Shown here in pieces: positions 1 to 64,000 of a DNA stretch of 64,000 nucleotides; position 1 is the first letter of the stretch; each line of letters opens with the position of its first letter. The stretch is from the NCBI RefSeq assembly GCF_963666525.1, contig NZ_OY762905.1, forward strand, positions 62,001-126,000, given 5' to 3'. Source of the DNA: an uncultured Cohaesibacter sp. Lineage in GTDB: Bacteria > Pseudomonadota > Alphaproteobacteria > Rhizobiales > Cohaesibacteraceae. The translations under genes and the position numbers were made by a program. The notes beneath the pieces were generated by a model. That model was not told the DNA's origin. It searched no databases and was given only the letters and a program-made list of their open reading frames with translations.

Positions 1-982
1 TCGGTGCATAGGTGCAGCCGACCGAATAGCCCGTCGCGCCGTAGCGGGCCCGACGATAGCCCCCAGCATCCAGACCATTGGCATAGAGATCGAAAATCTC
101 GCCAAGCGTGGTGCCGGGTCGAGCCACTTCCGTCATCCGGTGCAGCGTCTCCATGCCCACATCATACATCTTGCGATGGGCGTCGGAGACTTCACCGAAC
201 AGGATCGTCCACTCGGTCTTCACGTTGTAATGTCGATAGGCAACAGGATATTCCACCAGCACCTGATCCTGCTTTTCGATCCGGCGCGGATCAGACACAC
301 CACGGCCATAGACGGCACGGTTGCCCGAGTTGAAGATCGGGGCATTGGGCGGCATGTCGGCACCCTGACCAAGGATCGAGGCAAGATAGGCAGCCTTCAG
401 ATCGCTATCGAGAACGCCCGGCCTCGCTGCATCAATGACAGCCAGAAGCGAGTTATCGAGAATTTCCGCAGCCTTGCGGGTGTAGGCGATTTCTGCGGGA
501 GACTTGATCAGGCGAAGACGGCGAATCATGTGGTCGTCATTGACCAGCGTGCACCAGCCATTGAGTGCGTTCTGCACACGCCACAGGTTCCAACCGGTCA
601 GACCATGCGTATTCAGCTCGATGGCGATTTTTTTGCCCTCAAGGCCAAGCTCGGCAAGGATACCCTTGAGATCCTGTGCCGGGTCGGCTTCCTCCGAATC
701 CCACCAGATGCGGATATCTGTGATCGTGCTGGTCTGTCTGGCCTGCACCAGATCGGGGCGTCTGGTCAGAAGAATCGGCTCACGACCATCTGCAGGGACA
801 ACAAGGCACTGAAAGAAGACAAATCCGCCAGTATCAAAGCCCGTAAGCCAGTACATGCTCTCTTGAGCAAATACCAGCATGGCTTCACAGCCGGCTTCTC
901 CGACCGTCTGACACAGCCGCTTGTAGCGAGAAGCGTGCTCCTCTCTTGTAAAGGGGAGGCTTGGTTGAGCAAGGCTTTCCAC
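1..982 (-). CDS. M24-family hydrolase (creatinase/ectoine-hydrolase-like), partial
   Basis: About 327 residues are visible; the C-terminus runs off the left edge. The frame reads a creatinase-type N-terminal domain (LPFTREEH..., MYWLTGFDTGGF) and then the start of the pita-bread fold (FNSGNRAVYGRG, GYSVGCTYAPT). True Xaa-Pro aminopeptidases have metal-binding aspartates in the first ligand strand. Here that stretch reads VEYPVAYRHYNVKTEW, without them, as in creatinase and DoeA-type ectoine hydrolases, which hydrolyse small C-N compounds. No ATG fits the frame. GTG at 982 is chosen because AAGGA lies about 10 nt upstream and because the regulator palindrome at 1031-1040 would otherwise be inside the gene; TTG at 1048 is the alternative. 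It diverges from the GntR gene. Family assignment is firm; the substrate is unknown. Confidence 0.8.
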   Translation of the reverse strand, partial: MESLAQPSLPFTREEHASRYKRLCQTVGEAGCEAMLVFAQESMYWLTGFDTGGFVFFQCLVVPADGREPILLTRRPDLVQARQTSTITDIRIWWDSEEADPAQDLKGILAELGLEGKKIAIELNTHGLTGWNLWRVQNALNGWCTLVNDDHMIRRLRLIKSPAEIAYTRKAAEILDNSLLAVIDAARPGVLDSDLKAAYLASILGQGADMPPNAPIFNSGNRAVYGRGVSDPRRIEKQDQVLVEYPVAYRHYNVKTEWTILFGEVSDAHRKMYDVGMETLHRMTEVARPGTTLGEIFDLYANGLDAGGYRRARYGATGYSVGCTYAP

Positions 983-1030
983 GAGTGGTTCGTCCTTTTT
1001 CGATCGTTGCGTTGCATTGAGCTTAAAGTA

Positions 1031-1040
1031 TGGTATACCA
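1031..1040. promoter_or_regulatory. Putative GntR/FCD operator, copy 1
   Basis: A perfect 10-bp palindrome, TGGTATACCA, lies in the divergent space between the M24 hydrolase gene and the GntR regulator. FadR/FCD-type GntR proteins commonly bind short palindromes of the form TGGT-N-ACCA. A near-identical copy precedes the pxpA-like gene at 3387-3396. Binding by the adjacent regulator is inferred. Confidence 0.55.
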
Positions 1041-1205
1041 AAGGTCAACCACAGGAATTCACATTGTCTGCCAAGAAATTGCATTACGCATTTTGTGCTG
1101 TTTGAATTGTGGCAACTGGATGAGTATAAGAAGAGTGGAACAGGCTCATCCCTGCCGAAAGGCGGCAGCTGGAGACGACTGTGGAACGAGAAGAGCGAGA
1201 AAAGC

Positions 1206-1865
1206 ATGCTGATCGAGACCAGTAAGCGACTGGCCCAACAGGCTTATGAACAGATTCTGGAGCTGATCCTGACAGGCAAGGCGGAGCCGGGCGAAATGCT
1301 CACCGAGCGTCGACTTGCGGAGACGCTGGACATGTCCCGCACCCCCATCAGGGATGCCCTGCTGATGTTGGAGAGCGAAGGCCTTCTGAAACGTCATGGC
1401 AGTCGCGGACTTCAGGTCAAGCAGATGCGAATCGAGGACTATATGGAAGTGCTCCAGATTCGCCAGATGCTCGAACCCGAAGCAGCAAGGCTCGCGGCCG
1501 GGCGCATTCCCACCGAAACGCTTGCCGATTTGCGTCAGCGTCTTGAAAGACTGCTCGAAGATGCCGACAAGGGCACTGCACGCCCGGATCGAGAAACAGT
1601 TCGCGCTGTCGACGACGATTTGCACGGCGCGATCGCCAACATGGCGGGCAATTCCCATCTCGCACAGATCATCCACTCGCTCAGACGACAAACCCAGATT
1701 TTCGACTTGCGCAGCATGCCTGAGCGCCTGACATCCACCTGTCGGGAACATCTGACCCTCATCGACCTGCTTGAACAGGGCCGGGGCGAAGAAGCAGCGG
1801 AAGCGATGCGAGAGCATCTGGACCGCGTTCGCGCCAGTATTATACGGAGACTTACGCCGCAATGA
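1206..1865 (+). CDS. GntR-family transcriptional regulator (FCD/FadR subfamily)
   Basis: A 219-residue regulator with an N-terminal winged helix-turn-helix at about residues 5-70 (LTERRLAETLDMSRTPIRDA is the classic GntR recognition region) and a C-terminal all-helical FCD ligand-binding domain (residues about 80-215). The FCD metal-site pattern is visible as D..LH (DDDLHGAIANMAGN) and the REHLTLIDLL / AMREHLDRV histidines. The start at 1206 gives the usual family length; an upstream TTG at 1017 would add a non-homologous extension. The stop overlaps the next start (ATGA), so it is translationally coupled to the M20 hydrolase. It probably controls this operon and the pxpA-aminotransferase pair through the GGTATACC sites. 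The effector is unknown. Confidence 0.9.
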   Translation: MLIETSKRLAQQAYEQILELILTGKAEPGEMLTERRLAETLDMSRTPIRDALLMLESEGLLKRHGSRGLQVKQMRIEDYMEVLQIRQMLEPEAARLAAGRIPTETLADLRQRLERLLEDADKGTARPDRETVRAVDDDLHGAIANMAGNSHLAQIIHSLRRQTQIFDLRSMPERLTSTCREHLTLIDLLEQGRGEEAAEAMREHLDRVRASIIRRLTPQ

Positions 1866-3178
1866 CCCCAAACACGGAGGGCGCAGTCGCTCTCGAACAG
1901 GATGGACACAACCAGCCCCCCGCCGACATCGCCCTTGCGCGCAGGCTTTTTGACGAGCTGGAACACCGGACCAGCAACGCTTTCGGTTTTACCCGCCCGT
2001 CCTTCGGGCTCGGCGAACAGATTGCCCATGACATGGTCAGGCGCGAAGCTCGCAAACTAGGCCTTGAGACGACAATCGATGCTGGCTGCAATCTCTACAT
2101 GACCCTCAAGGGACGCAAGAGCGGCCCTGGCCTGGTCATCGGGTCCCATCTGGATTCGGTTCCCCGCGGCGGCAACTTCGATGGTGCGGCCGGTGTCCTG
2201 ATGGGTCTGGCTGTCCTCTCCGGCTTCGTCAAGGCGGGTATCACACCGGAGCGCGACATCACGGTCATGGCCATCCGCGCCGAGGAAAGCGTCTGGTTTG
2301 GCGCGTCCTATATTGGCAGCCGCATGGCCTTTGGCCTCATGGACAGCAAGGAACTGATGGCCCTCAAACGCTCGTCCGACAAGGTTTCTCTTCTCTCGGC
2401 AATCGAAGCCAATGGCGGCAATGCTGCTGCGATCGCTGCCGGTGAGGGCTATCTGTCCCCTGAGACTGTCGGCATGTTCATCGAGCCCCACATCGAACAG
2501 GGGCCGGTACTGGTAGAAAGAAAAATTCCCATTGGCATCGTAACAGGCATCCGCGGCTCATTCCGGTTCCGCGCGGCCCGCTGCCTGGGCGAATATGGTC
2601 ACTCGGGAGCCACGCCGCGCACCTATCGCTCAGACGCTGTCCGCGCCGTTTCCACACTGGTCGTGCGCATGGATGAAGCATGGATGAAACTGGCCGAAGA
2701 AGGGCACGATCTGGTCGTCACCTTCAGCCAGTTTTACACCGACCCGGACGAAGCTGCCTTCAGCAAGATCGCCGGGGAAGTCGACTTTTCCCTAGATGTA
2801 CGCAGCGAGGAACGGGAAACGCTGAGCCGCATGCAGACCATCCTGCATGAAACCGTCGCCAAGATCGAAAAGGAACAGAATGTAAGGTTCCATATGGGCA
2901 CGGTATCAACCAGCACACCGGCGATCATGGCGCCCGGGATCGTCAAGGGGCTAGAAAGATGCGCGGAAGGTCATGGTCTCGAAACCCTGACCATGCCCTG
3001 CGGCGCAGGCCATGATGCCGCCGTGTTCGCCGGGGCAGGGGTGCCCACGGGAATGATCTTCATTCGCAACGATAACGGCAGTCACAATCCCGAAGAACAT
3101 ATGGAAATGAGCGACTTCACAAAAGCGGCCGAGCTGCTGTCGGCCTTTTGCCTTTCCGATCCCATCTCCGCGCTTTGA
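1862..3178 (+). CDS. M20-family Zn-dependent amidohydrolase (N-carbamoyl-amino-acid hydrolase type)
   Basis: 438 residues, the normal length for the hydantoinase/carbamoylase (HyuC/AmaB/AllC-like) branch of M20. Likely metal ligands are H96 (GSHLDSVP), D107 (GNFDGAAG), the Glu pair at 141-142 (RAEESVWFG), H210 (EPHIEQGP) and the C-terminal His in GSHNPEEH. The GHSGATP loop belongs to the dimerisation/lid domain. Enzymes of this group remove carbamoyl or other N-acyl groups from amino acids or split ureido acids. It overlaps the GntR gene by 4 nt and is followed by a hairpin, so gntR and this gene form a two-gene operon. The nearby transaminase and PxpA-type protein suggest breakdown of a cyclic or N-substituted amino acid. 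The exact substrate cannot be read from sequence. Confidence 0.85.
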   Translation: MTPNTEGAVALEQDGHNQPPADIALARRLFDELEHRTSNAFGFTRPSFGLGEQIAHDMVRREARKLGLETTIDAGCNLYMTLKGRKSGPGLVIGSHLDSVPRGGNFDGAAGVLMGLAVLSGFVKAGITPERDITVMAIRAEESVWFGASYIGSRMAFGLMDSKELMALKRSSDKVSLLSAIEANGGNAAAIAAGEGYLSPETVGMFIEPHIEQGPVLVERKIPIGIVTGIRGSFRFRAARCLGEYGHSGATPRTYRSDAVRAVSTLVVRMDEAWMKLAEEGHDLVVTFSQFYTDPDEAAFSKIAGEVDFSLDVRSEERETLSRMQTILHETVAKIEKEQNVRFHMGTVSTSTPAIMAPGIVKGLERCAEGHGLETLTMPCGAGHDAAVFAGAGVPTGMIFIRNDNGSHNPEEHMEMSDFTKAAELLSAFCLSDPISAL

Positions 3179-3187
3179 TCAAGCAGG

Positions 3188-3206
3188 CTGCCTGAACGTC
3201 AGGCAG
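3188..3206 (+). terminator. Hairpin after the M20 hydrolase gene
   Basis: CTGCCTGA and TCAGGCAG form an 8-bp stem with a 3-nt loop, starting 10 nt after the stop codon. Only a weak T-run follows, so termination efficiency is uncertain. A second hairpin (AAGCCGAC/GTCGGCTT, 3351-3374) lies further downstream. Confidence 0.5.
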
Positions 3207-3386
3207 TCCCCATTTTGGTGGATGTGCCCTCAAGGCCACCGACCCTGGTGCGCAGATGGGACAGCAAGCCGATGCGCCCAGACACCGAGCCAATGCCTAT
3301 GCGCAGCACAGCATCGCGATAAGATAACTCGGATTGGCAAGGCGTTGGAAAAGCCGACCGTGGGCCGTCGGCTTGCCTTGTCAATC

Positions 3387-3396
3387 CGGTATACCA
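3387..3396. promoter_or_regulatory. Putative GntR/FCD operator, copy 2
   Basis: CGGTATACCA shares the GGTATACCAAA core with the site at 1031-1040. It sits about 127 nt upstream of the pxpA-like start. Two copies in two promoters around one GntR gene suggest a small local regulon. This is inferred from sequence only. Confidence 0.5.
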
Positions 3397-3523
3397 AATG
3401 TATCCATAATACTGCAAAGAATAGCAAGAACCTGCCGCTCCTGTTCATACATCAAGAATCCGCCCCCCATGGATGGGACAACGGCATGGCACGCATCACC
3501 AGAACATCAGAAGGGAACTCAAG

Positions 3524-4297
3524 ATGGGCAAGTCCGTCGATTTGAACTGTGACATGGGAGAGGGCTTTGGCGCTTACCGCATTGGCGACGAGGCGGCCAT
3601 GCTCGATATTGTCACCACCGCCAACATCGCCTGCGGATTTCATGCTGGCGACCCTGTGGTGATGCGCGAGACGATTCTGGCAGCAAAGGAGCGCAAGGTC
3701 TCCATCGGCGCCCATCCTTCCTTCATGGATCTTTATGGTTTTGGTCGCCGCCGCATTCTTGGTGACAGCCCTGAAGATCTGGAAGCCCAGATCGTCTACC
3801 AGATTGCCGCCATCGACGGCATGGCCAGAACCCTCGGCTGGCCGATCACCCATATGAAGACCCATGGTGCGCTCGGCAACATGGCAGCCGAAGATCCGGA
3901 ACTGGCAGCCATCTGCATTCGGGCGACCAAAGCCGTCAATCCTGATCTGGTGATCGTTGCGCTACCATATTCCGAGATCATGAAGGCTGCTGAGAAGGCC
4001 GGGATGGCAGTGGTTTGCGAGGTCTATGCCGACCGCACCTACACGGCTGAGGGCATGCTGACCCCGCGCAAGGAACCCGGTGCCGTCATCAAGGATCATA
4101 ACCAGTCCGTGGAACAGGCCCTTACCATGGTGCGCGATGGTTTCATCCCCACCACTGCAGGGACAAGACTGCCGGTAGAGGCCGCCTCCATTTGCGTCCA
4201 TGGCGACACCCCCGGCGCCGTGGCTACGGCAGGCCAACTGCGTACAGCCTTCCTTGATGAGGGCATCGAGGTTCGCCCCTTCGCCTTTCCTGCATAA
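3524..4297 (+). CDS. pxpA: LamB/YcsF family protein (5-oxoprolinase subunit A type)
   Basis: 257 residues, the full family length. It carries the family motifs DLNCDMGEGFG near the N-terminus, ANIACGFHAGDP at about residues 37-48, and GAHPSFMDLYGFGRR. In characterised systems PxpA acts with PxpB and PxpC to open 5-oxoproline (pyroglutamate) to glutamate with ATP. No pxpB or pxpC is found anywhere in this window, so either they are elsewhere or this copy acts on another lactam. ATG at 3524 is chosen over 3473 because GAAGGGA lies at a suitable distance upstream and the conserved region begins at once. It is followed after 117 nt by the aminotransferase on the same strand. Confidence 0.85.
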   Translation: MGKSVDLNCDMGEGFGAYRIGDEAAMLDIVTTANIACGFHAGDPVVMRETILAAKERKVSIGAHPSFMDLYGFGRRRILGDSPEDLEAQIVYQIAAIDGMARTLGWPITHMKTHGALGNMAAEDPELAAICIRATKAVNPDLVIVALPYSEIMKAAEKAGMAVVCEVYADRTYTAEGMLTPRKEPGAVIKDHNQSVEQALTMVRDGFIPTTAGTRLPVEAASICVHGDTPGAVATAGQLRTAFLDEGIEVRPFAFPA

Positions 4298-4414
4298 TCG
4301 GTCATTCAGATCCGCAAGGAGCGATCGTCCAACAAGATCGGACCTTGACTGTCGGCACACCCGGCAGGACATTTTCATTCATACTTTTCAGCATACATTC
4401 AGGAGCATTTCATC

Positions 4415-5779
4415 ATGACGGATTCAGCCAATTCGATTGAGGCAAGAGACATAGCCTATCACATGCATCCGGTCGTCAACCTGCGCAAATACGAGAAGAC
4501 CGGCGGACTGGTCATAGAGCGCGGAGATGGCATCTATGTCTATGACAACACCGGCAAGCGCTACATCGAGGGTCTGGCCGGTTTGTGGTCGGTCGCCCTT
4601 GGCTTTGGCGAAAAGCGGCTCGCGGAAGTTGCCAAGGCGCAGATGGAAAAGCTGCCCTACTATCATTCCTTCAACTACAAGGTAAACGGCCCATCGGTCG
4701 ATCTGGCGGAACTGCTGATAAAGCTCGCCCCCGTTCCGATGTCTAAGGTGCATTTCACCTCGTCCGGCTCGGAAGCCAACGATCTGGTCGTCAAGATGGT
4801 CTGGTATCGCTCCAACTCCCTTGGCAAGCCGGAAAAGAAAAGGATCATCGGCCGCATCAAGGGCTATCACGGCGTAACCATTGCCTCGGCGTCGATCACC
4901 GGATTGCCTGCCAACCACAAGAGCTTTGACTTGCCACTAGACCGCATGGTCCACACCTCCTGTCCGTCCTACACCCACTTTGCAGAAGCGGGAGAAACCG
5001 AAGAAGCCTTCACCGCCCGTATGCTCAAGGATCTGGAAGATCTCATTCTGGAGCAGGGCCCGGAAACCATTGCCGCCTTCTGGGGAGAGCCGGTGATCGG
5101 GGCAGGGGGTGTTCTGGTGCCCCCCAAGGGCTATTGGGAAGGCGTTCAGGCCATTCTGAAGAAATACGATATCCTGCTGGTGGCCGACGAGGTAATCTGC
5201 GGTTTCGGCCGCACCGGCAAGATGTTTGCCTGCGAAACCTACAACATCACCCCAGATGTAATGGTCACCTCCAAGCAGATTTCCTCGTCCTACATGCCGC
5301 TTTCCGCCATCCTGATGAATGATGCCTTCTACCAGCCGATCGCCGACGAATCCGACCGGATAGGCGTCTTCGCTCATGGTTTCACGGCTTCCGGCCATCC
5401 GGTCGCCACGGCTGTCGGGTTGGAAAACCTGAAGATCATTCTTGAACGGGATCTGGTCGGCAATGTTGCCCGACTGGAATCGACCTTCCTTGCAGGTCTT
5501 GCCAAACTCGCCGAGCATCCGCTGGCCCAATCCTCCCGCGGCGTCGGGCTGCTGGGCGCGCTGGAACTCAAGCCATGGGATGATCAGCCAGCAGGCGCTG
5601 CCGCTTTGGCCGTGGCGACCCAGTTGCAGGAAGAAGGGGTGATCATCCGCAACATTGCTGAAGCCATCTGCTTCTGCCCGCCAATGATCATCACCGCCGA
5701 ACAGATCGAAGAGATGTTCGGGATAGTCCGGATCGCCCTCGACAAGGTGCTGGCAGCCAGAGAATCTGGTGCCAAATAG
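4415..5779 (+). CDS. Class III PLP-dependent aminotransferase (omega-transaminase type)
   Basis: 454 residues, full length for the BioA/SpuC/beta-alanine-pyruvate transaminase group. The catalytic lysine is K287 in TSKQISSSYMPLSA. The PLP pyridine-nitrogen aspartate is D258 in LLVADEVICGFGRTG. The phosphate-cup serines are in TSSGSEAND and the stacking Tyr/His is in KGYHGVT. Such enzymes move an omega- or alpha-amino group to pyruvate or an oxo-acid. It is probably co-transcribed with the pxpA-like gene and would deaminate the amino acid or amine released by the hydrolases upstream. The sequence resembles amine/beta-alanine transaminases more than GABA or ornithine ones, but the donor is not determined. 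Confidence 0.88.
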   Translation: MTDSANSIEARDIAYHMHPVVNLRKYEKTGGLVIERGDGIYVYDNTGKRYIEGLAGLWSVALGFGEKRLAEVAKAQMEKLPYYHSFNYKVNGPSVDLAELLIKLAPVPMSKVHFTSSGSEANDLVVKMVWYRSNSLGKPEKKRIIGRIKGYHGVTIASASITGLPANHKSFDLPLDRMVHTSCPSYTHFAEAGETEEAFTARMLKDLEDLILEQGPETIAAFWGEPVIGAGGVLVPPKGYWEGVQAILKKYDILLVADEVICGFGRTGKMFACETYNITPDVMVTSKQISSSYMPLSAILMNDAFYQPIADESDRIGVFAHGFTASGHPVATAVGLENLKIILERDLVGNVARLESTFLAGLAKLAEHPLAQSSRGVGLLGALELKPWDDQPAGAAALAVATQLQEEGVIIRNIAEAICFCPPMIITAEQIEEMFGIVRIALDKVLAARESGAK

Positions 5780-5785
5780 CCTTGA

Positions 5786-5815
5786 AACAAAAAGGGAAGC
5801 CCTCGGGCTTCCCTC
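5786..5815 (-). terminator. Terminator at the convergent end of the aminotransferase and asnB genes
   Basis: GGGAAGCCC and GGGCTTCCC form a 9-bp stem. On the minus strand it is followed by TTTTTGTTT, so it serves asnB best. It may also slow transcription leaving the aminotransferase gene. Confidence 0.75.
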
Positions 5816-5838
5816 CATCTCCTATCCCTGTCAAGGGA

Positions 5839-7698
5839 TCAGGCCGCGGTCTTGCTGATCGGCAATTTGGCTTCCAGTGCCGAAACCACGAGCAACCGCT
5901 TGGCCAACGACGTTTTCAGCAAGCCTGGGCTGCGCGACGCAGCAGCGCAGAAACGCTCGACATCGATCTGTGAGCGATAGGTACGGTTTTCCCTGATCAG
6001 TTCGATGATCTGCACGGCATTGGTTTTGACAAACTCGCGCCCGTCCCACCGGAACCCCTGTTTCTGCTTGCGCCACTGGGTGGGAAGCGAATGAAACGCG
6101 TCAAACAGGCGCCTCAGTTCATGCTTGTTCCAGTCACCGACAAACTTGTTCTGATAGCCAGAACGGATATAGGGGAACAGGCGATAGTCGAGGATCGGGC
6201 TTCTAGCCTCTATGCTGGCGCGCATCGAATTCCGGTCATTGTGCCAGAGCCATTCCCCAAGCCGACCTCCCGGTGAGACATCGGCGATCAACGCCTCGTC
6301 AAAACCGAGGGAGGGGGTGATCGGGTCGATCTGCTGGCACTGGCGAATGGCAGCCATATCCATCTTCATGATCGGATTGAGGCGGGTTCTGAGACGGGTC
6401 TTTTCCAGCGAGAATTTTTCAACCAAGGCATCAGGCATGAATGCGCTGGCCAGATGGGAAAGTGTCTCCTTCTTGCGGCTGCTGGCGAGCTGTTGACGCA
6501 CCCACGACCAATCGCCGCCCTTGACCGCTTGCCGCACGGCCTGCGGGTACTGTCGGCTCCAATAGCCACCGAAATTTTCGTCGCCGCCTGTGCCGTCAAG
6601 CACCACAGGAACGCCACGCTCGGCAATCGCTTCATACATGACGGGCATCGCCATCGAGCTGCCGTTGAGCGGAATGGGTTTTTCCATATGGCCGCAGATA
6701 TCAAGGAAACGCTCAAAGGCATTGGTGTTGTAATCGAGCTTTATGACCTCCGCGTCGACGCCCAACTGATCGGCGGACCTCTTGGCATAAATGTGATCAT
6801 CCGATCGGCCGGTATCGCCGATGAAAATCTTGCACTGTTCATGGAGGCCGAGCGAATAGAGACAGGAGAAAACCAGCGAACTATCGATGCCGCCAGACAG
6901 CAACAGGCCGACCGGACGGTCGGAGATCAGACGCTTTGTCAGACTATCCCGAAGAAGATCCGCAAGCGTCTCCTGAGAATGGATATCGGGCGCATCAGCC
7001 TGAATGGCATGGGTGTCGAAATACGCCTCGCAGGCAAAATCCCAGCGGTTGAGATCAAAGCGGGCGTTGTGCCCCGGAGGCACCTGTTTGATGCCGACCA
7101 GATGCGTGTTAAGCCCGTTTTGCGGGAACATGTCGCCGAAAACCAGAAAATCGCTCATGATTCCTGCGTCAAACGCAAAGTCTCTGCCCAGATAGTCCAT
7201 GATCGACCGGGCGGTAGACGACAGGCACAGGATGTTGTCATCCATATAGAAGAATAGCGGCTTCTTGCCATAGCGGTCTCGTGACGCCGAAACCGTCATC
7301 GTGTTGATGGCAAGCGACGAGAAGGACCACATGCCGTTCATGCGCGGCACACGGGCTAGGCCGTGCAGCTGCAAATAACGGCTCAGAACCTCGGTATCGC
7401 CGCGCGGATGGATGTCCACACCCTCAGCTCTCAACTCCTCGGCAATGTCGCGAAAATTGTAGATCTCGCCGTTGAACAGCAGGATGCTGTCTTCCGACTG
7501 GTAGGGCTGGTTAGAGGTTTCCTGCACATCCAGAATCGACAGTCTCTGATGCCCGAAGGCACAGTGAACATTGTTGATTTCCTTGAAGACAACGCCGGTG
7601 TTGTCGGGTCCACGATGCTTCATCGTGTCAAGCGCCTGCCTGAAACGGGCCTCATCTATCGGCGCATTCTTGCTAAATACCTGAAAAAATCCACACAT
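5839..7698 (-). CDS. asnB: Asparagine synthase (glutamine-hydrolysing)
   Basis: 619 residues. The N-terminal class II glutamine amidotransferase domain starts with the catalytic Cys2 (MCGFFQVF) and contains KHRGPDNTG (about 28-36) and LFNGEIYN (74-81). The C-terminal synthetase domain has the ATP-pyrophosphatase signature SGGIDS at 268-273. Together they transfer ammonia from glutamine to an activated aspartate carboxyl. It stands alone between divergent and convergent neighbours, so there is no context pointing to cell-wall or lasso-peptide chemistry, where AsnB-like amidotransferases also occur. Housekeeping asparagine synthesis is the default reading. The gene is complete. Confidence 0.9.
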   Translation of the reverse strand: MCGFFQVFSKNAPIDEARFRQALDTMKHRGPDNTGVVFKEINNVHCAFGHQRLSILDVQETSNQPYQSEDSILLFNGEIYNFRDIAEELRAEGVDIHPRGDTEVLSRYLQLHGLARVPRMNGMWSFSSLAINTMTVSASRDRYGKKPLFFYMDDNILCLSSTARSIMDYLGRDFAFDAGIMSDFLVFGDMFPQNGLNTHLVGIKQVPPGHNARFDLNRWDFACEAYFDTHAIQADAPDIHSQETLADLLRDSLTKRLISDRPVGLLLSGGIDSSLVFSCLYSLGLHEQCKIFIGDTGRSDDHIYAKRSADQLGVDAEVIKLDYNTNAFERFLDICGHMEKPIPLNGSSMAMPVMYEAIAERGVPVVLDGTGGDENFGGYWSRQYPQAVRQAVKGGDWSWVRQQLASSRKKETLSHLASAFMPDALVEKFSLEKTRLRTRLNPIMKMDMAAIRQCQQIDPITPSLGFDEALIADVSPGGRLGEWLWHNDRNSMRASIEARSPILDYRLFPYIRSGYQNKFVGDWNKHELRRLFDAFHSLPTQWRKQKQGFRWDGREFVKTNAVQIIELIRENRTYRSQIDVERFCAAASRSPGLLKTSLAKRLLVVSALEAKLPISKTAA

Positions 7699-8055
7699 GC
7701 CAATTCTCTAAAAAACATCACAAAGCACGTTCGAAACTAACGTGTTTCTGTCGGGAAAACCACTGAAATATAACAGGGTATTCCGCAAACCGGAGAAACA
7801 GACAAAGACCGTCATTTCCCCCTGACAGGAGCAACAAATGTCATATCAAAGAGCCCAGAGTGTTTGCTGTGCTGGAATGACAGAAGATTTGGACACATTT
7901 CGTTACAATTCGATACCGACCAGCGACAGAAAGGTAGGACATAAAGCAGCAGACCTTCAGGTTGGTGTAAGGTGGAGATGATTATTCGGATACACTGCTA
8001 GAGAATTCGTGTCTGCAAATCAGCAGACCGCCATTAATTGAATAGGAATACCCGA
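7699..8055. other. Divergent promoter region between asnB and the flavocytochrome gene
   Basis: This 357-nt, fairly AT-rich gap has no open frame with a credible start and no RNA-like fold that could be recognised. It must contain the promoters of both flanking genes; no operator could be named. Confidence 0.5.
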
Positions 8056-9399
8056 ATGCGCCGCGTCATCCTGTCCCTGACTACAATTGTCATGCTCTTG
8101 TTGCTCATCTTCGGAATCAGCTCATTGAGTGCCGTCGATTTCACAGATCAAAAGAGCGTTGCTCAGGCCTTCACCCAGTTGACCGGCTTCCTGTCGTTGG
8201 GAATGATGGCGATAGCAATCGTCCTCGCCGTTCGGCTCCGCTGGCTCGAACCCGTCTTTGGCGGCCTCGACAAGATCTACCGCCTGCACAAGTGGCTGGC
8301 GATCGGCGCGCTGCCGATGCTACTTGCCCACTGGCTGATCAAGACCGGAGAGGGGCACCACCCCGAGGCAACAGTCGACGCAGCAGGCAATACCGTTGCC
8401 GCGGTCCATACGTTTGATCCGGTACAACTCGCAACGCAAACGCTGTTCCCGAGCCTTTATGGCCCGGCCCGCGGCATAGCCCAGCCAATCCTCTTTCTGC
8501 TGTTCGCCTTGTTGGCATTGGCACTCATCAAGCGCATACCCTACCGGATATTCAGGAAGGTCCATTTCGTGATGGGCATCGCCTTTGTCATTTTCGCGTA
8601 TCACAGTGTCATCCTGATGCGTCCTGAATACTGGTCGACGCCATTTGGCTGGTCCACAGTAGCCCTGAGCGTTATCGGAAGCCTTGCGAGCATCTATCTG
8701 GTCGTCATCCACTTCAAGGGCTTCCCATCTTCGAGGGCGGTTGTCGCCTCGACCCATTACTTTCCGGAACTCAAGGTGCTTGAAATCGATCTCGACATGC
8801 AGGAGGCATGGCGCGGTCACAAGCCAGGACAGTTCGTCTTTGTCGAGACAGATCGCAAGGAAGGACCGCACCCGTTCACTCTTTCCACCCATTGGTCGCC
8901 AGCATCCGGTCGTATCGGCATTATCGCCAAGGAACTCGGCGACTACACCGCCAAAATCAGGGAAAGATTTGCACCCGGCACCCCGGTCAAGATTAATGGC
9001 CCTTATGGCCGCTTCAATTTTGAATGCAAGAAGCAACGGCAGGTCTGGATCGGGGCGGGCATCGGAATAACGCCATTCGTTGCCAAGATGCGCGATCTGG
9101 CAGGCACTCCGTCAGACAAGGTGGTTGACCTGTTTCATACTACACGGGAGGTATCCGAAGAGGGCCTCACCCGCATGCAGGCCGATGCGGACGCCGCCGG
9201 TGTCAATCTTCATATCATCATCAGTGAGCGAGATGGCCGACTCAATGTGGCCAAACTCATCGCCATGGTGCCGGACTGGAAGGACGCCAGCTTCTGGTTT
9301 TGCGGACCAAGCCAGTTCGCCGAGCAACTGCGCAAGGGGCTCGTAGCGGAAGGGCTCAGCAGCGGCAACTTCCATCAGGAACTCTTCGAAATGCGCTGA
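8056..9399 (+). CDS. Ferric-reductase-like membrane flavocytochrome
   Basis: 447 residues. About six transmembrane helices occupy residues 1-225, with paired histidines in RLHKWLAIG / LLAHWLI and KVHFVMG / AYHSVIL that fit two b-type haems. An FAD-binding beta-barrel follows (HPFTLS, residues about 275-280; GPYGRF), then an NAD(P)-binding domain (IGAGIGITPFVAKM and the C-terminal FCGPS). The architecture passes electrons from NAD(P)H through FAD and haem across the inner membrane to ferric iron, oxygen or another acceptor. ATG 8056 is preferred because AGGA precedes it by 9 nt; TTG at 8038 would add six residues. It is followed by two tandem hairpins. The acceptor is not known. Confidence 0.85.
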   Translation: MRRVILSLTTIVMLLLLIFGISSLSAVDFTDQKSVAQAFTQLTGFLSLGMMAIAIVLAVRLRWLEPVFGGLDKIYRLHKWLAIGALPMLLAHWLIKTGEGHHPEATVDAAGNTVAAVHTFDPVQLATQTLFPSLYGPARGIAQPILFLLFALLALALIKRIPYRIFRKVHFVMGIAFVIFAYHSVILMRPEYWSTPFGWSTVALSVIGSLASIYLVVIHFKGFPSSRAVVASTHYFPELKVLEIDLDMQEAWRGHKPGQFVFVETDRKEGPHPFTLSTHWSPASGRIGIIAKELGDYTAKIRERFAPGTPVKINGPYGRFNFECKKQRQVWIGAGIGITPFVAKMRDLAGTPSDKVVDLFHTTREVSEEGLTRMQADADAAGVNLHIIISERDGRLNVAKLIAMVPDWKDASFWFCGPSQFAEQLRKGLVAEGLSSGNFHQELFEMR

Positions 9400-9407
9400 C
9401 CTCGAGA

Positions 9408-9449
9408 GGGGCACCACTCAGGTGCCCCAAAACGGGTGTCCGTGACACC
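9408..9449 (+). terminator. Two tandem hairpins after the flavocytochrome gene
   Basis: GGGGCACC/GGTGCCCC (stem 8, loop 5) is followed at once by GGTGTC/GACACC (stem 6, loop 3). There is no T-run, so these may act with Rho or protect the 3' end. Confidence 0.55.
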
Positions 9450-9553
9450 TTCCATTCAGGGCGCTGAAACCTATAACAAATTGCATCTACAAACCGGCCC
9501 GGAATTGTTGTTAGGTTGATCATCAGGATTTTCCCAACCGAGCGGATTTGCAG

Positions 9554-11107
9554 ATGATTGATACTCTCCGACTAGACCAGATTCTAGATGCGTTACCCAA
9601 CATGTACCGCGGCCCCGGAGGGGTTGCTGGCGTCGTCAAGGACGGAAAGATCATCGCCTCTCGCGCCTGGGGCTACTCAGACCTTGCCTCCCATCGCAAA
9701 ATGACAAGCGGCACCCGTCTGCCGATCTGTTCCATCTCCAAGCAGTTCACCTGTGCTGTCCTGCTGCACAGCTTCTCGGACTTTGCACCCCTCAACGCCC
9801 GTCTGCCGGACTTGCTGCCCAATTTCGAAGGCCAGTTGCCGACCATTGAACAGCTCTGCCACAACCAGTCCGGCCTGCGCGACTATTGGGCACTGACAAT
9901 CCTTGAAGGGGCCAAGGCGGAACAGAGCTTCGCCCGAAACGACGCCTATGCGATGTTCGAGAGGATGAAAAGCTGCCATTTCGAACCCGGCACCAGCTAT
10001 TCCTATTGCAACGCCAACTTTCGCATCGTCGGCGAGCTGATCGAACGGGAAACCGGCCGCTCGCTTCAGGGGCTTCTCGCGGAAACCGTCTGGGGACCGG
10101 CGAACATGAAGACCGCTGCGCTGCTCTCTGACAGCCGCGTGACCGCCGATGGCGTCATCGGCTACGAAGGCAACGAACAGGTCGGCTTCATGCCGGCAGA
10201 CAATGGCATCTACTGGTTCGGGGATGCCGGCATTTCAGCATCCCTTGAAGACATGCTTGCCTATGAATGCTGGATTGATCAGACCCGAGACGACCCGGAT
10301 AGCCTCTACAATCGCATTTCAACGCCACCGACCTTCAAGGACGGGACACCTGCCGGTTATGGCTACGGGCTGGCTCACATGGAGCTGGCCGGTCGCAAGG
10401 TGACCGGTCACGCAGGAGCCCTGCGCGGCTTCCGCGCCTTCCGCATGCATTGCGCATCCGAGCGCATGTCGGTGGTCGTCATCCTCAACCATGAAGGCAG
10501 TGCCTATGGCGCAGCCGAGGCCCTGTTCAATGCCGCCCTCGGCTATGAAGCACCAAAGCCGATGCCTGTGCCAGAAGGTTGGGATGGTCAATGGCTCTGC
10601 CCCGAGGCCAACCTGCTGACCGCCATCGAAAGTGGCAAGACAGATGCCCATCTGCATTACTCGACCGGCGGCGATATTGTCTTTGCAGCAGAAGATGGCA
10701 CCCTGAAAACGGCAAGCATCAAGCTGAGCAAAGCCGCGGGCACGATGACCATGACGCGGAAGGGTGAAAATCTGGTCTCGTCACTGGTGCCGCTGCCAAA
10801 ATCGCCCACAACGCCGGACGCAGAGTTCGCTGGTCGCTATTATTCGGACGAACTCGATGCCACCTTCACCGTGGTTGCAGAAGATGGCGGCCTCTATGCC
10901 TACTGTCAGGGTGTTCTGGGCACCGGCATCATGGAACGTGTCCATCCGGTCGGCCCCGACACATGGGTGTTTGTGACCCGCCGCTCCATGGACGCGCCTG
11001 CACCGGGAGATTGGACCATCACGGCAACCCGTGGCAACGACGGCACCATCAAGGGGATCACCCTTGGTTGCTGGCTGGCGCGCAAACTCGACTACCGCCG
11101 CCTGTAG
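9554..11107 (+). CDS. dap: D-aminopeptidase (serine hydrolase, beta-lactamase fold)
   Basis: 517 residues, matching the three-domain DAP of Ochrobactrum anthropi in length and along the whole chain. The catalytic S-x-x-K is S60-I-S-K63 (ICSISKQFT). Other recognisable blocks are NQSGLRDYWALT, FEPGTSYSYCNANFRI (catalytic Tyr region), GHAGALRG (His of the third motif) and the C-terminal GCWLARKLDYRR. The characterised enzyme removes N-terminal D-amino acids from peptides and D-amino-acid amides. ATG 9554 is used; the upstream in-frame TTG adds two residues. The gene converges on the peptide ABC transporter operon, with a terminator between. The context suggests use of D-amino-acid-containing peptides such as those from peptidoglycan. 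Confidence 0.92.
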   Translation: MIDTLRLDQILDALPNMYRGPGGVAGVVKDGKIIASRAWGYSDLASHRKMTSGTRLPICSISKQFTCAVLLHSFSDFAPLNARLPDLLPNFEGQLPTIEQLCHNQSGLRDYWALTILEGAKAEQSFARNDAYAMFERMKSCHFEPGTSYSYCNANFRIVGELIERETGRSLQGLLAETVWGPANMKTAALLSDSRVTADGVIGYEGNEQVGFMPADNGIYWFGDAGISASLEDMLAYECWIDQTRDDPDSLYNRISTPPTFKDGTPAGYGYGLAHMELAGRKVTGHAGALRGFRAFRMHCASERMSVVVILNHEGSAYGAAEALFNAALGYEAPKPMPVPEGWDGQWLCPEANLLTAIESGKTDAHLHYSTGGDIVFAAEDGTLKTASIKLSKAAGTMTMTRKGENLVSSLVPLPKSPTTPDAEFAGRYYSDELDATFTVVAEDGGLYAYCQGVLGTGIMERVHPVGPDTWVFVTRRSMDAPAPGDWTITATRGNDGTIKGITLGCWLARKLDYRRL

Positions 11108-11132
11108 AAAGCATCGGGCCTCAACAACACAA

Positions 11133-11168
11133 AACCCGCAGCGATCATCCGATCCCTGCGGGTTTTTC
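11133..11168. terminator. Rho-independent terminator after dap
   Basis: ACCCGCAG and CTGCGGGT form an 8-bp stem with a 14-nt loop followed by TTTTT on the plus strand. An A-run on the other side allows use by the convergent transporter operon as well. Confidence 0.85.
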
Positions 11169-11250
11169 ATGTCTGGTGCGGTTTTGCGATTTGCAAAATC
11201 CACAGGCAAAGACACCGCCCGTCGTGAAGGGCGATGCCTTGCATCAAAGC

Positions 11251-12768
11251 CTATTCAGCCGTCTTGACGGTGTCTTCCAGGAAGAAGCGACCGAGAGGGT
11301 TCTGGTCGAAATTCTCGACACCTTTCTGGGTAACATTGATGAACGGGCTGTAGAACAGATCGATCCAGTGAGCATCAGCCTTGGCCAGTTTCTGGATTTC
11401 GAAATACATGGCCTTGCGTTTGGCCGAATCCAGCTCCAGACGAGCGTCGGCAACCAGTTGCTTGACCGTCTCGTTGTTGTAACGGGTCATGTAGTTCATG
11501 TTGACGTCATGGCCCACAACGAAGGTGGTCTTCTGATCGGGGTCGAGAATGTCGTTGGTCCAGTACATCATCGACAGGTCATAGTCGCCTGCAACCAGCA
11601 TGTCCCAGGTCTGGCTCGGGTCCATTTTCACCAGATTGATGGTGATGCCGATTGCGGCCAGCTGCTGCTGGATCAGGACGGCAACCTGTTCGTCAACTTC
11701 GTTGCCGGCATTGACCAGATAGTCAAGCGAAATGCCGTCGACACCGGCCTCTGCGAGCTCGGCCTTGGCTTTTTCGAGATCGAAGTCACGAGCACCGTTT
11801 TCATCGCTGTGATAGAGCGCACCAGCCGGAATGAAGCTGTTGGCAACCTTGCCCTGACCGAAGGTCACGGCATCAACGATCGACTGCTTGTCGATGGCGT
11901 AGTCGATGGCAGCACGCACATGAACATTGTTGAGTGGCTCATGCTCGTGGTTCATCAACAGATGATCCTCACGGGTGGAGGGCTCGATGTGAACGGTAAG
12001 CTTGTCGTCGGCCTTTAGTTCTTCCACGCGGGAGAACGGAACATAGATGGCAGCATCAAGCTCGCCGGACTGAACGCTCAGCATGCGGGTGTTGTCATCC
12101 GGCATCGAGATCCATTCGACGCCATCAAGGCTGACCTTGTCGGCCTGCCAGAACTCGGGGTTCTTGGCAAGGATGACGCGGTCGCCGCGCAGCCATTCCT
12201 TCACGACGAAAGCGCCGGAAGCGACAGGGTTCTGGGAATAGTCTTCCTGACCCTTTGCTTCAAAACCGGCCTTGGAAATGACGGAGGTGGCAGGCATTGC
12301 GAGGGTGGAAAGGAACGGAGCGGACTGTTCGGACAGGGTAATAACCAACGTCTTGGCATCCGGGGTCTGCATGTCGGAGATGATCTTGTAGCTGTCGGAC
12401 CACAGGGAAAGCTCATCATCACGAACGCGCTCGAGAGAGAATTTGGCGTCTTCAGACGTGATGGCAGACCCATCGGAGAATTTCGCATCACGAAGATGGA
12501 AGGTATAGGTCAGGCCGTTCGAGGAGATGTCCCAGCTTTCGGCAAGACCAGGCACGAGTTCGGCACCGGTTTTGTCGACGCGAACCAGCACGTCATACAC
12601 GTTCATGAAAACCCAGAAGTCGATGTTCTGGGCGGTATTGATCGGGTCGAAGGTGCTGGAGTCCTCACGGCGACCGATGGAGAGCACGCCTGCAGCATCG
12701 GCCACAGTCATCGCGCCCATGACAAGGGTCATTGCAAGAAGTCCCACACGGGAAAATTTTCTGAACAT
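11251..12768 (-). CDS. Peptide/amide ABC transporter substrate-binding protein (family 5)
   Basis: 505 residues with a typical Sec signal peptide (MFRKFSRVGLLAMTL..., likely cleaved after VADA at about residue 25). Family 5 (DppA/OppA) features are the DSSTFDPINT start, LAESWDISSNGLTYTFHLR, and FSDGSAITSEDAKFS. It is the periplasmic binding protein for the permeases and ATPase encoded just upstream on the same strand, 48 nt after the ATPase gene. As the last gene of the operon it is close to the terminator at 11133-11168. The ligand may be a dipeptide, an amino-acid amide or a related small molecule. The link to an amidase and a LuxR solo favours an amide or peptide signal/nutrient. Confidence 0.88.
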   Translation of the reverse strand: MFRKFSRVGLLAMTLVMGAMTVADAAGVLSIGRREDSSTFDPINTAQNIDFWVFMNVYDVLVRVDKTGAELVPGLAESWDISSNGLTYTFHLRDAKFSDGSAITSEDAKFSLERVRDDELSLWSDSYKIISDMQTPDAKTLVITLSEQSAPFLSTLAMPATSVISKAGFEAKGQEDYSQNPVASGAFVVKEWLRGDRVILAKNPEFWQADKVSLDGVEWISMPDDNTRMLSVQSGELDAAIYVPFSRVEELKADDKLTVHIEPSTREDHLLMNHEHEPLNNVHVRAAIDYAIDKQSIVDAVTFGQGKVANSFIPAGALYHSDENGARDFDLEKAKAELAEAGVDGISLDYLVNAGNEVDEQVAVLIQQQLAAIGITINLVKMDPSQTWDMLVAGDYDLSMMYWTNDILDPDQKTTFVVGHDVNMNYMTRYNNETVKQLVADARLELDSAKRKAMYFEIQKLAKADAHWIDLFYSPFINVTQKGVENFDQNPLGRFFLEDTVKTAE

Positions 12769-12816
12769 TGTTTTGGTGTTCCTTCTGTTATGTGATTGCG
12801 TTTGTTGTATGTTTTC

Positions 12817-14493
12817 TCAATTGCCCTGAATTGCTCGGGCGGCCATTCTGGTGCCTATCGGCTTGTCGGGATCGATATTGGGGATCGCGGCCAGCAGATT
12901 GGCGGTGTAGTCCTGTTCGGGATTGTCGAAGACGTCTTCGGTTCTGCCAGCCTCGACAATGCGGCCGTGATGCATGACGATCACGCTTTCACAAAGCTCG
13001 CGGACGATGGCGAGGTCGTGGGCAATGAAGATGATGGTCAGCGCCATTTTCTCCCGCAGTTCCTTGAACAACGAGATGATCTGGGCCTGAATGGTCACAT
13101 CGAGCGCGGCAACGCACTCATCGGCGATGATCACCTTGGGATTGACGGCCAGGGCACGGGCTATGCCGACACGCTGGCACTGGCCACCGGACAGGCTCTT
13201 TGGCTTGCGTGTGCGGAAGGATACATCAAGGCCCACAAGCTCCAGCAATTCGTCAATCCGGAGGTCAATGGCGTTGCGGGCGATCTCTCCCTGCGTTTCC
13301 AGAACCTCGCGCAACACCGCTTCCACCGTCATCCTTGGATTGAGTGCATTGAACGGATCCTGAAACACCATCGCCACTTCCCGGCGCAGTTTCTTGAGGG
13401 CCTGATCGCGTTTCAAGGTCAGTACGGCACCATCATAGGCGATGTCACCTGAGGTGATCGGGGTGAGGCCGATCATGGCCCGTGCCAGCGTGCTCTTGCC
13501 TGAGCCGCTTTCCCCCACGATACCAACCGTATCGCCGGGAAAGATCTGGCAGCTGACACCCGCAAGCGCCCGGAAGGCACCTTTGGAACGAAACCAGCTT
13601 TTGCCCGCGTTGAACTCGACAACCAGATCATCAACCTCGAAGATCGGCTTCATGTGTGGCTCTTCCACCACGATATCATCATCAGGCACATGGCTGGCCA
13701 GATGATCATCAAAGGAGGGATGTGAAGCGATCAGCGTCTTGGTATAGCTGTGCTGTGGGGCAGACAGCAGCTTGCGCTTCTCTTCAATTTCGACGATCCG
13801 GCCTTCCCGCATTACCGCAATACGGTCGCAGGTTTGCGCCACGACGCCCAGATCATGGGTGATGAGAATGATGGAAAGCCCGCGTTTCTTGCGCAACTCC
13901 AGCAAAAGCTCCAGAATCTGCGCCTGAACAGTCACATCGAGAGCTGTGGTCGGTTCGTCGGCGATGAGAATTTCCGGCTCGCAGGAAAGGGCAATGGCAA
14001 TCATCGCGCGCTGGCGCATGCCGCCGGAAAATTCATGCGCGAAACTGCGGAAGGCCCGCGCCGGATCTGGAAAGCCGACTTGTGTCAACAACTCAACGGC
14101 CTGCACCCTGGCATCCTGTTTGGAATAGGAGCCGTGACGGAACAAGCCTTCGCAGATCTGGTCACCAATACGCATGACCGGGTCCAGATGGCTGGTCGGG
14201 TTCTGAAAAATCATCCCGATGCGCCGACCGCGCACATCCATCATCGCCTTTTCCTCAAGACCGAGAATGGACCGGCCCTCGAGCACAACGTCGCCACTGG
14301 TTACCGACAGTTTCGTTGAGGGTAGCAAGCCAATGATCGCCCGACACAACAGGCTCTTGCCGGACCCGCTTTCGCCCACAAGGCCGAGAATTTCCGACTG
14401 GCCAAGATCGAAAGTGGCATCTTCCAGCAAAGAACGGGTTTCCACCTTGTCCTGATAGCTGACCGAGAGGCCTTTTACGGAGAGAATGGTCAT
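12817..14493 (-). CDS. Peptide ABC transporter ATPase, fused DppD-DppF type
   Basis: 558 residues holding two complete ABC ATPase modules in one chain, as in GsiA or YejF. Module one has Walker A GESGSGKS at 40-47, signature SGGMRQ at about 156-161 and Walker [12 protein letters not shown]. Module two has Walker A at 327-334 and signature LSGGQ at 434-438, with Walker [12 protein letters not shown], where Cys replaces the usual Pro. It energises import through the DppB/DppC pair. The start overlaps the stop of the dppC-like gene by 4 nt (ATGA), which indicates coupled translation. Confidence 0.9.
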
Positions 14494-15341
14494 ACTTCAG
14501 CCTCCCACATGTCACCAAGGGCATCGCCCAGCAGCGAGAAGCCCAAAGCGAGGCAGACAATGGCAAACCCGGGGAAGAAGGTGATCCACCAAGCCTGCGT
14601 GATGAAGCCCTGTCCTTCGGCAACCATGATGCCCCATTCGGCAGCAGGCGGCTGAACCCCAAGCCCCAGATAGCTGATGGCAGCACCATTCAACAGCACC
14701 AGAATGACATCGGACATAGCAAAGACGATGGAGCCGGTGAGAGCGTTCGGCAGCAGGTGACGAAACATGATGCGTAGCCGCGAGTAGCCCAGACTCTGGG
14801 CTGCAACGGCGAAATCCATCGTTTTCAGAACGAGAATCTGCGCGCGCACCAGTCGGGCATAGCTGACCCAGCCAACCAGCGCCATGGCGATATAGAAACT
14901 CGCCAGACCAGGGCCGAGAATGGTGATGATGGACAGCATCAGTACGAGGAACGGAAAGGCCAGCACGATATCGATGATACGCATCAGGATGGTATCAACA
15001 ATACCGCCCAGGAAACCGGCCACCGTTCCCAGTATCGTGCCAATGATCATCGGGAACAACACGCCCAGAAGGGCGATCTGCAGGTCGATCCGCACACCCC
15101 AGATCACGCGGGAAAGGACGTCCCGGCCGAAATTGTCCGTGCCAAACGGATGCAACAGAGTAGGGGCCTGCAGCCGCGCGTTGGCATCGTGAAGGATCGG
15201 ATCAAACGGAGCCACCAGCGGGGCCAGAATGGCCGCAACGAGGAAGAATGCCAGAATGCAGAACCCGAGCGTCAGGGTCGTGTTGCTGCTCATCAGGGCG
15301 CGCCATTTGAGACGAGGGAAAAAGGGTCTTGTTTGCGCCAT
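14490..15341 (-). CDS. Peptide ABC transporter permease, DppC type
   Basis: 283 residues with an N-terminal transmembrane helix (about residues 20-45), the OppC/DppC N-terminal region (HPFGTDNFGRDVLSRV) and five further helices. The EAA cytoplasmic loop that contacts the ATPase is visible as AQSLGYSRLRIMFRHLLPN. It overlaps the dppB-like gene by one base at 15341 and the ATPase gene by 4 nt. This is the smaller of the two inner-membrane permeases of the peptide/amide importer. Confidence 0.88.
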   Translation of the reverse strand: MAQTRPFFPRLKWRALMSSNTTLTLGFCILAFFLVAAILAPLVAPFDPILHDANARLQAPTLLHPFGTDNFGRDVLSRVIWGVRIDLQIALLGVLFPMIIGTILGTVAGFLGGIVDTILMRIIDIVLAFPFLVLMLSIITILGPGLASFYIAMALVGWVSYARLVRAQILVLKTMDFAVAAQSLGYSRLRIMFRHLLPNALTGSIVFAMSDVILVLLNGAAISYLGLGVQPPAAEWGIMVAEGQGFITQAWWITFFPGFAIVCLALGFSLLGDALGDMWEAEV

Positions 15342-16282
15342 CAGAATTTCACTCTCGGATCAAGGGCTACGGTCAGGATGTCGGCAAGAAAGTTGATCAA
15401 CAGGGTTGCAATGGCAAACACCATGGCAACGCCCTGAACCACCATGTAGTCACGAGAGAAGATGCCGCGAACCAGCAATTGCCCCATGCCGGGAAGAGCA
15501 AACACACTCTCCACCACCACCGTGCCACCGATCAGCCAGCCGATGTTGACGGCGAGCAGGTTTATGGTGGGCACCAGCGCATTGGGCACCACATGCCGCC
15601 AGAACACCGTGTTTTCCGATACGCCGCGCGCACGGGCAGCTGTTGCAATGTCGGAGTTGAGACCTGCGATCATGGCCGCCCGCAAGCTGCGAGTGATGAC
15701 CGAAGACAGCGAAAGCGCAATGGTCAGACAGGGCAGAACAAGGTGAAGGGCCTTGTCCTCGAAGGTCTTGCCGTAGCCGGACACCGGCAACCAGTCGAGA
15801 CTGACCGCGAACAGGATGATCAGCATGACGCCAAGCCAGAACTGCGGAAAGCCGAGCCCGGCCGTTACGGCGATGCGGGCAAAATGATCCGGCCACTGGC
15901 CCTGCTTGCGCGCAGAGAGCGCGGCCAAAGGAACAGCGATCACCAGAGACAGCAGGACCGCGCAGAAAACCAGCATCAGCGTTGGCTCAATGCGCGTTGC
16001 AATCAGTTTCAATACATCGATCTTGTAAAGGGTCGAACGGCCCATCTCGCCATGTACGAGGTTTTTCAGAAAATAGACATACTGGGTGATCATCGGCTCA
16101 TCGAGCCCATATTGTGCACGGATCTTGGCTAGGGCGGTCGGGGTCGAACGCGCACCCAGCAACACCCGTGCGGGATCCCCGGGGATCAGGCGCACGAGGA
16201 TGAAGGTGACAACCGAGATGCCAAACATCACAGGCAGCAACTGGAACGGACGGAACAGGACAAAGCGATAACGACCCAGCAT
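15341..16282 (-). CDS. Peptide ABC transporter permease, DppB type
   Basis: 313 residues with six predicted membrane helices and the DppB/OppB hallmarks VTFILVRLIPGDPARVLLG near the N-terminus, GLDEP, and the EAA loop ARARGVSENTVFWRHVVPNA. It begins 3 nt after the stop of the amidase gene, so the pair is almost certainly on one transcript. It forms the import channel with the DppC-type subunit. Confidence 0.9.
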   Translation of the reverse strand: MLGRYRFVLFRPFQLLPVMFGISVVTFILVRLIPGDPARVLLGARSTPTALAKIRAQYGLDEPMITQYVYFLKNLVHGEMGRSTLYKIDVLKLIATRIEPTLMLVFCAVLLSLVIAVPLAALSARKQGQWPDHFARIAVTAGLGFPQFWLGVMLIILFAVSLDWLPVSGYGKTFEDKALHLVLPCLTIALSLSSVITRSLRAAMIAGLNSDIATAARARGVSENTVFWRHVVPNALVPTINLLAVNIGWLIGGTVVVESVFALPGMGQLLVRGIFSRDYMVVQGVAMVFAIATLLINFLADILTVALDPRVKF

Positions 16283-16285
16283 GCT

Positions 16286-17191
16286 TTACTCGCTATCATA
16301 CTTCGACAAAAAGGCTTCAACAACGGCCATACAATCCTCTTTTTCCTCTACATGGGGCATGTGGCTTGAGTTGGGGAAGACATGCGCAACCACATCGGGG
16401 ATATTGTCCCAAAATGGCTGCAAGCACTCGGTGGTTGCCTCGTCATGGGCGCCGCGAAACGCCAGCGTTGGCGCTTTGACCTTGTGCAGACGGTCAATGA
16501 TCGACCAGTCCTTCATGGTGCCGATGACGTGAAATTCGGTTGGACCATTCATGGTGTGATAGACCGTGGGATCTTCATCCATGGCGTCGAAGGTGCGCTG
16601 CACCTCCACCGGGCGTGGCTTGGTACGGCAGACATGACGGTCATAGAAGACCTCGGTAGCTGCTTTATAGTCGGGATGGTCGATTGTGCCAGCCTTTTCG
16701 TGCAGATCCAGTGTGTCCTGCACATCCTGCGGCAATTGGGCCCGCAGCTCGGCTGCCCCCTTCAACCAGATTTGCATGTTGCAAGGCGAGTTGGCCAGTA
16801 CCAGCGCCTTGAGACCGGCCGGCTGCCTGACCGCATGTTCAGACCCGAGCATGCCGCCCCAGCTTTGCCCAAGATAGGCATAGCGGTCCTGAATACCCAA
16901 ATGGCTGAGCAAGGCGTCCAGTTCGCCTAAAAAAAAGTCAACTGTCCAAAAATCAGCCCCTTTTTCGCGCAGGTGCGTCGACTTGCCGTTGCCGATCTGG
17001 TCATAGTGGATGACAGGGCGACCTGTTTTGGCCAGGTCCATAAAACTGTCGATATAGTCATGAGTGCAACCCGGACCACCGTGAGCCACCACCAGGGGGA
17101 GCTTGGGCGAGTCAAGGGATCCGCAGATCCGATACCAAGTTTTATATGTCTGATAAGGCGAATAGCCTTCCTGAATCTCAAAATCTGCCAT
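16286..17191 (-). CDS. pip: Proline iminopeptidase / L-amino-acid amidase (alpha/beta hydrolase)
   Basis: 301 residues, family S33. The oxyanion motif HGGPG is at 37-41, the nucleophile is S110 in GQSWGG, and the likely acid and base are D250 (AHDEATTE) and H277 (SSHMPH). The chain resembles L-amino-acid amidases of Pseudomonas as strongly as peptidases. Such enzymes release N-terminal proline from short peptides and hydrolyse amides such as prolinamide. It is cytoplasmic, with no signal peptide. The gene is 87 nt downstream of a LuxR solo and 3 nt upstream of a peptide ABC transporter. This matches the arrangement of pip genes with plant-responsive LuxR solos. A candidate lux-type half-dyad lies in the gap at 17249-17268. 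Whether the enzyme makes, destroys or merely consumes the signal is unknown. Confidence 0.88.
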   Translation of the reverse strand: MADFEIQEGYSPYQTYKTWYRICGSLDSPKLPLVVAHGGPGCTHDYIDSFMDLAKTGRPVIHYDQIGNGKSTHLREKGADFWTVDFFLGELDALLSHLGIQDRYAYLGQSWGGMLGSEHAVRQPAGLKALVLANSPCNMQIWLKGAAELRAQLPQDVQDTLDLHEKAGTIDHPDYKAATEVFYDRHVCRTKPRPVEVQRTFDAMDEDPTVYHTMNGPTEFHVIGTMKDWSIIDRLHKVKAPTLAFRGAHDEATTECLQPFWDNIPDVVAHVFPNSSHMPHVEEKEDCMAVVEAFLSKYDSE

Positions 17192-17248
17192 CTAAACCTC
17201 ATTGTCTTGCTGAGATCCAATCCTAGGCACATTCGACCATTCACCAAT

Positions 17249-17268
17249 AGCTAATGAATCTTATAGGT
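17249..17268 (-). promoter_or_regulatory. Candidate lux-type box upstream of the amidase operon
   Basis: On the minus strand CT-N12-AG occurs with outer bases A..T (ACCTA at one end, TAGCT at the other). This fits the loose CT-N12-AG pattern of LuxR-type operators, but only about half of the dyad positions match. It lies about 60-75 nt before the amidase start, a workable place for activation. This is a weak prediction. Confidence 0.25.
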
Positions 17269-17278
17269 TCTGCAAATT

Positions 17279-18043
17279 TCAGTTGGTGGTTTCGAGCAAT
17301 TGATAGTGCGCAGCGAGCACCAGCGCGTGAAAACGGTTGCGCGCGCCGAGCTTTTTGGTTGCCGAGGTGAGATGCAGGGTTACCGTAGCAACAGAGCGTC
17401 CGAGCTCATGCGCGATTTCCTTGGCAATCAACCCCTTGGCACACAGCTGCAGACACTGCCTCTCGCGGGCCGTGAGCCTGACATGGGGCGTGCGAAAAGC
17501 TTGTGGAGCAAAGCCCTTGACGACCGCTTCATGAAAGATGTGAGCCAGATAGCCAACCGAAGAAACCGCGTTGTTCAGGTCATCGATATCGATTCCGGAC
17601 GTGCTGATTGCCGTGAAGGTCGCCAAAGCACCTCCAGCACCGCGAATGGGCACCGTTATGCCGCTTTCCATGCCGGTATCACACAGATAATCGACAACCG
17701 GCCGATGGCGCGGGTCGAGAATCCGGCTCATGATGGCACTTTGCGGACCTCGATAGGTCCATATGAATGGGCATGACGTTTCGCGCGACGCATCCATGAC
17801 CGGATCATGGGCATAATAGTGCTGGCCACACCACAGGTCCGTCATATCACTAGGTGTGTTCTGCATGGCATAGACGGTGGGAACGATAAACTCGCCCTCA
17901 TGGGTGAGGGGGACGGGGGAAAAATCGTAGCTCGATGCATCAAACCCCAGAGGACGCAGAACGGTTTGCGCAATTTCCATCGCATCGTCGAGTGCAATTC
18001 CGGGAGAAAGTGCACTTACGAAATCATGTTGCATGTTACTCAC
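17279..18043 (-). CDS. LuxR-family solo regulator, plant-compound-responsive (OryR/PipR) type
   Basis: 254 residues. The N-terminal autoinducer-binding domain is at about 15-160 and the C-terminal GerE-type helix-turn-helix at about 185-245 (LTARERQCLQLCAKGLIAKE, TVTLHLTSATKKLG). Aligning by spacing to TraR, the conserved D70, P71 and W85 are D80, P81 and W95, and the SGIT glycine is G128. TraR W57 and Y61 are replaced by M67 and W71 (DMTDLW). That Met/Trp pair is diagnostic for LuxR solos that sense plant-derived compounds rather than acyl-homoserine lactones. No luxI synthase is in the window. GTG at 18043 is chosen because AAGGAGG lies 5 nt before it; the downstream ATG would be 14 nt away. 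It probably controls the amidase-transporter operon downstream. The ligand is inferred, not shown. Confidence 0.88.
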   Translation of the reverse strand: MSNMQHDFVSALSPGIALDDAMEIAQTVLRPLGFDASSYDFSPVPLTHEGEFIVPTVYAMQNTPSDMTDLWCGQHYYAHDPVMDASRETSCPFIWTYRGPQSAIMSRILDPRHRPVVDYLCDTGMESGITVPIRGAGGALATFTAISTSGIDIDDLNNAVSSVGYLAHIFHEAVVKGFAPQAFRTPHVRLTARERQCLQLCAKGLIAKEIAHELGRSVATVTLHLTSATKKLGARNRFHALVLAAHYQLLETTN

Positions 18044-18048
18044 TATTG

Positions 18049-18055
18049 CCTCCTT
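18049..18055 (-). promoter_or_regulatory. Ribosome-binding site deciding the luxR solo start
   Basis: A perfect AAGGAGG sits 5 nt upstream of GTG 18043. The next in-frame ATG is 9 nt further down, too far for ideal initiation, so the GTG is preferred. Confidence 0.75.
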
Positions 18056-18210
18056 TCTTGCGTACCAGTCTTTATCACATGCAAGTGCCACGCCAATCTC
18101 GGCGCCTGTTTTAATATGCCGCTTGGCGTCAGTGATATCGACCTGACGAAAGCCCCCCCCAAATGCCCCGCGCTAGGGAGGCCGGGCTCTGGTTATCCTG
18201 CCCGACTGTC

Positions 18211-18291
18211 CTAACAGATCTGGGATATCACGACGACCGCGATGGAGACCGTCAGGGCGAAGGAAAGGTATTGGAGTTTCCTATCGGTCAT
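18211..18291 (-). CDS. Predicted 26-residue single-pass membrane peptide
   Basis: A short open frame reads MTDRKLQY followed by about 17 hydrophobic residues (LSFALTVSIAVVVISQI) and a final Cys: a charged head and one transmembrane helix. GGAGCA is placed about 3-8 nt before the ATG, a good ribosome-binding site. The start lies within the last codons of the upstream small DNA-binding-like gene (11-nt overlap), which suggests coupling. No family is recognised. It could be a small membrane modulator or a toxin-like peptide; it could also be chance, since any 26-codon frame is weak evidence. Confidence 0.4.
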   Translation of the reverse strand: MTDRKLQYLSFALTVSIAVVVISQIC

Positions 18292-18493
18292 AGCTGCTCC
18301 ATTTCCTAAGGCCTTGGGCAAGGGCGCTCATAGCGAGCTCGTCAACCTGCTTGAGGGTGATGGCCTCGCCAGACTTCACCGCTGCCATGATCTTCTGGGC
18401 ATGGATCCGACTCCAGCCGATTGTCTCGACCAGTTGCGATGCCTTGGTGATTTTCATCACATCAAGCCAGCGTTGAAAATTTTGAGCGTCCAT
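18281..18493 (-). CDS. Small protein with helix-turn-helix-like region
   Basis: 70 residues. The start is supported by AAGGA 7 nt upstream. The sequence is helical with a possible helix-turn-helix (ASQLVETIGWSRIHAQKIMAA) and a second helix (TLKQVDELAMSALAQGL). It resembles small Cro-like regulators in character, but no family could be assigned. It overlaps the 26-residue membrane peptide gene at its 3' end. It lies in a patch between the LuxR solo and tRNA-Ser that has the look of acquired DNA. Confidence 0.5.
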   Translation of the reverse strand: MDAQNFQRWLDVMKITKASQLVETIGWSRIHAQKIMAAVKSGEAITLKQVDELAMSALAQGLRKWSSYDR

Positions 18494-18827
18494 TTCTTTT
18501 CCTTTCTTCCTGTCGGGGCGGGGCGGGACCTGCCTGCCAAAAACATCGATCTAATGAATTTTATTATTCTCTTTACGCAGTATATAATTTGAAAATATTC
18601 ATTTCCATCACATTCAATCGTGAACAACAAAAAGCCGCGCACCAACTCGTCCGCGGTGTCTGCTTGCTCTACCAAATCGCCCAGAGAAATCTGCGTCATC
18701 AAGACGACCGCCAAGCAAAAATACAAATAATGAAACAAAATAGTGTTGATACCCTCCAGCCCGACATTGCACTTACCAACCAGCGCGCCCCAACATACAA
18801 TCGATGTTTGATTGATTGGAAAAACTC
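18494..18827. other. AT-rich intergenic stretch
   Basis: This 334-nt stretch is visibly more AT-rich than its surroundings. Open frames on both strands here lack ribosome-binding sites and ATG starts and were not accepted. It presumably carries the divergent promoters of the small protein and the acyltransferase. Confidence 0.5.
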
Positions 18828-19397
18828 ATGGCTAACTTGATACATAATGAGCTAACCATCGCGGATGGGGCAACGTTTGAATTTCCTGAAGACGTGAAGG
18901 GGCAAGGGAGGATCACTGGCCGCATTGGTCGCAATGCGGAAGTCATTTTTCATGGCATTGATGTATTCTTGACAAGACTGCATCTCGAGATCAAGGACAA
19001 TTGCCGATTGGTCGTAGGCAAAAGCGCCATATTCAACAAACAGACCAATTTCGATATGAACGAACCAGGCGCCTCAATCATCATTGGAGAAGGTTGTATG
19101 TTCTCTCGCAGTCGGTTTTGGACGTCCGATTTTCACGGGATTTATGACGCGACAACAGGAAATCGCCTGAACCACACGAGAGACATCATGATCGGAGATA
19201 GATGCTGGGTTGGCAACGACGTCCTAGTCCTGAAGGGAACGGAGATGGGCAACGACACCGTGATTGCTGCTGGATCTGTTGTCTCAGGAAAGAAATTCGG
19301 CTCTAACCTAGTGATTGGCGGCAATCCTGCAAAGGTTATCAAAGAAGGCATTATATGGCATCACAAGAAGCAGGATATACATCCAGACTTCGAGTGA
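18828..19397 (+). CDS. Hexapeptide-repeat acyltransferase (LbetaH fold)
   Basis: 189 residues with left-handed beta-helix repeats and the active-site-proximal block GDRCWVGNDVLVLKG, then IAAGSVVSG and the typical C-terminal VIGGNPAKVIKEG. Members of this family acetylate sugars in surface polysaccharides, lipopolysaccharide or antibiotics. The catalytic His is probably H in WTSDFHGI. Codon use looks more AT-rich than the flanking core genes, and the gene sits beside tRNA-Ser, consistent with lateral acquisition. ATG 18828 is used; TTG 18816 is in frame upstream. The acceptor is unknown, and no polysaccharide genes adjoin it. Confidence 0.8.
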   Translation: MANLIHNELTIADGATFEFPEDVKGQGRITGRIGRNAEVIFHGIDVFLTRLHLEIKDNCRLVVGKSAIFNKQTNFDMNEPGASIIIGEGCMFSRSRFWTSDFHGIYDATTGNRLNHTRDIMIGDRCWVGNDVLVLKGTEMGNDTVIAAGSVVSGKKFGSNLVIGGNPAKVIKEGIIWHHKKQDIHPDFE

Positions 19398-19544
19398 TCG
19401 ACTAAAAGGCCGAATACAGATCTGAAACCAGCGCGTCACGTTGGGCGGAATGCCTAACTAATATACGCCATATCTCAACCCGATACGCAAATTGGCACAG
19501 CCGCGCTAAAGGCTACAATCAACATATAGTATTTCAGGAAGAAA

Positions 19545-19632
19545 TGGCGGAGGGGGAGGGATTCGAACCCCCGGGACCGTGAAGCCCAACGGTTTTCAAG
19601 ACCGCCGCAATCGACCACTCTGCCACCCCTCC
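19545..19632 (-). tRNA. tRNA-Ser (anticodon UGA)
   Basis: Read on the minus strand, the gene starts GGAGGGGTGGCAGAG (acceptor plus D arm). Its anticodon loop is CTTGAAA with anticodon TGA (complement at 19596-19598). A variable arm follows, then GGTTCGAATCC in the T arm and an encoded CCA end. The acceptor pairs GGAGGGG with CCCCTCC. It decodes UCA and related serine codons. Class II length (88 nt) fits serine. Confidence 0.95.
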
Positions 19633-20080
19633 GGCGTCATGTGGTTGGAGGCCCTTTTGACGCTATTTTCTGACAATTGCAAGTCTTCTTGCATTTCATC
19701 AGCCGATGCTGTTGAAAACACCGCACCATTCCCTTAAAAAGCCTCATTCCCGACCGAACTAGCCACTGCGGGCGGGAGAAAAACCGTTGAAATTCAGGCG
19801 TCCATTAACAGGCACCACAATTTTGCCACCATAGCTTTACACTTCCTTCACCAAGAAACCTGTAAAGCGTCAATTTTTCTGGTAAAGTCTGCCTGTTTCG
19901 GAAATATTGAACTTTTGCAGGTTACTATGCCATAAGGTCGGTTCAGTTGTAGCTGTTAACCTTGATGCTATGGGATTTTACCGATTGAGAGGACGTCGGC
20001 TGAAGAGTAATGAGTTTGTCGGCATGCTAGATAAGAACAAATCAATCCTGCTTTCTGCAAAGCAACCAACGGGGTATGAC
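19633..20080. other. Non-coding region between tRNA-Ser and rlpA
   Basis: No gene is accepted in these 448 nt. Open frame continues upstream of the rlpA start chosen here, but it would place an implausibly long segment before the lipoprotein signal. The tRNA-Ser and rlpA promoters must lie here. Confidence 0.5.
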
Positions 20081-21349
20081 GTGGTGGTTTCAATCGCAAA
20101 GAATACTCGGGTAGGAATGCTGATCGCGCTGTTGAGTGTGACGGGCCTGGTCTTGTCAGGATGCTCCAGTTCGTCAAAGAAAAGCAGGGTCGATCCCAAA
20201 TATGGCGTGTCGGCCAGTGCCCGCGTGGCCACAAAGTCCGGCGAGTTTGTAAAAGGTGGCGGTGTCTACAAGGTCGGCAAACCCTACAAGGTTGCCGGGC
20301 GCACCTATGTTCCCAAGGAACAGCCATCCTACAACAAGGTTGGCAAGGCCTCTTGGTATGGCGACGATTTCCACGGGCGCCTGACGGCGAATGGCGAAAT
20401 CTTCGACATGAATTCGCTCACGGGCGCGCATCCGACGCTGCCTTTGCCATCCTATGTCCGCGTGACCAACCTCAATAATGGCAAGTCTACTCTGGTCCGC
20501 GTCAATGATCGTGGCCCCTACGCCCATGGCCGCATCATCGACCTGTCCCATCGCGTTGCCCAGAAACTCGGTTTCATCAATGACGGCATCACCAACGTCC
20601 GCGTCCAGTATGTGGGCCGGGCGCGCATGGATGGCCATGACACGGCATTTCTTGAGAATTCCTATCGCGACAGGGGACAGCCGATCGGCAACGACAAGCT
20701 CAATCTCCCGGCAGGCGGCGGCAGCTTCGAATCCTCTCCCGTCATGATCGCATCGGCCTCGGTTCCAAGATCCAAACCGCAGCCGGAAGCCAACGATTTG
20801 ATGCTGGGGCAATTGCCACAATTGACCGCTCCTGATGCCTCTGCGTTTGCGCCGAGCACGGTTGATCTGGCGTCCTCCGCCCCGAGCGCAGGCTGGGCAC
20901 CAGTCGATCTCGTCGGTGATGGCTATTTTCCGCCGGAAGGCATGGGCACTCTGGGTACTCCGATCGAGCTAGCCAGCATGGGCCCGATTCAGTTGAACTA
21001 CGCTCCATCCAGCTCCATGCGTGTTGAGGCCGGATATGCCGCAATCGATCGCATTCTTGGCCAGAACAAGCAGCCGGGCCTTGCCGAGGCGCTTGCCCGC
21101 AAAGCGCGTCACTTCAACGAAACAGACAGCATCGAGGCAGCTGTTGGTCCGGCTCCTAAAGCAATGGATCAGATTGGTCGTTTCGACCCAACCTATGGCA
21201 TGCGACTCGCTCAGGAATTTGCCATGCTCGCCGCAGTCGACATTCGCAACGAGGATGACGGGACCATTTCCCTGGTTATCAGCAAACTCAAGCCCGGTGT
21301 GACATGGTCCGACATTGCGGATATGAGAAGCCAGTTGGGCCTAAGCTAG
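20081..21349 (+). CDS. rlpA: RlpA-type septal/cell-wall lipoprotein (lytic transglycosylase family)
   Basis: About 422 residues from GTG 20081. A lipoprotein signal (GMLIALLSVTGLVLSGC) gives a lipidated Cys. Next is a double-psi beta-barrel domain with the RlpA signatures GKASWYGDDFHGRLTANGE, DMNSLTGAHPTLP, RVNDRGPYAHGRIIDLS and AQKLGF. RlpA cleaves naked glycan strands at the division septum in Pseudomonas. The long middle is low-complexity and the last about 60 residues do not show a clear SPOR domain. The start is uncertain: ATG 20024 and ATG 20117 are in frame. 20081 is preferred because GGGG lies 6 nt upstream and it gives a normal n-region. A strong terminator follows. Confidence 0.85.
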   Translation: MVVSIAKNTRVGMLIALLSVTGLVLSGCSSSSKKSRVDPKYGVSASARVATKSGEFVKGGGVYKVGKPYKVAGRTYVPKEQPSYNKVGKASWYGDDFHGRLTANGEIFDMNSLTGAHPTLPLPSYVRVTNLNNGKSTLVRVNDRGPYAHGRIIDLSHRVAQKLGFINDGITNVRVQYVGRARMDGHDTAFLENSYRDRGQPIGNDKLNLPAGGGSFESSPVMIASASVPRSKPQPEANDLMLGQLPQLTAPDASAFAPSTVDLASSAPSAGWAPVDLVGDGYFPPEGMGTLGTPIELASMGPIQLNYAPSSSMRVEAGYAAIDRILGQNKQPGLAEALARKARHFNETDSIEAAVGPAPKAMDQIGRFDPTYGMRLAQEFAMLAAVDIRNEDDGTISLVISKLKPGVTWSDIADMRSQLGLS

Positions 21350-21390
21350 GATCCAACAGCGTCCAGATCCAAAATATCAAGTTTTTTCAA

Positions 21391-21420
21391 GGAGAGCGCC
21401 ATGCTCTCCTTTTTCTTTTT
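21391..21420 (+). terminator. Rho-independent terminator after rlpA
   Basis: GGAGAGC/GCTCTCC stem with a 5-nt loop followed by TTTTTCTTTTT. Confidence 0.92.
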
Positions 21421-21555
21421 CCTTAGTTAAGATACTATCGCTCCCAACGGAACGACACACGCAAAGGTGAATTGCCTGAACCTGTGTTTTTTCTGAAGAT
21501 GTCTGCTCGCGCCCGATATGGTGGCGGGCACCAAACCTAACGTTGGGGGGGAAGG

Positions 21556-22725
21556 ATGCTCAACGGCATGTTTAAAAAATTTTTCTGCCTTTTGCTTTTT
21601 CTGACGATTGCCTCTTTATCGCCGATCTCTGGCGCCATGGCGCAAGTCTATGAAACAGCCGCCAAACACGCCTATCTGATCGACTTCAATTCGGGATCGG
21701 TGCTGTTTTCCAAAGAGGAAGACGAACCGGTTCCTCCGGCTTCCCTTGCCAAGCTGATGACCCTTGAAGTGGTGTTTCATGCTCTCAAGACCGGCCAGCT
21801 CAAGCTTGATGAGGAATTCTACATCTCCGAACACGCATGGCGGGAAGGGGGCGCGAACTCTGGCGGCTCCACCATGTTCGCCAAACTCGGCTCGATGGTG
21901 CCTTTGGATGCACTGTTGCACGGCATCATCGTCCAGTCAGGCAACGACGCCTGTATCGCGGTTGCCGAGGGCATGGCGGGAAATGAAGAGACATTCGCCC
22001 AGTTGATGAACAAACGAGCCGAGGAAATCGGCCTCACCAACTCCCATTTCGTCAATTCCACCGGTCTGCCGGCGGATGGTCAGAAGGTCACAGCGCGGGA
22101 TCTTGCCGTGCTGGCGCGCCACATCATCGAGGAATATCCGGAATACTATCACTATTTCGCAATTCCCGAGTATACGTGGAACAACATCACCCAGCAAAAC
22201 CGCAACCCGATACTCGGTTTCACCGAAGGCGCTGACGGGCTCAAGACCGGCCATACGGAAGCAGCCGGCTATTGCCTTGTCGCCTCGGCAAAACGCGGCG
22301 ATGAGCGGCTCATTGCGGTTTTGACGGGCATGAAGTCCCAGAAAGAACGCCGTGAAGAAGCCCGCAAGATCATGAACTGGGGCTTCCGCGCCTTCACCTC
22401 CCGGCGCATTTTTGATCCGGATGAAAAGATAGCCTATGCGAATGTCTTTGGCGGCGACAAGGCAGAGGTCATGCTCGTCAGCAAACGTCCGGTCAGTCTG
22501 TTCATGCCACGCTCCCAGGAAGGCAACCTGAAGGCGCGAGTCGTCTATGACGGCCCACTGCGGGCGCCGCTTGAAGAGGGCGTCGAGGTAGCGACACTCA
22601 AGGTCTGGAATGATGACAAGCTGATTTATGAGGCACCGCTGATCACCGGCGAATCCATCGGTCGCGGCACCACATCCCAGCGGGCCATCGGGGCGTTGAA
22701 AGAACTCCTGCTTGGTTGGTTCTAG
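21556..22725 (+). CDS. dacF: D-alanyl-D-alanine carboxypeptidase (PBP5/6 family)
   Basis: 389 residues with a signal peptide (cleavage likely after AMAQ at about 30). The penicillin-binding motifs are S63-L-A-K66 (SxxK), S128-G-N130 (SGN) and K230-T-G (KTG). A C-terminal beta-domain follows (about 285-380), and the last residues (LKELLLGWF) form a possible amphipathic membrane anchor. It trims the terminal D-Ala from peptidoglycan pentapeptides in the periplasm. ATG 21556 follows a run of G residues acting as the ribosome-binding site; M5 (21568) is an alternative. It sits upstream of tmk on the same strand, 112 nt away. Confidence 0.9.
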   Translation: MLNGMFKKFFCLLLFLTIASLSPISGAMAQVYETAAKHAYLIDFNSGSVLFSKEEDEPVPPASLAKLMTLEVVFHALKTGQLKLDEEFYISEHAWREGGANSGGSTMFAKLGSMVPLDALLHGIIVQSGNDACIAVAEGMAGNEETFAQLMNKRAEEIGLTNSHFVNSTGLPADGQKVTARDLAVLARHIIEEYPEYYHYFAIPEYTWNNITQQNRNPILGFTEGADGLKTGHTEAAGYCLVASAKRGDERLIAVLTGMKSQKERREEARKIMNWGFRAFTSRRIFDPDEKIAYANVFGGDKAEVMLVSKRPVSLFMPRSQEGNLKARVVYDGPLRAPLEEGVEVATLKVWNDDKLIYEAPLITGESIGRGTTSQRAIGALKELLLGWF

Positions 22726-22837
22726 GCCAACTTCCTGCTACAAGCAGAACTCGAAACCAGCGTGAGGGAAGCGATTCCCTCCGTCCCTTGTCTTGTGCGC
22801 AAGGCGGGACGACAGCTTATCGGGAGCAGGCTGCGGC

Positions 22838-23551
22838 ATGTCGCAAGGAAAATTCATTACCTTTGAAGGCGGAGAAGGCGTCGGTAAATCGACCCAGATC
22901 AGCCTATTGGCACGGCGCCTGCAGCAACGGGGCATCGATTGCATCCAGACGCGAGAACCCGGCGGTTCGCCCAAGGCCGAAGCCGTTCGCGAGCTGCTGC
23001 TGTCAGGCACCGTCGAGAAAATGGGCATCCCGCCAAGTGGCGAAGCAGTGCTGTTCGCTGCCGCAAGAGCCGATCACGTCGACACGAAAATCCGCCCGGC
23101 ACTGAAAAGCGGCCAATGGGTGCTGTGCGACCGATTCATGGATTCTACCCGCATTTATCAGGGCGAAAACACGGATGTCTCGGAGGATCTCGTCAATATC
23201 CTCGAACGTCTGGCGATTGATGGCGTACGACCGGATCTAACGTTCATTCTCGACCTTCGGGCAGAAATTGGCATGGCCCGGGCCAACAAGCGCCGAGCCG
23301 AGGGCGAAATGGCCGACCGTTTTGAACGCGAGGCACTGGCCGTTCATGAAAACCGGCGCAACGCCTTTCTTCATCTGGCGCACAACGATCCAGCCCGCTG
23401 CAAGGTCATTGACGCCTCCCAGAGCATCGAAGACATTGCCTACGATATCTGGCAGATCGTCGAACGCGAGTTGATCGACAAGGAGCAGGGGGCTTCACTG
23501 TCGCAGACGGCAAACAACACGGACGAAAACACAAGGGACAGCGATGGCTGA
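22838..23551 (+). CDS. tmk: Thymidylate kinase
   Basis: 237 residues. P-loop GGEGVGKST at 11-19; the DR(Y/F) motif is CDRFMDST; the LID region is RRAEGEMADRFE. It converts dTMP to dTDP. ATG 22838 is chosen because the conserved beta-strand KFITFEG begins at once and a purine-rich site (GGGAGCAGG) precedes it. The C-terminal about 25 residues extend beyond the usual end. It overlaps holB by 8 nt, as is common in this class. Confidence 0.93.
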   Translation: MSQGKFITFEGGEGVGKSTQISLLARRLQQRGIDCIQTREPGGSPKAEAVRELLLSGTVEKMGIPPSGEAVLFAAARADHVDTKIRPALKSGQWVLCDRFMDSTRIYQGENTDVSEDLVNILERLAIDGVRPDLTFILDLRAEIGMARANKRRAEGEMADRFEREALAVHENRRNAFLHLAHNDPARCKVIDASQSIEDIAYDIWQIVERELIDKEQGASLSQTANNTDENTRDSDG

Positions 23552-24629
23552 TACGGATCAGGACAGCCCCGTCTATGACTCACTAGAGGGCCTTGAACCG
23601 CCACACAGGCAGCGGCTCTTTTTTGGCCACGACGCCGAAGAACAGCGTTTCCTCGCCTCATGGCAATCGGGAAAGCTGCATCACGCTTGGCTTCTGACTG
23701 GCCCCAAGGGCATCGGCAAGGCGACCTTCGCATATCGTGCAGCACGCTTCATCTTCAACGAGGGCGCGGCCCAGCTATCCGGCGGAGGCCTGCTTGGTGC
23801 CAGCGCTGCGCCAACCAACCTTGACAGCCCTGAAGACAGCCACGCGGTGCATCTTGTCAGCAATCTGGCGCATCCCAACCTGCTGATCATCGACCGGCCC
23901 TATGACGACAAGCTCAAGCGCTTCAAGACCGAGATCACCGTTGACGAGGTGCGCAAGACAGTGCGCTTCTTCGGTTCAACGGCTGGCGAGCGCACCTGGC
24001 GTGTCTGCATAGTCGATCCGGCAGACGATCTCAACAACAACGCAGCCAATGCGCTTCTCAAGATTCTCGAGGAACCACCGGCGCGGACGATCTTCTTCCT
24101 TGTGTCCCACGCACCGGGACGGCTGCTGCCAACGATCCGCTCCCGCTGCCGGCGTCTCAATTTCTCGCCTCTGGAAGGCCCCGCACTCGATCAGGCGATT
24201 GCCGGCCTCGGCATCGCCGAAGGCGACACCATCCCGCAACTTGCCCAGAGTTGCGATGGCTCCCTGCGCAAGGCTGCCGAGCTTCAGTCCGATGAAGGGC
24301 TAGTGCTCATTCATGCCTTCGATCGCCTGCTGACGCCGCCCTATACGCCGGACTACGAAAGCCTCAATGCCTTTGCAGAAACGGTTGCATTGCGTGGCAA
24401 GGACCAGCGTTTTGACGGCTTTGCCGATCTGGTTCACCGCTTCCTCAGCCGCCAGCTGCACAGCAACAGCCGGAAGGATGGCATCAGGGGCGAGGACCTG
24501 TTTCCGCTGGCACGGGTTTGGGACGATGCTCGCGACAAGATACAGGAAACCCGCGTGTTCAATCTGGACAAGAAGCAGACGGTGATCGAAGTCATGCGCA
24601 TGGTGGCCAAGGCTGCTCGCGGCGAATAG
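23544..24629 (+). CDS. holB: DNA polymerase III subunit delta'
   Basis: 361 residues, a clamp-loader AAA+ protein. A Walker A-like LTGPKGIGKAT lies at 51-61, the region FKTEITVDEVRKTVRFF is typical, DDLNNNAANALLKILEEPP is the most conserved block, and SRCRRLNF is the sensor/arginine-finger SRC motif. It helps load the sliding clamp. It overlaps tmk and is followed by metG. Confidence 0.92.
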   Translation: MADTDQDSPVYDSLEGLEPPHRQRLFFGHDAEEQRFLASWQSGKLHHAWLLTGPKGIGKATFAYRAARFIFNEGAAQLSGGGLLGASAAPTNLDSPEDSHAVHLVSNLAHPNLLIIDRPYDDKLKRFKTEITVDEVRKTVRFFGSTAGERTWRVCIVDPADDLNNNAANALLKILEEPPARTIFFLVSHAPGRLLPTIRSRCRRLNFSPLEGPALDQAIAGLGIAEGDTIPQLAQSCDGSLRKAAELQSDEGLVLIHAFDRLLTPPYTPDYESLNAFAETVALRGKDQRFDGFADLVHRFLSRQLHSNSRKDGIRGEDLFPLARVWDDARDKIQETRVFNLDKKQTVIEVMRMVAKAARGE

Positions 24630-24815
24630 AATATTGGCTCGAAAGCTGCCTCTGTCCACCGTCATTGCACAAAAAACCTTGACGATACGCGCCCCTTCGC
24701 CCACAAACCTTTCTGAAAGAATTCCATGCTCTGCATAGCCGTTCTCATGGCAAACCAAACCATGATGGCTCCGTGCAGACGAAAATCCACCCATTGATAG
24801 AAGACGACCATCGGC

Positions 24816-26378
24816 ATGACTGACAAATCTCCGTTTTTCATCTCCACAGCGATCTCGTATCCCAACGGCGCCCCGCATATCGGGCATGCCTATGAAATGA
24901 TGGCAACGGACTCGATGGCACGCTTCAAGCGCCTCGATGGTTATCCGGTGTTTTTCGTGACTGGCACCGACGAGCACGGCCAGAAGATGCAGCAGACGGC
25001 TGAAAAGTTGGGCATGACGGCCGCCCAGCTGGCAGACCAGAATGCGCCGGTGTTTGAAAGAATGGCCAAGGCGCTGAACCTGTCCAACGACGACTTCATC
25101 CGCACCACGCAACCACGCCACTATGAAGCCTCCAAGGCGATCTGGAAGGCCATGGAAGCCAATGGTGACATCTATCTGGACAGCTACGCGGGCTGGTACT
25201 CCGTCCGCGACGAAGCCTTTTACGCAGAGGGCGAAACCGAAGTACGCGAAGACGGTGTCCGTTATGGCCCGCAGGGCTCGCCCGTGGAATGGACCGAAGA
25301 GGAAAGCTACTTCTTCCGTCTCTCCGCCTATCAGGACAAGCTGCTGGCCCTCTATGAAGATCATCCGGATTTCATGGGCCCATCCGAGCGCCGCAACGAA
25401 GTCATCAGCTTCGTAAAAAGCGGCCTGCGCGATCTGTCGATCTCCCGTACCACCTTCGACTGGGGCATTCCGGTTCCCGGCAATGACAAGCATGTCATGT
25501 ATGTCTGGGTTGATGCGCTGACCAACTATATCACCGCTCTTGGTTATCCCAATATCGACGCCGAAAAGTTCAAGACCTTCTGGGGCAACGCCACCCACAT
25601 CATCGGCAAGGACATCATCCGCTTCCATGCGGTCTACTGGCCAGCCTTCCTGATGTCGGCCGGCATCGATGTGCCGGGCCGCGTGTTCGCCCATGGCTTC
25701 CTGTTCAACCGCGGCGAGAAAATGTCCAAGTCTGTTGGCAACGTCATCGATCCGTTCGGCCTCATCGAGGAATACGGTCTTGACCAAACCCGCTTCTTTT
25801 TCCTGCGCGAAGTGCCGTTTGGTCAGGATGGCAACTACAGCCATGAAGCGATCGTCAACCGCACCAATGCCGATCTTGCCAACGACCTTGGCAACCTCGC
25901 CAGCCGTTCGCTTTCGATGATTGCCAAGAACTGCGACAATGCGCTGCCAGCACCGGGGGCCTTCAGCCCTGAAGACAAGGCAATGCTTGATCAAGCCGAC
26001 GCGATGCTTGAAAAATGCCGTGAATTCATGGACAAGCAGTTGATCCACAAGGCTCTCGAGGTGATCTGGGATGTCGTGGGCGAAGCAAACCGCTATTTCG
26101 CGAGCCAGGAACCGTGGGCCCTTCGCAAGACGGATCCTGCCCGGATGAACACCGTGCTCTATGTCACGGCCGAGATCATCCGTCAGGTTGGCATCCTAGC
26201 CCAGGCGTATATTCCGGACTCCGCCGAGAAGCTGCTCGACCTCTTTGCTCTTTCGGCTGACAAGCGCGATTTCACTTCGCTTGGCCCGGTAGGCCGTCTG
26301 GCAGCGGGTACGCCAATCGACAAGCCAAGCCCGGTATTCCCGCGCTATGTCGAGAAAACTGAAGAAAACGAGGCATAG
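24816..26378 (+). CDS. metG: Methionyl-tRNA synthetase
   Basis: 520 residues. Class I signatures are HIGH at 21-24 ([11 protein letters not shown]) and KMSKS at 302-306. The anticodon-binding helical domain follows. There is no C-terminal EMAP/TRBP extension, and no four-cysteine zinc knuckle is evident in the connective peptide, as in the shorter alphaproteobacterial type. It charges tRNA-Met. It lies 186 nt after holB and 8 nt before tatD. Confidence 0.95.
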
Positions 26379-26386
26379 GCAGGATC

Positions 26387-27163
26387 ATGCTGGTTGATAG
26401 CCATTGCCATCTGGATTTTCCTGACTTTCAGGAAGAGCTGGACGATGTCGTCCGCCGCGCCGAGCTGGCGGGCGTCGGGCATATGGTCACCATATGCACA
26501 CGCATCAACAAGTTCGATGAAATCAAGGCCATCGCCGAGCGGTATGACAATGTCTTCTGCTCGGTCGGCACCCATCCGCACAATGCGGACGAAGAGCTGA
26601 ACTACAGCGCCGAAGACATCGCCAGACTGGCCGAGCATCCCAAATGCGTCGCCATCGGTGAGGTCGGCCTTGACTATTTCTACGACAACGCGCCGCGTGA
26701 AGCACAGGCAGAAGGCTTTCGCAGGCATATCAAGGCGGCTCGGATGACCGGTCTGCCGCTGTCCATCCATACCCGCGATGCAGAAGACGACACCATCGCA
26801 ATCCTCAGGGAAGGCATGGAGGAGGGGGCCTTCCCGGCCCTTTTGCATTGCTATTCCTCCAATCGCGAACTGGCGATGCGGTCACTGGAAATGGGGCTGT
26901 ATGTCTCCCTCTCCGGCATTCTGACCTTCAAACGCAGTCAGGAAATCCGCGATACCATCAAGGATGTACCGCTTGATAGACTGCTGGTCGAAACCGACGC
27001 CCCTTATCTGGCCCCGATGCCATATCGCGGCAAACGCAACGAACCATCCTATGTCGTCAACACGGCTCAGGTTCTGGCTGAGGTGAAAGGCGTATCGCTG
27101 GAAGAGATTTCCAAAATTACGACGGACAATTTCTTCCGCCTGTTCAGCAAGGCCGTGCGGTAA
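26387..27163 (+). CDS. tatD: TatD-family metal-dependent DNase/hydrolase
   Basis: 258 residues, TIM-barrel amidohydrolase. Metal ligands are visible as H6 and H8 (DSHCHLDF), the Glu in AIGEVGLDYF, the His in LSIHTRDA, the His in LLHCYSS and the final Asp in LVETDAPYLAP. TatD proteins act as 3'-5' exonucleases or D-aminoacyl-tRNA deacylases. The gene continues the tmk-holB-metG run and is followed 28 nt later by the MBL hydrolase. Confidence 0.92.
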   Translation: MLVDSHCHLDFPDFQEELDDVVRRAELAGVGHMVTICTRINKFDEIKAIAERYDNVFCSVGTHPHNADEELNYSAEDIARLAEHPKCVAIGEVGLDYFYDNAPREAQAEGFRRHIKAARMTGLPLSIHTRDAEDDTIAILREGMEEGAFPALLHCYSSNRELAMRSLEMGLYVSLSGILTFKRSQEIRDTIKDVPLDRLLVETDAPYLAPMPYRGKRNEPSYVVNTAQVLAEVKGVSLEEISKITTDNFFRLFSKAVR

Positions 27164-27191
27164 GGCAACAGATTGCGGAAAGCAATGAGTG

Positions 27192-27998
27192 ATGACAAAG
27201 GACAACGGATACAAGCTGCATATTCTGGGCTGCGGATCATCGCCGGGCGTGCCACGGGTTGGCAACGACTGGGGCAAATGCGATCCGCATAACCCGAAGA
27301 ACCGGCGCACCCGTTGTTCGGCTCTTGTCGAAAAATGGCAGGACGGTCAGGTGACCCGTGCGCTCATTGACACCGGCCCGGATTTCCGTGAGCAGATGCT
27401 GCGCGAAAATATCGACTGGGTCGACGGCGTTCTCTACACCCATCCTCATGCGGACCACACCCACGGCATCGATGATCTCAGAGCCTTTGTATTCAACCGT
27501 CGAGAGCGGGTGAAAGTCTATGCCAACGAGATGACGCTCAAGCGTTTGCATCAGGGTTTTGGCTATTGCTTTGAAACGCCGGAAGGCAGCAGCTACCCAC
27601 CGATACTGGTGTCCGAATGCATCGCACATGGTGGCATGGTGACCATAGACGGTCCCGCAGGCCGCATCGAGGCGATGCCTTATAATCAGGTTCATGGCGA
27701 CATTCATTCGCTCGGTTTCCGCATTGGCAACCTGGCATATTCGTCAGACGTCAATGATCTCGAACCCGAAACGATTTCGATGATGCAGGATCTCGATGTC
27801 TGGATTGTCGACGCCTTGCGCTATGCACCTCATCCGAGCCATTTCTCGCTTGATGAAGTTCTGCACTGGGTCGAGCGTCTGAAGCCGAAGCTGACCATTC
27901 TGACCCACATGCACATCGATATGGACTATGACACGCTCCGGCACATATTGCCCGAAGGCGTCATACCAGCCTATGACGGGCTGTCGCTGTCTTTCTGA
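27192..27998 (+). CDS. MBL-fold metallo-hydrolase (PhnP-like)
   Basis: 268 residues. The metallo-beta-lactamase motif is THPHADHTHGIDDL, with further metal ligands in NQVHGDIHSLGFR, AYSSDVNDLE and the C-terminal THMHIDMDY. LGCGSSPGVPRV at the N-terminus is typical of PhnP-like phosphodiesterases of alphaproteobacteria, which are usually found after tatD. GTG 27189 is an adjacent alternative start. Substrate not determined; a cyclic phosphodiester is plausible from family knowledge. Confidence 0.88.
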   Translation: MTKDNGYKLHILGCGSSPGVPRVGNDWGKCDPHNPKNRRTRCSALVEKWQDGQVTRALIDTGPDFREQMLRENIDWVDGVLYTHPHADHTHGIDDLRAFVFNRRERVKVYANEMTLKRLHQGFGYCFETPEGSSYPPILVSECIAHGGMVTIDGPAGRIEAMPYNQVHGDIHSLGFRIGNLAYSSDVNDLEPETISMMQDLDVWIVDALRYAPHPSHFSLDEVLHWVERLKPKLTILTHMHIDMDYDTLRHILPEGVIPAYDGLSLSF

Positions 27999-28322
27999 AC
28001 AGAACTCTCCGATCCTCAGTCCCACTTTGCGTGGCTCATAAGCCGCGCCTGCGTCTTGCCCGCGTGAATGCGCGCGTGAACATGGGAGCAGGATAGCCAG
28101 CTCAATTTGCCAACAGAGTTCCGATCGCATCTGGAGCATGTCTCCATCTGAAGTCATCGATACGGGGAACCGAAGGCCTGCGTCTGGCAGGCTGTTCGCA
28201 GGGCCTCTGATCGTCTTGCGGACAAGTGGATCGATGCGTGTCAGGACACGGCATGACTATCTGACGACGACACGGCTCTGTCTCTGAGCGCTCATGCCAC
28301 TGATGTTAATCGCCGGCAGCGC

Positions 28323-28589
28323 TCAGACGCCATTGCACGACAAGCCAACGGTAGCGCCCCGGAATACCTTCAGGTAAGATATCACGTCAACATAGAGTGG
28401 CGCATTTCCCGGCATTTCCGCATCTTCCTCAATCGCCAAGCCAATCAGATGAAGAATTGGCGCATTAGCACAAGAACAACGGCCGCCTGAAGGAATTTCG
28501 CGAGAGATCCTGAACCGCGACTCCATAAAGTTATGATAAGCCATTGGAATCTCGTCATAATGTACATTGAGAAAGCGCCCTGCAAACAT
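28323..28589 (-). CDS. Uncertain hypothetical protein, 88 residues
   Basis: An open frame with GGAGG directly abutting its ATG, which is too close to be a proper ribosome-binding site. The sequence has no recognised motif; two cysteines occur in GGRCSCANAP. It may be a remnant of a larger gene or a chance frame. Confidence 0.2.
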   Translation of the reverse strand: MFAGRFLNVHYDEIPMAYHNFMESRFRISREIPSGGRCSCANAPILHLIGLAIEEDAEMPGNAPLYVDVISYLKVFRGATVGLSCNGV

Positions 28590-28769
28590 CCTCCAAACGC
28601 CATTTAAGTTCCATAATATAGATTATGCGACTTTTGGAGAGATATCAAAATTTCAGATGAATGCACTCTCCATGCCCCGCTTTCCCGGCGTCCAATTCAA
28701 AGGCCTCCCCCTGACAAGCATCTTTTAGAAATGTGACAACACCCCTAACTCCCTTCATCGCTGTTCTCA

Positions 28770-28804
28770 AAAGAAAAGCCGCCAGACACACATCTGGCAG
28801 CTTT
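28770..28804 (-). terminator. Terminator after the FAD oxidase gene
   Basis: On the minus strand GCTGCCAGA pairs with TCTGGCGGC (one wobble) around TGTGTG, followed by TTTTCTTTT. Confidence 0.85.
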
Positions 28805-28830
28805 CTCGTAGTCATACGGTAGCAATGAGA

Positions 28831-30009
28831 TTAGTGCTTACCCCAAGCTTTGCCATCGAGATGGTAAGCCATCTCGAAGCTCTCGGGCAGTTTCAGTGTC
28901 GGCTGCAGCTTCGCCAGACGTTCAACGGAAACCTGAGCGATCGCATGCGCCAGCCCGAAACCGATCTTGAACCCGCCTGTTGCAATATAGATGCTTGAAG
29001 ATCCCGGCAGGAATCCCACCATCGGATCACGCTTTTCGGCCTTCGGACGAATGCCCGCCCAGCGCTGCAGGACCTCGGCACCTTCCAGCATTGGACACAG
29101 GTTCAGCGCCTTGGCCCAGATTTCATCGCAGCGCTCGTCCGTGCTGTGTTCATCTTCCCAGACCTCTTCGGTCGTACTGCCGATTGCACAAACCCCATCG
29201 TCATGTGGCACGACATATACTGTACGATCATAAAGGATTGGCAAGCCAGGTTTCTGGCCGACGTGAGCAATCAGGGCCTGTCCCTTTACACCCTGACCGA
29301 GCTCCGTCATGCCTGTCAGCGCCTCGATCATCGCAAAGCTCTTGTAACCGGCTGACAGCACCACGATGCCGGCAGAAAGCCTGTCACCGTTACTGAGCAC
29401 GATCTCTGCGCCCTCACCCAGATCCTTGATATCGACCACCTCTGCATTCTCCAACACCCGTCCACCGCGCTTGATCACAGACGCCTTGGCAGCCTCGCAA
29501 TAGGCACGCGGATTGGCGCGGGCGGAAAAATTGTCGAACGCATAGCCCTCGGAACACAGATCGGCATTGAGCCACCCGCCCAGATCATCTTGCGGCATGA
29601 CCTTGTGATAGTATCCGGTCTCGGCACCGTGCCAGAGAGTTTCGGCCTCCTTGGAACGCACTTCGTGGCGCTCTCTGAGGTTGGCTGTCCCGAGGGGCAC
29701 GACACGGCCACAACGGTCGTAGCCAATTGACAGCCCGACCTCTTCTTCAAGTTCTACTTTAACATCAGAAAGATTTTTCAAAGCATTGAATTGAAACTCT
29801 TTTTTCTCATTCCACCTTTCAGACATATGCGGCAGGAGCGCGCCCAGAAGACCGTAGCTTGCACCCTGCCCGATCTCCTGTTTGTCAACGAGCGTAACAC
29901 TCATGCCTGCACCCAGACAGGCTCTGGCGATGGAAAGGCCGAATACGCCACCTCCCACGATGAGGCAATCGCTGTGAGATGCAGATGAGGTATTAAGAGC
30001 ACTTGGCAT
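28831..30009 (-). CDS. FAD-dependent oxidoreductase (DAO family), candidate MnmC oxidase half
   Basis: 392 residues of the D-amino-acid/glycine oxidase fold. The N-terminal FAD site is IVGGGVFGLSIARACLGAG, then GQGASYGLLGALLPH, where the GAL(L/Y)P turn recalls MnmC and ThiO oxidases. The C-terminal flavin contact is YIATGGFKIGFGLA. It diverges from mnmD with a 108-nt gap. In gamma-proteobacteria both activities are fused in MnmC, whose oxidase domain converts cmnm5(s2)U34 to nm5(s2)U34 in tRNA and whose methyltransferase domain finishes mnm5(s2)U34. Here the two halves may be separate, divergent genes. ThiO-type glycine oxidase or DadA-like oxidase are alternatives; no thi genes are nearby. 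Confidence 0.75.
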   Translation of the reverse strand: MPSALNTSSASHSDCLIVGGGVFGLSIARACLGAGMSVTLVDKQEIGQGASYGLLGALLPHMSERWNEKKEFQFNALKNLSDVKVELEEEVGLSIGYDRCGRVVPLGTANLRERHEVRSKEAETLWHGAETGYYHKVMPQDDLGGWLNADLCSEGYAFDNFSARANPRAYCEAAKASVIKRGGRVLENAEVVDIKDLGEGAEIVLSNGDRLSAGIVVLSAGYKSFAMIEALTGMTELGQGVKGQALIAHVGQKPGLPILYDRTVYVVPHDDGVCAIGSTTEEVWEDEHSTDERCDEIWAKALNLCPMLEGAEVLQRWAGIRPKAEKRDPMVGFLPGSSSIYIATGGFKIGFGLAHAIAQVSVERLAKLQPTLKLPESFEMAYHLDGKAWGKH

Positions 30010-30117
30010 GGCAGACTTTTCTTTTTATGAAGGGAAGCGGAATGACGGCAGAGGCCCCACTTTGAAGCTTCCAAAGTTACGGTTGCCGTACCCTAATCGA
30101 TCAAAGGCAAAATTGAT

Positions 30118-30837
30118 ATGGCGAACCCTCCCGAACTCGTTTGGCTGGACAATTTGACCCCTAAATCCACACGCTTCGATGATACCTACTACACCCGTGA
30201 CAACGGTCTGGAGGAAACGCGCCATGTCTTCATCGGGGGCAACAGATTGGAGGCACGATGGGCAGCGGGCCAGCTGCCAGTCATCGGAGAGTTCGGCTTC
30301 GGCACAGGGCTCAACTTTCTCGCCACCTGGCAGGCATGGGACAGCCATCTTGCCCGGCAAAAAGATCTCAACCCCTCGGGCACCAATCTGCAAGACGCAC
30401 AACTGACTTTCATCTCATTTGAGAAATATCCTCTCGATAGCACCAGTCTTGAAAGAGCACTGTCTTGCTGGCCAGATATCGCTCCCTGGGCGGGGAGACT
30501 GGTGGCGGCATGGAAGCCGGAAACCGACGGATGGCAGACTCTCCATTTCGGATCCGTTTCGCTCATACTGTTTATCGGCGATGCCGCGGAGGGGATCAGC
30601 AGCATCCCCCATGGAATCGACGCATGGTATCTTGATGGCTTCAACCCAAAGACCAACCCGGAACTCTGGTCTCTCGAACTGATGACAGCAGCTTTTGCAG
30701 CGTCCAATCCCGGCGCAACCCTCGCCAGCTACACCGCAGCCGGGTGGGTTCGCCGCACCCTGCAATCAGCAGGTTTCTCCATTGCAAAGCGCAAAGGCTT
30801 TGGGCATAAACGGGACATGACCATCGGAACCCGGTGA
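30118..30837 (+). CDS. mnmD: tRNA 5-methylaminomethyl-2-thiouridine methyltransferase, MnmD type
   Basis: 239 residues matching the methyltransferase (N-terminal) half of MnmC. The SAM-binding loop is GEFGFGTGLNFL, and WYLDGFNPKTNPELWS and ASYTAAGWVRRTLQSAGF are the conserved C-terminal blocks. It would transfer methyl from SAM to nm5(s2)U34 in tRNAs for Lys, Glu and others. It stands alone instead of fused to the FAD oxidase, which is encoded divergently next door. It is followed by mazG after about 50 nt. Confidence 0.88.
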   Translation: MANPPELVWLDNLTPKSTRFDDTYYTRDNGLEETRHVFIGGNRLEARWAAGQLPVIGEFGFGTGLNFLATWQAWDSHLARQKDLNPSGTNLQDAQLTFISFEKYPLDSTSLERALSCWPDIAPWAGRLVAAWKPETDGWQTLHFGSVSLILFIGDAAEGISSIPHGIDAWYLDGFNPKTNPELWSLELMTAAFAASNPGATLASYTAAGWVRRTLQSAGFSIAKRKGFGHKRDMTIGTR

Positions 30838-30888
30838 GTCAATTTGCACGCCTTCAGCGTGCCAACGCAAATAATCTTGAGTTCAAAT

Positions 30889-31734
30889 ATGACACTTCAG
30901 CCCTCTCGCGACATAGCAACGCTTGTCGAAATCATGACCCGTCTTCGTGACAAGGAGACTGGTTGCCCTTGGGACATTGAACAGGATTTCGCCTCCATCA
31001 TCCCCTATACCATAGAAGAAGCCTACGAAGTTCAGGACGCCATCGAGCGGAAAGACCTCTATGATATGCGGGATGAGCTGGGGGATCTTTTGCTCCAGGT
31101 TATCTTTCACGCGCAAATGGCCAGCGAACTGGAAGACCACCCGGCCCGCTTCGATTTCGGCGACGTCGTTCTCGCCGTGACAAAGAAGATGCTGCGCCGC
31201 CACCCCCACGTATTCGGCACAACGGAGGCCCGCGACAAGGGCATGGTGCGTGAAGCCTGGGAAGCCATCAAGGCCGAGGAAAAGGCCGACCGCGCCAAGG
31301 AACGGGAAGCCATTGGCCTGACCGAAAAAGAGCAGACCTTCCTTGATGCCGTACCGCGAGGCATGCCGGCAATGAAGGCCGCCGTCAAACTTCAAAAGCA
31401 GGCCAGCAAGGTCGGCTTCGACTGGAACGACCCCATCCTGGTGCTCGACAAGATCGCCGAGGAAGTGGAGGAAGTCCGCGCCGAACTCATCGATCATGAG
31501 CTTGACGAAAAGGCCATCCGCAACGAAATCGGCGACCTTCTGTTTGCCGTGGCCAACCTCGCCCGTCATCTGGATGTCGACCCGGACGAAGCTCTGTCCT
31601 ACACCAACCAGAAATTCCGTGACCGCTTCGGTCACATCGAAAGCGAGCTGGCCGAACGGGGTGACAACCTTGAAAGCGCTACACTTGATGAAATGGAAGA
31701 ACTCTGGCAGGAAGCCAAGAGTGAACGGGACTGA
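30889..31734 (+). CDS. mazG: Nucleoside triphosphate pyrophosphohydrolase MazG
   Basis: 281 residues with two MazG-fold halves. The first holds GCPWDIEQDF and the EEAYEV...DELGDLLLQV metal-binding pair; the second has EEVEEVRAEL...NEIGDLLFAV. It hydrolyses NTPs to NMP and pyrophosphate, removing aberrant nucleotides or lowering ppGpp. ATG 30889 gives the standard N-terminus; an in-frame codon at 30844 would add 15 non-conserved residues. It converges on hflX with a hairpin between, a gene order common in alphaproteobacteria. Confidence 0.92.
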   Translation: MTLQPSRDIATLVEIMTRLRDKETGCPWDIEQDFASIIPYTIEEAYEVQDAIERKDLYDMRDELGDLLLQVIFHAQMASELEDHPARFDFGDVVLAVTKKMLRRHPHVFGTTEARDKGMVREAWEAIKAEEKADRAKEREAIGLTEKEQTFLDAVPRGMPAMKAAVKLQKQASKVGFDWNDPILVLDKIAEEVEEVRAELIDHELDEKAIRNEIGDLLFAVANLARHLDVDPDEALSYTNQKFRDRFGHIESELAERGDNLESATLDEMEELWQEAKSERD

Positions 31735-31756
31735 CCGTCCCCGTCGATCATGAACA

Positions 31757-31791
31757 AAGGGCTCCGAATGCGACTTGCATCCGGAGCCCCT
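31757..31791. terminator. Hairpin between convergent mazG and hflX
   Basis: GGGCTCCG and CGGAGCCC form an 8-bp stem around a 15-nt loop that can itself pair. The minus side is followed by TTTGTT, the plus side by a weak T-run, so it may serve both genes. Confidence 0.7.
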
Positions 31792-31815
31792 GCCCTGATT
31801 TAATTACTGGGTTGA

Positions 31816-33213
31816 CTAATCAACGTCAAAACGGCTGCGCAATTCGGACTGTATCTTGTCCTGCGCCCGTACATGAAGGGCGATGCCCTCTTCGCCGTCT
31901 GTCCGATCAAGCACATCGCAATGACGATACAACCAGGCGAGCCCTTCCCCGTCCTCGAAATCCAGATGAACCGTCAGGATGTTGTCCTCTTCAGACAGCT
32001 TCTCCTCAATTTCGGCCAACAGAATGCTGGTTCCCTCGCCGGTCACGGCAGAAACCGCAACAGGTTGCATCTGCCCCGTCGCTCGGGACGGCTGCTGAAT
32101 GGCAGCCCGGTCGAGCACAGTCTGTCGTTCTTCGTCGGGCAACAGGTCTATCTTGTTCCAGACTTCGATCACCCGCGGGTCAATGTTGATCTCGATCCCG
32201 AGGTCATGCAGAACGCTGGCAACGTCTTCCGCCTGCGCGTTGGTATCCTCATGCACGATGTCCCGCACATGCAGAATGACATCGGCTTCAAGGACTTCTT
32301 CCAGCGTTGCACGGAAAGCGGCGATCAGATGGGTCGGCAAATCCGAGATGAACCCGACCGTGTCGGACAGGATGACCGACCGCCCGTGCGGCAACACCAT
32401 TGTGCGCAGGGTCGGATCGAGCGTTGCAAAGAGCAAATCCTTGGCAAAGATTCCGGCCCCGGTGAGATAGTTGAACAGCGTCGATTTGCCAGCATTGGTA
32501 TAGCCGACAAGCGCGACGATGGGATGCGGAACCTTCTGCCGGTTGGAGCGGTGCAGACCACGGGTTCTGCGGACCTGCTCGAGATCCTTCTCAAGCCGGT
32601 TGATCTTATCCTGAAGGGCCCGCCGGTCAGCCTCGATCTGCGTTTCACCAGGACCACCCATGAAGCCGATGCCGCCGCGCTGACGCTCAAGATGCGTCCA
32701 GCTGCGTACGAGGCGACCTTTCTGGTAATTGAGATGGGCCAGCTCGACTTGCAAGCGGCCTTCCTTGGTCTGGGCGCGGCGACCGAAAATCTCGAGGATC
32801 AGGCCGGTTCTGTCGAGAACCTTGCTGTCCCATTCCTTTTCCAGATTGCGTTGCTGGATAGGCGAAAGCGGATGATCGATGATGACCAGATCAACCTTCT
32901 CTCGATCGATGATTTCCCAGATATCTTCCAGCTTGCCCTTGCCGATCAGCGTGGCCGGGCGAATGGCATTGAGCGGCACGCGCAAAACATCGACGATATC
33001 GAGATCAATAGCGGCGGCAAGCCCGGCGGCTTCTTCAAGACGCGCCTCATCGGTGCGCCGGATAACCCGTCCGTCCGTCGCAGCCTTGTTCTGCAAATGC
33101 TGAGAAAGAATGGGAACCAGAACCAGCGCGCGTGTAACCACAGCGCCGCGATCAATCATCTTGCTCGCGCGTTTGCCTGTTTCCTGACCTTCAAATTCGT
33201 CTGAGTCTGACAA
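31816..33213 (-). CDS. hflX: GTPase HflX
   Basis: 465 residues. The N-terminal HflX domain spans about 25-230 with RVPLNAIRPATLIGKGK and the glycine-rich GGIGFMGGPGETQIE. The G domain has P-loop GYTNAGKST at 237-245, G3 DTVGF and G4 NKID. HflX splits stalled or stressed ribosomes. Its start codon immediately follows the hfq stop, so the two are translationally linked, as in most alphaproteobacteria. Confidence 0.95.
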   Translation of the reverse strand: MSDSDEFEGQETGKRASKMIDRGAVVTRALVLVPILSQHLQNKAATDGRVIRRTDEARLEEAAGLAAAIDLDIVDVLRVPLNAIRPATLIGKGKLEDIWEIIDREKVDLVIIDHPLSPIQQRNLEKEWDSKVLDRTGLILEIFGRRAQTKEGRLQVELAHLNYQKGRLVRSWTHLERQRGGIGFMGGPGETQIEADRRALQDKINRLEKDLEQVRRTRGLHRSNRQKVPHPIVALVGYTNAGKSTLFNYLTGAGIFAKDLLFATLDPTLRTMVLPHGRSVILSDTVGFISDLPTHLIAAFRATLEEVLEADVILHVRDIVHEDTNAQAEDVASVLHDLGIEINIDPRVIEVWNKIDLLPDEERQTVLDRAAIQQPSRATGQMQPVAVSAVTGEGTSILLAEIEEKLSEEDNILTVHLDFEDGEGLAWLYRHCDVLDRTDGEEGIALHVRAQDKIQSELRSRFDVD

Positions 33214-33468
33214 TCAGCCCTCAGCCTTTTCGCCATTCTCGCCAGCTTCGAACAGCGTCAATGGTCCATTTGGCATGATCGTGGAGATGGCATGCTTGTA
33301 AACCAGCTGCGAATGCCCGTCGCGGCGCAAAAGCACGCAGAAGTTATCGAACCAAGTTACAACACCTTGCAACTTGACCCCGTTGACCAGAAAAATGGTC
33401 AGAGGTGTCTTCGTTTTTCTAACATGATTGAGAAAGGTATCTTGGAGGTTCTGGGCGCGTTCAGCCAT
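33214..33468 (-). CDS. hfq: RNA chaperone Hfq
   Basis: 84 residues. Sm1 ([17 protein letters not shown]) and Sm2 ([10 protein letters not shown]) motifs are complete. The hexamer mediates small-RNA and mRNA pairing; in alphaproteobacteria it also supports nifA and NtrC-linked nitrogen control. It abuts hflX with no gap, downstream of the ntr-trk genes on the same strand. Confidence 0.97.
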
Positions 33469-33814
33469 GTGTCCTGCCTTATTTTCTTTTCATTCAACAT
33501 GAGGTCATCAAGACCTGTCATGTGATTTTAGTATGACGTAGTCCGAAAGATTAAACCAGCCTAGGCCACGCCCTTTTTGACGGCGTGAAGCCATTCGGAT
33601 GATATTGTCCACATATCTTGGGGGAATTCTGACAGTGATCGCCCGGCAGCCCCCCACAAACCGCATTGGCAATCCAACTCATAAAAATCGAAGAATTCTT
33701 TGATATCGATTCTCAGGCTACCAGTTTAACTAAAACCTGTCGCTTGCCAAGTCGCAATCGCAACCAATTTGTGCATTGTGCCCAATAGCCAACCAATGTG
33801 TTGCAATATCTGAC
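33469..33814. other. Intergenic region between trkH and hfq
   Basis: No gene is seen in these 346 nt. A CACGCC/GGCGTG hairpin lies near 33573-33593. The region probably contains the hfq promoter and the 3' end of the trkH transcript. No clear T-run terminator was found. Confidence 0.45.
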
Positions 33815-35278
33815 TTATCTGAGCCAGGTTCTGAAACTCAGCGCGCCGAGCAGAACGATGATCTCCACCCGGCCAAGCAGCATCGTTGCGGCCAGAGCGT
33901 ATTTCACCACCGGTGCCATTTCAAAATAGCTGGGCCAGTCGGCGGTCTGCGTCCAGCCGGTGCTGTAAAGGGGTCCGATGTTGGCAAAGCTCGAAACAGT
34001 GGCCAGAATACCACCGTCCAGATATCCGGTGTGGCTCGTGACAATCCCGATGACGATCGCGATCAGGGTGAGCGACAGGAACAGCGAAGTCCAGACGCCG
34101 TTCATGAACTGGATCGTTGGCCGTGCATTACCGAGCCGCCCCTTGCGGATCATGTTGGGATGGAGCAGCCGACTGACCTCACTCACCAACTGCATGAACA
34201 GTGCAACAATGCGATAGATCTTGAGCCCGCCGGACGTGGAGAAGGACGTGGCCCCCATCAGCGCCAGACTGACCACCAGCAGCCCCGGAAAGACAGTAAC
34301 GTCTGCGTGGCGCAACTCGAAGCCGGTAGTCGAAATCAGCGAAATCGCAGCAAAGAAGCCCTGCCGGATTGCTGCACTCGGCGCCAGAACGCTCGCGCCA
34401 CCGGCGAGCTGGAAGAGGGTTATCGAATAGAACAGTCCGACAATAAACATCAACGCAAACAGAATGTAGCTTTCCCGGTGCTCGATGAGAAATTGCAGTT
34501 TCTTGCGCACAGCCATGCGATGCCAGACGATACTGGAAGACCCGGCAATCATGCCAAGAGCGATGACAAGCTCTGCCAGCCGGTTGTCATAATGTTCGCC
34601 GATCGCACCATCGAAGGGCAAAAAGCCGCCAGTGCTGATGGTTGAAAATGCAATACAGGTTGAATCAAAGGGCGGAATTCCAACCACCACCAACAATACT
34701 ACCAGCGCCAGAGTAATCAGACCGTAGGCAGTTCCCACCTGTCTCAGGACATTGGCAGTCCAGCCGATTTCGTCGCCCAGACTCTGCTCCATGAACTTGC
34801 TGTAGGTATCGCGAATGACGCCGACCCCACTTGGAGCCAGCACCAGAAGAAAACTCAACAAGGTGAGGAAACCGCCGAACCATTGCAGGATGGCCCGCCA
34901 GAAGATGATCGCCTTTGGAACTCCCTCAAGGGTCTGGAAAATGGTCGCCCCCGTGGTGCTGATCCCTGACGCAGCTTCAAAAAAGGCGTCGACCCATGCC
35001 ATCTGTCCGGACATCACAAACGGAAAGGCCGCGGCCACCGGCAGACCGAACCAGGCAAAGACACACAGCAGGAAGGTCTGCTGGTTGACCATCTCCCTTT
35101 CCTGACCACGCAGAGCAAAATAGATACCGCCTGAGAGAAACCCCGTAAGGCCGGAGGTCAGCAGGAATCCCTCGGCCAACTCTGCATCCCCTGCGCTGAG
35201 CGCCACCAGCGCTGTAGGCAACATGAGCCCGCCGAGCGCTCCGAGCAAAATGGACAGATAGTAGAGAATGGCGGTCAT
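33815..35278 (-). CDS. trkH: Trk-type potassium transporter membrane subunit
   Basis: 487 residues with about ten hydrophobic segments and the four pore-loop selectivity motifs of TrkH/KtrB proteins: SGISTTGATIF, FSTISTGGF, ISTTGFELR and SSFANIGPLYS. It conducts K+ across the inner membrane, gated by TrkA. ATG 35278 is used, as TTG 35284 adds only two residues. It is 21 nt after trkA on the same strand. Confidence 0.93.
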   Translation of the reverse strand: MTAILYYLSILLGALGGLMLPTALVALSAGDAELAEGFLLTSGLTGFLSGGIYFALRGQEREMVNQQTFLLCVFAWFGLPVAAAFPFVMSGQMAWVDAFFEAASGISTTGATIFQTLEGVPKAIIFWRAILQWFGGFLTLLSFLLVLAPSGVGVIRDTYSKFMEQSLGDEIGWTANVLRQVGTAYGLITLALVVLLVVVGIPPFDSTCIAFSTISTGGFLPFDGAIGEHYDNRLAELVIALGMIAGSSSIVWHRMAVRKKLQFLIEHRESYILFALMFIVGLFYSITLFQLAGGASVLAPSAAIRQGFFAAISLISTTGFELRHADVTVFPGLLVVSLALMGATSFSTSGGLKIYRIVALFMQLVSEVSRLLHPNMIRKGRLGNARPTIQFMNGVWTSLFLSLTLIAIVIGIVTSHTGYLDGGILATVSSFANIGPLYSTGWTQTADWPSYFEMAPVVKYALAATMLLGRVEIIVLLGALSFRTWLR

Positions 35279-35299
35279 CCGCAATCAGCCTCGTTGGGA

Positions 35300-36676
35300 T
35301 CAGAAAAATTCGAAACTGACGCGGAACAGCAGTTCCACCTGCTTGACGCGATCTGCAAGGGCGAAAAGGATGACCCGGTCCCCGGCCTGAATGGTGGTTT
35401 CACCATCGGGCATCAGCACTTCGCTGCCACGGTAAATGGCGCCGACGCGGACGCCTTCGGGGAATTCAACGCTACGCAATGGCCGACCGACCAAAGGCGA
35501 GGTCTCCAAAGCTTCGGCTTCGATACCTTCCGCAGCGCCGTCTTCCACGGCATGAACCCCACGGATACGACCGCGCCGCACATGCTGCAAAATCTTGGAA
35601 ATGGTGACCGAACGCGGGTTGACGTTGGAGTCGATTCCAAGGTCATGCACCAGCCCGGAATAGTGGGAATCATTGAGCAGTGCCATCGTGCGCGAACAGC
35701 CAAGACGTTTGGCCATTGCACAACTCAGGATATTCACCTGATCATTGTTGGTCAGCGCAATCATCGTATCCGCTTCGCGAATGTCAGCTTCCTTCAGAAT
35801 GTCCTGATCAAGCGCACTGCCCTGCAGGACGATGGTGTCGTTGAAATCGTTGGCAATCTTGATGGCCCGGTCCCGATTGAGCTCGATGACCTTGGCGCGG
35901 GTCCGCTTGCGCCGTTCTTCGATCGCCATTGCAACGTAACGGCCAATGTTACCACCGCCGGCAATCACCACCCGGTTGGCCTGATCCTCGTCATGGCCGA
36001 AGATGCTCAGGGTACGCCACACATGCTCACGGGACACAACCACATAGGCCAGATCGCTGGCCTGCATTTGGTCTTCCGCGTGCGGCACGAACAAACGTCC
36101 TTCACGGCGGATACCAACCACCACGGCCTGCAGGTCAGGGAACAGGTCTGTCAGCTGCCGCAGAGGCGTATCAACAACCGGGCATTCCTCTTCGCACTCG
36201 ATCGCGATCATCAGCACTTCGCCATCGGCAAAACGCACCGTGTCCTCGGCACCGGGCATGGCCATGCGCGAGAGCACCATTTCCCCCACTTCCACCTCGG
36301 GAGAGATGATCACGTCGATGGGAAGATGCTCACGGGAGAAAAGGTCAGCGTAGTGCTTCTCGAGATAGGACTGAGCGCGCACACGTGCCACCTTGGTGGG
36401 AACATTGAAAATGGAGTGGGCGACCTGACAGGCGATCATGTTCACCTCGTCATAGAGCGTGACCGCGATGATCATGTCCGCTTCCTTGGCCCCGGCACGC
36501 GCCAGAATGTCCGGGTGCGCCCCGTGGCCGACATAGCCGCGCACATCGAGCGTGTCGCGAATGGCGGCGACGAGCTGCGGAGAGCTGTCAATCACGGTAA
36601 CATCATTCTGCTCTGACGACAGATGCTTGGCGATGCCATATCCCACCTGCCCTGCGCCGCAAATCACCACTTTCAT
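35300..36676 (-). CDS. trkA: Trk potassium uptake regulatory subunit TrkA
   Basis: 458 residues with duplicated RCK units. The first TrkA-N begins MKVVICGAGQVGYGIAK and the second VVIAGGGNIGRYVAM, each followed by a TrkA-C domain (the last ends EVLMPDGETTIQAGDRVILF). It binds NAD(H)/ATP and gates TrkH on the cytoplasmic side. ATG 36676 is chosen because the nucleotide-binding strand begins there. Placed between ntrX and trkH. Confidence 0.94.
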   Translation of the reverse strand: MKVVICGAGQVGYGIAKHLSSEQNDVTVIDSSPQLVAAIRDTLDVRGYVGHGAHPDILARAGAKEADMIIAVTLYDEVNMIACQVAHSIFNVPTKVARVRAQSYLEKHYADLFSREHLPIDVIISPEVEVGEMVLSRMAMPGAEDTVRFADGEVLMIAIECEEECPVVDTPLRQLTDLFPDLQAVVVGIRREGRLFVPHAEDQMQASDLAYVVVSREHVWRTLSIFGHDEDQANRVVIAGGGNIGRYVAMAIEERRKRTRAKVIELNRDRAIKIANDFNDTIVLQGSALDQDILKEADIREADTMIALTNNDQVNILSCAMAKRLGCSRTMALLNDSHYSGLVHDLGIDSNVNPRSVTISKILQHVRRGRIRGVHAVEDGAAEGIEAEALETSPLVGRPLRSVEFPEGVRVGAIYRGSEVLMPDGETTIQAGDRVILFALADRVKQVELLFRVSFEFF

Positions 36677-36900
36677 AACTGACCGCTTTCGTTTGTCGGT
36701 CTGCCGCCGAAGCAACAGCCCTTGCGCATTGAACCTGATGAGCGACTTGAGCCATGAACCGGACCAGACGGCCGCTCGAGAGATGTCATCCGCGCTTTAT
36801 TGCATATTTTGAGGCCAAGCCCAACGAAAGAAACGCATAGCTCCCTTCACGCCATAAGGCAAGAGAGGCAACGAGCAGCGCTTCTCCCCGCGCCCTGCCC

Positions 36901-38271
36901 CTAGACCACACCGAGGCTTTTCAGCTTGCGATGCAACGCCGAGCGCTCCATGCCGACAAATTCCGCCGTGCGCGAGACGTTTCCGCCAAATCGGGCAATC
37001 TGCGCCTTGAGATATTCGCGTTCGAAAACCTCCCTCGCCTTCTTGAGCGGCAGCGACATGATCTGCTCGCCAGCTTCTCCACCACCAGGAATGCTCGGTA
37101 CGGTCTCGCCAACTTCACTGGGCAGAAGATCGGCTGTGATCACTGCATTTTCATCGCCCTTCGTGAGAATCAGCAACCGTTCGATGTTGTTGCGCAACTG
37201 GCGGATATTGCCTGGCCAGTTGTGCGCCTGCAGGATCGCCATGGCATCTTCGCCGATCTTGCGCGCAGGCAGACCAGCAGTCGCTGAAAGCTGCTCCATG
37301 AAATGCAGGACGAGCTCCGGAATATCCTCGCGCCGGTCGGCCAGAGGCGGAACGGACACAGGAACGACGCTGAGGCGATGGAACAGATCCTCCCGGAACG
37401 TTCCCTCGGTGATCAGGCCCTCCATGTTGCGTGCAGTGGAGGAAATCACGCGAACATCCACCTGAACCGGTTTGCTGCCGCCAACACGGACAAACTTGCT
37501 CGTCGTCAACACACGCGTCAATTTGCTCTGCAGGTCGATCGGCAGGTCAGCAATCTCCTCAAGATAGAGCGTACCACCGTGTGCTTCTTCAAAGGCACCG
37601 ACCTTACGCTGTGAGGTGCCATCCGCTTCTGTGCCAAACAGCTGCAATTCCAGGTCTTCCAGCGCAAACTGGATGGAGGAAAAGATCACGAACGGTGCTT
37701 CCGCCCTTGGTGACTGCTGATGGATGCAACGAGCGACCAGTTCCTTGCCCGAACCGGACTGGCCCGAGATCAGGACGCGACTGTTGGTCGGCGCAACGCG
37801 CTGGATCATCTGCCGAAGGTTGTTCATCGACCCGGATGAGCCGACCAGTTTGGTCTCCACACCGCTACGCGACTGCAGATCCTTCACCTGCCGCTTGAGG
37901 CTGGAGGCTTCAAGGGCGCGCTCGGCCACCAGAATGAGCCGATCTGCCTTGAACGGCTTTTCGATGAAATCATAGGCCCCGCGCTTGATTGCCGCCACTG
38001 CAGTTTCCACCCCGCCATGGCCGGAAATCATCACGACCGGCAATTCGGGATGCTTCTGCTTGATGACAGCCAACAGCGCCAGACCATCAAGGCGTGAGCC
38101 CTGCAACCAGATATCGAGAAAGATGAGAGATGGTCTCCGCTGCTCGATCAGCTCCAGCGCTTCGTCGCTGTGCGACGCCATGCGCGTATCATACCCTTCA
38201 TCTTCCAAAAGGCCTGCAACAAGCTCACGAATGTCGACCTCGTCATCGACCACAAGAATATCGGCAGCCAT
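36901..38271 (-). CDS. ntrX: Nitrogen-related response regulator NtrX
   Basis: 456 residues: receiver domain with phospho-acceptor D53 (FLDIWLQG), AAA+ domain with Walker [10 protein letters not shown], and a C-terminal Fis-type helix-turn-helix ([20 protein letters not shown]). The GAFTGA loop that contacts sigma-54 is missing: the region reads [17 protein letters not shown], and Walker B is LYLEE in place of LFLDE. It therefore probably does not open sigma-54 promoters, as reported for several alphaproteobacterial NtrX proteins. It pairs with NtrY, 2 nt upstream, in nitrogen, redox and envelope control. Confidence 0.94.
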
Positions 38272-38273
38272 AC

Positions 38274-40688
38274 TCAGTCCTCCGTTGCATTGTTTGTCGT
38301 AGTTGTAATGGCCAATCCGGAATTGACATTCTGGATGGCATCTTCGTCCTCATCCGTACCAAGACGGTCCGCCCCCTCCTTCGGAATGCGGATCTCGATG
38401 CAGGCGCCCTGCTCGAACTCCGACACCTCGCTGGCGTCTCGGAGCTGAATGCCGCCGCCATGTTCTCGCAGAATCTTGCGCACGATCGCCAACCCCAGAC
38501 CACTGCCCTTTTCCCGGGTCGTCATGTAGGGCTCAAGCAAACGCTGCCGGTTGTTGACCGGAAAGCCTATGCCGTTGTCGATGACGCGAACGCAGTAATT
38601 GACGTCCTCTTCTTCGGCCCGAACGATGACATGACCATCGATTTCCTGACGGTCCTCCCGCCCGGCGATCGCTTCGGTGGCGTTCTTGATGACATTCGCC
38701 ATGGCCTGCGAAACGAGACGGTGATCAAAGGAGACCGGCATCTTCTCGGGAATCTCGGTGGTAAATTCAATGTCGTGGTTGGCAACCTCGATCAGGAACA
38801 CCGACTGCTTGATGACTTCCGACAGGTCTCCGTGCTCGAACACCGGTTTCGGCATCCGGGCAAAGGACGAGAATTCGTCGACCATCCGCCCGATGTCACC
38901 GACCTGCCGCACGATGGTGTTGACGCATTGTTCGAACACCTTCTGATCATCCTCGGCAATCTTCTTGCCGTAGCGTCGGCGCAAACGCTCTGCCGACAGC
39001 TGGATCGGTGTCAGCGGATTCTTGATTTCATGGGCGATGCGTCGCGCGACATCCGCCCAGGCCGCAGAGCGCTGGGCACTAACCAGCTCGGTGATGTCAT
39101 CAAGCGTCACCACATAGGAATGACTCTCGTCCTCGTTGCTGCGTTCAAGCGTGACCCGTGCACGCAGGGAATATTCGATGCCATTGCGGACCACCAGAAT
39201 CTGGCCTTCCTTGTGGGCTTCATCCAGATGGTCGGCATCATCGACCAGCGTCGCCACCTCGGGCAGCACCTTGTCCAGGTCCTCGCCCAACAGATCCCGC
39301 TCCTTGAGCCCGAGAATCTTCAGCACCGAAGGGTTGGCCAGCGTGATTTCGCCAGTCTCGTCGACACCGATCACCCCGGCACTGACTCCTTGCAGCATCG
39401 CCTCGGTGAAGCGGCGTCGGGCATCGATGGCATCGCGTGCCAAAATCAGCTCATCACGTTGCAGCCTGAGTTCGGTTGTCATGGTGTTGAAGGTTTCGTT
39501 GAGGTTGGCAAAGTCGGTCGAATCCTTCTCCACCGGTAGCCGGACATAAAGGTCCCCGTGGCGCACACGTTCAGCCGCACCGATCAACCGACGGATCGGC
39601 GCCACCAGACGGTTTGAGAAGCCGATGGCAAACCATGTCGTTGACAACAGAATGATCAGCCCCGCCCCGATATAGAGCATCGCAAAGGCCGCTTGGATAT
39701 TGGATCGACTGTCAAAGAACGCCCGATATTCCTGTGCGTTTTCAGACGTCATACGCAGGAAGTTGGAAACCACCGGATCGATCACTCGCAGTACGAAAAG
39801 ATAGGCGTCGTTGAATTCCTCAAGTCGCATGATGCCGGCCACGAGATTGGAATCCCCAAGCGCAATGAATACCGGCTGGCTATGAGCCTGTTCCAGAAGG
39901 TCAGGCCCCGGCATCTTGGGCACCGGCTGGTCGAGGCGGCTTGGTGAAGCCATCAGCTGTTCACCGGCACTGTTGACCACAAAGGCCGCTGGAATGCCGC
40001 GAATGCGAGTCTGGCGCGAGAAGATGGCACGAAAGCGATCGGAATCGAGAAGGAAATAGGGCTCCGCATCATTGAGCGCCTGCGCAATCCCCAAAAGCTC
40101 GTTCCGCAACACGCGCGCATGTTCCTTGGTGTAGGCACTGGCGACGGTCTGCGAACTGTTGATGATTGCCTGCGTCCGCGAGGAAAACCAGCGATCGAGG
40201 CCGCGATCGAGCGTGATGGACGCAAAGATGGCAACCAGAATGGTCGGCACAGTCGCAACCAGCGCAAACAACCCCATCACCCGAATGTGCAGACGGGCCC
40301 CGGCCCGACCCCTTTGCCGCGCGCGTAACACCGCACAGGCCTCAAGAAAGATAACCAGAGCGAGAAGAAACAGCAGCGTCCCATTGACGATCATCGCAAT
40401 CCGGATGACATCATCGGTTGGCTCAATCGGGGTCAACCCCAGCAGGATGACGAAGGTTGTGATACCGGAAACGACTGACAGCACGACGCTCGCCAGCCCC
40501 AGATAGCGCAAACGGCTCCGCTGCTCCGGCTTTTCGGGAATGGACGTCGAGGCGGGCTCCTTGCCGCCCAAAGACTCACCACCACCATTCCGCTTCGCGG
40601 AGTAATCAGACTCGGAAAGATAGGACACCGGCAACAAATCCTCGCGAAAAGGGACAACCCAATAGAGGGAATCGTCCCTTCTATCCAA
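38274..40688 (-). CDS. ntrY: Sensor histidine kinase NtrY
   Basis: Up to 804 residues. Transmembrane segments lie near 62-86, 95-120, 138-160 and 333-358, enclosing a periplasmic sensor region. HAMP is at about 359-412, PAS at about 425-535, the phospho-acceptor is H553 in RRIAHEIKNPLT, and the HATPase domain ends the chain (DNGIGFP, GSGLGLAIV). No in-frame ATG exists near the N-terminus; TTG 40688 gives the longest form, GTG 40628 (GAGGA about 10 nt upstream) is an alternative. Cognate partner NtrX follows directly. A hairpin separates it from ntrC. Confidence 0.9.
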   Translation of the reverse strand: MDRRDDSLYWVVPFREDLLPVSYLSESDYSAKRNGGGESLGGKEPASTSIPEKPEQRSRLRYLGLASVVLSVVSGITTFVILLGLTPIEPTDDVIRIAMIVNGTLLFLLALVIFLEACAVLRARQRGRAGARLHIRVMGLFALVATVPTILVAIFASITLDRGLDRWFSSRTQAIINSSQTVASAYTKEHARVLRNELLGIAQALNDAEPYFLLDSDRFRAIFSRQTRIRGIPAAFVVNSAGEQLMASPSRLDQPVPKMPGPDLLEQAHSQPVFIALGDSNLVAGIMRLEEFNDAYLFVLRVIDPVVSNFLRMTSENAQEYRAFFDSRSNIQAAFAMLYIGAGLIILLSTTWFAIGFSNRLVAPIRRLIGAAERVRHGDLYVRLPVEKDSTDFANLNETFNTMTTELRLQRDELILARDAIDARRRFTEAMLQGVSAGVIGVDETGEITLANPSVLKILGLKERDLLGEDLDKVLPEVATLVDDADHLDEAHKEGQILVVRNGIEYSLRARVTLERSNEDESHSYVVTLDDITELVSAQRSAAWADVARRIAHEIKNPLTPIQLSAERLRRRYGKKIAEDDQKVFEQCVNTIVRQVGDIGRMVDEFSSFARMPKPVFEHGDLSEVIKQSVFLIEVANHDIEFTTEIPEKMPVSFDHRLVSQAMANVIKNATEAIAGREDRQEIDGHVIVRAEEEDVNYCVRVIDNGIGFPVNNRQRLLEPYMTTREKGSGLGLAIVRKILREHGGGIQLRDASEVSEFEQGACIEIRIPKEGADRLGTDEDEDAIQNVNSGLAITTTTNNATED

Positions 40689-40736
40689 CGAAATTGTTGC
40701 TTAAATGTGACAGCTCTCTGCGAAACTGTCCATGCA

Positions 40737-40772
40737 AAAGGCAGCATCTGTGTCAAAAAAGGCACAGATGCC
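40737..40772 (-). terminator. Hairpin between ntrC and ntrY
   Basis: GCATCTGTG and CACAGATGC form a 9-bp stem with a loop rich in T on the minus strand, followed by TGCCTTTTG. It may end or attenuate the dusB-ntrBC transcript before ntrYX. Confidence 0.6.
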
Positions 40773-40796
40773 ACATAGCATCGTCATTTCAATATC

Positions 40797-42230
40797 TTAT
40801 GCCCCACGAACAACCTGTATATCGAGGTCCTTGATTTTCTTGCGCAAGGTGTTGCGGTTGAGCCCAAGCAGCTCCGCAGTCTTGATCTGGTTGCCCTTGG
40901 TGGCAGCCAGAGAAGCACAGATCAGCGGATATTCGATCTCGCGCAGCAAACGATGGTACAGCCCCGGAGGCGGCAAGTTGTCGCCAAACTCCTTGAACAG
41001 CTGTTCCAGATAGGACTCCATGGCCCCGGCCAGATTCTGCACCTTCTGTTCCGGCTGGATATCGGTCGACAGGCTGATCTGATTGAGCTCATTCTCGATC
41101 TGGTTGGCCGTGATCGTATCTTGCGGATAGAGCGCAGCGAGTCGGCGAACGAGGTTTTCAAGCTCGCGCACGTTACCTGGCCAGCGATAGCGCAGCATGA
41201 CATCAAGAGCATCCGGCTGGATCTGCTTGACCGGCAGGCCTTCGCGCTCGCCTAGCGCAAAGAAGTGGCGCACCAGATCCTTGATGTCCTCGGCGCGCTC
41301 GCGCAATGGCGGCAGGCGCATCGGTACAACGTTGAGACGGAAGAACAGGTCTTCGCGGAACAGGCCCTGATGAATGAGCGATTGCAAGTCCTTGTTGGTC
41401 GCGGCAACAATCCTGACGTTGGTCTTGATAGGGGTCCGCCCGCCAACCGTGGTATATTCACCCTGCTGGAGCACGCGCAACAGACGTGTCTGCGCCTCCA
41501 TCGGCATGTCGCCGATCTCGTCAAGGAACAGCGTGCCACCTTCGGCCATTTCGAACTTGCCAGCCGAACGTCCGTGGGCGCCGGTGAACGAGCCCTTCTC
41601 GTGACCGAACAGCTCGGATTCAATGAGGTCCTTCGGGATGGCCGCCATGTTGATGGCGACGAACGGTCCCTTGCGGCGCTTGCCATAGTCATGCAACGCC
41701 CGGGCAACCAGCTCCTTGCCGGTACCGCTCTCGCCGGTGATCATGACAGTGAGGTCGTTCTGCATCAGCCGGGCCAGCATCCGGTAGATGTCCTGCATGG
41801 CGGCCGAGCGACCGATCAGCGGAATGTCCGTACCGTCATCTTCCGATGGCTGCAGGCTCGGCCGCGGCTCTGATAGCGCCCGCCCTGCAATGTTGATCAG
41901 TTCCTTGAGGTCGAACGGCTTGGGCAGATATTCATAGGCACCACGCTCGGAGGCCTTGATCGCCGTCATGAAGGTATTTTGCGCGCTCATGACGATGACT
42001 GGCAAATGAGGTCTGGCCTTCTTGATGCGAGGCAGCACATCAAAGATGTTCTCGTCCGGCATCACGACATCGGTAATCACGAGGTCGCCTTCGCCTTGCG
42101 AGATCCAACTCCACAGCGTTGTCGCATTCGAAGTCAGACGCACGGTGTATCCGGCACGAGACAGCGCCTGATTGAGCACGGTACGGATTGCAGTATCGTC
42201 ATCCGCTAGCAGGATTGTCCCTTTAGGCAT
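40797..42230 (-). CDS. ntrC: Nitrogen regulation response regulator NtrC
   Basis: 477 residues: receiver with D54 ([10 protein letters not shown]), AAA+ sigma-54 interaction domain with Walker A GESGTGKE at about 166-173 and intact G-S-F-T-G-A at 213-218, Walker [10 protein letters not shown], and a Fis-type helix-turn-helix ([19 protein letters not shown]). It activates sigma-54 promoters of nitrogen-scavenging genes when phosphorylated by NtrB. It lies 14 nt after ntrB. Confidence 0.96.
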
Positions 42231-42244
42231 GGTGGTCCAAACTC

Positions 42245-43354
42245 CTATAACTGATCCAGATCGCTTGTGGGCAGCATGACCCGGAAGATGGTCTGTCGAC
42301 CAGAACCGTCAAATTCGATGACGCCGCCATGATCCCCGATCAACTTGGCAACCAGAGCCAGCCCGAGGCCGGACCCGTTGGTCTTTGACGTCACAAACGG
42401 ATCGAACAGGCAGTCCTCAAGTTCCTTGGGAATCCCCGGTCCGTTGTCCTTTACGCAGATTTCCAGCGGCAGAGAGGTCTTCTCGCTCGAGCCGGGAACC
42501 TGAATGCGAATGCCGGGCCGGAAGGCCGTGGTCAACACGATCTCCGGATCGGGAACCTCGATCACCGCTTCGGACGCATTCTTGACCAGGTTCAGGAACA
42601 CCTGCACCAGCTGGTCCTGATTGGCGTGAACCGAAGGCAGGGACGGATCATACTGTTCGACAATGCGAATCTTGTCGCCGAATTCGGCCTTGGCAAGCTG
42701 CTTGACGCGATCGAGCACCACATGGATGTTGACCGCCTCGCGCTCCACCGGCCGCTGATCGGAAAAGACCTCCATACGGTCGATCAGGCGAACGATACGG
42801 TCGGTTTCCTGCGTGATCAGCTGCGTCAAGGCACGGTCTTCATCCGAAACGGAGCTTTCCAGCAACTGCGCAGCACCACGAATGCCGGAGAGTGGATTCT
42901 TCACCTCGTGGCCAAGCATGGAAGCCAGACCGGTAACAGAGCGGGCGGCATCGCGATGGGTCAGCTGGCGGTCCATCTTGTCGGCAATTGAACGTTCCTG
43001 CAACATCACCGTCACCGCTCCCGTCATGTCGGGCACCGGAGCGGCGTAGACATCAACCACCTTCTCGACACCGATCCGGGGGTTGGAAATATCGACGCGA
43101 TATTCATTCACCGGCGCCAGTCTGTCCCGCGCCTGATCAACCAGCGCCAGAACGGGGCTGCCAAACGGCAAAAGCTCGGACAGTCGCTGTTTGCGCAAGT
43201 GGGACGCACTCGACTGGAAGAAAAACTGCGCCATATCGTTGGCCGCGGCAACAAACCCATCCTTGTCGACCATGACAATGGGATGCGGCAAAGCGCTCAT
43301 CATCGCCTGATAGGGGTTACTGGCAAGGCTGCTGCCCTTTTTGCTATCAATCAT
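42245..43354 (-). CDS. ntrB: Nitrogen regulation sensor kinase/phosphatase NtrB
   Basis: 369 residues, no membrane segments. An N-terminal PAS domain (about 15-125), H149 in the H-box [12 protein letters not shown], and the HATPase motifs ([18 protein letters not shown]). It phosphorylates or dephosphorylates NtrC in response to PII state. It overlaps dusB by 4 nt. Confidence 0.95.
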
Positions 43355-44388
43355 GCTACGTGCCTCTCCGCAGCAGCGCCGAAAAATTCACGCAAGGCAA
43401 TGCGCACCGTTTCAGGCTCCTCTGCGGTTATAATGACTTTTCTTAATCGAGAAAGTTCAGATGAAATGGAAGTGGCACCCTCAAGGACTCCGTCCATGTA
43501 CCAACCCAGATGCTTGCGGGCGCAACGCACACCGACGACATCAGGATAATAATCAAGCATTGCATCATAGTGTTCGAGGATAAGATCCAAGAGTTCCCCA
43601 CTGGACAGCGCGTCCCTGAATTCACCAGTCTGGAGATAATGGGCGATGAAACCGGGCAGCCACGGACGCCCATAGGCACCGCGCCCGACCATGACGCAGT
43701 CCGCGCCGGATTGTTCGAGGCAAGCAACTGCATCCTCTTCGCACAGGATATCGCCATTGGCGACCAGCGGAATGGACACCACCTCGGCGACCTTGCGAAT
43801 GGCGCGCCAGTCCGCTTCGCCCTTGTAGAACTGATTGCGCGTGCGCCCGTGAACAGTCACCATGGCAACGCCACTCTGCTCGGCTCGTCTGGCCAGTTCA
43901 GCGGCGTTGTGGCTGTCATCATCCCAGCCAAGACGCATCTTGACGGTCACCGGAACAGAGACCGCGTCCAGAACAGCGTCAATCAGGCGCAGGGCCTGAT
44001 CGAGATCCCGCATCAGCGCCGAACCGGAATAGCCCGAGATCACCCGCTTGGCCGGACAGCCCATATTGATATCGATGAGTGAAGCCCCTGCCCCTTCGGA
44101 AAGACGCGCTGCTTCCGCCATCCAGTCAGCCTGATTACCAGCCAGTTGAACCGCATGCACATCCACGCCCTGCCCTTCGGCCCTCAGGCTCATTTCTTCC
44201 TGTCCGACTGCAAAGGCCCTGCTGGCCACCATTTCGGAAATCACCAGCCCCGCACCAAAGCGCTTCGCGAGCATGCGAAACGGCAGATCCGTAATCCCTG
44301 ACATCGGCGCAAGAAAAACGCCGTTTGGCAAGGAAACGGATCCAACTTTCAGGCCGTTTCCAGCCCTATGAAATGGAAGCGATGGCAT
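43351..44388 (-). CDS. dusB: tRNA-dihydrouridine synthase (NifR3/DusB)
   Basis: 345 residues from ATG 44388. FMN-dependent TIM barrel: [12 protein letters not shown] at the start, NMGCPAKRV with the catalytic cysteine, [14 protein letters not shown], and [13 protein letters not shown]. It reduces specific uridines in tRNA. It heads the ntrBC operon in alphaproteobacteria, where it was first called nifR3. An in-frame TTG at 44406 would add six residues. Confidence 0.93.
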
Positions 44389-44698
44389 AAGGAGATCAGC
44401 TTTCAAAACTCACAACATCAGACAGTATATCTGTGCCTAATTAATGTGCAAGCAAATTCGCTGATCAATTTTTGATCATTAACACCCTAAGTGAACAAGC
44501 TGCCCCAAAGATGCCTTGACCGCAGCTTCTTTTTCATGAAATGCCTAACAACAAACAAATGCAATCGCTATTCTTGCAGGCAACCGGCTGGCAATGCAAA
44601 AACAAATGGCAATCTGACATAACAGAACCAGAGATTTCATCAAGCCCTCCGAATCGCCACACCCAAGCATACGCCGAGAGACCAAGGAACAGAACAGA
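44389..44698. other. Divergent promoter region between dusB-ntr and ispDF
   Basis: 310 nt without a gene. It holds a perfect inverted repeat TGATCAA-TTT-TTGATCA at 44462-44478. It must drive both the nitrogen operon and ispDF. No canonical NtrC (TGCAC-N5-GTGCA) site was recognised. Confidence 0.5.
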
Positions 44699-45931
44699 AT
44701 GTCATGCGCCGCCCTCATCGTTGCCGCTGGATCAGGCAGTCGCGCCAGACGCAACTCGGACAATGTGGCCAAGCAATATGTTGAAATCGGTGGCAAACCC
44801 GTCCTGCAACGCACGATCGAGATATTCCTCGCAAACGATCGGGTCGACAGCATTCAGGTAGTCATCGGGCCGCACGACGAACAGCAATATGGCGACGTGA
44901 TCGCACCACTGCTTGAAGGCCCTCTTGCCACGGAAGCACGCGCCAAGCTGCTGCCCGCCGTAGAAGGAGGAACGACACGTCAGATTTCGGTCTACAATGG
45001 CCTCAAGGCACTGGAACAGATCGCACCACGACTGGTGCTCATCCACGACGCAGCGCGACCCTTCGTCACACACACCATTCTGGACCGTTGCTTCGAGGCG
45101 CTTGCAACCCACAAGGCCTGCCTTGTCGCAACCCCCGTCACGGATACCATCAAGAAGGCCGACGACAAGGGTGCGATCATCGAGACCATTGATCGCAGCA
45201 CGCTCTGGTCGGCCCAGACGCCCCAGGCCTTCGACTATGCCTTCATTCTCGAAGCACACCGGAAAGCCAACCATCAGAATATCGACCATTTTACCGACGA
45301 TGCGCTGGTCGCCGAATGGGTGGGAGAAACCGTCTATATCGTTGAGGGAAGCCCCTCCAACCGCAAACTGACCAGCAAGGAAGACCTGACTATGGCCGAA
45401 ACCATGATGGGCCTGACCGAACCCGCCCCCCGTCCTCTGACCGACACAAGGGTGGGAACCGGCTATGACGTTCACGCCTTCGAAGAAGGAACGGCGGTCA
45501 TTATCGGCGGCATTGCGATCCCTCACGACAAGAAGCTTAAGGGCCATTCGGACGCCGACGTCGGGCTTCACGCCATAACGGACGCCCTGCTGGGCGCTAT
45601 CGCCGATGGCGATATCGGCACCCATTTCCCACCTTCGGACCCACAGTGGAAAGGGGCAGCCTCGGACCTGTTTCTGAAAGATGCCGTCCGGCGCGTCACC
45701 GAACGGGGCGGAAAGATCTCCAATGTCGACATGACCATCATTTGCGAGACCCCGAAAATCGGCCCGCACCGTCCGGCCATCCGCACGTCCATTGCCGATA
45801 TATGCGGCATCACCATCGACCGCGTCAGCGTCAAGGCAACAACCTCTGAACAACTGGGGTTCACCGGACGGAAAGAAGGCATCGCCGCCATCGCAACCGT
45901 TTGCGTGCGCCTGCCGGAAGCCGAAGACTAA
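44699..45931 (+). CDS. ispDF: Bifunctional IspD/IspF isoprenoid enzyme
   Basis: 410 residues. Residues 1 to about 235 are 2-C-methyl-D-erythritol 4-phosphate cytidylyltransferase (AALIVAAGSGSRAR, HDAARPFV). Residues from about 252 are the 2,4-cyclodiphosphate synthase, with metal ligands D257 and H259 (GTGYDVHAF), H291 and HSDADVGL at 283-290. It performs two non-consecutive steps of the MEP pathway; the fusion is typical of alphaproteobacteria. Followed by the CinA-domain gene on the same strand. Confidence 0.96.
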   Translation: MSCAALIVAAGSGSRARRNSDNVAKQYVEIGGKPVLQRTIEIFLANDRVDSIQVVIGPHDEQQYGDVIAPLLEGPLATEARAKLLPAVEGGTTRQISVYNGLKALEQIAPRLVLIHDAARPFVTHTILDRCFEALATHKACLVATPVTDTIKKADDKGAIIETIDRSTLWSAQTPQAFDYAFILEAHRKANHQNIDHFTDDALVAEWVGETVYIVEGSPSNRKLTSKEDLTMAETMMGLTEPAPRPLTDTRVGTGYDVHAFEEGTAVIIGGIAIPHDKKLKGHSDADVGLHAITDALLGAIADGDIGTHFPPSDPQWKGAASDLFLKDAVRRVTERGGKISNVDMTIICETPKIGPHRPAIRTSIADICGITIDRVSVKATTSEQLGFTGRKEGIAAIATVCVRLPEAED

Positions 45932-46016
45932 TCGCAGAAAACACCAGCTTTGAAGCGTTGCGACACCCCGACACGCCCGTCTTGCACGCCGCAGCGTCTT
46001 CAAGAAAGGATGAACG

Positions 46017-46535
46017 ATGTATGTAACCATGGATGCCATAGAACAGGCCAATCAGGTTCTCGAACTGGCAAGAGAGCGTGACTACAAGATTGCAACAGCG
46101 GAATCCTGCACCGCGGGCATGATCAGCGCCACCCTGACGGAAATCCCCGGCGCCTCGATCGCGTTTGATCGCGGCTTTGCCACCTACTCCAACGAAGCCA
46201 AAACCGAAGTACTTGACGTGCCGGCCGCCATGATCGAGGAATTCGGTGCCGTCAGCGAAGAAGTTGCCCGAGCCATGGCAGACGGAGCCCTCAATCATTC
46301 CAACGCCGACTTCGCCGTGGCAGTGACAGGCATTGCCGGCCCAGGCGGCGGTTCTGACGAAAAGCCGGTCGGCCTTGTGCATTTCGCCGTCTCTTCCAGA
46401 CACTACCCGCAAGCGCACAACAAGAAAATATTCGCCGCCATGGACCGCGAAAACGTGCGTGCGGCCACTGTTGAGCACGCCATGATCATGCTTATCGAAG
46501 CAATGACCCAAAAACATTTCATTGCAACCGAATAG
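46017..46535 (+). CDS. pncC: CinA C-terminal domain protein (PncC-type NMN amidohydrolase)
   Basis: 172 residues comprising only the CinA C-terminal domain: TAESCTAGMISATLT near 28-42, the conserved TYSNEAKTEVL and VTGIAGPGGGS. Characterised homologues deamidate nicotinamide mononucleotide in the pyridine nucleotide cycle. AAAGGATGAACG before ATG 46017 contains a good ribosome-binding site. The full-length CinA N-terminal domain is absent. It converges on the NlpD-like gene with a terminator between. Confidence 0.88.
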   Translation: MYVTMDAIEQANQVLELARERDYKIATAESCTAGMISATLTEIPGASIAFDRGFATYSNEAKTEVLDVPAAMIEEFGAVSEEVARAMADGALNHSNADFAVAVTGIAGPGGGSDEKPVGLVHFAVSSRHYPQAHNKKIFAAMDRENVRAATVEHAMIMLIEAMTQKHFIATE

Positions 46536-46560
46536 ATCCGGTTTCATTTGCAATAAAACA

Positions 46561-46592
46561 AAAAGCCGTCACTCAAGAGCGACGGCTTTTTC
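46561..46592. terminator. Bidirectional terminator between pncC and nlpD
   Basis: AAGCCGTC and GACGGCTT (with a further closing pair) form a stem with A-run and T-run on the two sides, so it works in both directions for the convergent genes. Confidence 0.9.
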
Positions 46593-46612
46593 AAAATCTG
46601 GCTTTCAGATCC

Positions 46613-48703
46613 CTAGATCAGATAGGGCACCGGATCGACCGGATCACCCTTGATGCGCAACTCGAAGTGAAGTTGCGGGCTGGTCACGTTGCCCGAGCTG
46701 CCTGCTTCGGCAATGATCTGACCGCGTCGGACATGCTGCCCCTTGCTGACCAGAATCTTTTCATTGTGCGCATAGGCGGTCACCCAGCCATTCGGATGAC
46801 GAACGAGAATGAAGTTGCCATACATTTTCAGCTCATCACCGGCATAGATGACCGTGCCGCTTTCTGCCACGCGGATGGAAGACCCCATCGGCACCGACAG
46901 GTTGATGCCCTCGTTGCGAGCCCCTCCATTGTTGGCACCAAATCCGGAGATGATGCGACCACGGACCGGCCAGCGGAACTTCGAATCATCATCCAGAACC
47001 GGGTTGGCATTGGAGGAAACGGATGCAACTGGTGCAGCGTTAACCGGAGCGGGAGCGGGAGCCGGAGCCACCGCAGGCGTTGACACTTCTGTCGGCAACC
47101 CCACAGCATTGTCAACCGAAGCCACCTGCTGACGCCGGCTTGGCGTTGCACTGGAAGCCATTTCCTTCACCCAGCGCGGCTTTGCCTTTGGCACGGCAGA
47201 GATCGCAGCGTAAGCCGGGGCCGCGGCAGTGTCATTTGAGTAAACACCAGCAGCGTTGTAGTTGATTGAACCAGTGGCGGTATAGTCGATTCCGGCACTC
47301 TGGTTTGCACGCGGAATATGAAGCCGCTGTCCCATGCGCAGTGGCGCATCAACAGCCATGCCATTGGCCTGGGCCAACGCACGCGGCGAGACTTGATACC
47401 GGCTGGCAATACCGCCCAGCGTTTCGCCCGGCGTTACCATATGGCGATTTTCGGCATTCGCATTCTGCTGCAACTTGACCATCTGCTGGCCATAGGCCGA
47501 CTGACCACGCAAGCGCAACGGATTGCCCTTCGGCACGCGCATCACAAACGGCATCGTGGCCACGTCCGGACTGATGGAAGCAACTTGCATCGGCGCAGCG
47601 TTGACCTGAGGTGCAGACGGCTGGTTCGACGCATAATTCTGATAGTTAGGCTGCTGGAAAACAGGGATCAGAACCTTCTGCCCCGGCGCCACAAACCCTT
47701 GATCGACCAAACCATTGACGTCAGCAATCGCCTTGGACGGCACACCATACCGACGCGACAAAGACTGAAGATCTTCACCCCGCTCAACCGTTATCATGGT
47801 GCCGCCAACGCTGGTCCACTGCCCACTGGTCCGAGCCACACCAACAGTCGAAGCGGCAGTCGGCTGCGCGGTGACGGACTGAGTGGAGTAGGATCCAGAA
47901 TACTGGGTTCCGCCAGGAATCGGGTTCGGCGGTGTAATGGAAGCAGTCGAAGTATAATCGACACCCTTGGACTTGGGCGCATTCTTCGGAAGAGAGAACA
48001 GCCGGGCAATACTGAACCGGGACGGTTCAGAAGTCTCCTGAACCTGCGACTGGGCAGCAACCGGAACAGAAACCGGCATTCTCTGGGATCCATAGGACGA
48101 AGAACCATAGACCGGGGCCGAAGCAACATCCATCTTCGTGCGAGGAGCATCATGCGGCAGAGAATCAAACCGGGAAACAACAACAGGAGGCCCGTTGAGC
48201 ACGGCCTGATCAGCCGACGGCCGTGATGTATAAGTACTCGCGTTGTTGCGAACAGGCACATCCACATAAACCGTCTGGGACGATCCCTGACTGCTGGATG
48301 GCGCACTTGGCATCGAATAGGTTTGCGCAGAATAGGTGTTGGTCGGACGGTTGATCGACCCGGTTGTCAGGGAAACAGGAGACTGCGCCCCACCGGTCGG
48401 CTCGTTATAAACAGGCTGACGATAGACAGGTGTCTGGGCCTGATAGGACGGATCCGTGTATACGGGCATCGATCGGGTTGCCGCAACCTGACTTGAAGAA
48501 ACCGCTGCCGGCATCGGCTGATTGACAGCGGCCGGAAGAGGCTGAGAACTGACCGAATTGGTGAAAATCTCGTTCTGATTGGAAGTGAACCCTGATCCGG
48601 GCGTTCCAAATCGCTCCACACCGCCGCTGCAGGCTGCAAGCGTAGCCGCCACGGTCAGCAATGAAGTCGTAGATAGAAGCTTACGCAATACTGAATAGTC
48701 CAT
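46613..48703 (-). CDS. nlpD: LysM/LytM-domain lipoprotein, NlpD/DipM-like
   Basis: 696 residues. The lipoprotein signal ends in L-A-A-C25. A long Ser/Pro/Gln-rich region follows, then two LysM peptidoglycan-binding domains (VERGEDLQSLSRRYGVPS and VTPGETLGGIASRYQVSP) and a C-terminal M23/LytM domain (YGNFILVRHPNGWVTAYAH, QLHFELRIKG). The first zinc-ligand motif (HxG.D) is replaced by NEGINLSV, so the domain is probably not catalytic. That fits an amidase activator for cell separation, as in E. coli NlpD and EnvC. ATG 48703 starts the lipoprotein signal; an upstream in-frame start at 48736 lacks support. The pcm gene often found between surE and this gene is absent. Confidence 0.88.
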   Translation of the reverse strand: MDYSVLRKLLSTTSLLTVAATLAACSGGVERFGTPGSGFTSNQNEIFTNSVSSQPLPAAVNQPMPAAVSSSQVAATRSMPVYTDPSYQAQTPVYRQPVYNEPTGGAQSPVSLTTGSINRPTNTYSAQTYSMPSAPSSSQGSSQTVYVDVPVRNNASTYTSRPSADQAVLNGPPVVVSRFDSLPHDAPRTKMDVASAPVYGSSSYGSQRMPVSVPVAAQSQVQETSEPSRFSIARLFSLPKNAPKSKGVDYTSTASITPPNPIPGGTQYSGSYSTQSVTAQPTAASTVGVARTSGQWTSVGGTMITVERGEDLQSLSRRYGVPSKAIADVNGLVDQGFVAPGQKVLIPVFQQPNYQNYASNQPSAPQVNAAPMQVASISPDVATMPFVMRVPKGNPLRLRGQSAYGQQMVKLQQNANAENRHMVTPGETLGGIASRYQVSPRALAQANGMAVDAPLRMGQRLHIPRANQSAGIDYTATGSINYNAAGVYSNDTAAAPAYAAISAVPKAKPRWVKEMASSATPSRRQQVASVDNAVGLPTEVSTPAVAPAPAPAPVNAAPVASVSSNANPVLDDDSKFRWPVRGRIISGFGANNGGARNEGINLSVPMGSSIRVAESGTVIYAGDELKMYGNFILVRHPNGWVTAYAHNEKILVSKGQHVRRGQIIAEAGSSGNVTSPQLHFELRIKGDPVDPVPYLI

Positions 48704-48845
48704 ACCAACACCGGTTAAACGCACAACACCCCACATGTTGATACCAATTTAATCGCGGTATCCTTTCCAAACCTTTAAAACGGCCTCTAAATTCGTAACG
48801 AAGGGGGCATTCTTTGGTTAGCGTTTCATTTATTCACGCGCACAC

Positions 48846-48881
48846 AAAAAAGGCCGCAACACCCGGGGTCACGGCCTTTTC
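48846..48881 (-). terminator. Terminator after surE
   Basis: On the minus strand AAAGGCCG pairs with CGGCCTTT, followed by a run of T. It separates surE from the NlpD-like gene, which therefore needs its own promoter. Confidence 0.88.
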
Positions 48882-48943
48882 AAAAATTGAAAAATGAAGA
48901 AATCGATTCAAATAACCGATTGAAAAACCGATATTTTCAGAGA

Positions 48944-49696
48944 CTATCCATTTTTCAGAGCAGCAAGCGTTGTGTTATCCGTCATATCGAGATGAAGCGG
49001 TGTAACCGAAATCTTCTTATGCATCACTGCGTGCAAATCGGTTCCCTCGTCCGGATTTGAGCGGCGGTCTTCAAAACCGAGCCAGAAATAGGACAAGCCG
49101 CGTGTATCGACCCGAGGAACAACATTCAGGTGCGCCTGATCGCGCTTGCCCTGACGGGTGTAAACCACCTCTTCCACTTCATCGGCAGGACAAGCCGGGA
49201 AGTTCACATTGAGCAAGGTCTGACGCGGCAGGCTATGTTCCAGAAGATCCTTGACCACGCGAGCGCCATGCTCTTCAGCGGCGCTCCAATCAAACGGTTC
49301 GCAGCTTTCCCAACTGTATGACTGGCTGAGCGCGATCGATCGGATCCCAAGCAGAACCCCCTCCATGGCACCAGCCACCGTGCCCGAATAGGTCACGTCC
49401 TCGGCCATATTCTGGCCGCGGTTGACGCCGGAAAGCACCAGGTCCGGGCGTCCATCAAGAATGTGGTCAACACCCATGATCACGCAATCCGTCGGCGTCC
49501 CGTGAACCGCATAGCGTTTCTCGCCGAGCTTGCGAAGCCGCAACGGGTCATGCAGCGTCAGAGAATGGGCCATGCCGGACTGTTCGGTTTCCGGCGCAAC
49601 AACCCAGACATCATCAGAAAGGGCATGCGCAATTTTCTCCAGCACCTGAAGGCCGGGTGCATTGATTCCGTCATCATTGGTCAGAAGAATACGCAT
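48944..49696 (-). CDS. surE: 5'/3'-nucleotidase SurE
   Basis: 250 residues. The N-terminal ILLTNDDGINAPG carries metal ligands D8 and D9; SGVNRGQNMAEDVTYSGTVA is the other hallmark (metal Asn in SGVNRG). It dephosphorylates nucleoside monophosphates in stress and stationary phase. It follows serS on the same strand after 130 nt and ends at a terminator. Confidence 0.95.
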   Translation of the reverse strand: MRILLTNDDGINAPGLQVLEKIAHALSDDVWVVAPETEQSGMAHSLTLHDPLRLRKLGEKRYAVHGTPTDCVIMGVDHILDGRPDLVLSGVNRGQNMAEDVTYSGTVAGAMEGVLLGIRSIALSQSYSWESCEPFDWSAAEEHGARVVKDLLEHSLPRQTLLNVNFPACPADEVEEVVYTRQGKRDQAHLNVVPRVDTRGLSYFWLGFEDRRSNPDEGTDLHAVMHKKISVTPLHLDMTDNTTLAALKNG

Positions 49697-49826
49697 TTCA
49701 TTCCCTCGTCAGTCAAAGTTGCAAAGCCCGCATGCAGACAATCGCACGCAGAAAAGAAAGTGCACACAAGACCCGATCATAGGGACCGGGCCTCATGCGC
49801 CATAAAACCTGCCGAAGCCAATGGCC

Positions 49827-51104
49827 TCAGGCAAAAATCTTTTCCAGACCGCCCATATATGGCCGCAACACGTCAGGAATCACGATGGATCCGTCTGCAG
49901 TCTGGTAATTTTCCATGACAGCAATCAGACAACGGCCTACAGCAACGCCGGAACCGTTCAGGGTGTGCACATATTTGACAGTCTTGTCAGAGACATCACG
50001 ATAGCGCGCATTCATGCGGCGAGCCTGAAAATCCCCGCAGGTAGAAACCGAGGAGATCTCGCGATAGGTATTCTGACCCGGCAGCCATGCCTCGATATCG
50101 AAAGTGCGGCGGGCGGAAAAACCCATGTCGCCAACGCAAAGAGTCACGACACGGTAAGGCACACCGAGCTTCTGCAGAATGGCTTCCGCGCAGCCAAGCA
50201 TCCGTTCCTGTTCGGCAACGGAGCTGGTCTCGTCGGTGATCGACACCATCTCGACCTTGGTGAACTGATGCTGACGCAGCATGCCACGGGTGTCGCGACC
50301 AGCAGAACCAGCCTCCGAACGATAGCAGTGAGACAGCGCCGTAACACGCATCGGCAGCTTGTCGCCATCCATGATGCTCTCGCGCACCATGTTGGTCAGA
50401 GGAACCTCGGAAGTCGGAATCAGCCAGCGATCATCGTCGGTATGGAAGGCATCCTCGGCGAACTTGGGCAGCTGGCCGGTGCCATACATAACCTCGGAGC
50501 GCACAAGCGTCGGCACGGAAACTTCCTCGTAGCCATGCTCGTTGATATGGGTGTCGATCATGAATTGGCCGATGGCGCGTTCAAGGCGGGCCAGCTGGCC
50601 CTTGAGGACAACAAAGCGCGACCCGGACAGCTTGGCAGCAGTTTCGAAATCCATCATGCCGAGCGCTTCGCCCAGCTCAAAATGCTCTTTCGGTTCAAAC
50701 CCCTTGTCGGCAATTTCGCCCCAGGTGTGATGAACGACGTTGTCATTTTCGTCCTTGCCGGCCGGCACGCTGTCGAGCGGAATGTTCGGCAGGCTGGAAA
50801 GCGCTTCACTCAGCGCATCCTGCAAGTCACGCGTTTTGGCTTCGCCTTCCTGAATGGCACCCTTGAGCTGGCTGACTTCAGCCATCAGCGCGGCAGCCTT
50901 TTCCTCGTCACCCGAGCCTTTGGCCTTGCCGATTTCCTTGGAAGCAGCATTGCGACGCTGCTGGGCGTCCTGCAATTTCTGGACCTCTACGACCCGCTCC
51001 TCATCCAGCGCGATAAGCCGGGATGACGATGCTTCAGCTCCGCGTGCAACCTGAGCCTTGTCGAATGCTTCTGCATTCTCGCGAATCCACTTGATGTCAA
51101 ACAT
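49827..51104 (-). CDS. serS: Seryl-tRNA synthetase
   Basis: 425 residues. The N-terminal coiled-coil arm (about 30-110) binds the long tRNA-Ser variable arm; class II motif 2 is [20 protein letters not shown] and motif 3 is [18 protein letters not shown] 51104 ([10 protein letters not shown]) is the standard family start; the in-frame extension upstream is not conserved. It charges tRNA-Ser, including the UGA isoacceptor in this window. Confidence 0.95.
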
Positions 51105-51235
51105 GTCAATAATCCCGAATCTAGCTTTGTTGGGAGGGGTAAAAAATCTGGACGGGCGAAAAATAGGCAAGCCCCAAGCCTGAAGCAAGCACAATGCCAC
51201 TTAGTCACTGCAAAGAATCCATAAAACCCACAAAC

Positions 51236-51272
51236 TATGCCCCGAAAGATGATCATTTTCTTTCGGGGCATG
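51236..51272 (-). terminator. Terminator after tatC
   Basis: ATGCCCCGAAAGA and TCTTTCGGGGCAT form a 12-13 bp stem around a short loop, placed 20-odd nt after the tatC stop. The following T-run is weak, but the stem is strong. Confidence 0.75.
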
Positions 51273-51294
51273 CTTGATGATGGATTTGAGACCG

Positions 51295-52086
51295 TCAGGA
51301 GGCCTCTTCGGCATCCCTTGCCGCACGTTTCTTCTCGACAGATCGCACGGAAAGGATCGACAGCTCATAGAGCAGCAGGGTCGGCAACGCCAGCCCCATC
51401 TGGCTGATCGGATCCGGAGGGGTAAGAATGGCCGCCATGATAAAGGCGACAACCACTGCATATTTGCGCTTTTTCTTCAGGAAGTCGGAGTCGATCAACC
51501 CCGCCCGCGCCAACAGTGTCAGAACCACCGGCAGCTGGAACACCAGACCGAAGGCAAAGATCAGGGTCATGATCAGACCCAGATATTCACTGACCTTGGG
51601 CAGATGCCGGATTTCAACCGGTCCCTCGCCGATCTGCTCCATCGACAGAAAGAACTGCATGGCCAGCGGCATCACCACGAAGAAGACGAGGCAGGCACCA
51701 AGGACAAACAGGATGGGGGTTGCGATCAGGAACGGCCGGAAGGCTTCCCGTTCATGCTTGTAGAGGCCAGGTGCCATGAACATGTAGATCTGGCTGGCGA
51801 TGACCGGGAAAGCGATGAACAGCGCACCAAACAACGCAATCTTCAGCTGCGTGAAGAAATATTCCTGCGGAGCTGTGAAGATCATCTCAACCTGATGCGC
51901 TCCACCGACGGCGCGCTCATAGGGAATGACCAGAATATTGAAAATATCGCTGGCAAAATAGAAGCAGAAAAGAAAAGCAATCGCAATGGCGATCACTGTC
52001 TTGAGCAAGCGACTGCGAAGCTCGATCAAATGCTCGATCAAGGGCGCCTTGCTGCTCTCGATCTCGTCTCTTTCACTGTCACTCAT
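51295..52086 (-). CDS. tatC: Sec-independent protein translocase TatC
   Basis: 263 residues with six transmembrane helices. The conserved N-terminal LIEHLIELRSRLLKT and the loop FMAPGLYKHEREAF (with the essential Glu) identify it. It recognises the twin-arginine signal and forms the translocation site with TatA and TatB. It overlaps tatB by one base. Confidence 0.95.
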   Translation of the reverse strand: MSDSERDEIESSKAPLIEHLIELRSRLLKTVIAIAIAFLFCFYFASDIFNILVIPYERAVGGAHQVEMIFTAPQEYFFTQLKIALFGALFIAFPVIASQIYMFMAPGLYKHEREAFRPFLIATPILFVLGACLVFFVVMPLAMQFFLSMEQIGEGPVEIRHLPKVSEYLGLIMTLIFAFGLVFQLPVVLTLLARAGLIDSDFLKKKRKYAVVVAFIMAAILTPPDPISQMGLALPTLLLYELSILSVRSVEKKRAARDAEEAS

Positions 52087-52589
52087 CAGTCGACCTTTTG
52101 ACTTGCATCGCTCTTGAGAGGCGACTGGGATGAACTGTCGGACTCGCTCTCATCCGTGCCTGCAGCATCCGCTGCGGCGACTGGCACAGGCGCAACAGCG
52201 GGTTCAGTCGCGGCCGAACCGGTTACCGCAGGGGTATCCGCAGCTACATCCTTGTTCAACGACGCATTGATCTCGTCAGAGCTTTCTTTCATGCTCTTGG
52301 AAACCTCGTCGCTCACGTCTCCCAATTCGCCCAGATGCTTTGTAACGGCATTCTTGACGGCTGTCCGCGGATTGAGGCTGCGCATGTCGCTGATGGAATT
52401 TGCTACGTCGTCGAGCTCGGCTTCACGCAGGGCATCGTTGAACTGGTTCTGAAAATCGCCAGCCATGCGGCGGAGGTTGGCAACAGTCTTGCCAATTGTC
52501 CTGAGCAATCCCGGCAATTCCTTCGGCCCTACCACCAAAATCGTGATGATGACCACCACGACGATTTCGCTCCAACCGATATCAAACAT
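52086..52589 (-). CDS. tatB: Sec-independent protein translocase TatB
   Basis: 167 residues. Begins MFDIGWSEIVVVVIITILVVGPKELP, the TatB transmembrane helix and hinge in which Glu8 is conserved, then an amphipathic helix and an acidic, Ala/Ser-rich tail. ATG 52589 gives this standard N-terminus. It overlaps tatC and lies 60 nt after tatA. Confidence 0.94.
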   Translation of the reverse strand: MFDIGWSEIVVVVIITILVVGPKELPGLLRTIGKTVANLRRMAGDFQNQFNDALREAELDDVANSISDMRSLNPRTAVKNAVTKHLGELGDVSDEVSKSMKESSDEINASLNKDVAADTPAVTGSAATEPAVAPVPVAAADAAGTDESESDSSSQSPLKSDASQKVD

Positions 52590-52649
52590 GGAAACGCACC
52601 GGACCAATCATGAAAAACAAAAACGAAAAGAAAAGAGGAGCCAAGATCC

Positions 52650-52868
52650 TTAGCTCACCTTGTCCTTCTGTTCGCTCTCTGCAGAGACCTTTTCGGACGG
52701 CTTGTTTTCCAGAGCAGGCTGGTCATCCTTGTCTTCGTCCTTGAGGCCCTTCTTGAAGCTGTTGATGCCCTTTGCGACATCACCCATGAGATCGGAAATC
52801 TTGCCCCGACCAAAGAGAAGAATAACGACAACGGCGATGATTACGACCTGCCAGACACCAATCTGCAT
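52650..52868 (-). CDS. tatA: Sec-independent protein translocase TatA
   Basis: 72 residues. A single N-terminal helix ([19 protein letters not shown]) with the FGRGK hinge, an amphipathic helix ([14 protein letters not shown]), and a charged tail. ATG 52868 is supported by AAGGGA upstream; the in-frame extension to 52928 is not TatA-like. First gene of tatABC. Confidence 0.95.
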
Positions 52869-52999
52869 ACTGAATTCCCTTTTTTCTGCTTTGCGCCACA
52901 AAAGCATCTCTGTGTGTGGCTCGAACACAAGAGAGCCTTTTGCCAGTTTTGGGCTTACTTTGTCAAAGAAATAAGTGTTTTAGGACGGTTTGGCAAATA

Positions 53000-54094
53000 T
53001 CAGCACGTCCTTTTTCCGAACGATACACCGATATTCTCACCTTGCACAAAATTTTGTCCAGAAGTTGACCTGACAAAAAATGGAACCTCGCAATCCTTGA
53101 TGGTGATTTCATAGAGATCTATTTCGCCAAGGAACATCCGGCGCTTGATCCGTCCGGGCAAGGCAGAGACATATCCGTCGTTGATCGCCTTGTGCAGTTT
53201 GACCCCTTGCTGACGGATACAGACCTGGACATCCTGTCCGTCGGCAAACTGGTCCGTCTGAAAGCTGCCGATTGCAGTTTCGGCATGGTTGCCCCGTACC
53301 ACACCATCCACTTCGTTGAGATCGGAGAAGAAACGTGCCACCCAATGGTCGACCGGATTGAAATACAACTCTTCCGGTGCCGCATATTGCACGATGCGCC
53401 CATCCCGAAGCAGCAGAATGCGATCACTGACCCGCAAGGCCTCTTCCGGATCATGCGTAACGATCACGCAGGTAGCGCCAATTTCGCGCAAGACGGCAAG
53501 AGTCTCATCCCGTACCTGGTCTCTCAACCGGTTATCCAGGCCGGAAAACGGCTCGTCCATCAAAAGGATTCCGGGGCGGGGGGCAATCGCCCGCGCCAGC
53601 GCCACCCGCTGCTGCTGTCCGCCTGAGAGCATGTGAGGATAGTGATCCACATAGGCATCGAGACCGACACGAGCGAGCGCTCCGTGCGCTTCCACCTCCG
53701 CATCACGGGTCGGCAGATCCCGCAGTCCGAACATGACATTCTTCAGGATGGAGAGATGGGGAAAGAGCGCATAGTCCTGAAACATCAAACCTACATTGCG
53801 GTGTTCAGGCGGCACGAAAGCCCCCTCACCGGCAACGATCTGATCATCAATCCGCAACACGCCGGACGTCGGTGCCTGAATACCGGCAGCAATGCGCAAC
53901 AGGGTCGTCTTGCCAGCCCCGGATGCTCCGAGAAGAGAGACAACTTCGCCGGGTTTGATCGCAAAGGAAATGTCGCGCAAAGCGTCCTGACCATCGAACG
54001 AACAACCGATGGCCTCGAATGCAAGCCCCGTCGCGATGGATACGCGCGCGGTCCCCCGGTCGCCCCAACGATTGCGCCCTTCCTGCATAGTCAT
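53000..54094 (-). CDS. ABC transporter ATPase, iron(III)/polyamine (FbpC/PotA) type, orphan
   Basis: 364 residues. Walker A GASGAGKT at 56-63, LMFQDYALFPHLS Q-loop, signature LSGGQQQRVALA from 156, Walker B ILLMDEPFSGLD, and a C-terminal TOBE-like regulatory domain (about 260-360). The ATPase resembles those of ferric iron and polyamine importers, but no permease or binding protein gene is adjacent. ATG 54094 follows GGAG by 7 nt. It is inserted between scpB and tatA, which are otherwise neighbours in related genomes. Confidence 0.85.
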   Translation of the reverse strand: MTMQEGRNRWGDRGTARVSIATGLAFEAIGCSFDGQDALRDISFAIKPGEVVSLLGASGAGKTTLLRIAAGIQAPTSGVLRIDDQIVAGEGAFVPPEHRNVGLMFQDYALFPHLSILKNVMFGLRDLPTRDAEVEAHGALARVGLDAYVDHYPHMLSGGQQQRVALARAIAPRPGILLMDEPFSGLDNRLRDQVRDETLAVLREIGATCVIVTHDPEEALRVSDRILLLRDGRIVQYAAPEELYFNPVDHWVARFFSDLNEVDGVVRGNHAETAIGSFQTDQFADGQDVQVCIRQQGVKLHKAINDGYVSALPGRIKRRMFLGEIDLYEITIKDCEVPFFVRSTSGQNFVQGENIGVSFGKRTC

Positions 54095-54232
54095 TCACAC
54101 ACTCCGTTCAGATCTCGCAAATGACCTTATAACCTTGATGGACCAAAACACAACTATTACATTCATATTATAGTATGCCGATCCCCGAAGGTTTTTAAGC
54201 AAGCAATGCCTGCCAGCAGCAAACCGAAGCTA

Positions 54233-54991
54233 CTATTGGACGTTTTCATCCGCATCGTCGGATTCGTCTTCTTCCCCGTCCTCCTCATCCTCAAGGACCA
54301 CCAGATCGAGTTGATAGTTGTCCTCCAACGGATCCTCGTCATCGGCAAGATCTTCGTTGTCATCAGGCGACGGCATGGAAAAGGCCGGAGGCAGAGCCGA
54401 ATCCAGCATTCCCGCCCCCTTGAGTTCTTCCAGTCCGGGCAGGTCCTGAATCGATGACAGATCGAAATGGATGAGGAACTTCTCGCTGGTGCCATAAGTC
54501 ACAGGCCGACCGGGCACGCGTCTGCGCCCCCTCACCCGGATCCATTCGGTCTGCAACAGCACATCCAGCGTACCGCGCGCAACCGAAACGCCGCGAATCT
54601 GCTCGATGTCTGCCCGGGTGACCGGTTGATGATAGGCGATAATGGCGAGGGTTTCGAGCGCAGCACGCGACAGACGCCTCGGTTCGAAGGCTTCTGCCTG
54701 CATCATGAAGGACAGGTCCTTGGCAGTCCGGAACAGCCATTTGCCGTTTACCTCGATCAGATTGACGCCGCGCCCCTTGTAATCATCCTTCAGTTGGGCC
54801 AGCAATGCGGCCACTTCGACATTGTCGGGAAGACGGGACGCTATTTCCACGGCGCTGATCGGCTCCGCGCTGGCGAACAGAAGCGCCTCCACCATGCGCT
54901 TGAGCTGAAATCGGGCTTCCTTTGCAAGCGCTTCAAATTCGCTCTCGGCGCGCCGTTTCGGCTCTGATGACGATTTGCTTTCTTCGATCAT
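54233..54991 (-). CDS. scpB: Segregation and condensation protein B
   Basis: 252 residues: tandem winged-helix domains (LKRMVEALLFASAEPISAVE..., LSRAALETLAIIAYHQPVTR), then a long acidic C-terminal tail (DDNEDLADDEDPL) typical of alphaproteobacteria. With ScpA and SMC it condenses and segregates chromosomes. It overlaps scpA by 4 nt. Confidence 0.94.
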   Translation of the reverse strand: MIEESKSSSEPKRRAESEFEALAKEARFQLKRMVEALLFASAEPISAVEIASRLPDNVEVAALLAQLKDDYKGRGVNLIEVNGKWLFRTAKDLSFMMQAEAFEPRRLSRAALETLAIIAYHQPVTRADIEQIRGVSVARGTLDVLLQTEWIRVRGRRRVPGRPVTYGTSEKFLIHFDLSSIQDLPGLEELKGAGMLDSALPPAFSMPSPDDNEDLADDEDPLEDNYQLDLVVLEDEEDGEEDESDDADENVQ

Positions 54992-55923
54992 GGAGCTTCC
55001 CTCTGTTTGCTGCGCAGATAGATCGTGCCGAAGGCCTCGGTCTGGCGGATTTCCAGATGGCCCTCGCGCACAAGCTCAAGCGAGGCAGCAAAGGAACTGG
55101 CGAGCGCCGTCGTGCGGACATCGGTGAGCTTGAGGTAGTTGCGCAAGATCTGTTCCACTGGCGTCCAGTCATGCAATCCCCCCACCAGCCGCATCAGCAC
55201 ATCACGCGCCTCCGGCAGCGACCAGACATTGCGCTTGCGCACATGGACCAGAGATACCGACTGCCGCTGCCGCAGGGACGCATAACCGGTCAGCAGATCG
55301 TAGAGCGAAGCAGAAAACTGAGGCTTGCGGATCAGCGACATGTCTTCGGGCTGGCCGCGCAAAAAGAAATCCTGCCCCAGACTGGGGCGTCCCATCAGCT
55401 TGGCCGCAGCCTCTCGCATGGCTTCCAGCTTGCGTAGCCGGAAGGCCAGCATGGCGGCCAGTTCCTCGCCGCTCGGTTCATCCTCTTCCGGCATTTCAGG
55501 AATAAGAAGGCGCGACTTGAGATAGGCCAGCCAGGCCGCCATGACCAGATAGTCCGCTGCCAACTCAAGACGCAGCTTGCGCGCCCTCTCGATAAAAAGC
55601 AGATACTGCTCGGCCAATGCCAGGATGGAAATTTTCGTGAGATCAAGCTTCTGCTTGCGGGCCAGCGCCAGCAGGAAATCCAGCGGCCCTTCAAAGCCTT
55701 CCACGTCAACGATCAGCGACGGCTCGCCTACCTGAGCCTTGGGCACCAGATTGAGCTCGCCAAATTCTTCCCAATTACCCGATTGTGACGCAGCACTGCG
55801 CCCGAAAGCCTCGTCATTGGTAGGACCTGCCGCATCAGATGAGCCATCAACCGAGCTGCCTTGCGCGGTGTCTTCCCTGACTTCGTCCTGATGCCCCTCT
55901 TCATCCGCCATGCGTCTTGTCAA
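54988..55923 (-). CDS. scpA: Segregation and condensation protein A
   Basis: Up to 311 residues. An acidic low-complexity N-terminus is followed by the kleisin core: FEGPLDFLLALARKQKLDL, then AADYLVMAAWLAYLKSRLLIP, and a C-terminal winged helix (VTTALASSFAASLELVREGH-like region). ATG 55911 is the likely start; the TTG at 55923 adds four residues. The kleisin bridges SMC heads. The nagZ gene that usually precedes it is absent; a terminator separates it from the SPOR gene. Confidence 0.92.
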   Translation of the reverse strand: MTRRMADEEGHQDEVREDTAQGSSVDGSSDAAGPTNDEAFGRSAASQSGNWEEFGELNLVPKAQVGEPSLIVDVEGFEGPLDFLLALARKQKLDLTKISILALAEQYLLFIERARKLRLELAADYLVMAAWLAYLKSRLLIPEMPEEDEPSGEELAAMLAFRLRKLEAMREAAAKLMGRPSLGQDFFLRGQPEDMSLIRKPQFSASLYDLLTGYASLRQRQSVSLVHVRKRNVWSLPEARDVLMRLVGGLHDWTPVEQILRNYLKLTDVRTTALASSFAASLELVREGHLEIRQTEAFGTIYLRSKQREAP

Positions 55924-56018
55924 TCCAAATGCAACGGTAACAACCCGCTGATTCTAGCCAAATTCCCCCAAACAATGAAGAACAGTAGCGTTCTTTGAAC
56001 CGCAAACCAAGCGGGCAA

Positions 56019-56046
56019 AAGAAAATCCGGCTCGAAAGCCGGATCC
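56019..56046 (-). terminator. Terminator after the SPOR-domain gene
   Basis: ATCCGGCT and AGCCGGAT form an 8-bp stem with a 4-nt loop, followed on the minus strand by TTTTCTTTT. Confidence 0.88.
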
Positions 56047-56072
56047 TCGCAATATTACAGAAAGGGCAGAGC

Positions 56073-58709
56073 CTACTTTCTGGCGACCAGACAGTCGCCA
56101 CCGGCGGCCTTGATGCTGTTGCAGAAATTGATCGCCCCAGCCTGATCGGCAAACGACCCAACCCGCACACGATAGTAGGTGCCACGGGCGCCAAGGTCGG
56201 CTTCCTTGATATCAGGCTCATAGCCGCCCAGAACACTGCTGAGCTGAGCCTGAATGTTGCGGTAGCTCGCTTGTGCCTGTTCAGGCGTACGCTGAGAGGT
56301 AACCTGAACCGTATAGCCGCCAGCGCCGGATGAAACCGCTGTATTCTGCGGAGCCGGGCTACTCGCCGGGTTGAGCACGAGCGGAGCCTGACTGACCGGC
56401 TGAACCGGCTGTGGAGCCGGTGCCACTGGCTGCGGTACAGAAGCCTGCTGTGACTGAATCTGTTCCAACTCGGCCGGTTTGGACTTCGGCAAAGGCATGT
56501 TCGGATCAATAACACCCTGAGCTGCGGCCCCGTCAACGCCAGTCGCCTGACTGCCATTCACGTTGGTGTTGTAGGTCTGGGACATGGCCTGCTCCGATGG
56601 CGTTGCATCGAGCATCTGCTGATCGACGTTGGCAACCTGTGGCTGCTCCTGCGTCGCCTCGGGCTGATCAGACGTCACGAAGGTTCCGTCTGGACGGACA
56701 ACAACGGTCCGGACCCGCTTTGGTGCAACCGCACCGCTATCCGTTTCCTCGCTGTTGCTGGACTGTGAGACCGTAGACTCGCTACCAGGCAGGGCGATGA
56801 CACGAGGTGTTTGACCATTGGCCGTCACATCGATTGGTGTTTCGGTCGCAGGCATCATGGTGGTCGGGCCTTCGTCGCTCTCCGTCCCGTCGATGCGGTC
56901 ATAAACAGTCTGATCCTGATTCGGAACCACGGTTCCACCCGGATCTTCTGGCGTTTCCTTTACAGGATCGGTGTTGGCCTCAATGACCGGCGTCTCGGTG
57001 CTGCCGCTGCCGCTCTGCCCGAAGCTCCAAGCCAGAACACCACCAACTACGATCACCAGACCGGCAGCTGCTGCGGCGTAGAGCCCCTTGCGAGACTTGC
57101 GCTTGGGCTGAGGTGTCGCCATGGCAGCAGCCGTTTCCAGCGTCGTGTATTCCTCGTCGCCATAGTTGGGCGCACTCTCGGCGGCCGCTTGCGCTATGGT
57201 CGGATCAGAATAGGTGCCATACTCGGTTTCGGCTGCACCATATTCGGTGCCAAGCGGATCTTCATACCCGCCAGCGTCCTGCGCATAGTCCTGATCATAG
57301 GTCTGCTGGGCCGTCGTGCGGTAGGATGGACCCGACCCGTAGTTCGCATAGTCGTTGGATCTCCCCGCAACATTGACATCTGGCGCATGGCCAGCAGTGG
57401 ACGGTGCATGGCCACCATAGGCTGTCGTTGCCGGACTGGAGGCGGGGTCGTTGAAGCTTGCATAAGGATCAACGCGGCCTTCACGCACACTGCGAGGCGC
57501 GGTTTCTGCCTGAGAACGTCTATAGTCATACGGTTCCGGCTGTGACGGTCGACTGTCTTCATATCCGCCAGCATAGGGGGCCGGTTCGACAGGAGCCTGA
57601 GGCCTTGCCCGCTCACCGGCATGCGGCAGACGCGGATCGGCATAGGCCCGTGTCGGTTCATACGAAGGCTCAGAAACGCTCGGCTCGCGATAATCCTGCG
57701 ACGGCGTTTCCAGAGGCGTCCTTGACGTATAGTCACCCCAATTGGTCGGCATTACCGGTTCACGGCGGGTTGCGGGCTGTTGCGTCTCTTCACTGGGACG
57801 AAATCCGCTCATTGGATCACGGGCCGACTGACGCGGTGCCACGGGCTCTTGTGGCCGACCGTATTCGGCTCCGGTTGCCCCAAGATCGGCACGGGCGTCG
57901 TAGATAGGAGTACGCGGTGCGGCAGCGGGCGCTGCTGGAGCAACGCCTGCGCCGAGATTGACCTCTGGCGCGGCCGGAGCGGCATCTTCTTCTGCCTGAT
58001 AAGGTTCGGACTCTCTTGATGCATGCAGCCCCTTGAAGAAGGACTGGCCGCTTTCCGCCGATGAAGAAGAACGACGACCAAGCTGGCCGTAGCTGCCACT
58101 GGTAGCAACCGGTGGCTCGCCATCATCCTCATCCTCAAAAGACAAAGCAGGTTCAACCCGCGGCGCGGGCCTTGCAGGTTCGGCAGCCCTCGCAGCAGGT
58201 TTTGGCGCAATATCGTCGAACAGCGAGCTCCAGTCATCAAGACCGGACTCGCGCTCAACAGGACGCTCGACCGAAGGGGATGGTGCCTGCACCCGAGGCG
58301 CGGCACGCTGCTCGGAAACCGGTTCATAGCTGCGGACCCGAGGGGCTTCAGGCACTTCTTCCTGAGGAAGTTCAGCACCATAGGGCGCGTAGTCGGCAGA
58401 AGCGTCATGCTCCGCGGGATCCACATCATCCTGTGGATACCCCACTGTCGCATGCTCCTCGACCCTGGCCTGATGACCACGAAGCTCTCTTATGAGCTCC
58501 TGTTCCAGCATCCGCAAATCATCATCAGAAACAGAAGCGCCGCCGCGCTGGCTGCCGCCCTGCCCGAAATCGCCACTGACGATTCGGTCAAGTTCAGCCA
58601 AGGGATCTTCCATAATCTGGCCCGCACCTTGCTTTTCACGAGCCTGACGATCAATATCGGACCAGTTGGTTGCGGGTGATTGCGGCTTCTTGTCATTTGG
58701 ATCTGACAT
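56073..58709 (-). CDS. SPOR-domain membrane protein
   Basis: 878 residues. A long cytoplasmic Pro/Glu/Arg-rich, probably disordered region (about 1-550), one transmembrane helix (GLYAAAAAGLVIVVGGVLAW), a periplasmic linker, and a C-terminal SPOR domain (GGYTVQVTSQRTPEQAQASY... GTYYRVRVGSFADQAGAINF). SPOR domains bind denuded septal peptidoglycan, so it is probably a cell-division or septum protein. ATG 58709 has AAGG upstream. It follows argS on the same strand, a conserved order in alphaproteobacteria, but it is longer than many homologues. Confidence 0.88.
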   Translation of the reverse strand: MSDPNDKKPQSPATNWSDIDRQAREKQGAGQIMEDPLAELDRIVSGDFGQGGSQRGGASVSDDDLRMLEQELIRELRGHQARVEEHATVGYPQDDVDPAEHDASADYAPYGAELPQEEVPEAPRVRSYEPVSEQRAAPRVQAPSPSVERPVERESGLDDWSSLFDDIAPKPAARAAEPARPAPRVEPALSFEDEDDGEPPVATSGSYGQLGRRSSSSAESGQSFFKGLHASRESEPYQAEEDAAPAAPEVNLGAGVAPAAPAAAPRTPIYDARADLGATGAEYGRPQEPVAPRQSARDPMSGFRPSEETQQPATRREPVMPTNWGDYTSRTPLETPSQDYREPSVSEPSYEPTRAYADPRLPHAGERARPQAPVEPAPYAGGYEDSRPSQPEPYDYRRSQAETAPRSVREGRVDPYASFNDPASSPATTAYGGHAPSTAGHAPDVNVAGRSNDYANYGSGPSYRTTAQQTYDQDYAQDAGGYEDPLGTEYGAAETEYGTYSDPTIAQAAAESAPNYGDEEYTTLETAAAMATPQPKRKSRKGLYAAAAAGLVIVVGGVLAWSFGQSGSGSTETPVIEANTDPVKETPEDPGGTVVPNQDQTVYDRIDGTESDEGPTTMMPATETPIDVTANGQTPRVIALPGSESTVSQSSNSEETDSGAVAPKRVRTVVVRPDGTFVTSDQPEATQEQPQVANVDQQMLDATPSEQAMSQTYNTNVNGSQATGVDGAAAQGVIDPNMPLPKSKPAELEQIQSQQASVPQPVAPAPQPVQPVSQAPLVLNPASSPAPQNTAVSSGAGGYTVQVTSQRTPEQAQASYRNIQAQLSSVLGGYEPDIKEADLGARGTYYRVRVGSFADQAGAINFCNSIKAAGGDCLVARK

Positions 58710-58787
58710 GACGATTTGCCTTTTCATTCATACACTTAACTCGTATCGCCTGGCAAAGTTTTGTCGAGAGAAACGACCGGAATTCCC

Positions 58788-60548
58788 CTATCGCATTTCT
58801 TCAGGTGCCGATACACCCAGCAGACCGAGACCAGAACTGATTACCGTGGCCGCGGCCTGAACAAGAGCCAAGCGCGCTAGAGTCATTTTCTCATCTTTAA
58901 CGTTAATAAAGCGTAATTGCGGCATTTCCTTGCCCTTGTTCCACACAGCGTGAAAATATCCGGCAAGATCATAAAGGTAAAACGCAACCCTGTGGGGCTC
59001 TTGTGTTTCCGCTGCGCCCTCTACTATTCGAGGATATTCAGACAACTTCCTGATCAGGGCAAGTTCTAGCTCGTCATTAATACCACTAAGATCAGCATTC
59101 ACTAGATCTTCGGTGCTGACAGCCAGATGAGGCACCTCACTTGCTGCCTGACGGAAAATGGAAGCCGTCCGGGCATGGGCATATTGTACGTAGAACACGG
59201 GATTATCTTTGCTCTGCTCGGTAACCTTGGCAAAGTCAAAGTCAATCGTCACCTCGGACTTTCGATACATCATCATGAAGCGGACCGCATCCACGCCGAC
59301 CTCCTCCACGACGTCCCGCAGGGTGATGAAGTTGCCGGCCCGCTTTGACATCTTGAGCTGCTCGCCATTGCGCATCAGGTTGACCAGCTGGCAGATCTTG
59401 ACTTCCAGCCCGCCCTTGCCTTCCGTGATGGCCGCGACGGCAGATTTCAGCCGCTTGACATAGCCGCCATGATCGGCGCCCAGAATGTCGACCTGTTTGG
59501 AATAGCCACGCTTGAACTTATCGAAATGATAGGCGATGTCGTTGGCGAAATAGGTGTTGCTGCCGTCGGACTTTTTCAACGGGCGGTCAATGTCATCGCC
59601 GAATGCGGTTGAACGGAACAGGGTCTGTTCGCGATCTTCCCAGTCATCGGGAAGCTGCCCCTTTGGCGGCGGCAGGGTGCCGACATAGACCTGCCCCTTG
59701 TCAGCCAGCCAGTCGATGGCTTCCTTCACCCGATCCTTGCCGCCATGAATGAGGCTGCGTTCGGAGAAGAAAACGTCATGCTCGACGTTGAGCGCGGCCA
59801 GATCACCACGGATCATTTCCATCATCGCATCAACAGCAAAGGCACGCACCAGAGGCAACCATTCTTCCTCGCTGGCCTTCTTGAGCTTGTCACCATGTTC
59901 CCTTGCCAGCGCCTCACCAACCGGAACCAGATAGTCGCCAGGATAAAGCCCATCGGGAATCGTTCCGATGTCATCGCCAAGCGCCTCGCAATAGCGCAGA
60001 AAGGCCGAGCGAGCCAACACATCAACCTGCGCGCCAGCATCGTTGATGTAATACTCGCGACAAACGTCATAGCCGGCAAAATCAAGCAGATTGGCAACGC
60101 AATCCCCGAGGACTGCACCACGGGTGTGCCCCACATGCATCGGCCCCGTCGGGTTGGCTGAAACATATTCAACGTTGATCTTGTCGCCACCGCCAAGGTT
60201 GCAACGGCCAAAGTCCTTGCCTGCCTTGACAATGGAAACGACGAGGCCACGCCAGAAGTCATCGGACAGTGCCATGTTGATGAAACCGGGCCCCGCAACA
60301 TCCACCCGGTCAATATCCTTGTCTTCAACAAGCTGTGCGGCGATTTTCTCGGCGACATCGCGCGGTTTCATGCCGATCTGCTTGGAAAGCACCATCGCTG
60401 CGTTGGTTGCCAGATCGCCGTGAGCGGCGTCCCGTGGTGGCTCAACAATCACGCGCGACAGGTCGAGTTCCGAGCCATCGCGGGCAGTCAGCGCGCACTT
60501 GCCGATTGCTTCCTTGACCCGGTCGGTGAAAATAGTAAAGACGTTCAT
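58788..60548 (-). CDS. argS: Arginyl-tRNA synthetase
   Basis: 586 residues. The N-terminal Add-1 domain is followed by the HIGH-like motif [18 protein letters not shown], the DHGG motif ([12 protein letters not shown]) and the C-terminal DALR anticodon-binding domain. It needs tRNA for arginine activation and lacks a canonical KMSKS ([10 protein letters not shown] is the corresponding loop). It lies 201 nt after dgt on the same strand. Confidence 0.95.
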
Positions 60549-60749
60549 CTTCAGTCCTGTCTGATCTTCGGCCAGTGGCAGCAGATGTCTGTCCGCTCCC
60601 CCGCATAGTAAACACGCGACTGGCGCAAATTGCTAGCAGTGTAACAAAGACGGGGCAAAGGGGCGCATCCGGCAGCACCGGTTGCCTCGTTGAAAGCAAC
60701 GCCCATTCGGAGCCCAGCCTTGGGAAATCCATATGTTCGGGGATACGCT

Positions 60750-61964
60750 CTAACCCAAATCAGGGGTTTCGTCAAACAGACGTTGGTGTTCCTGAATGGC
60801 GAAACGGTCTGTCATACCAGCCACATAGTCGGCAACGCGGCGTGCAACGACCTTCTGAGGGGCTCCATCAAGATCGAATTGCCAGGCAAACGGCATCGTG
60901 TCCGGGGCTTCGAAATGATAGACAAACAGATTCCTGAGTACCTGTTCGGCACTCTTCATGATCCGCATGACACTGCCTTCCCGATAGACATTCTCGAACA
61001 AAAAACGCTTGATTCCGGCGACCGAGCTGGCCATTTCAGGAGAGAAGCAGACGATGGTCTCCGATGCGTTGCGCACATCGTCGGCCGATTGCGGCGCTAT
61101 GCGGGAAAGATTGGCCATTGAGGTGTTGATCACATCCTCGACCATCCGGGTGATGAGACGACGGACGATCTCATGGGCTGTGCGCGACTCGGACAGCCCC
61201 GGATAGATCGCTTCCACCTCTGCGAGCAGATCCGAAACCAGCGGAACGTCCCGCAACTGGTCAAGAGAAATCAACATCGCCCTGAGACCATCGTCGATAT
61301 CATGGGAATTATACGCAATGTCGTCCGCGATGGCCGCCGCCTGAGCCTCGATGCTGGCATAGGACCAGAGCATCAGGTCCTGCTGTTCCGCATAGACACG
61401 GATCGCATAGGGCAAGCCATCGGAATAATGGCCGATTCCCTTGCCATCCCTGTCGGTCAAAGGGCCGTTGTGCTTGACGAGTCCTTCCAGCGTCTCCCAG
61501 CTCAGATTGAGCCCGTCATGCTCGGCATAGCACTGCTCGAGCGCCGTGACGGCCCTTAGCGACTGGGCATTGTGATCAAACCCGCCATAGGGCTGCATCA
61601 CCAGATCCAGCGCCCGCTCTCCGGCATGACCGAAGGGCGTGTGCCCAAGATCATGAGACAGCGCCAGCGCCTCGGCAAGATCCTCGTCGACAGACAGGGC
61701 ACGGGCAATGGAGCGCGCAATCTGGGAAACCTCCAGCGTGTGCGTCAGGCGCGTGCGGAACATGTCCCCTTCATGATAGAGGAACACCTGTGTCTTTGCC
61801 TGAAGTCGCCGGAACGCCGAGGAATGGATGATGCGGTCACGGTCGCGCTGATAGGGCGTGCGGGTCGGACTGGCTGGTTCATCGAACAGTCGCCCCCTGC
61901 TCTGCTCGGCAAGAACCGAATAGCATGCCCGTGGTTGCGCACCAAATCCGATCGTTGGCATCAT
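60750..61964 (-). CDS. dgt: dGTP triphosphohydrolase-like HD protein
   Basis: 404 residues. HD-domain metal ligands are H75 (RLTHTLEVSQIA), H104-D105 (LSHDLGHTPFGHAGE) and a later Asp in AIADDIAYNSHDIDD. It hydrolyses dGTP or other dNTPs to deoxynucleoside and triphosphate. Divergent from erpA with a 264-nt gap, a common alphaproteobacterial arrangement. GGAAG lies just before ATG 61964. Confidence 0.92.
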   Translation of the reverse strand: MMPTIGFGAQPRACYSVLAEQSRGRLFDEPASPTRTPYQRDRDRIIHSSAFRRLQAKTQVFLYHEGDMFRTRLTHTLEVSQIARSIARALSVDEDLAEALALSHDLGHTPFGHAGERALDLVMQPYGGFDHNAQSLRAVTALEQCYAEHDGLNLSWETLEGLVKHNGPLTDRDGKGIGHYSDGLPYAIRVYAEQQDLMLWSYASIEAQAAAIADDIAYNSHDIDDGLRAMLISLDQLRDVPLVSDLLAEVEAIYPGLSESRTAHEIVRRLITRMVEDVINTSMANLSRIAPQSADDVRNASETIVCFSPEMASSVAGIKRFLFENVYREGSVMRIMKSAEQVLRNLFVYHFEAPDTMPFAWQFDLDGAPQKVVARRVADYVAGMTDRFAIQEHQRLFDETPDLG

Positions 61965-62228
61965 TATTCTTCCATTCCAAATTCAAGAAATTTACAATAG
62001 GGGTCCAATAGGACTGGCCAAAACAGTTGACTAACGCTCTTTCGATCTTAACTATCAAAAGAAAGAGTAAGCTTTATGAAAGCTTCACCATAGAAACAAC
62101 GCCCATCACAGGACTTTTCAGACCAGAACACAACCTGCAAGGCGCTTCAGGCTCGAAATTGGCCCCGAAACAGGGCAAAACAGGGCCTCAGTATTAGCGC
62201 GGATGGAAAATGAGACAGGAATAGACAG

Positions 62229-62558
62229 ATGTCAAACCCGATCACGGTGACCGATAGCGCCATCAAGCGAATCGCCAAGATCCTCTCAAAGGAGCCTGAC
62301 GGCTCCATGTTGCGCATTTCCGTGAGCGGTGGCGGCTGCTCCGGCTTCCAGTATAACTACGATATCGTCACGAGCAGCGACAACGATGACCTCGTCATCA
62401 ACAAGGACGGCGCCATCGTTCTTTTCGACTCCCTCTCATTGCAATATATGGATGGGGCTGAGGTTGATTTCGTCAGCGATCTGATGGGACAGTCGTTCCA
62501 GATCAAGAACCCGATGGCCAGCGCCTCCTGTGGCTGTGGCACCAGCTTCTCGATCTGA
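62229..62558 (+). CDS. erpA: Iron-sulfur cluster insertion protein ErpA/IscA type
   Basis: 109 residues. The three conserved cysteines are C37 (GGGCSGFQY), C101 and C103 (SCGCG). A-type carriers hand Fe-S clusters to apoproteins. Its place opposite dgt is conserved. Upstream is a 264-nt promoter region; xthA follows after about 70 nt. Confidence 0.94.
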   Translation: MSNPITVTDSAIKRIAKILSKEPDGSMLRISVSGGGCSGFQYNYDIVTSSDNDDLVINKDGAIVLFDSLSLQYMDGAEVDFVSDLMGQSFQIKNPMASASCGCGTSFSI

Positions 62559-62629
62559 TCGCACAATCTTCCATCCAAACGCCGGCACGCCTCATCAGCG
62601 TCCATTCTGCCCAATATCCGAGAGGCCCC

Positions 62630-63421
62630 ATGCGCATAGCAACCTGGAACATCAACGGAATCAAAGCCCGTCACCCCAATCTGTTGCGCTGGCTGGAGGA
62701 AGAGAAGCCCGACATAGCCTGTCTGCAGGAAATCAAGTCGGTGGACGAGGCCTTCCCGCGTGCTGAGATAGAAGCGCTCGGCTACAATGTCGAAACCCAT
62801 GGCCAGAAGAGCTTCAACGGTGTAGCGCTGCTCTCGCGGCTGCCGTTCGAGGAAGTCAATCGGGGCCTGCCCGGTGACGATAGCGATGAACAGGCCCGCT
62901 TCATCGAGGGGCTGTTTGCAACCGACAAGGGACCGCTCAGGGTCGTCAGCCTCTATCTGCCCAACGGCAACCCGGTCGACAGCGACAAATATCCATACAA
63001 GCTCAACTGGATGCGGCGCCTCATCAACTGGTCGAAGGAACGTCTGGCACTGGAAGAGGCCTTTGTCCTTTCGGGCGACTATAACGTCATTCCGAGTGCC
63101 GATGACGTGCATGATCATGATGCATGGTGGGGCGATGCGCTCTACAGAACCGAAACGCTGGAGCTGTTCAGGGAATTGAAGGCCGTTGGCCTCACCGAAG
63201 CCTTCCGCGCCTGCAACGCCACACCACATCTCTATTCCTTCTGGGATTATCAGGCGGGCGCCTGGCAGAGAAACAACGGCATTCGCATCGACCACCACCT
63301 GCTCTCACCGGAAGCGGCCGATTGGCTCAAATCATGCGCCATTCAGAAGGACACGCGCGATTGGGAAAAGCCATCCGATCACGTGCCAGTCATGCTGACG
63401 CTCAATTGCCATCAATTGTAG
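62630..63421 (+). CDS. xthA: Exodeoxyribonuclease III
   Basis: 263 residues. Catalytic blocks WNINGI at the N-terminus, CLQEIK with E34, LSGDYNV and the C-terminal SDHVPVML. It is an AP endonuclease and 3'-5' exonuclease in base-excision repair. It converges on the ExoR-like gene, a pairing also seen in other Rhizobiales. Confidence 0.95.
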   Translation: MRIATWNINGIKARHPNLLRWLEEEKPDIACLQEIKSVDEAFPRAEIEALGYNVETHGQKSFNGVALLSRLPFEEVNRGLPGDDSDEQARFIEGLFATDKGPLRVVSLYLPNGNPVDSDKYPYKLNWMRRLINWSKERLALEEAFVLSGDYNVIPSADDVHDHDAWWGDALYRTETLELFRELKAVGLTEAFRACNATPHLYSFWDYQAGAWQRNNGIRIDHHLLSPEAADWLKSCAIQKDTRDWEKPSDHVPVMLTLNCHQL

Positions 63422-63535
63422 GAAAATAAAGCCCAGACGATTGAACGGGAACCCATTCCGGGGTCTCGATTCTGATCCTGGCACGTCTTGCCGAAGTTGT
63501 TTGACCTGTTCGCTTTTCACGATCAGGCGAGGATG

Positions 63536-64000
63536 TCAGTCGCCGTCGCTTTCATTGTCGCCATCGCCGCCGCTGTTGACCCATTCATTGGCCAACTCGA
63601 CCGCCTTCTGCCGGGTACTTTCGTCAGCAAGGGCAAAGGCCGCTTCCTGCCGGTCAAGAACCTGCGGGTTGTTGGCATCGAGAATACGGGCGATGGTCAG
63701 CCATTTCAGGCCGTTGACCGGCTGCTGGGGCAGTACGTCACCTTCAAGCAGCAAGTCTCCCAGCTTCATCTGGGCGGCAACATGTCCCTTGCGGGCTGCC
63801 TTGTTGAGCCATCTTGCAGCCATCTTGGGCTCGATCTTGCCATCCGACTTGTCTAGGTAGGACATGGCCAGATGATACTGCGCGTCCGGATCGCGGAAAT
63901 AGGATGCCGCATACTGCAGGAAATCGCGCGCCTTCTTCGGGTTGGGCGCGAGCTTGCCCTTGATGCCGGTACGCACGAAAACGCTGAGCTTGACGATGGC
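63536..64000 (-). CDS. exoR: Sel1-repeat protein, ExoR homologue, partial
   Basis: The C-terminal 154 residues are visible; the 5' part lies beyond the right edge. Sel1 repeats are seen in ARDFLQYAASYFRDPDAQYH, PKMAARWLNKAARKGHVAAQ and KLGDLLLEGD..QPVNGLKWLTIAR. The repeat order and the ending match Agrobacterium/Sinorhizobium ExoR. ExoR is a periplasmic repressor of the ChvG/ExoS-ChvI two-component system, controlling exopolysaccharide and host-invasion genes. An acidic tail (SGGDGDNESDGD) is extra. The assignment rests on the C-terminal half only. Confidence 0.8.
   Translation of the reverse strand, partial: AIVKLSVFVRTGIKGKLAPNPKKARDFLQYAASYFRDPDAQYHLAMSYLDKSDGKIEPKMAARWLNKAARKGHVAAQMKLGDLLLEGDVLPQQPVNGLKWLTIARILDANNPQVLDRQEAAFALADESTRQKAVELANEWVNSGGDGDNESDGD

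Follow-up and report, generated by a model that had tools for sequence, protein, structure and literature searches.

A putative LuxR circuit of chimeric make-up in Cohaesibacter, with a PAB-type regulator, an AapF-type importer, and an adjoining D-aminopeptidase

Known circuits and the Cohaesibacter locus

The PAB subgroup of LuxR solos is described as plant or terrestrial (PMC10134790). One identified plant compound for the subfamily is HEHEAA; a close relative of its transporter protein is reported not to bind HEHEAA, so other signals must exist (PMC10134790), and the structure 7KZ9 is described as AapF with HEHEAA bound (PMC11168924). The PipR circuit of Pseudomonas sp. GM79, as presented in PMC4981722, does not respond without its importer and needs a dyad at -71.5; mutants in the peptidases show a stronger response, and the promoter of aapA, at the head of the importer operon, depends only weakly on PipR. 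For Kosakonia PsrR, a member of the PAB subfamily, pip is reported as unresponsive to rice root macerate, ethanolamine, and HEHEAA (PMC7301841).

Here, we analyze a 64-kb stretch of DNA (64,000 nucleotides, the window) from an uncultured Cohaesibacter sp., whose contig is one 5.18-Mb chromosome. Six co-directional genes run from luxR through pip, two permease genes, and an ATPase gene to a binding-protein gene, with gaps of 87, 3, -1, -4, and 48 bases along the run, and a D-aminopeptidase gene lies convergent with them:

17279..18043, - strand: luxR solo with M67/W71 (PF03472, 87.7 bits, and PF00196, 54.3 bits, scanned as the longer reading 17279-18091)
17249..17268, - strand: ACCTATAAGATTCATTAGCT, a lux-type box of the form CTA-N10-TAG, centred at about -67 relative to the start of pip
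16286..17191, - strand: pip, proline-iminopeptidase-family hydrolase of the PipA type (TIGR01250, 243 bits, cut-off 168)
15341..16282, - strand: permease B of a peptide-type ABC importer (Pfam BPD_transp_1), 3 bp after pip
14490..15341, - strand: permease C of the importer (Pfam BPD_transp_1 and OppC_N)
12817..14493, - strand: fused double ATPase of the importer (two ABC_tran stretches)
11251..12768, - strand: AapF-type solute-binding protein (by tree and by best solved match, AapF 7kz8/7kz9 at 681 bits, next 192)
9548..11107, + strand: D-aminopeptidase, convergent with the binding-protein gene of the operon (NF009622, 692 bits, cut-off 443)
9469..9488, + strand: degenerate copy of the box (9 of 11 fixed bases kept) upstream of the D-aminopeptidase gene, at about -70 from its start

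The TIGR01250 score bears out the proline-iminopeptidase gene that a preliminary description had placed beside luxR; the linked amidase of that description is dropped, as none was identified among the eight proteins scanned at the locus. Pip matches the structure 7a6g at 438 bits, and its identity is 64–70% to five PipA-type genes vs 33–35% to three AapA-type genes. It contains the motifs GQSWGG, HDEAT, and SSHMPH, which we take to be catalytic. AapA, the usual partner of the importer, is absent from the locus, where the single pip-family gene near luxR is of the PipA type. Permease B is 64–77% identical to its counterparts in Rahnella, Pannonibacter, Rhizobium, and Klebsiella loci. Because the importer follows three bases behind pip, the pip promoter should drive uptake too. 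The importer might also have a promoter of its own. Scans for promoters (one promoter-like site vs 3.1 expected) and terminators (five vs 5.8 expected) do no better than shuffles.

The D-aminopeptidase matches 1ei5 at 485 bits, its SISK, YSY, and GHAGALRG motifs align with the same motifs of 1ei5, and the DAP_B domain is present. The SxxK, Tyr, and His residues are presumably those that act in catalysis in 1ei5-type D-aminopeptidases.

The regulator and its box

LuxR carries both the Autoind_bind and GerE domains (Pfam). AGGAGG lies five bases upstream of the GTG at 18043, which makes 18043 the better start, and no AGGAGG-type sequence precedes the longer in-frame reading from 18091. As previously read from the letters, Met67 and Trp71 occupy the places of TraR W57 and Y61, and D80, P81, W95, and the SGIT glycine are kept. 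Specifically, Met67 and Trp71 stand 13 and 9 residues from the DP motif, the same as in TraR; in phmmer alignments W71 is opposite TraR Y61, with M67 two residues ahead of the aligned block, and M67 and W71 align gap-free with W and Y of RhlR. In a MAFFT alignment of 102 rows, 11 of 12 non-family LuxRs have W/Y in the 57/61 columns (the remaining one has Y/Y), which indicates that the columns are correctly placed.

We compared 90 loci, i.e. the best 80 named of 536 encoding relatives plus ten others, hereafter the listed loci. Among these 90 family rows the 57/61 pair is M/W in 81 and W/W in nine, all of the latter from Pseudomonas or Paucimonas, in agreement with the published W/W of PipR (PMC4981722, PMC7301841). 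The Met/Trp pair had been proposed as the mark of OryR/PsoR/PipR-type solos; for GM79 PipR this does not hold. The equivalents of TraR D70, P71, and W85 are kept in all 90 rows, and that of G113 in all 86 rows read. At TraR position 73, 84 of the 90 listed rows have Q, while M is found in six, namely the five Cohaesibacter and Oceanicella, so the ligand of this LuxR may differ from those of other members. The specificity patch of the pocket (V101, L105, and M110) resembles that of many relatives, and L stands where TraR has A105. Judged by its residues, the pocket is in all likelihood other than an acyl-homoserine-lactone (AHL) pocket. An AlphaFold model (mean pLDDT 93.1) matches QscR, RhlR, SdiA, and TraR along its whole length when this predicted structure is searched with Foldseek, which is an indirect structural check of the 57/61 positions.

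A family tree, built from members chosen by similarity and pip linkage and without the OryR, XccR, NesR, PsoR, and PipR proteins themselves, holds the 90 family rows together at 100/99, apart from 12 others. Membership of this LuxR in the OryR/PAB subfamily is supported by its residues, the tree, the pip linkage, the lux-type box, and the peptide importer. The reported lack of a luxI is true of the 64-kb window, searched with the genome's own LuxI, and not of the genome, which has three Autoind_bind genes in all and, elsewhere, one luxI (G000:C1:4088597), beside a W/Y luxR. The LuxR of the locus is thus unpaired, but the cell probably produces an AHL.

A PipA-type gene lies co-directional and directly downstream of luxR in 82 of the 90 loci (best 80 of 536 plus ten), and CTA-N10-TAG occurs ≤200 bp upstream of pipA in 80 of these 82 listed loci, or 45 of 47 non-redundant ones; two of the 82 are without it upstream of pip. 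This pattern came from reading intergenic sequences, and the loci in which it was counted are those in which it was recognized; shuffling single bases gives an expected mean of 1.4, and any other spacing between 4 and 16 turned up between zero and three times. A palindrome search of the 47 non-redundant upstream regions returned CTATCA-N4-TGATAG at widths 16 and 22 and locked on luxR coding sequence instead at 18 and 20, two of the four widths. A CTG-N-CAG palindrome, over-represented at spacing 5 (16/47 vs 3.7), was set aside for CTA-N10-TAG. The box fits the form CT(N12)AG given for lux boxes in PMC4338825. In the genome, ACCTAT-N9-TAGCT has one exact match, at the box before pip; a search for further targets gave 25 sites with ≤1 mismatch vs 71 for a reversed control pattern, so nothing is claimed beyond that exact site.

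Among the listed loci, 39 of 49 aapA genes also have the box upstream, and three importer operons without luxR (L158, L192, and L195) have no exact box. The degenerate copy before the D-aminopeptidase gene is found in three of five Cohaesibacter loci (the window, G006, and G016; absent in G011 and G005), and in G003, a genome without this luxR, it is broken by a short duplication. Box sites with ≤2 mismatches number nine in the window vs 4.3 expected, and by hand estimate the chance of such a site falling ≤5 bases from the -70 place on the same strand is about 4 in 10,000. No exact box was found upstream of the D-aminopeptidase genes of Shinella, Neorhizobium (approximate start), and Rhodobacter.

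Distribution and origin of the parts

Strong matches to luxR, pip, and the binding protein occur in the same five of 18 Cohaesibacter genomes; for example, the LuxR of Cohaesibacter haloalkalitolerans (G006) is 97% identical to that of the window. In the LuxR tree (90 family rows and 12 others) the five Cohaesibacter group with Oceanicella at 99/94, then with Mesorhizobium (100/94), Aureimonas (99/95), and a Parvibaculaceae bin (95/85). The PipA tree recovers the same group, separated from the rest at SH-aLRT 99, and among the listed loci Cohaesibacter PipA has 66–73% identity to the 18 loci of the LuxR group vs 56–67% to 65 others. The transporter has other affinities. Taking as AapF type a match of at least 350 bits, the binding protein is of this type in all five Cohaesibacter loci, in 0 of 18 other loci of the LuxR group, and in 64 of the remaining 67 listed loci. 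Seventeen of the 18 non-AapF loci have another binding protein (23–27% identity), and Oceanicella has none on its contig. The AapF-type tree (41 rows thinned from 76) places Cohaesibacter with Rhodobacter sp. CZR27 at SH-aLRT 97, then with Neorhizobium sp. SOG26 (82). Holding the non-AapF rows together without Cohaesibacter gives AU-test p-values of 0.0099 for LuxR (55 thinned rows) and of 0.039, just below 0.05, for PipA (66 thinned rows); these groups were set by transporter type, but named after the LuxR tree was seen. The nearest relatives of the luxR-pip pair differ from those of the transporter, so the operon very probably arose when one cassette carrying luxR and pip was joined to another carrying the importer.

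A sixth Cohaesibacter genome, G003, has the D-aminopeptidase gene without the luxR, pip, and binding-protein genes of the block. It is close to the window (rlpA 93%, metG 98%), and between rlpA and the D-aminopeptidase gene (L071) 257 bases replace window positions 11113-19537 (8.4 kb), with homology ending five bases past the D-aminopeptidase stop. As G003 has the site without the block, the block looks to have been gained or lost as a unit.

Other arrangements were seen along the way. A hexapeptide-type acyltransferase gene (18816-19397) lies in a stretch of about 1.4 kb at window positions 18102-19531, in place of which C. haloalkalitolerans has about 105 bases. Martelella alba (L111), a named alphaproteobacterium, has a LuxR, PipA, and binding protein that group with Enterobacterales, and is either a case of transfer or a misnamed record. 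Rhodospirillaceae R-7 (L129) has a PAB-type LuxR, and neither pip nor an AapF-type importer was found within about 10 kb of it. In several Alphaproteobacteria (L075, L192-L196) AapA and AapF-type importer genes occur with no PAB-type luxR close by, which suggests that the importer module reaches wider than its link to LuxR. In L072 and L073 (G076 and G029), a PipA-type gene adjoins another peptide importer, with no PAB-type luxR found nearby, and Hyphomicrobiales UR115 and Zavarzinia aquatilis (L090 and L095) have two tandem AapA-type genes before the importer.

The D-aminopeptidase gene adjoins the block in all five Cohaesibacter loci and is found in six of the 90 listed loci, the sixth being Shinella granuli, where it stands in PipA's place, directly after luxR. 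A D-aminopeptidase gene is present in 24 plasmid records, of which 12 were examined; nine of these 12 show no AapF-type importer beside it, and three do. In Shinella HZN7 the gene is in PipA's place; in Neorhizobium SOG26 it converges on the binding-protein gene, and the locus keeps both AapA and PipA; in Rhodobacter CZR27 it is convergent too, and the 19.5 kb examined showed neither luxR nor pip. D-aminopeptidase genes also adjoin other peptide importers, which speaks against specificity. In the D-aminopeptidase tree, the genes of Shinella and Neorhizobium are on branches separate from those of Cohaesibacter, and unlinked genes fall between the Cohaesibacter and Rhodobacter ones, so recruitment probably occurred more than once. 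A sister relationship of the Cohaesibacter and Rhodobacter CZR27 genes was not recovered, as other sequences intervene.

Two further ideas about this gene were set aside. A strict exchange of AapA for the D-aminopeptidase does not agree with the Rahnella and Kosakonia loci, which show neither, nor with Shinella and Neorhizobium, which keep AapA. Genome-wide co-occurrence was also rejected: the D-aminopeptidase and the AapF-type protein are each found in eight of 385 genomes and both in four, and the Fisher test by genus (p 0.0038) includes the genus of the window, from which the question arose; leaving that genus out brings the value to about 0.07 by hand estimate. In the other three genomes with both, all of one genus, the genes are on different contigs.

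A proposed circuit and its place among known systems

Overall, we favor, with moderate confidence, a PAB-type LuxR circuit of chimeric make-up in which an imported peptide-like compound would induce its own uptake and breakdown. By orthology, the periplasmic AapF-type protein likely captures a small polar peptide-like or amide compound, probably also the class of the ligand, which the importer would take in and which would then bind the LuxR pocket. Activated LuxR would be expected to bind CTA-N10-TAG at about -67 and to raise pip and, by read-through, the importer, so that uptake would come under positive feedback through induction of the importer. Pip, probably together with the D-aminopeptidase, may or may not go on to degrade the compound in the cell, with about equal chances in our estimate, as negative feedback or as nutrition. 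HEHEAA is an ethanolamide of an N-substituted glycine, and a prolyl-type peptidase or a D-aminopeptidase could plausibly cut its bond.

How the parts came together and what they serve can be read in other ways. An ordinary PAB/PipR-type sensor may have been inherited whole, with AapA lost and genes rearranged in Cohaesibacter and no joining of cassettes; the gene families are indeed the same as those of PipR-type loci, and the Rahnella and Kosakonia loci with an AapF-type importer likewise show no AapA-type gene. Yet we consider this unlikely, given that the listed loci among which LuxR and PipA are placed have an AapF-type binding protein in none of 18 cases, and given both AU tests. It is still less probable, and in our view very improbable, that LuxR eavesdrops on AHLs and so brings further genes under the luxI/luxR pair that the genome has. 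The single luxI with a W/Y luxR beside it would allow for this, but M/W in place of W57/Y61, L at the A105 position, and the linkage of luxR to an importer point elsewhere, and a pipA reporter in GM79 is reported as uninduced by six AHLs (PMC4981722).

More weight goes to a catabolic switch, in which LuxR would detect an imported peptide or amide as a nutrient and turn on the genes for taking it up and cleaving it, with no host signal involved. The importer and two exopeptidases are in one place, D-aminopeptidase genes adjoin other peptide importers as well, operons of the AapA-linked importer exist without luxR, and PipR is reported to answer peptone and Ser-His-Ser too (PMC4981722). Against it, the PAB relative PsrR is described as affecting root endosphere colonization (PMC7301841), and we rate the switch as a possibility somewhat short of even. 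It is compatible with the signal circuit that we favor, and both may hold.

Cohaesibacter is a genus mostly reported from marine samples, is described as a core member with cultured Prorocentrum dinoflagellates (PMC11251618), and clones from Posidonia tissue are given as 97 and 99% like a Cohaesibacter (PMC3448135). That this LuxR answers plant compounds or ethanolamine amides, as suggested earlier, is a possibility, tempered by the lack of a pip response with PsrR and by M at position 73, and a plant or algal source of the ligand is a tentative suggestion that we lean slightly against. The most far-reaching version, which we regard as speculative and improbable, is a naturally recombined marine interkingdom circuit, with a PAB LuxR of one branch and an importer of another, in which the sensor would drive the uptake of its own signal and the D-aminopeptidase would have been recruited because the signals, coming from algae or seagrass, are amides that are achiral or of D configuration, such as N-alkylglycine amides resembling HEHEAA. 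D-aminopeptidase recruitment is seen on other lines of descent, in the PipR-type loci of Shinella and Neorhizobium.

The sensor itself had been suggested to be undescribed in this lineage. This is plausible for Cohaesibacter and does not extend further, as the PAB group is recorded in many Alphaproteobacteria, including Citreicella and Rhodobacter (PMC4338825). In the titles and abstract openings of the literature on Cohaesibacter LuxR, on D-aminopeptidase with LuxR, and on marine LuxR solos with proline iminopeptidase, the arrangement of luxR, pip, AapF-type importer, and D-aminopeptidase is not described, the literature on Cohaesibacter LuxR being, by its abstract, a Breoghania genome note, and PMC13133039 defers the treatment of solos to later work. 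The LuxR regulator VarR, from a pathogen of seaweed in the sea, was considered as a described marine member and discarded, the terms pip and OryR being located solely in the reference list of PMC4602140. As such, the kind of sensor is known, and its combination with the importer and D-aminopeptidase appears to be new. A subgroup described as plant or terrestrial now extends into a mostly marine genus. With regulator and importer exchanged in nature, it becomes possible to ask which of the two determines specificity for the signal, and the presence of a D-aminopeptidase beside AapF-type importers in four genera, in two arrangements, is a chemical hint at the substrate.

Four known systems come closest. 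The plasmid importer of Rhodobacter sp. CZR27 (L158) is alike in its AapF-type binding protein (73%), its convergent D-aminopeptidase (57%), and its lack of AapA, and differs in having neither luxR nor pip in the stretch examined. The Mesorhizobium, Aureimonas, Oceanicella, and Parvibaculaceae loci (L077-L094 without L090, plus L035) have, among the listed loci, the closest LuxR (44–54%) and PipA (66–73%) outside the genus; they differ in their transporter, with another binding protein in 17 of 18 and none on the Oceanicella contig. The PAB solos OryR, XccR, PsoR, NesR, and PsrR (subgroup 0 in PMC10134790) are described with the same Met/Trp, adjacent pip, lack of an adjacent luxI, and lux-type box, whereas the Cohaesibacter LuxR has M and not Q at position 73 and belongs to a mostly marine host genus. 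The PipR/AapA-F circuit of GM79, in the account of PMC4981722, shares an altered 57/61 pair, PipA downstream of luxR, an AapF-type importer, and a dyad about 70 bp before pipA. By contrast, GM79 PipR is W/W and the Cohaesibacter LuxR is M/W, on another branch of the tree; the GM79 importer sits in an operon headed by aapA, whereas that of Cohaesibacter, with no aapA, lies co-directional behind pip; and, unlike the GM79 circuit, the Cohaesibacter locus is adjoined by a D-aminopeptidase.
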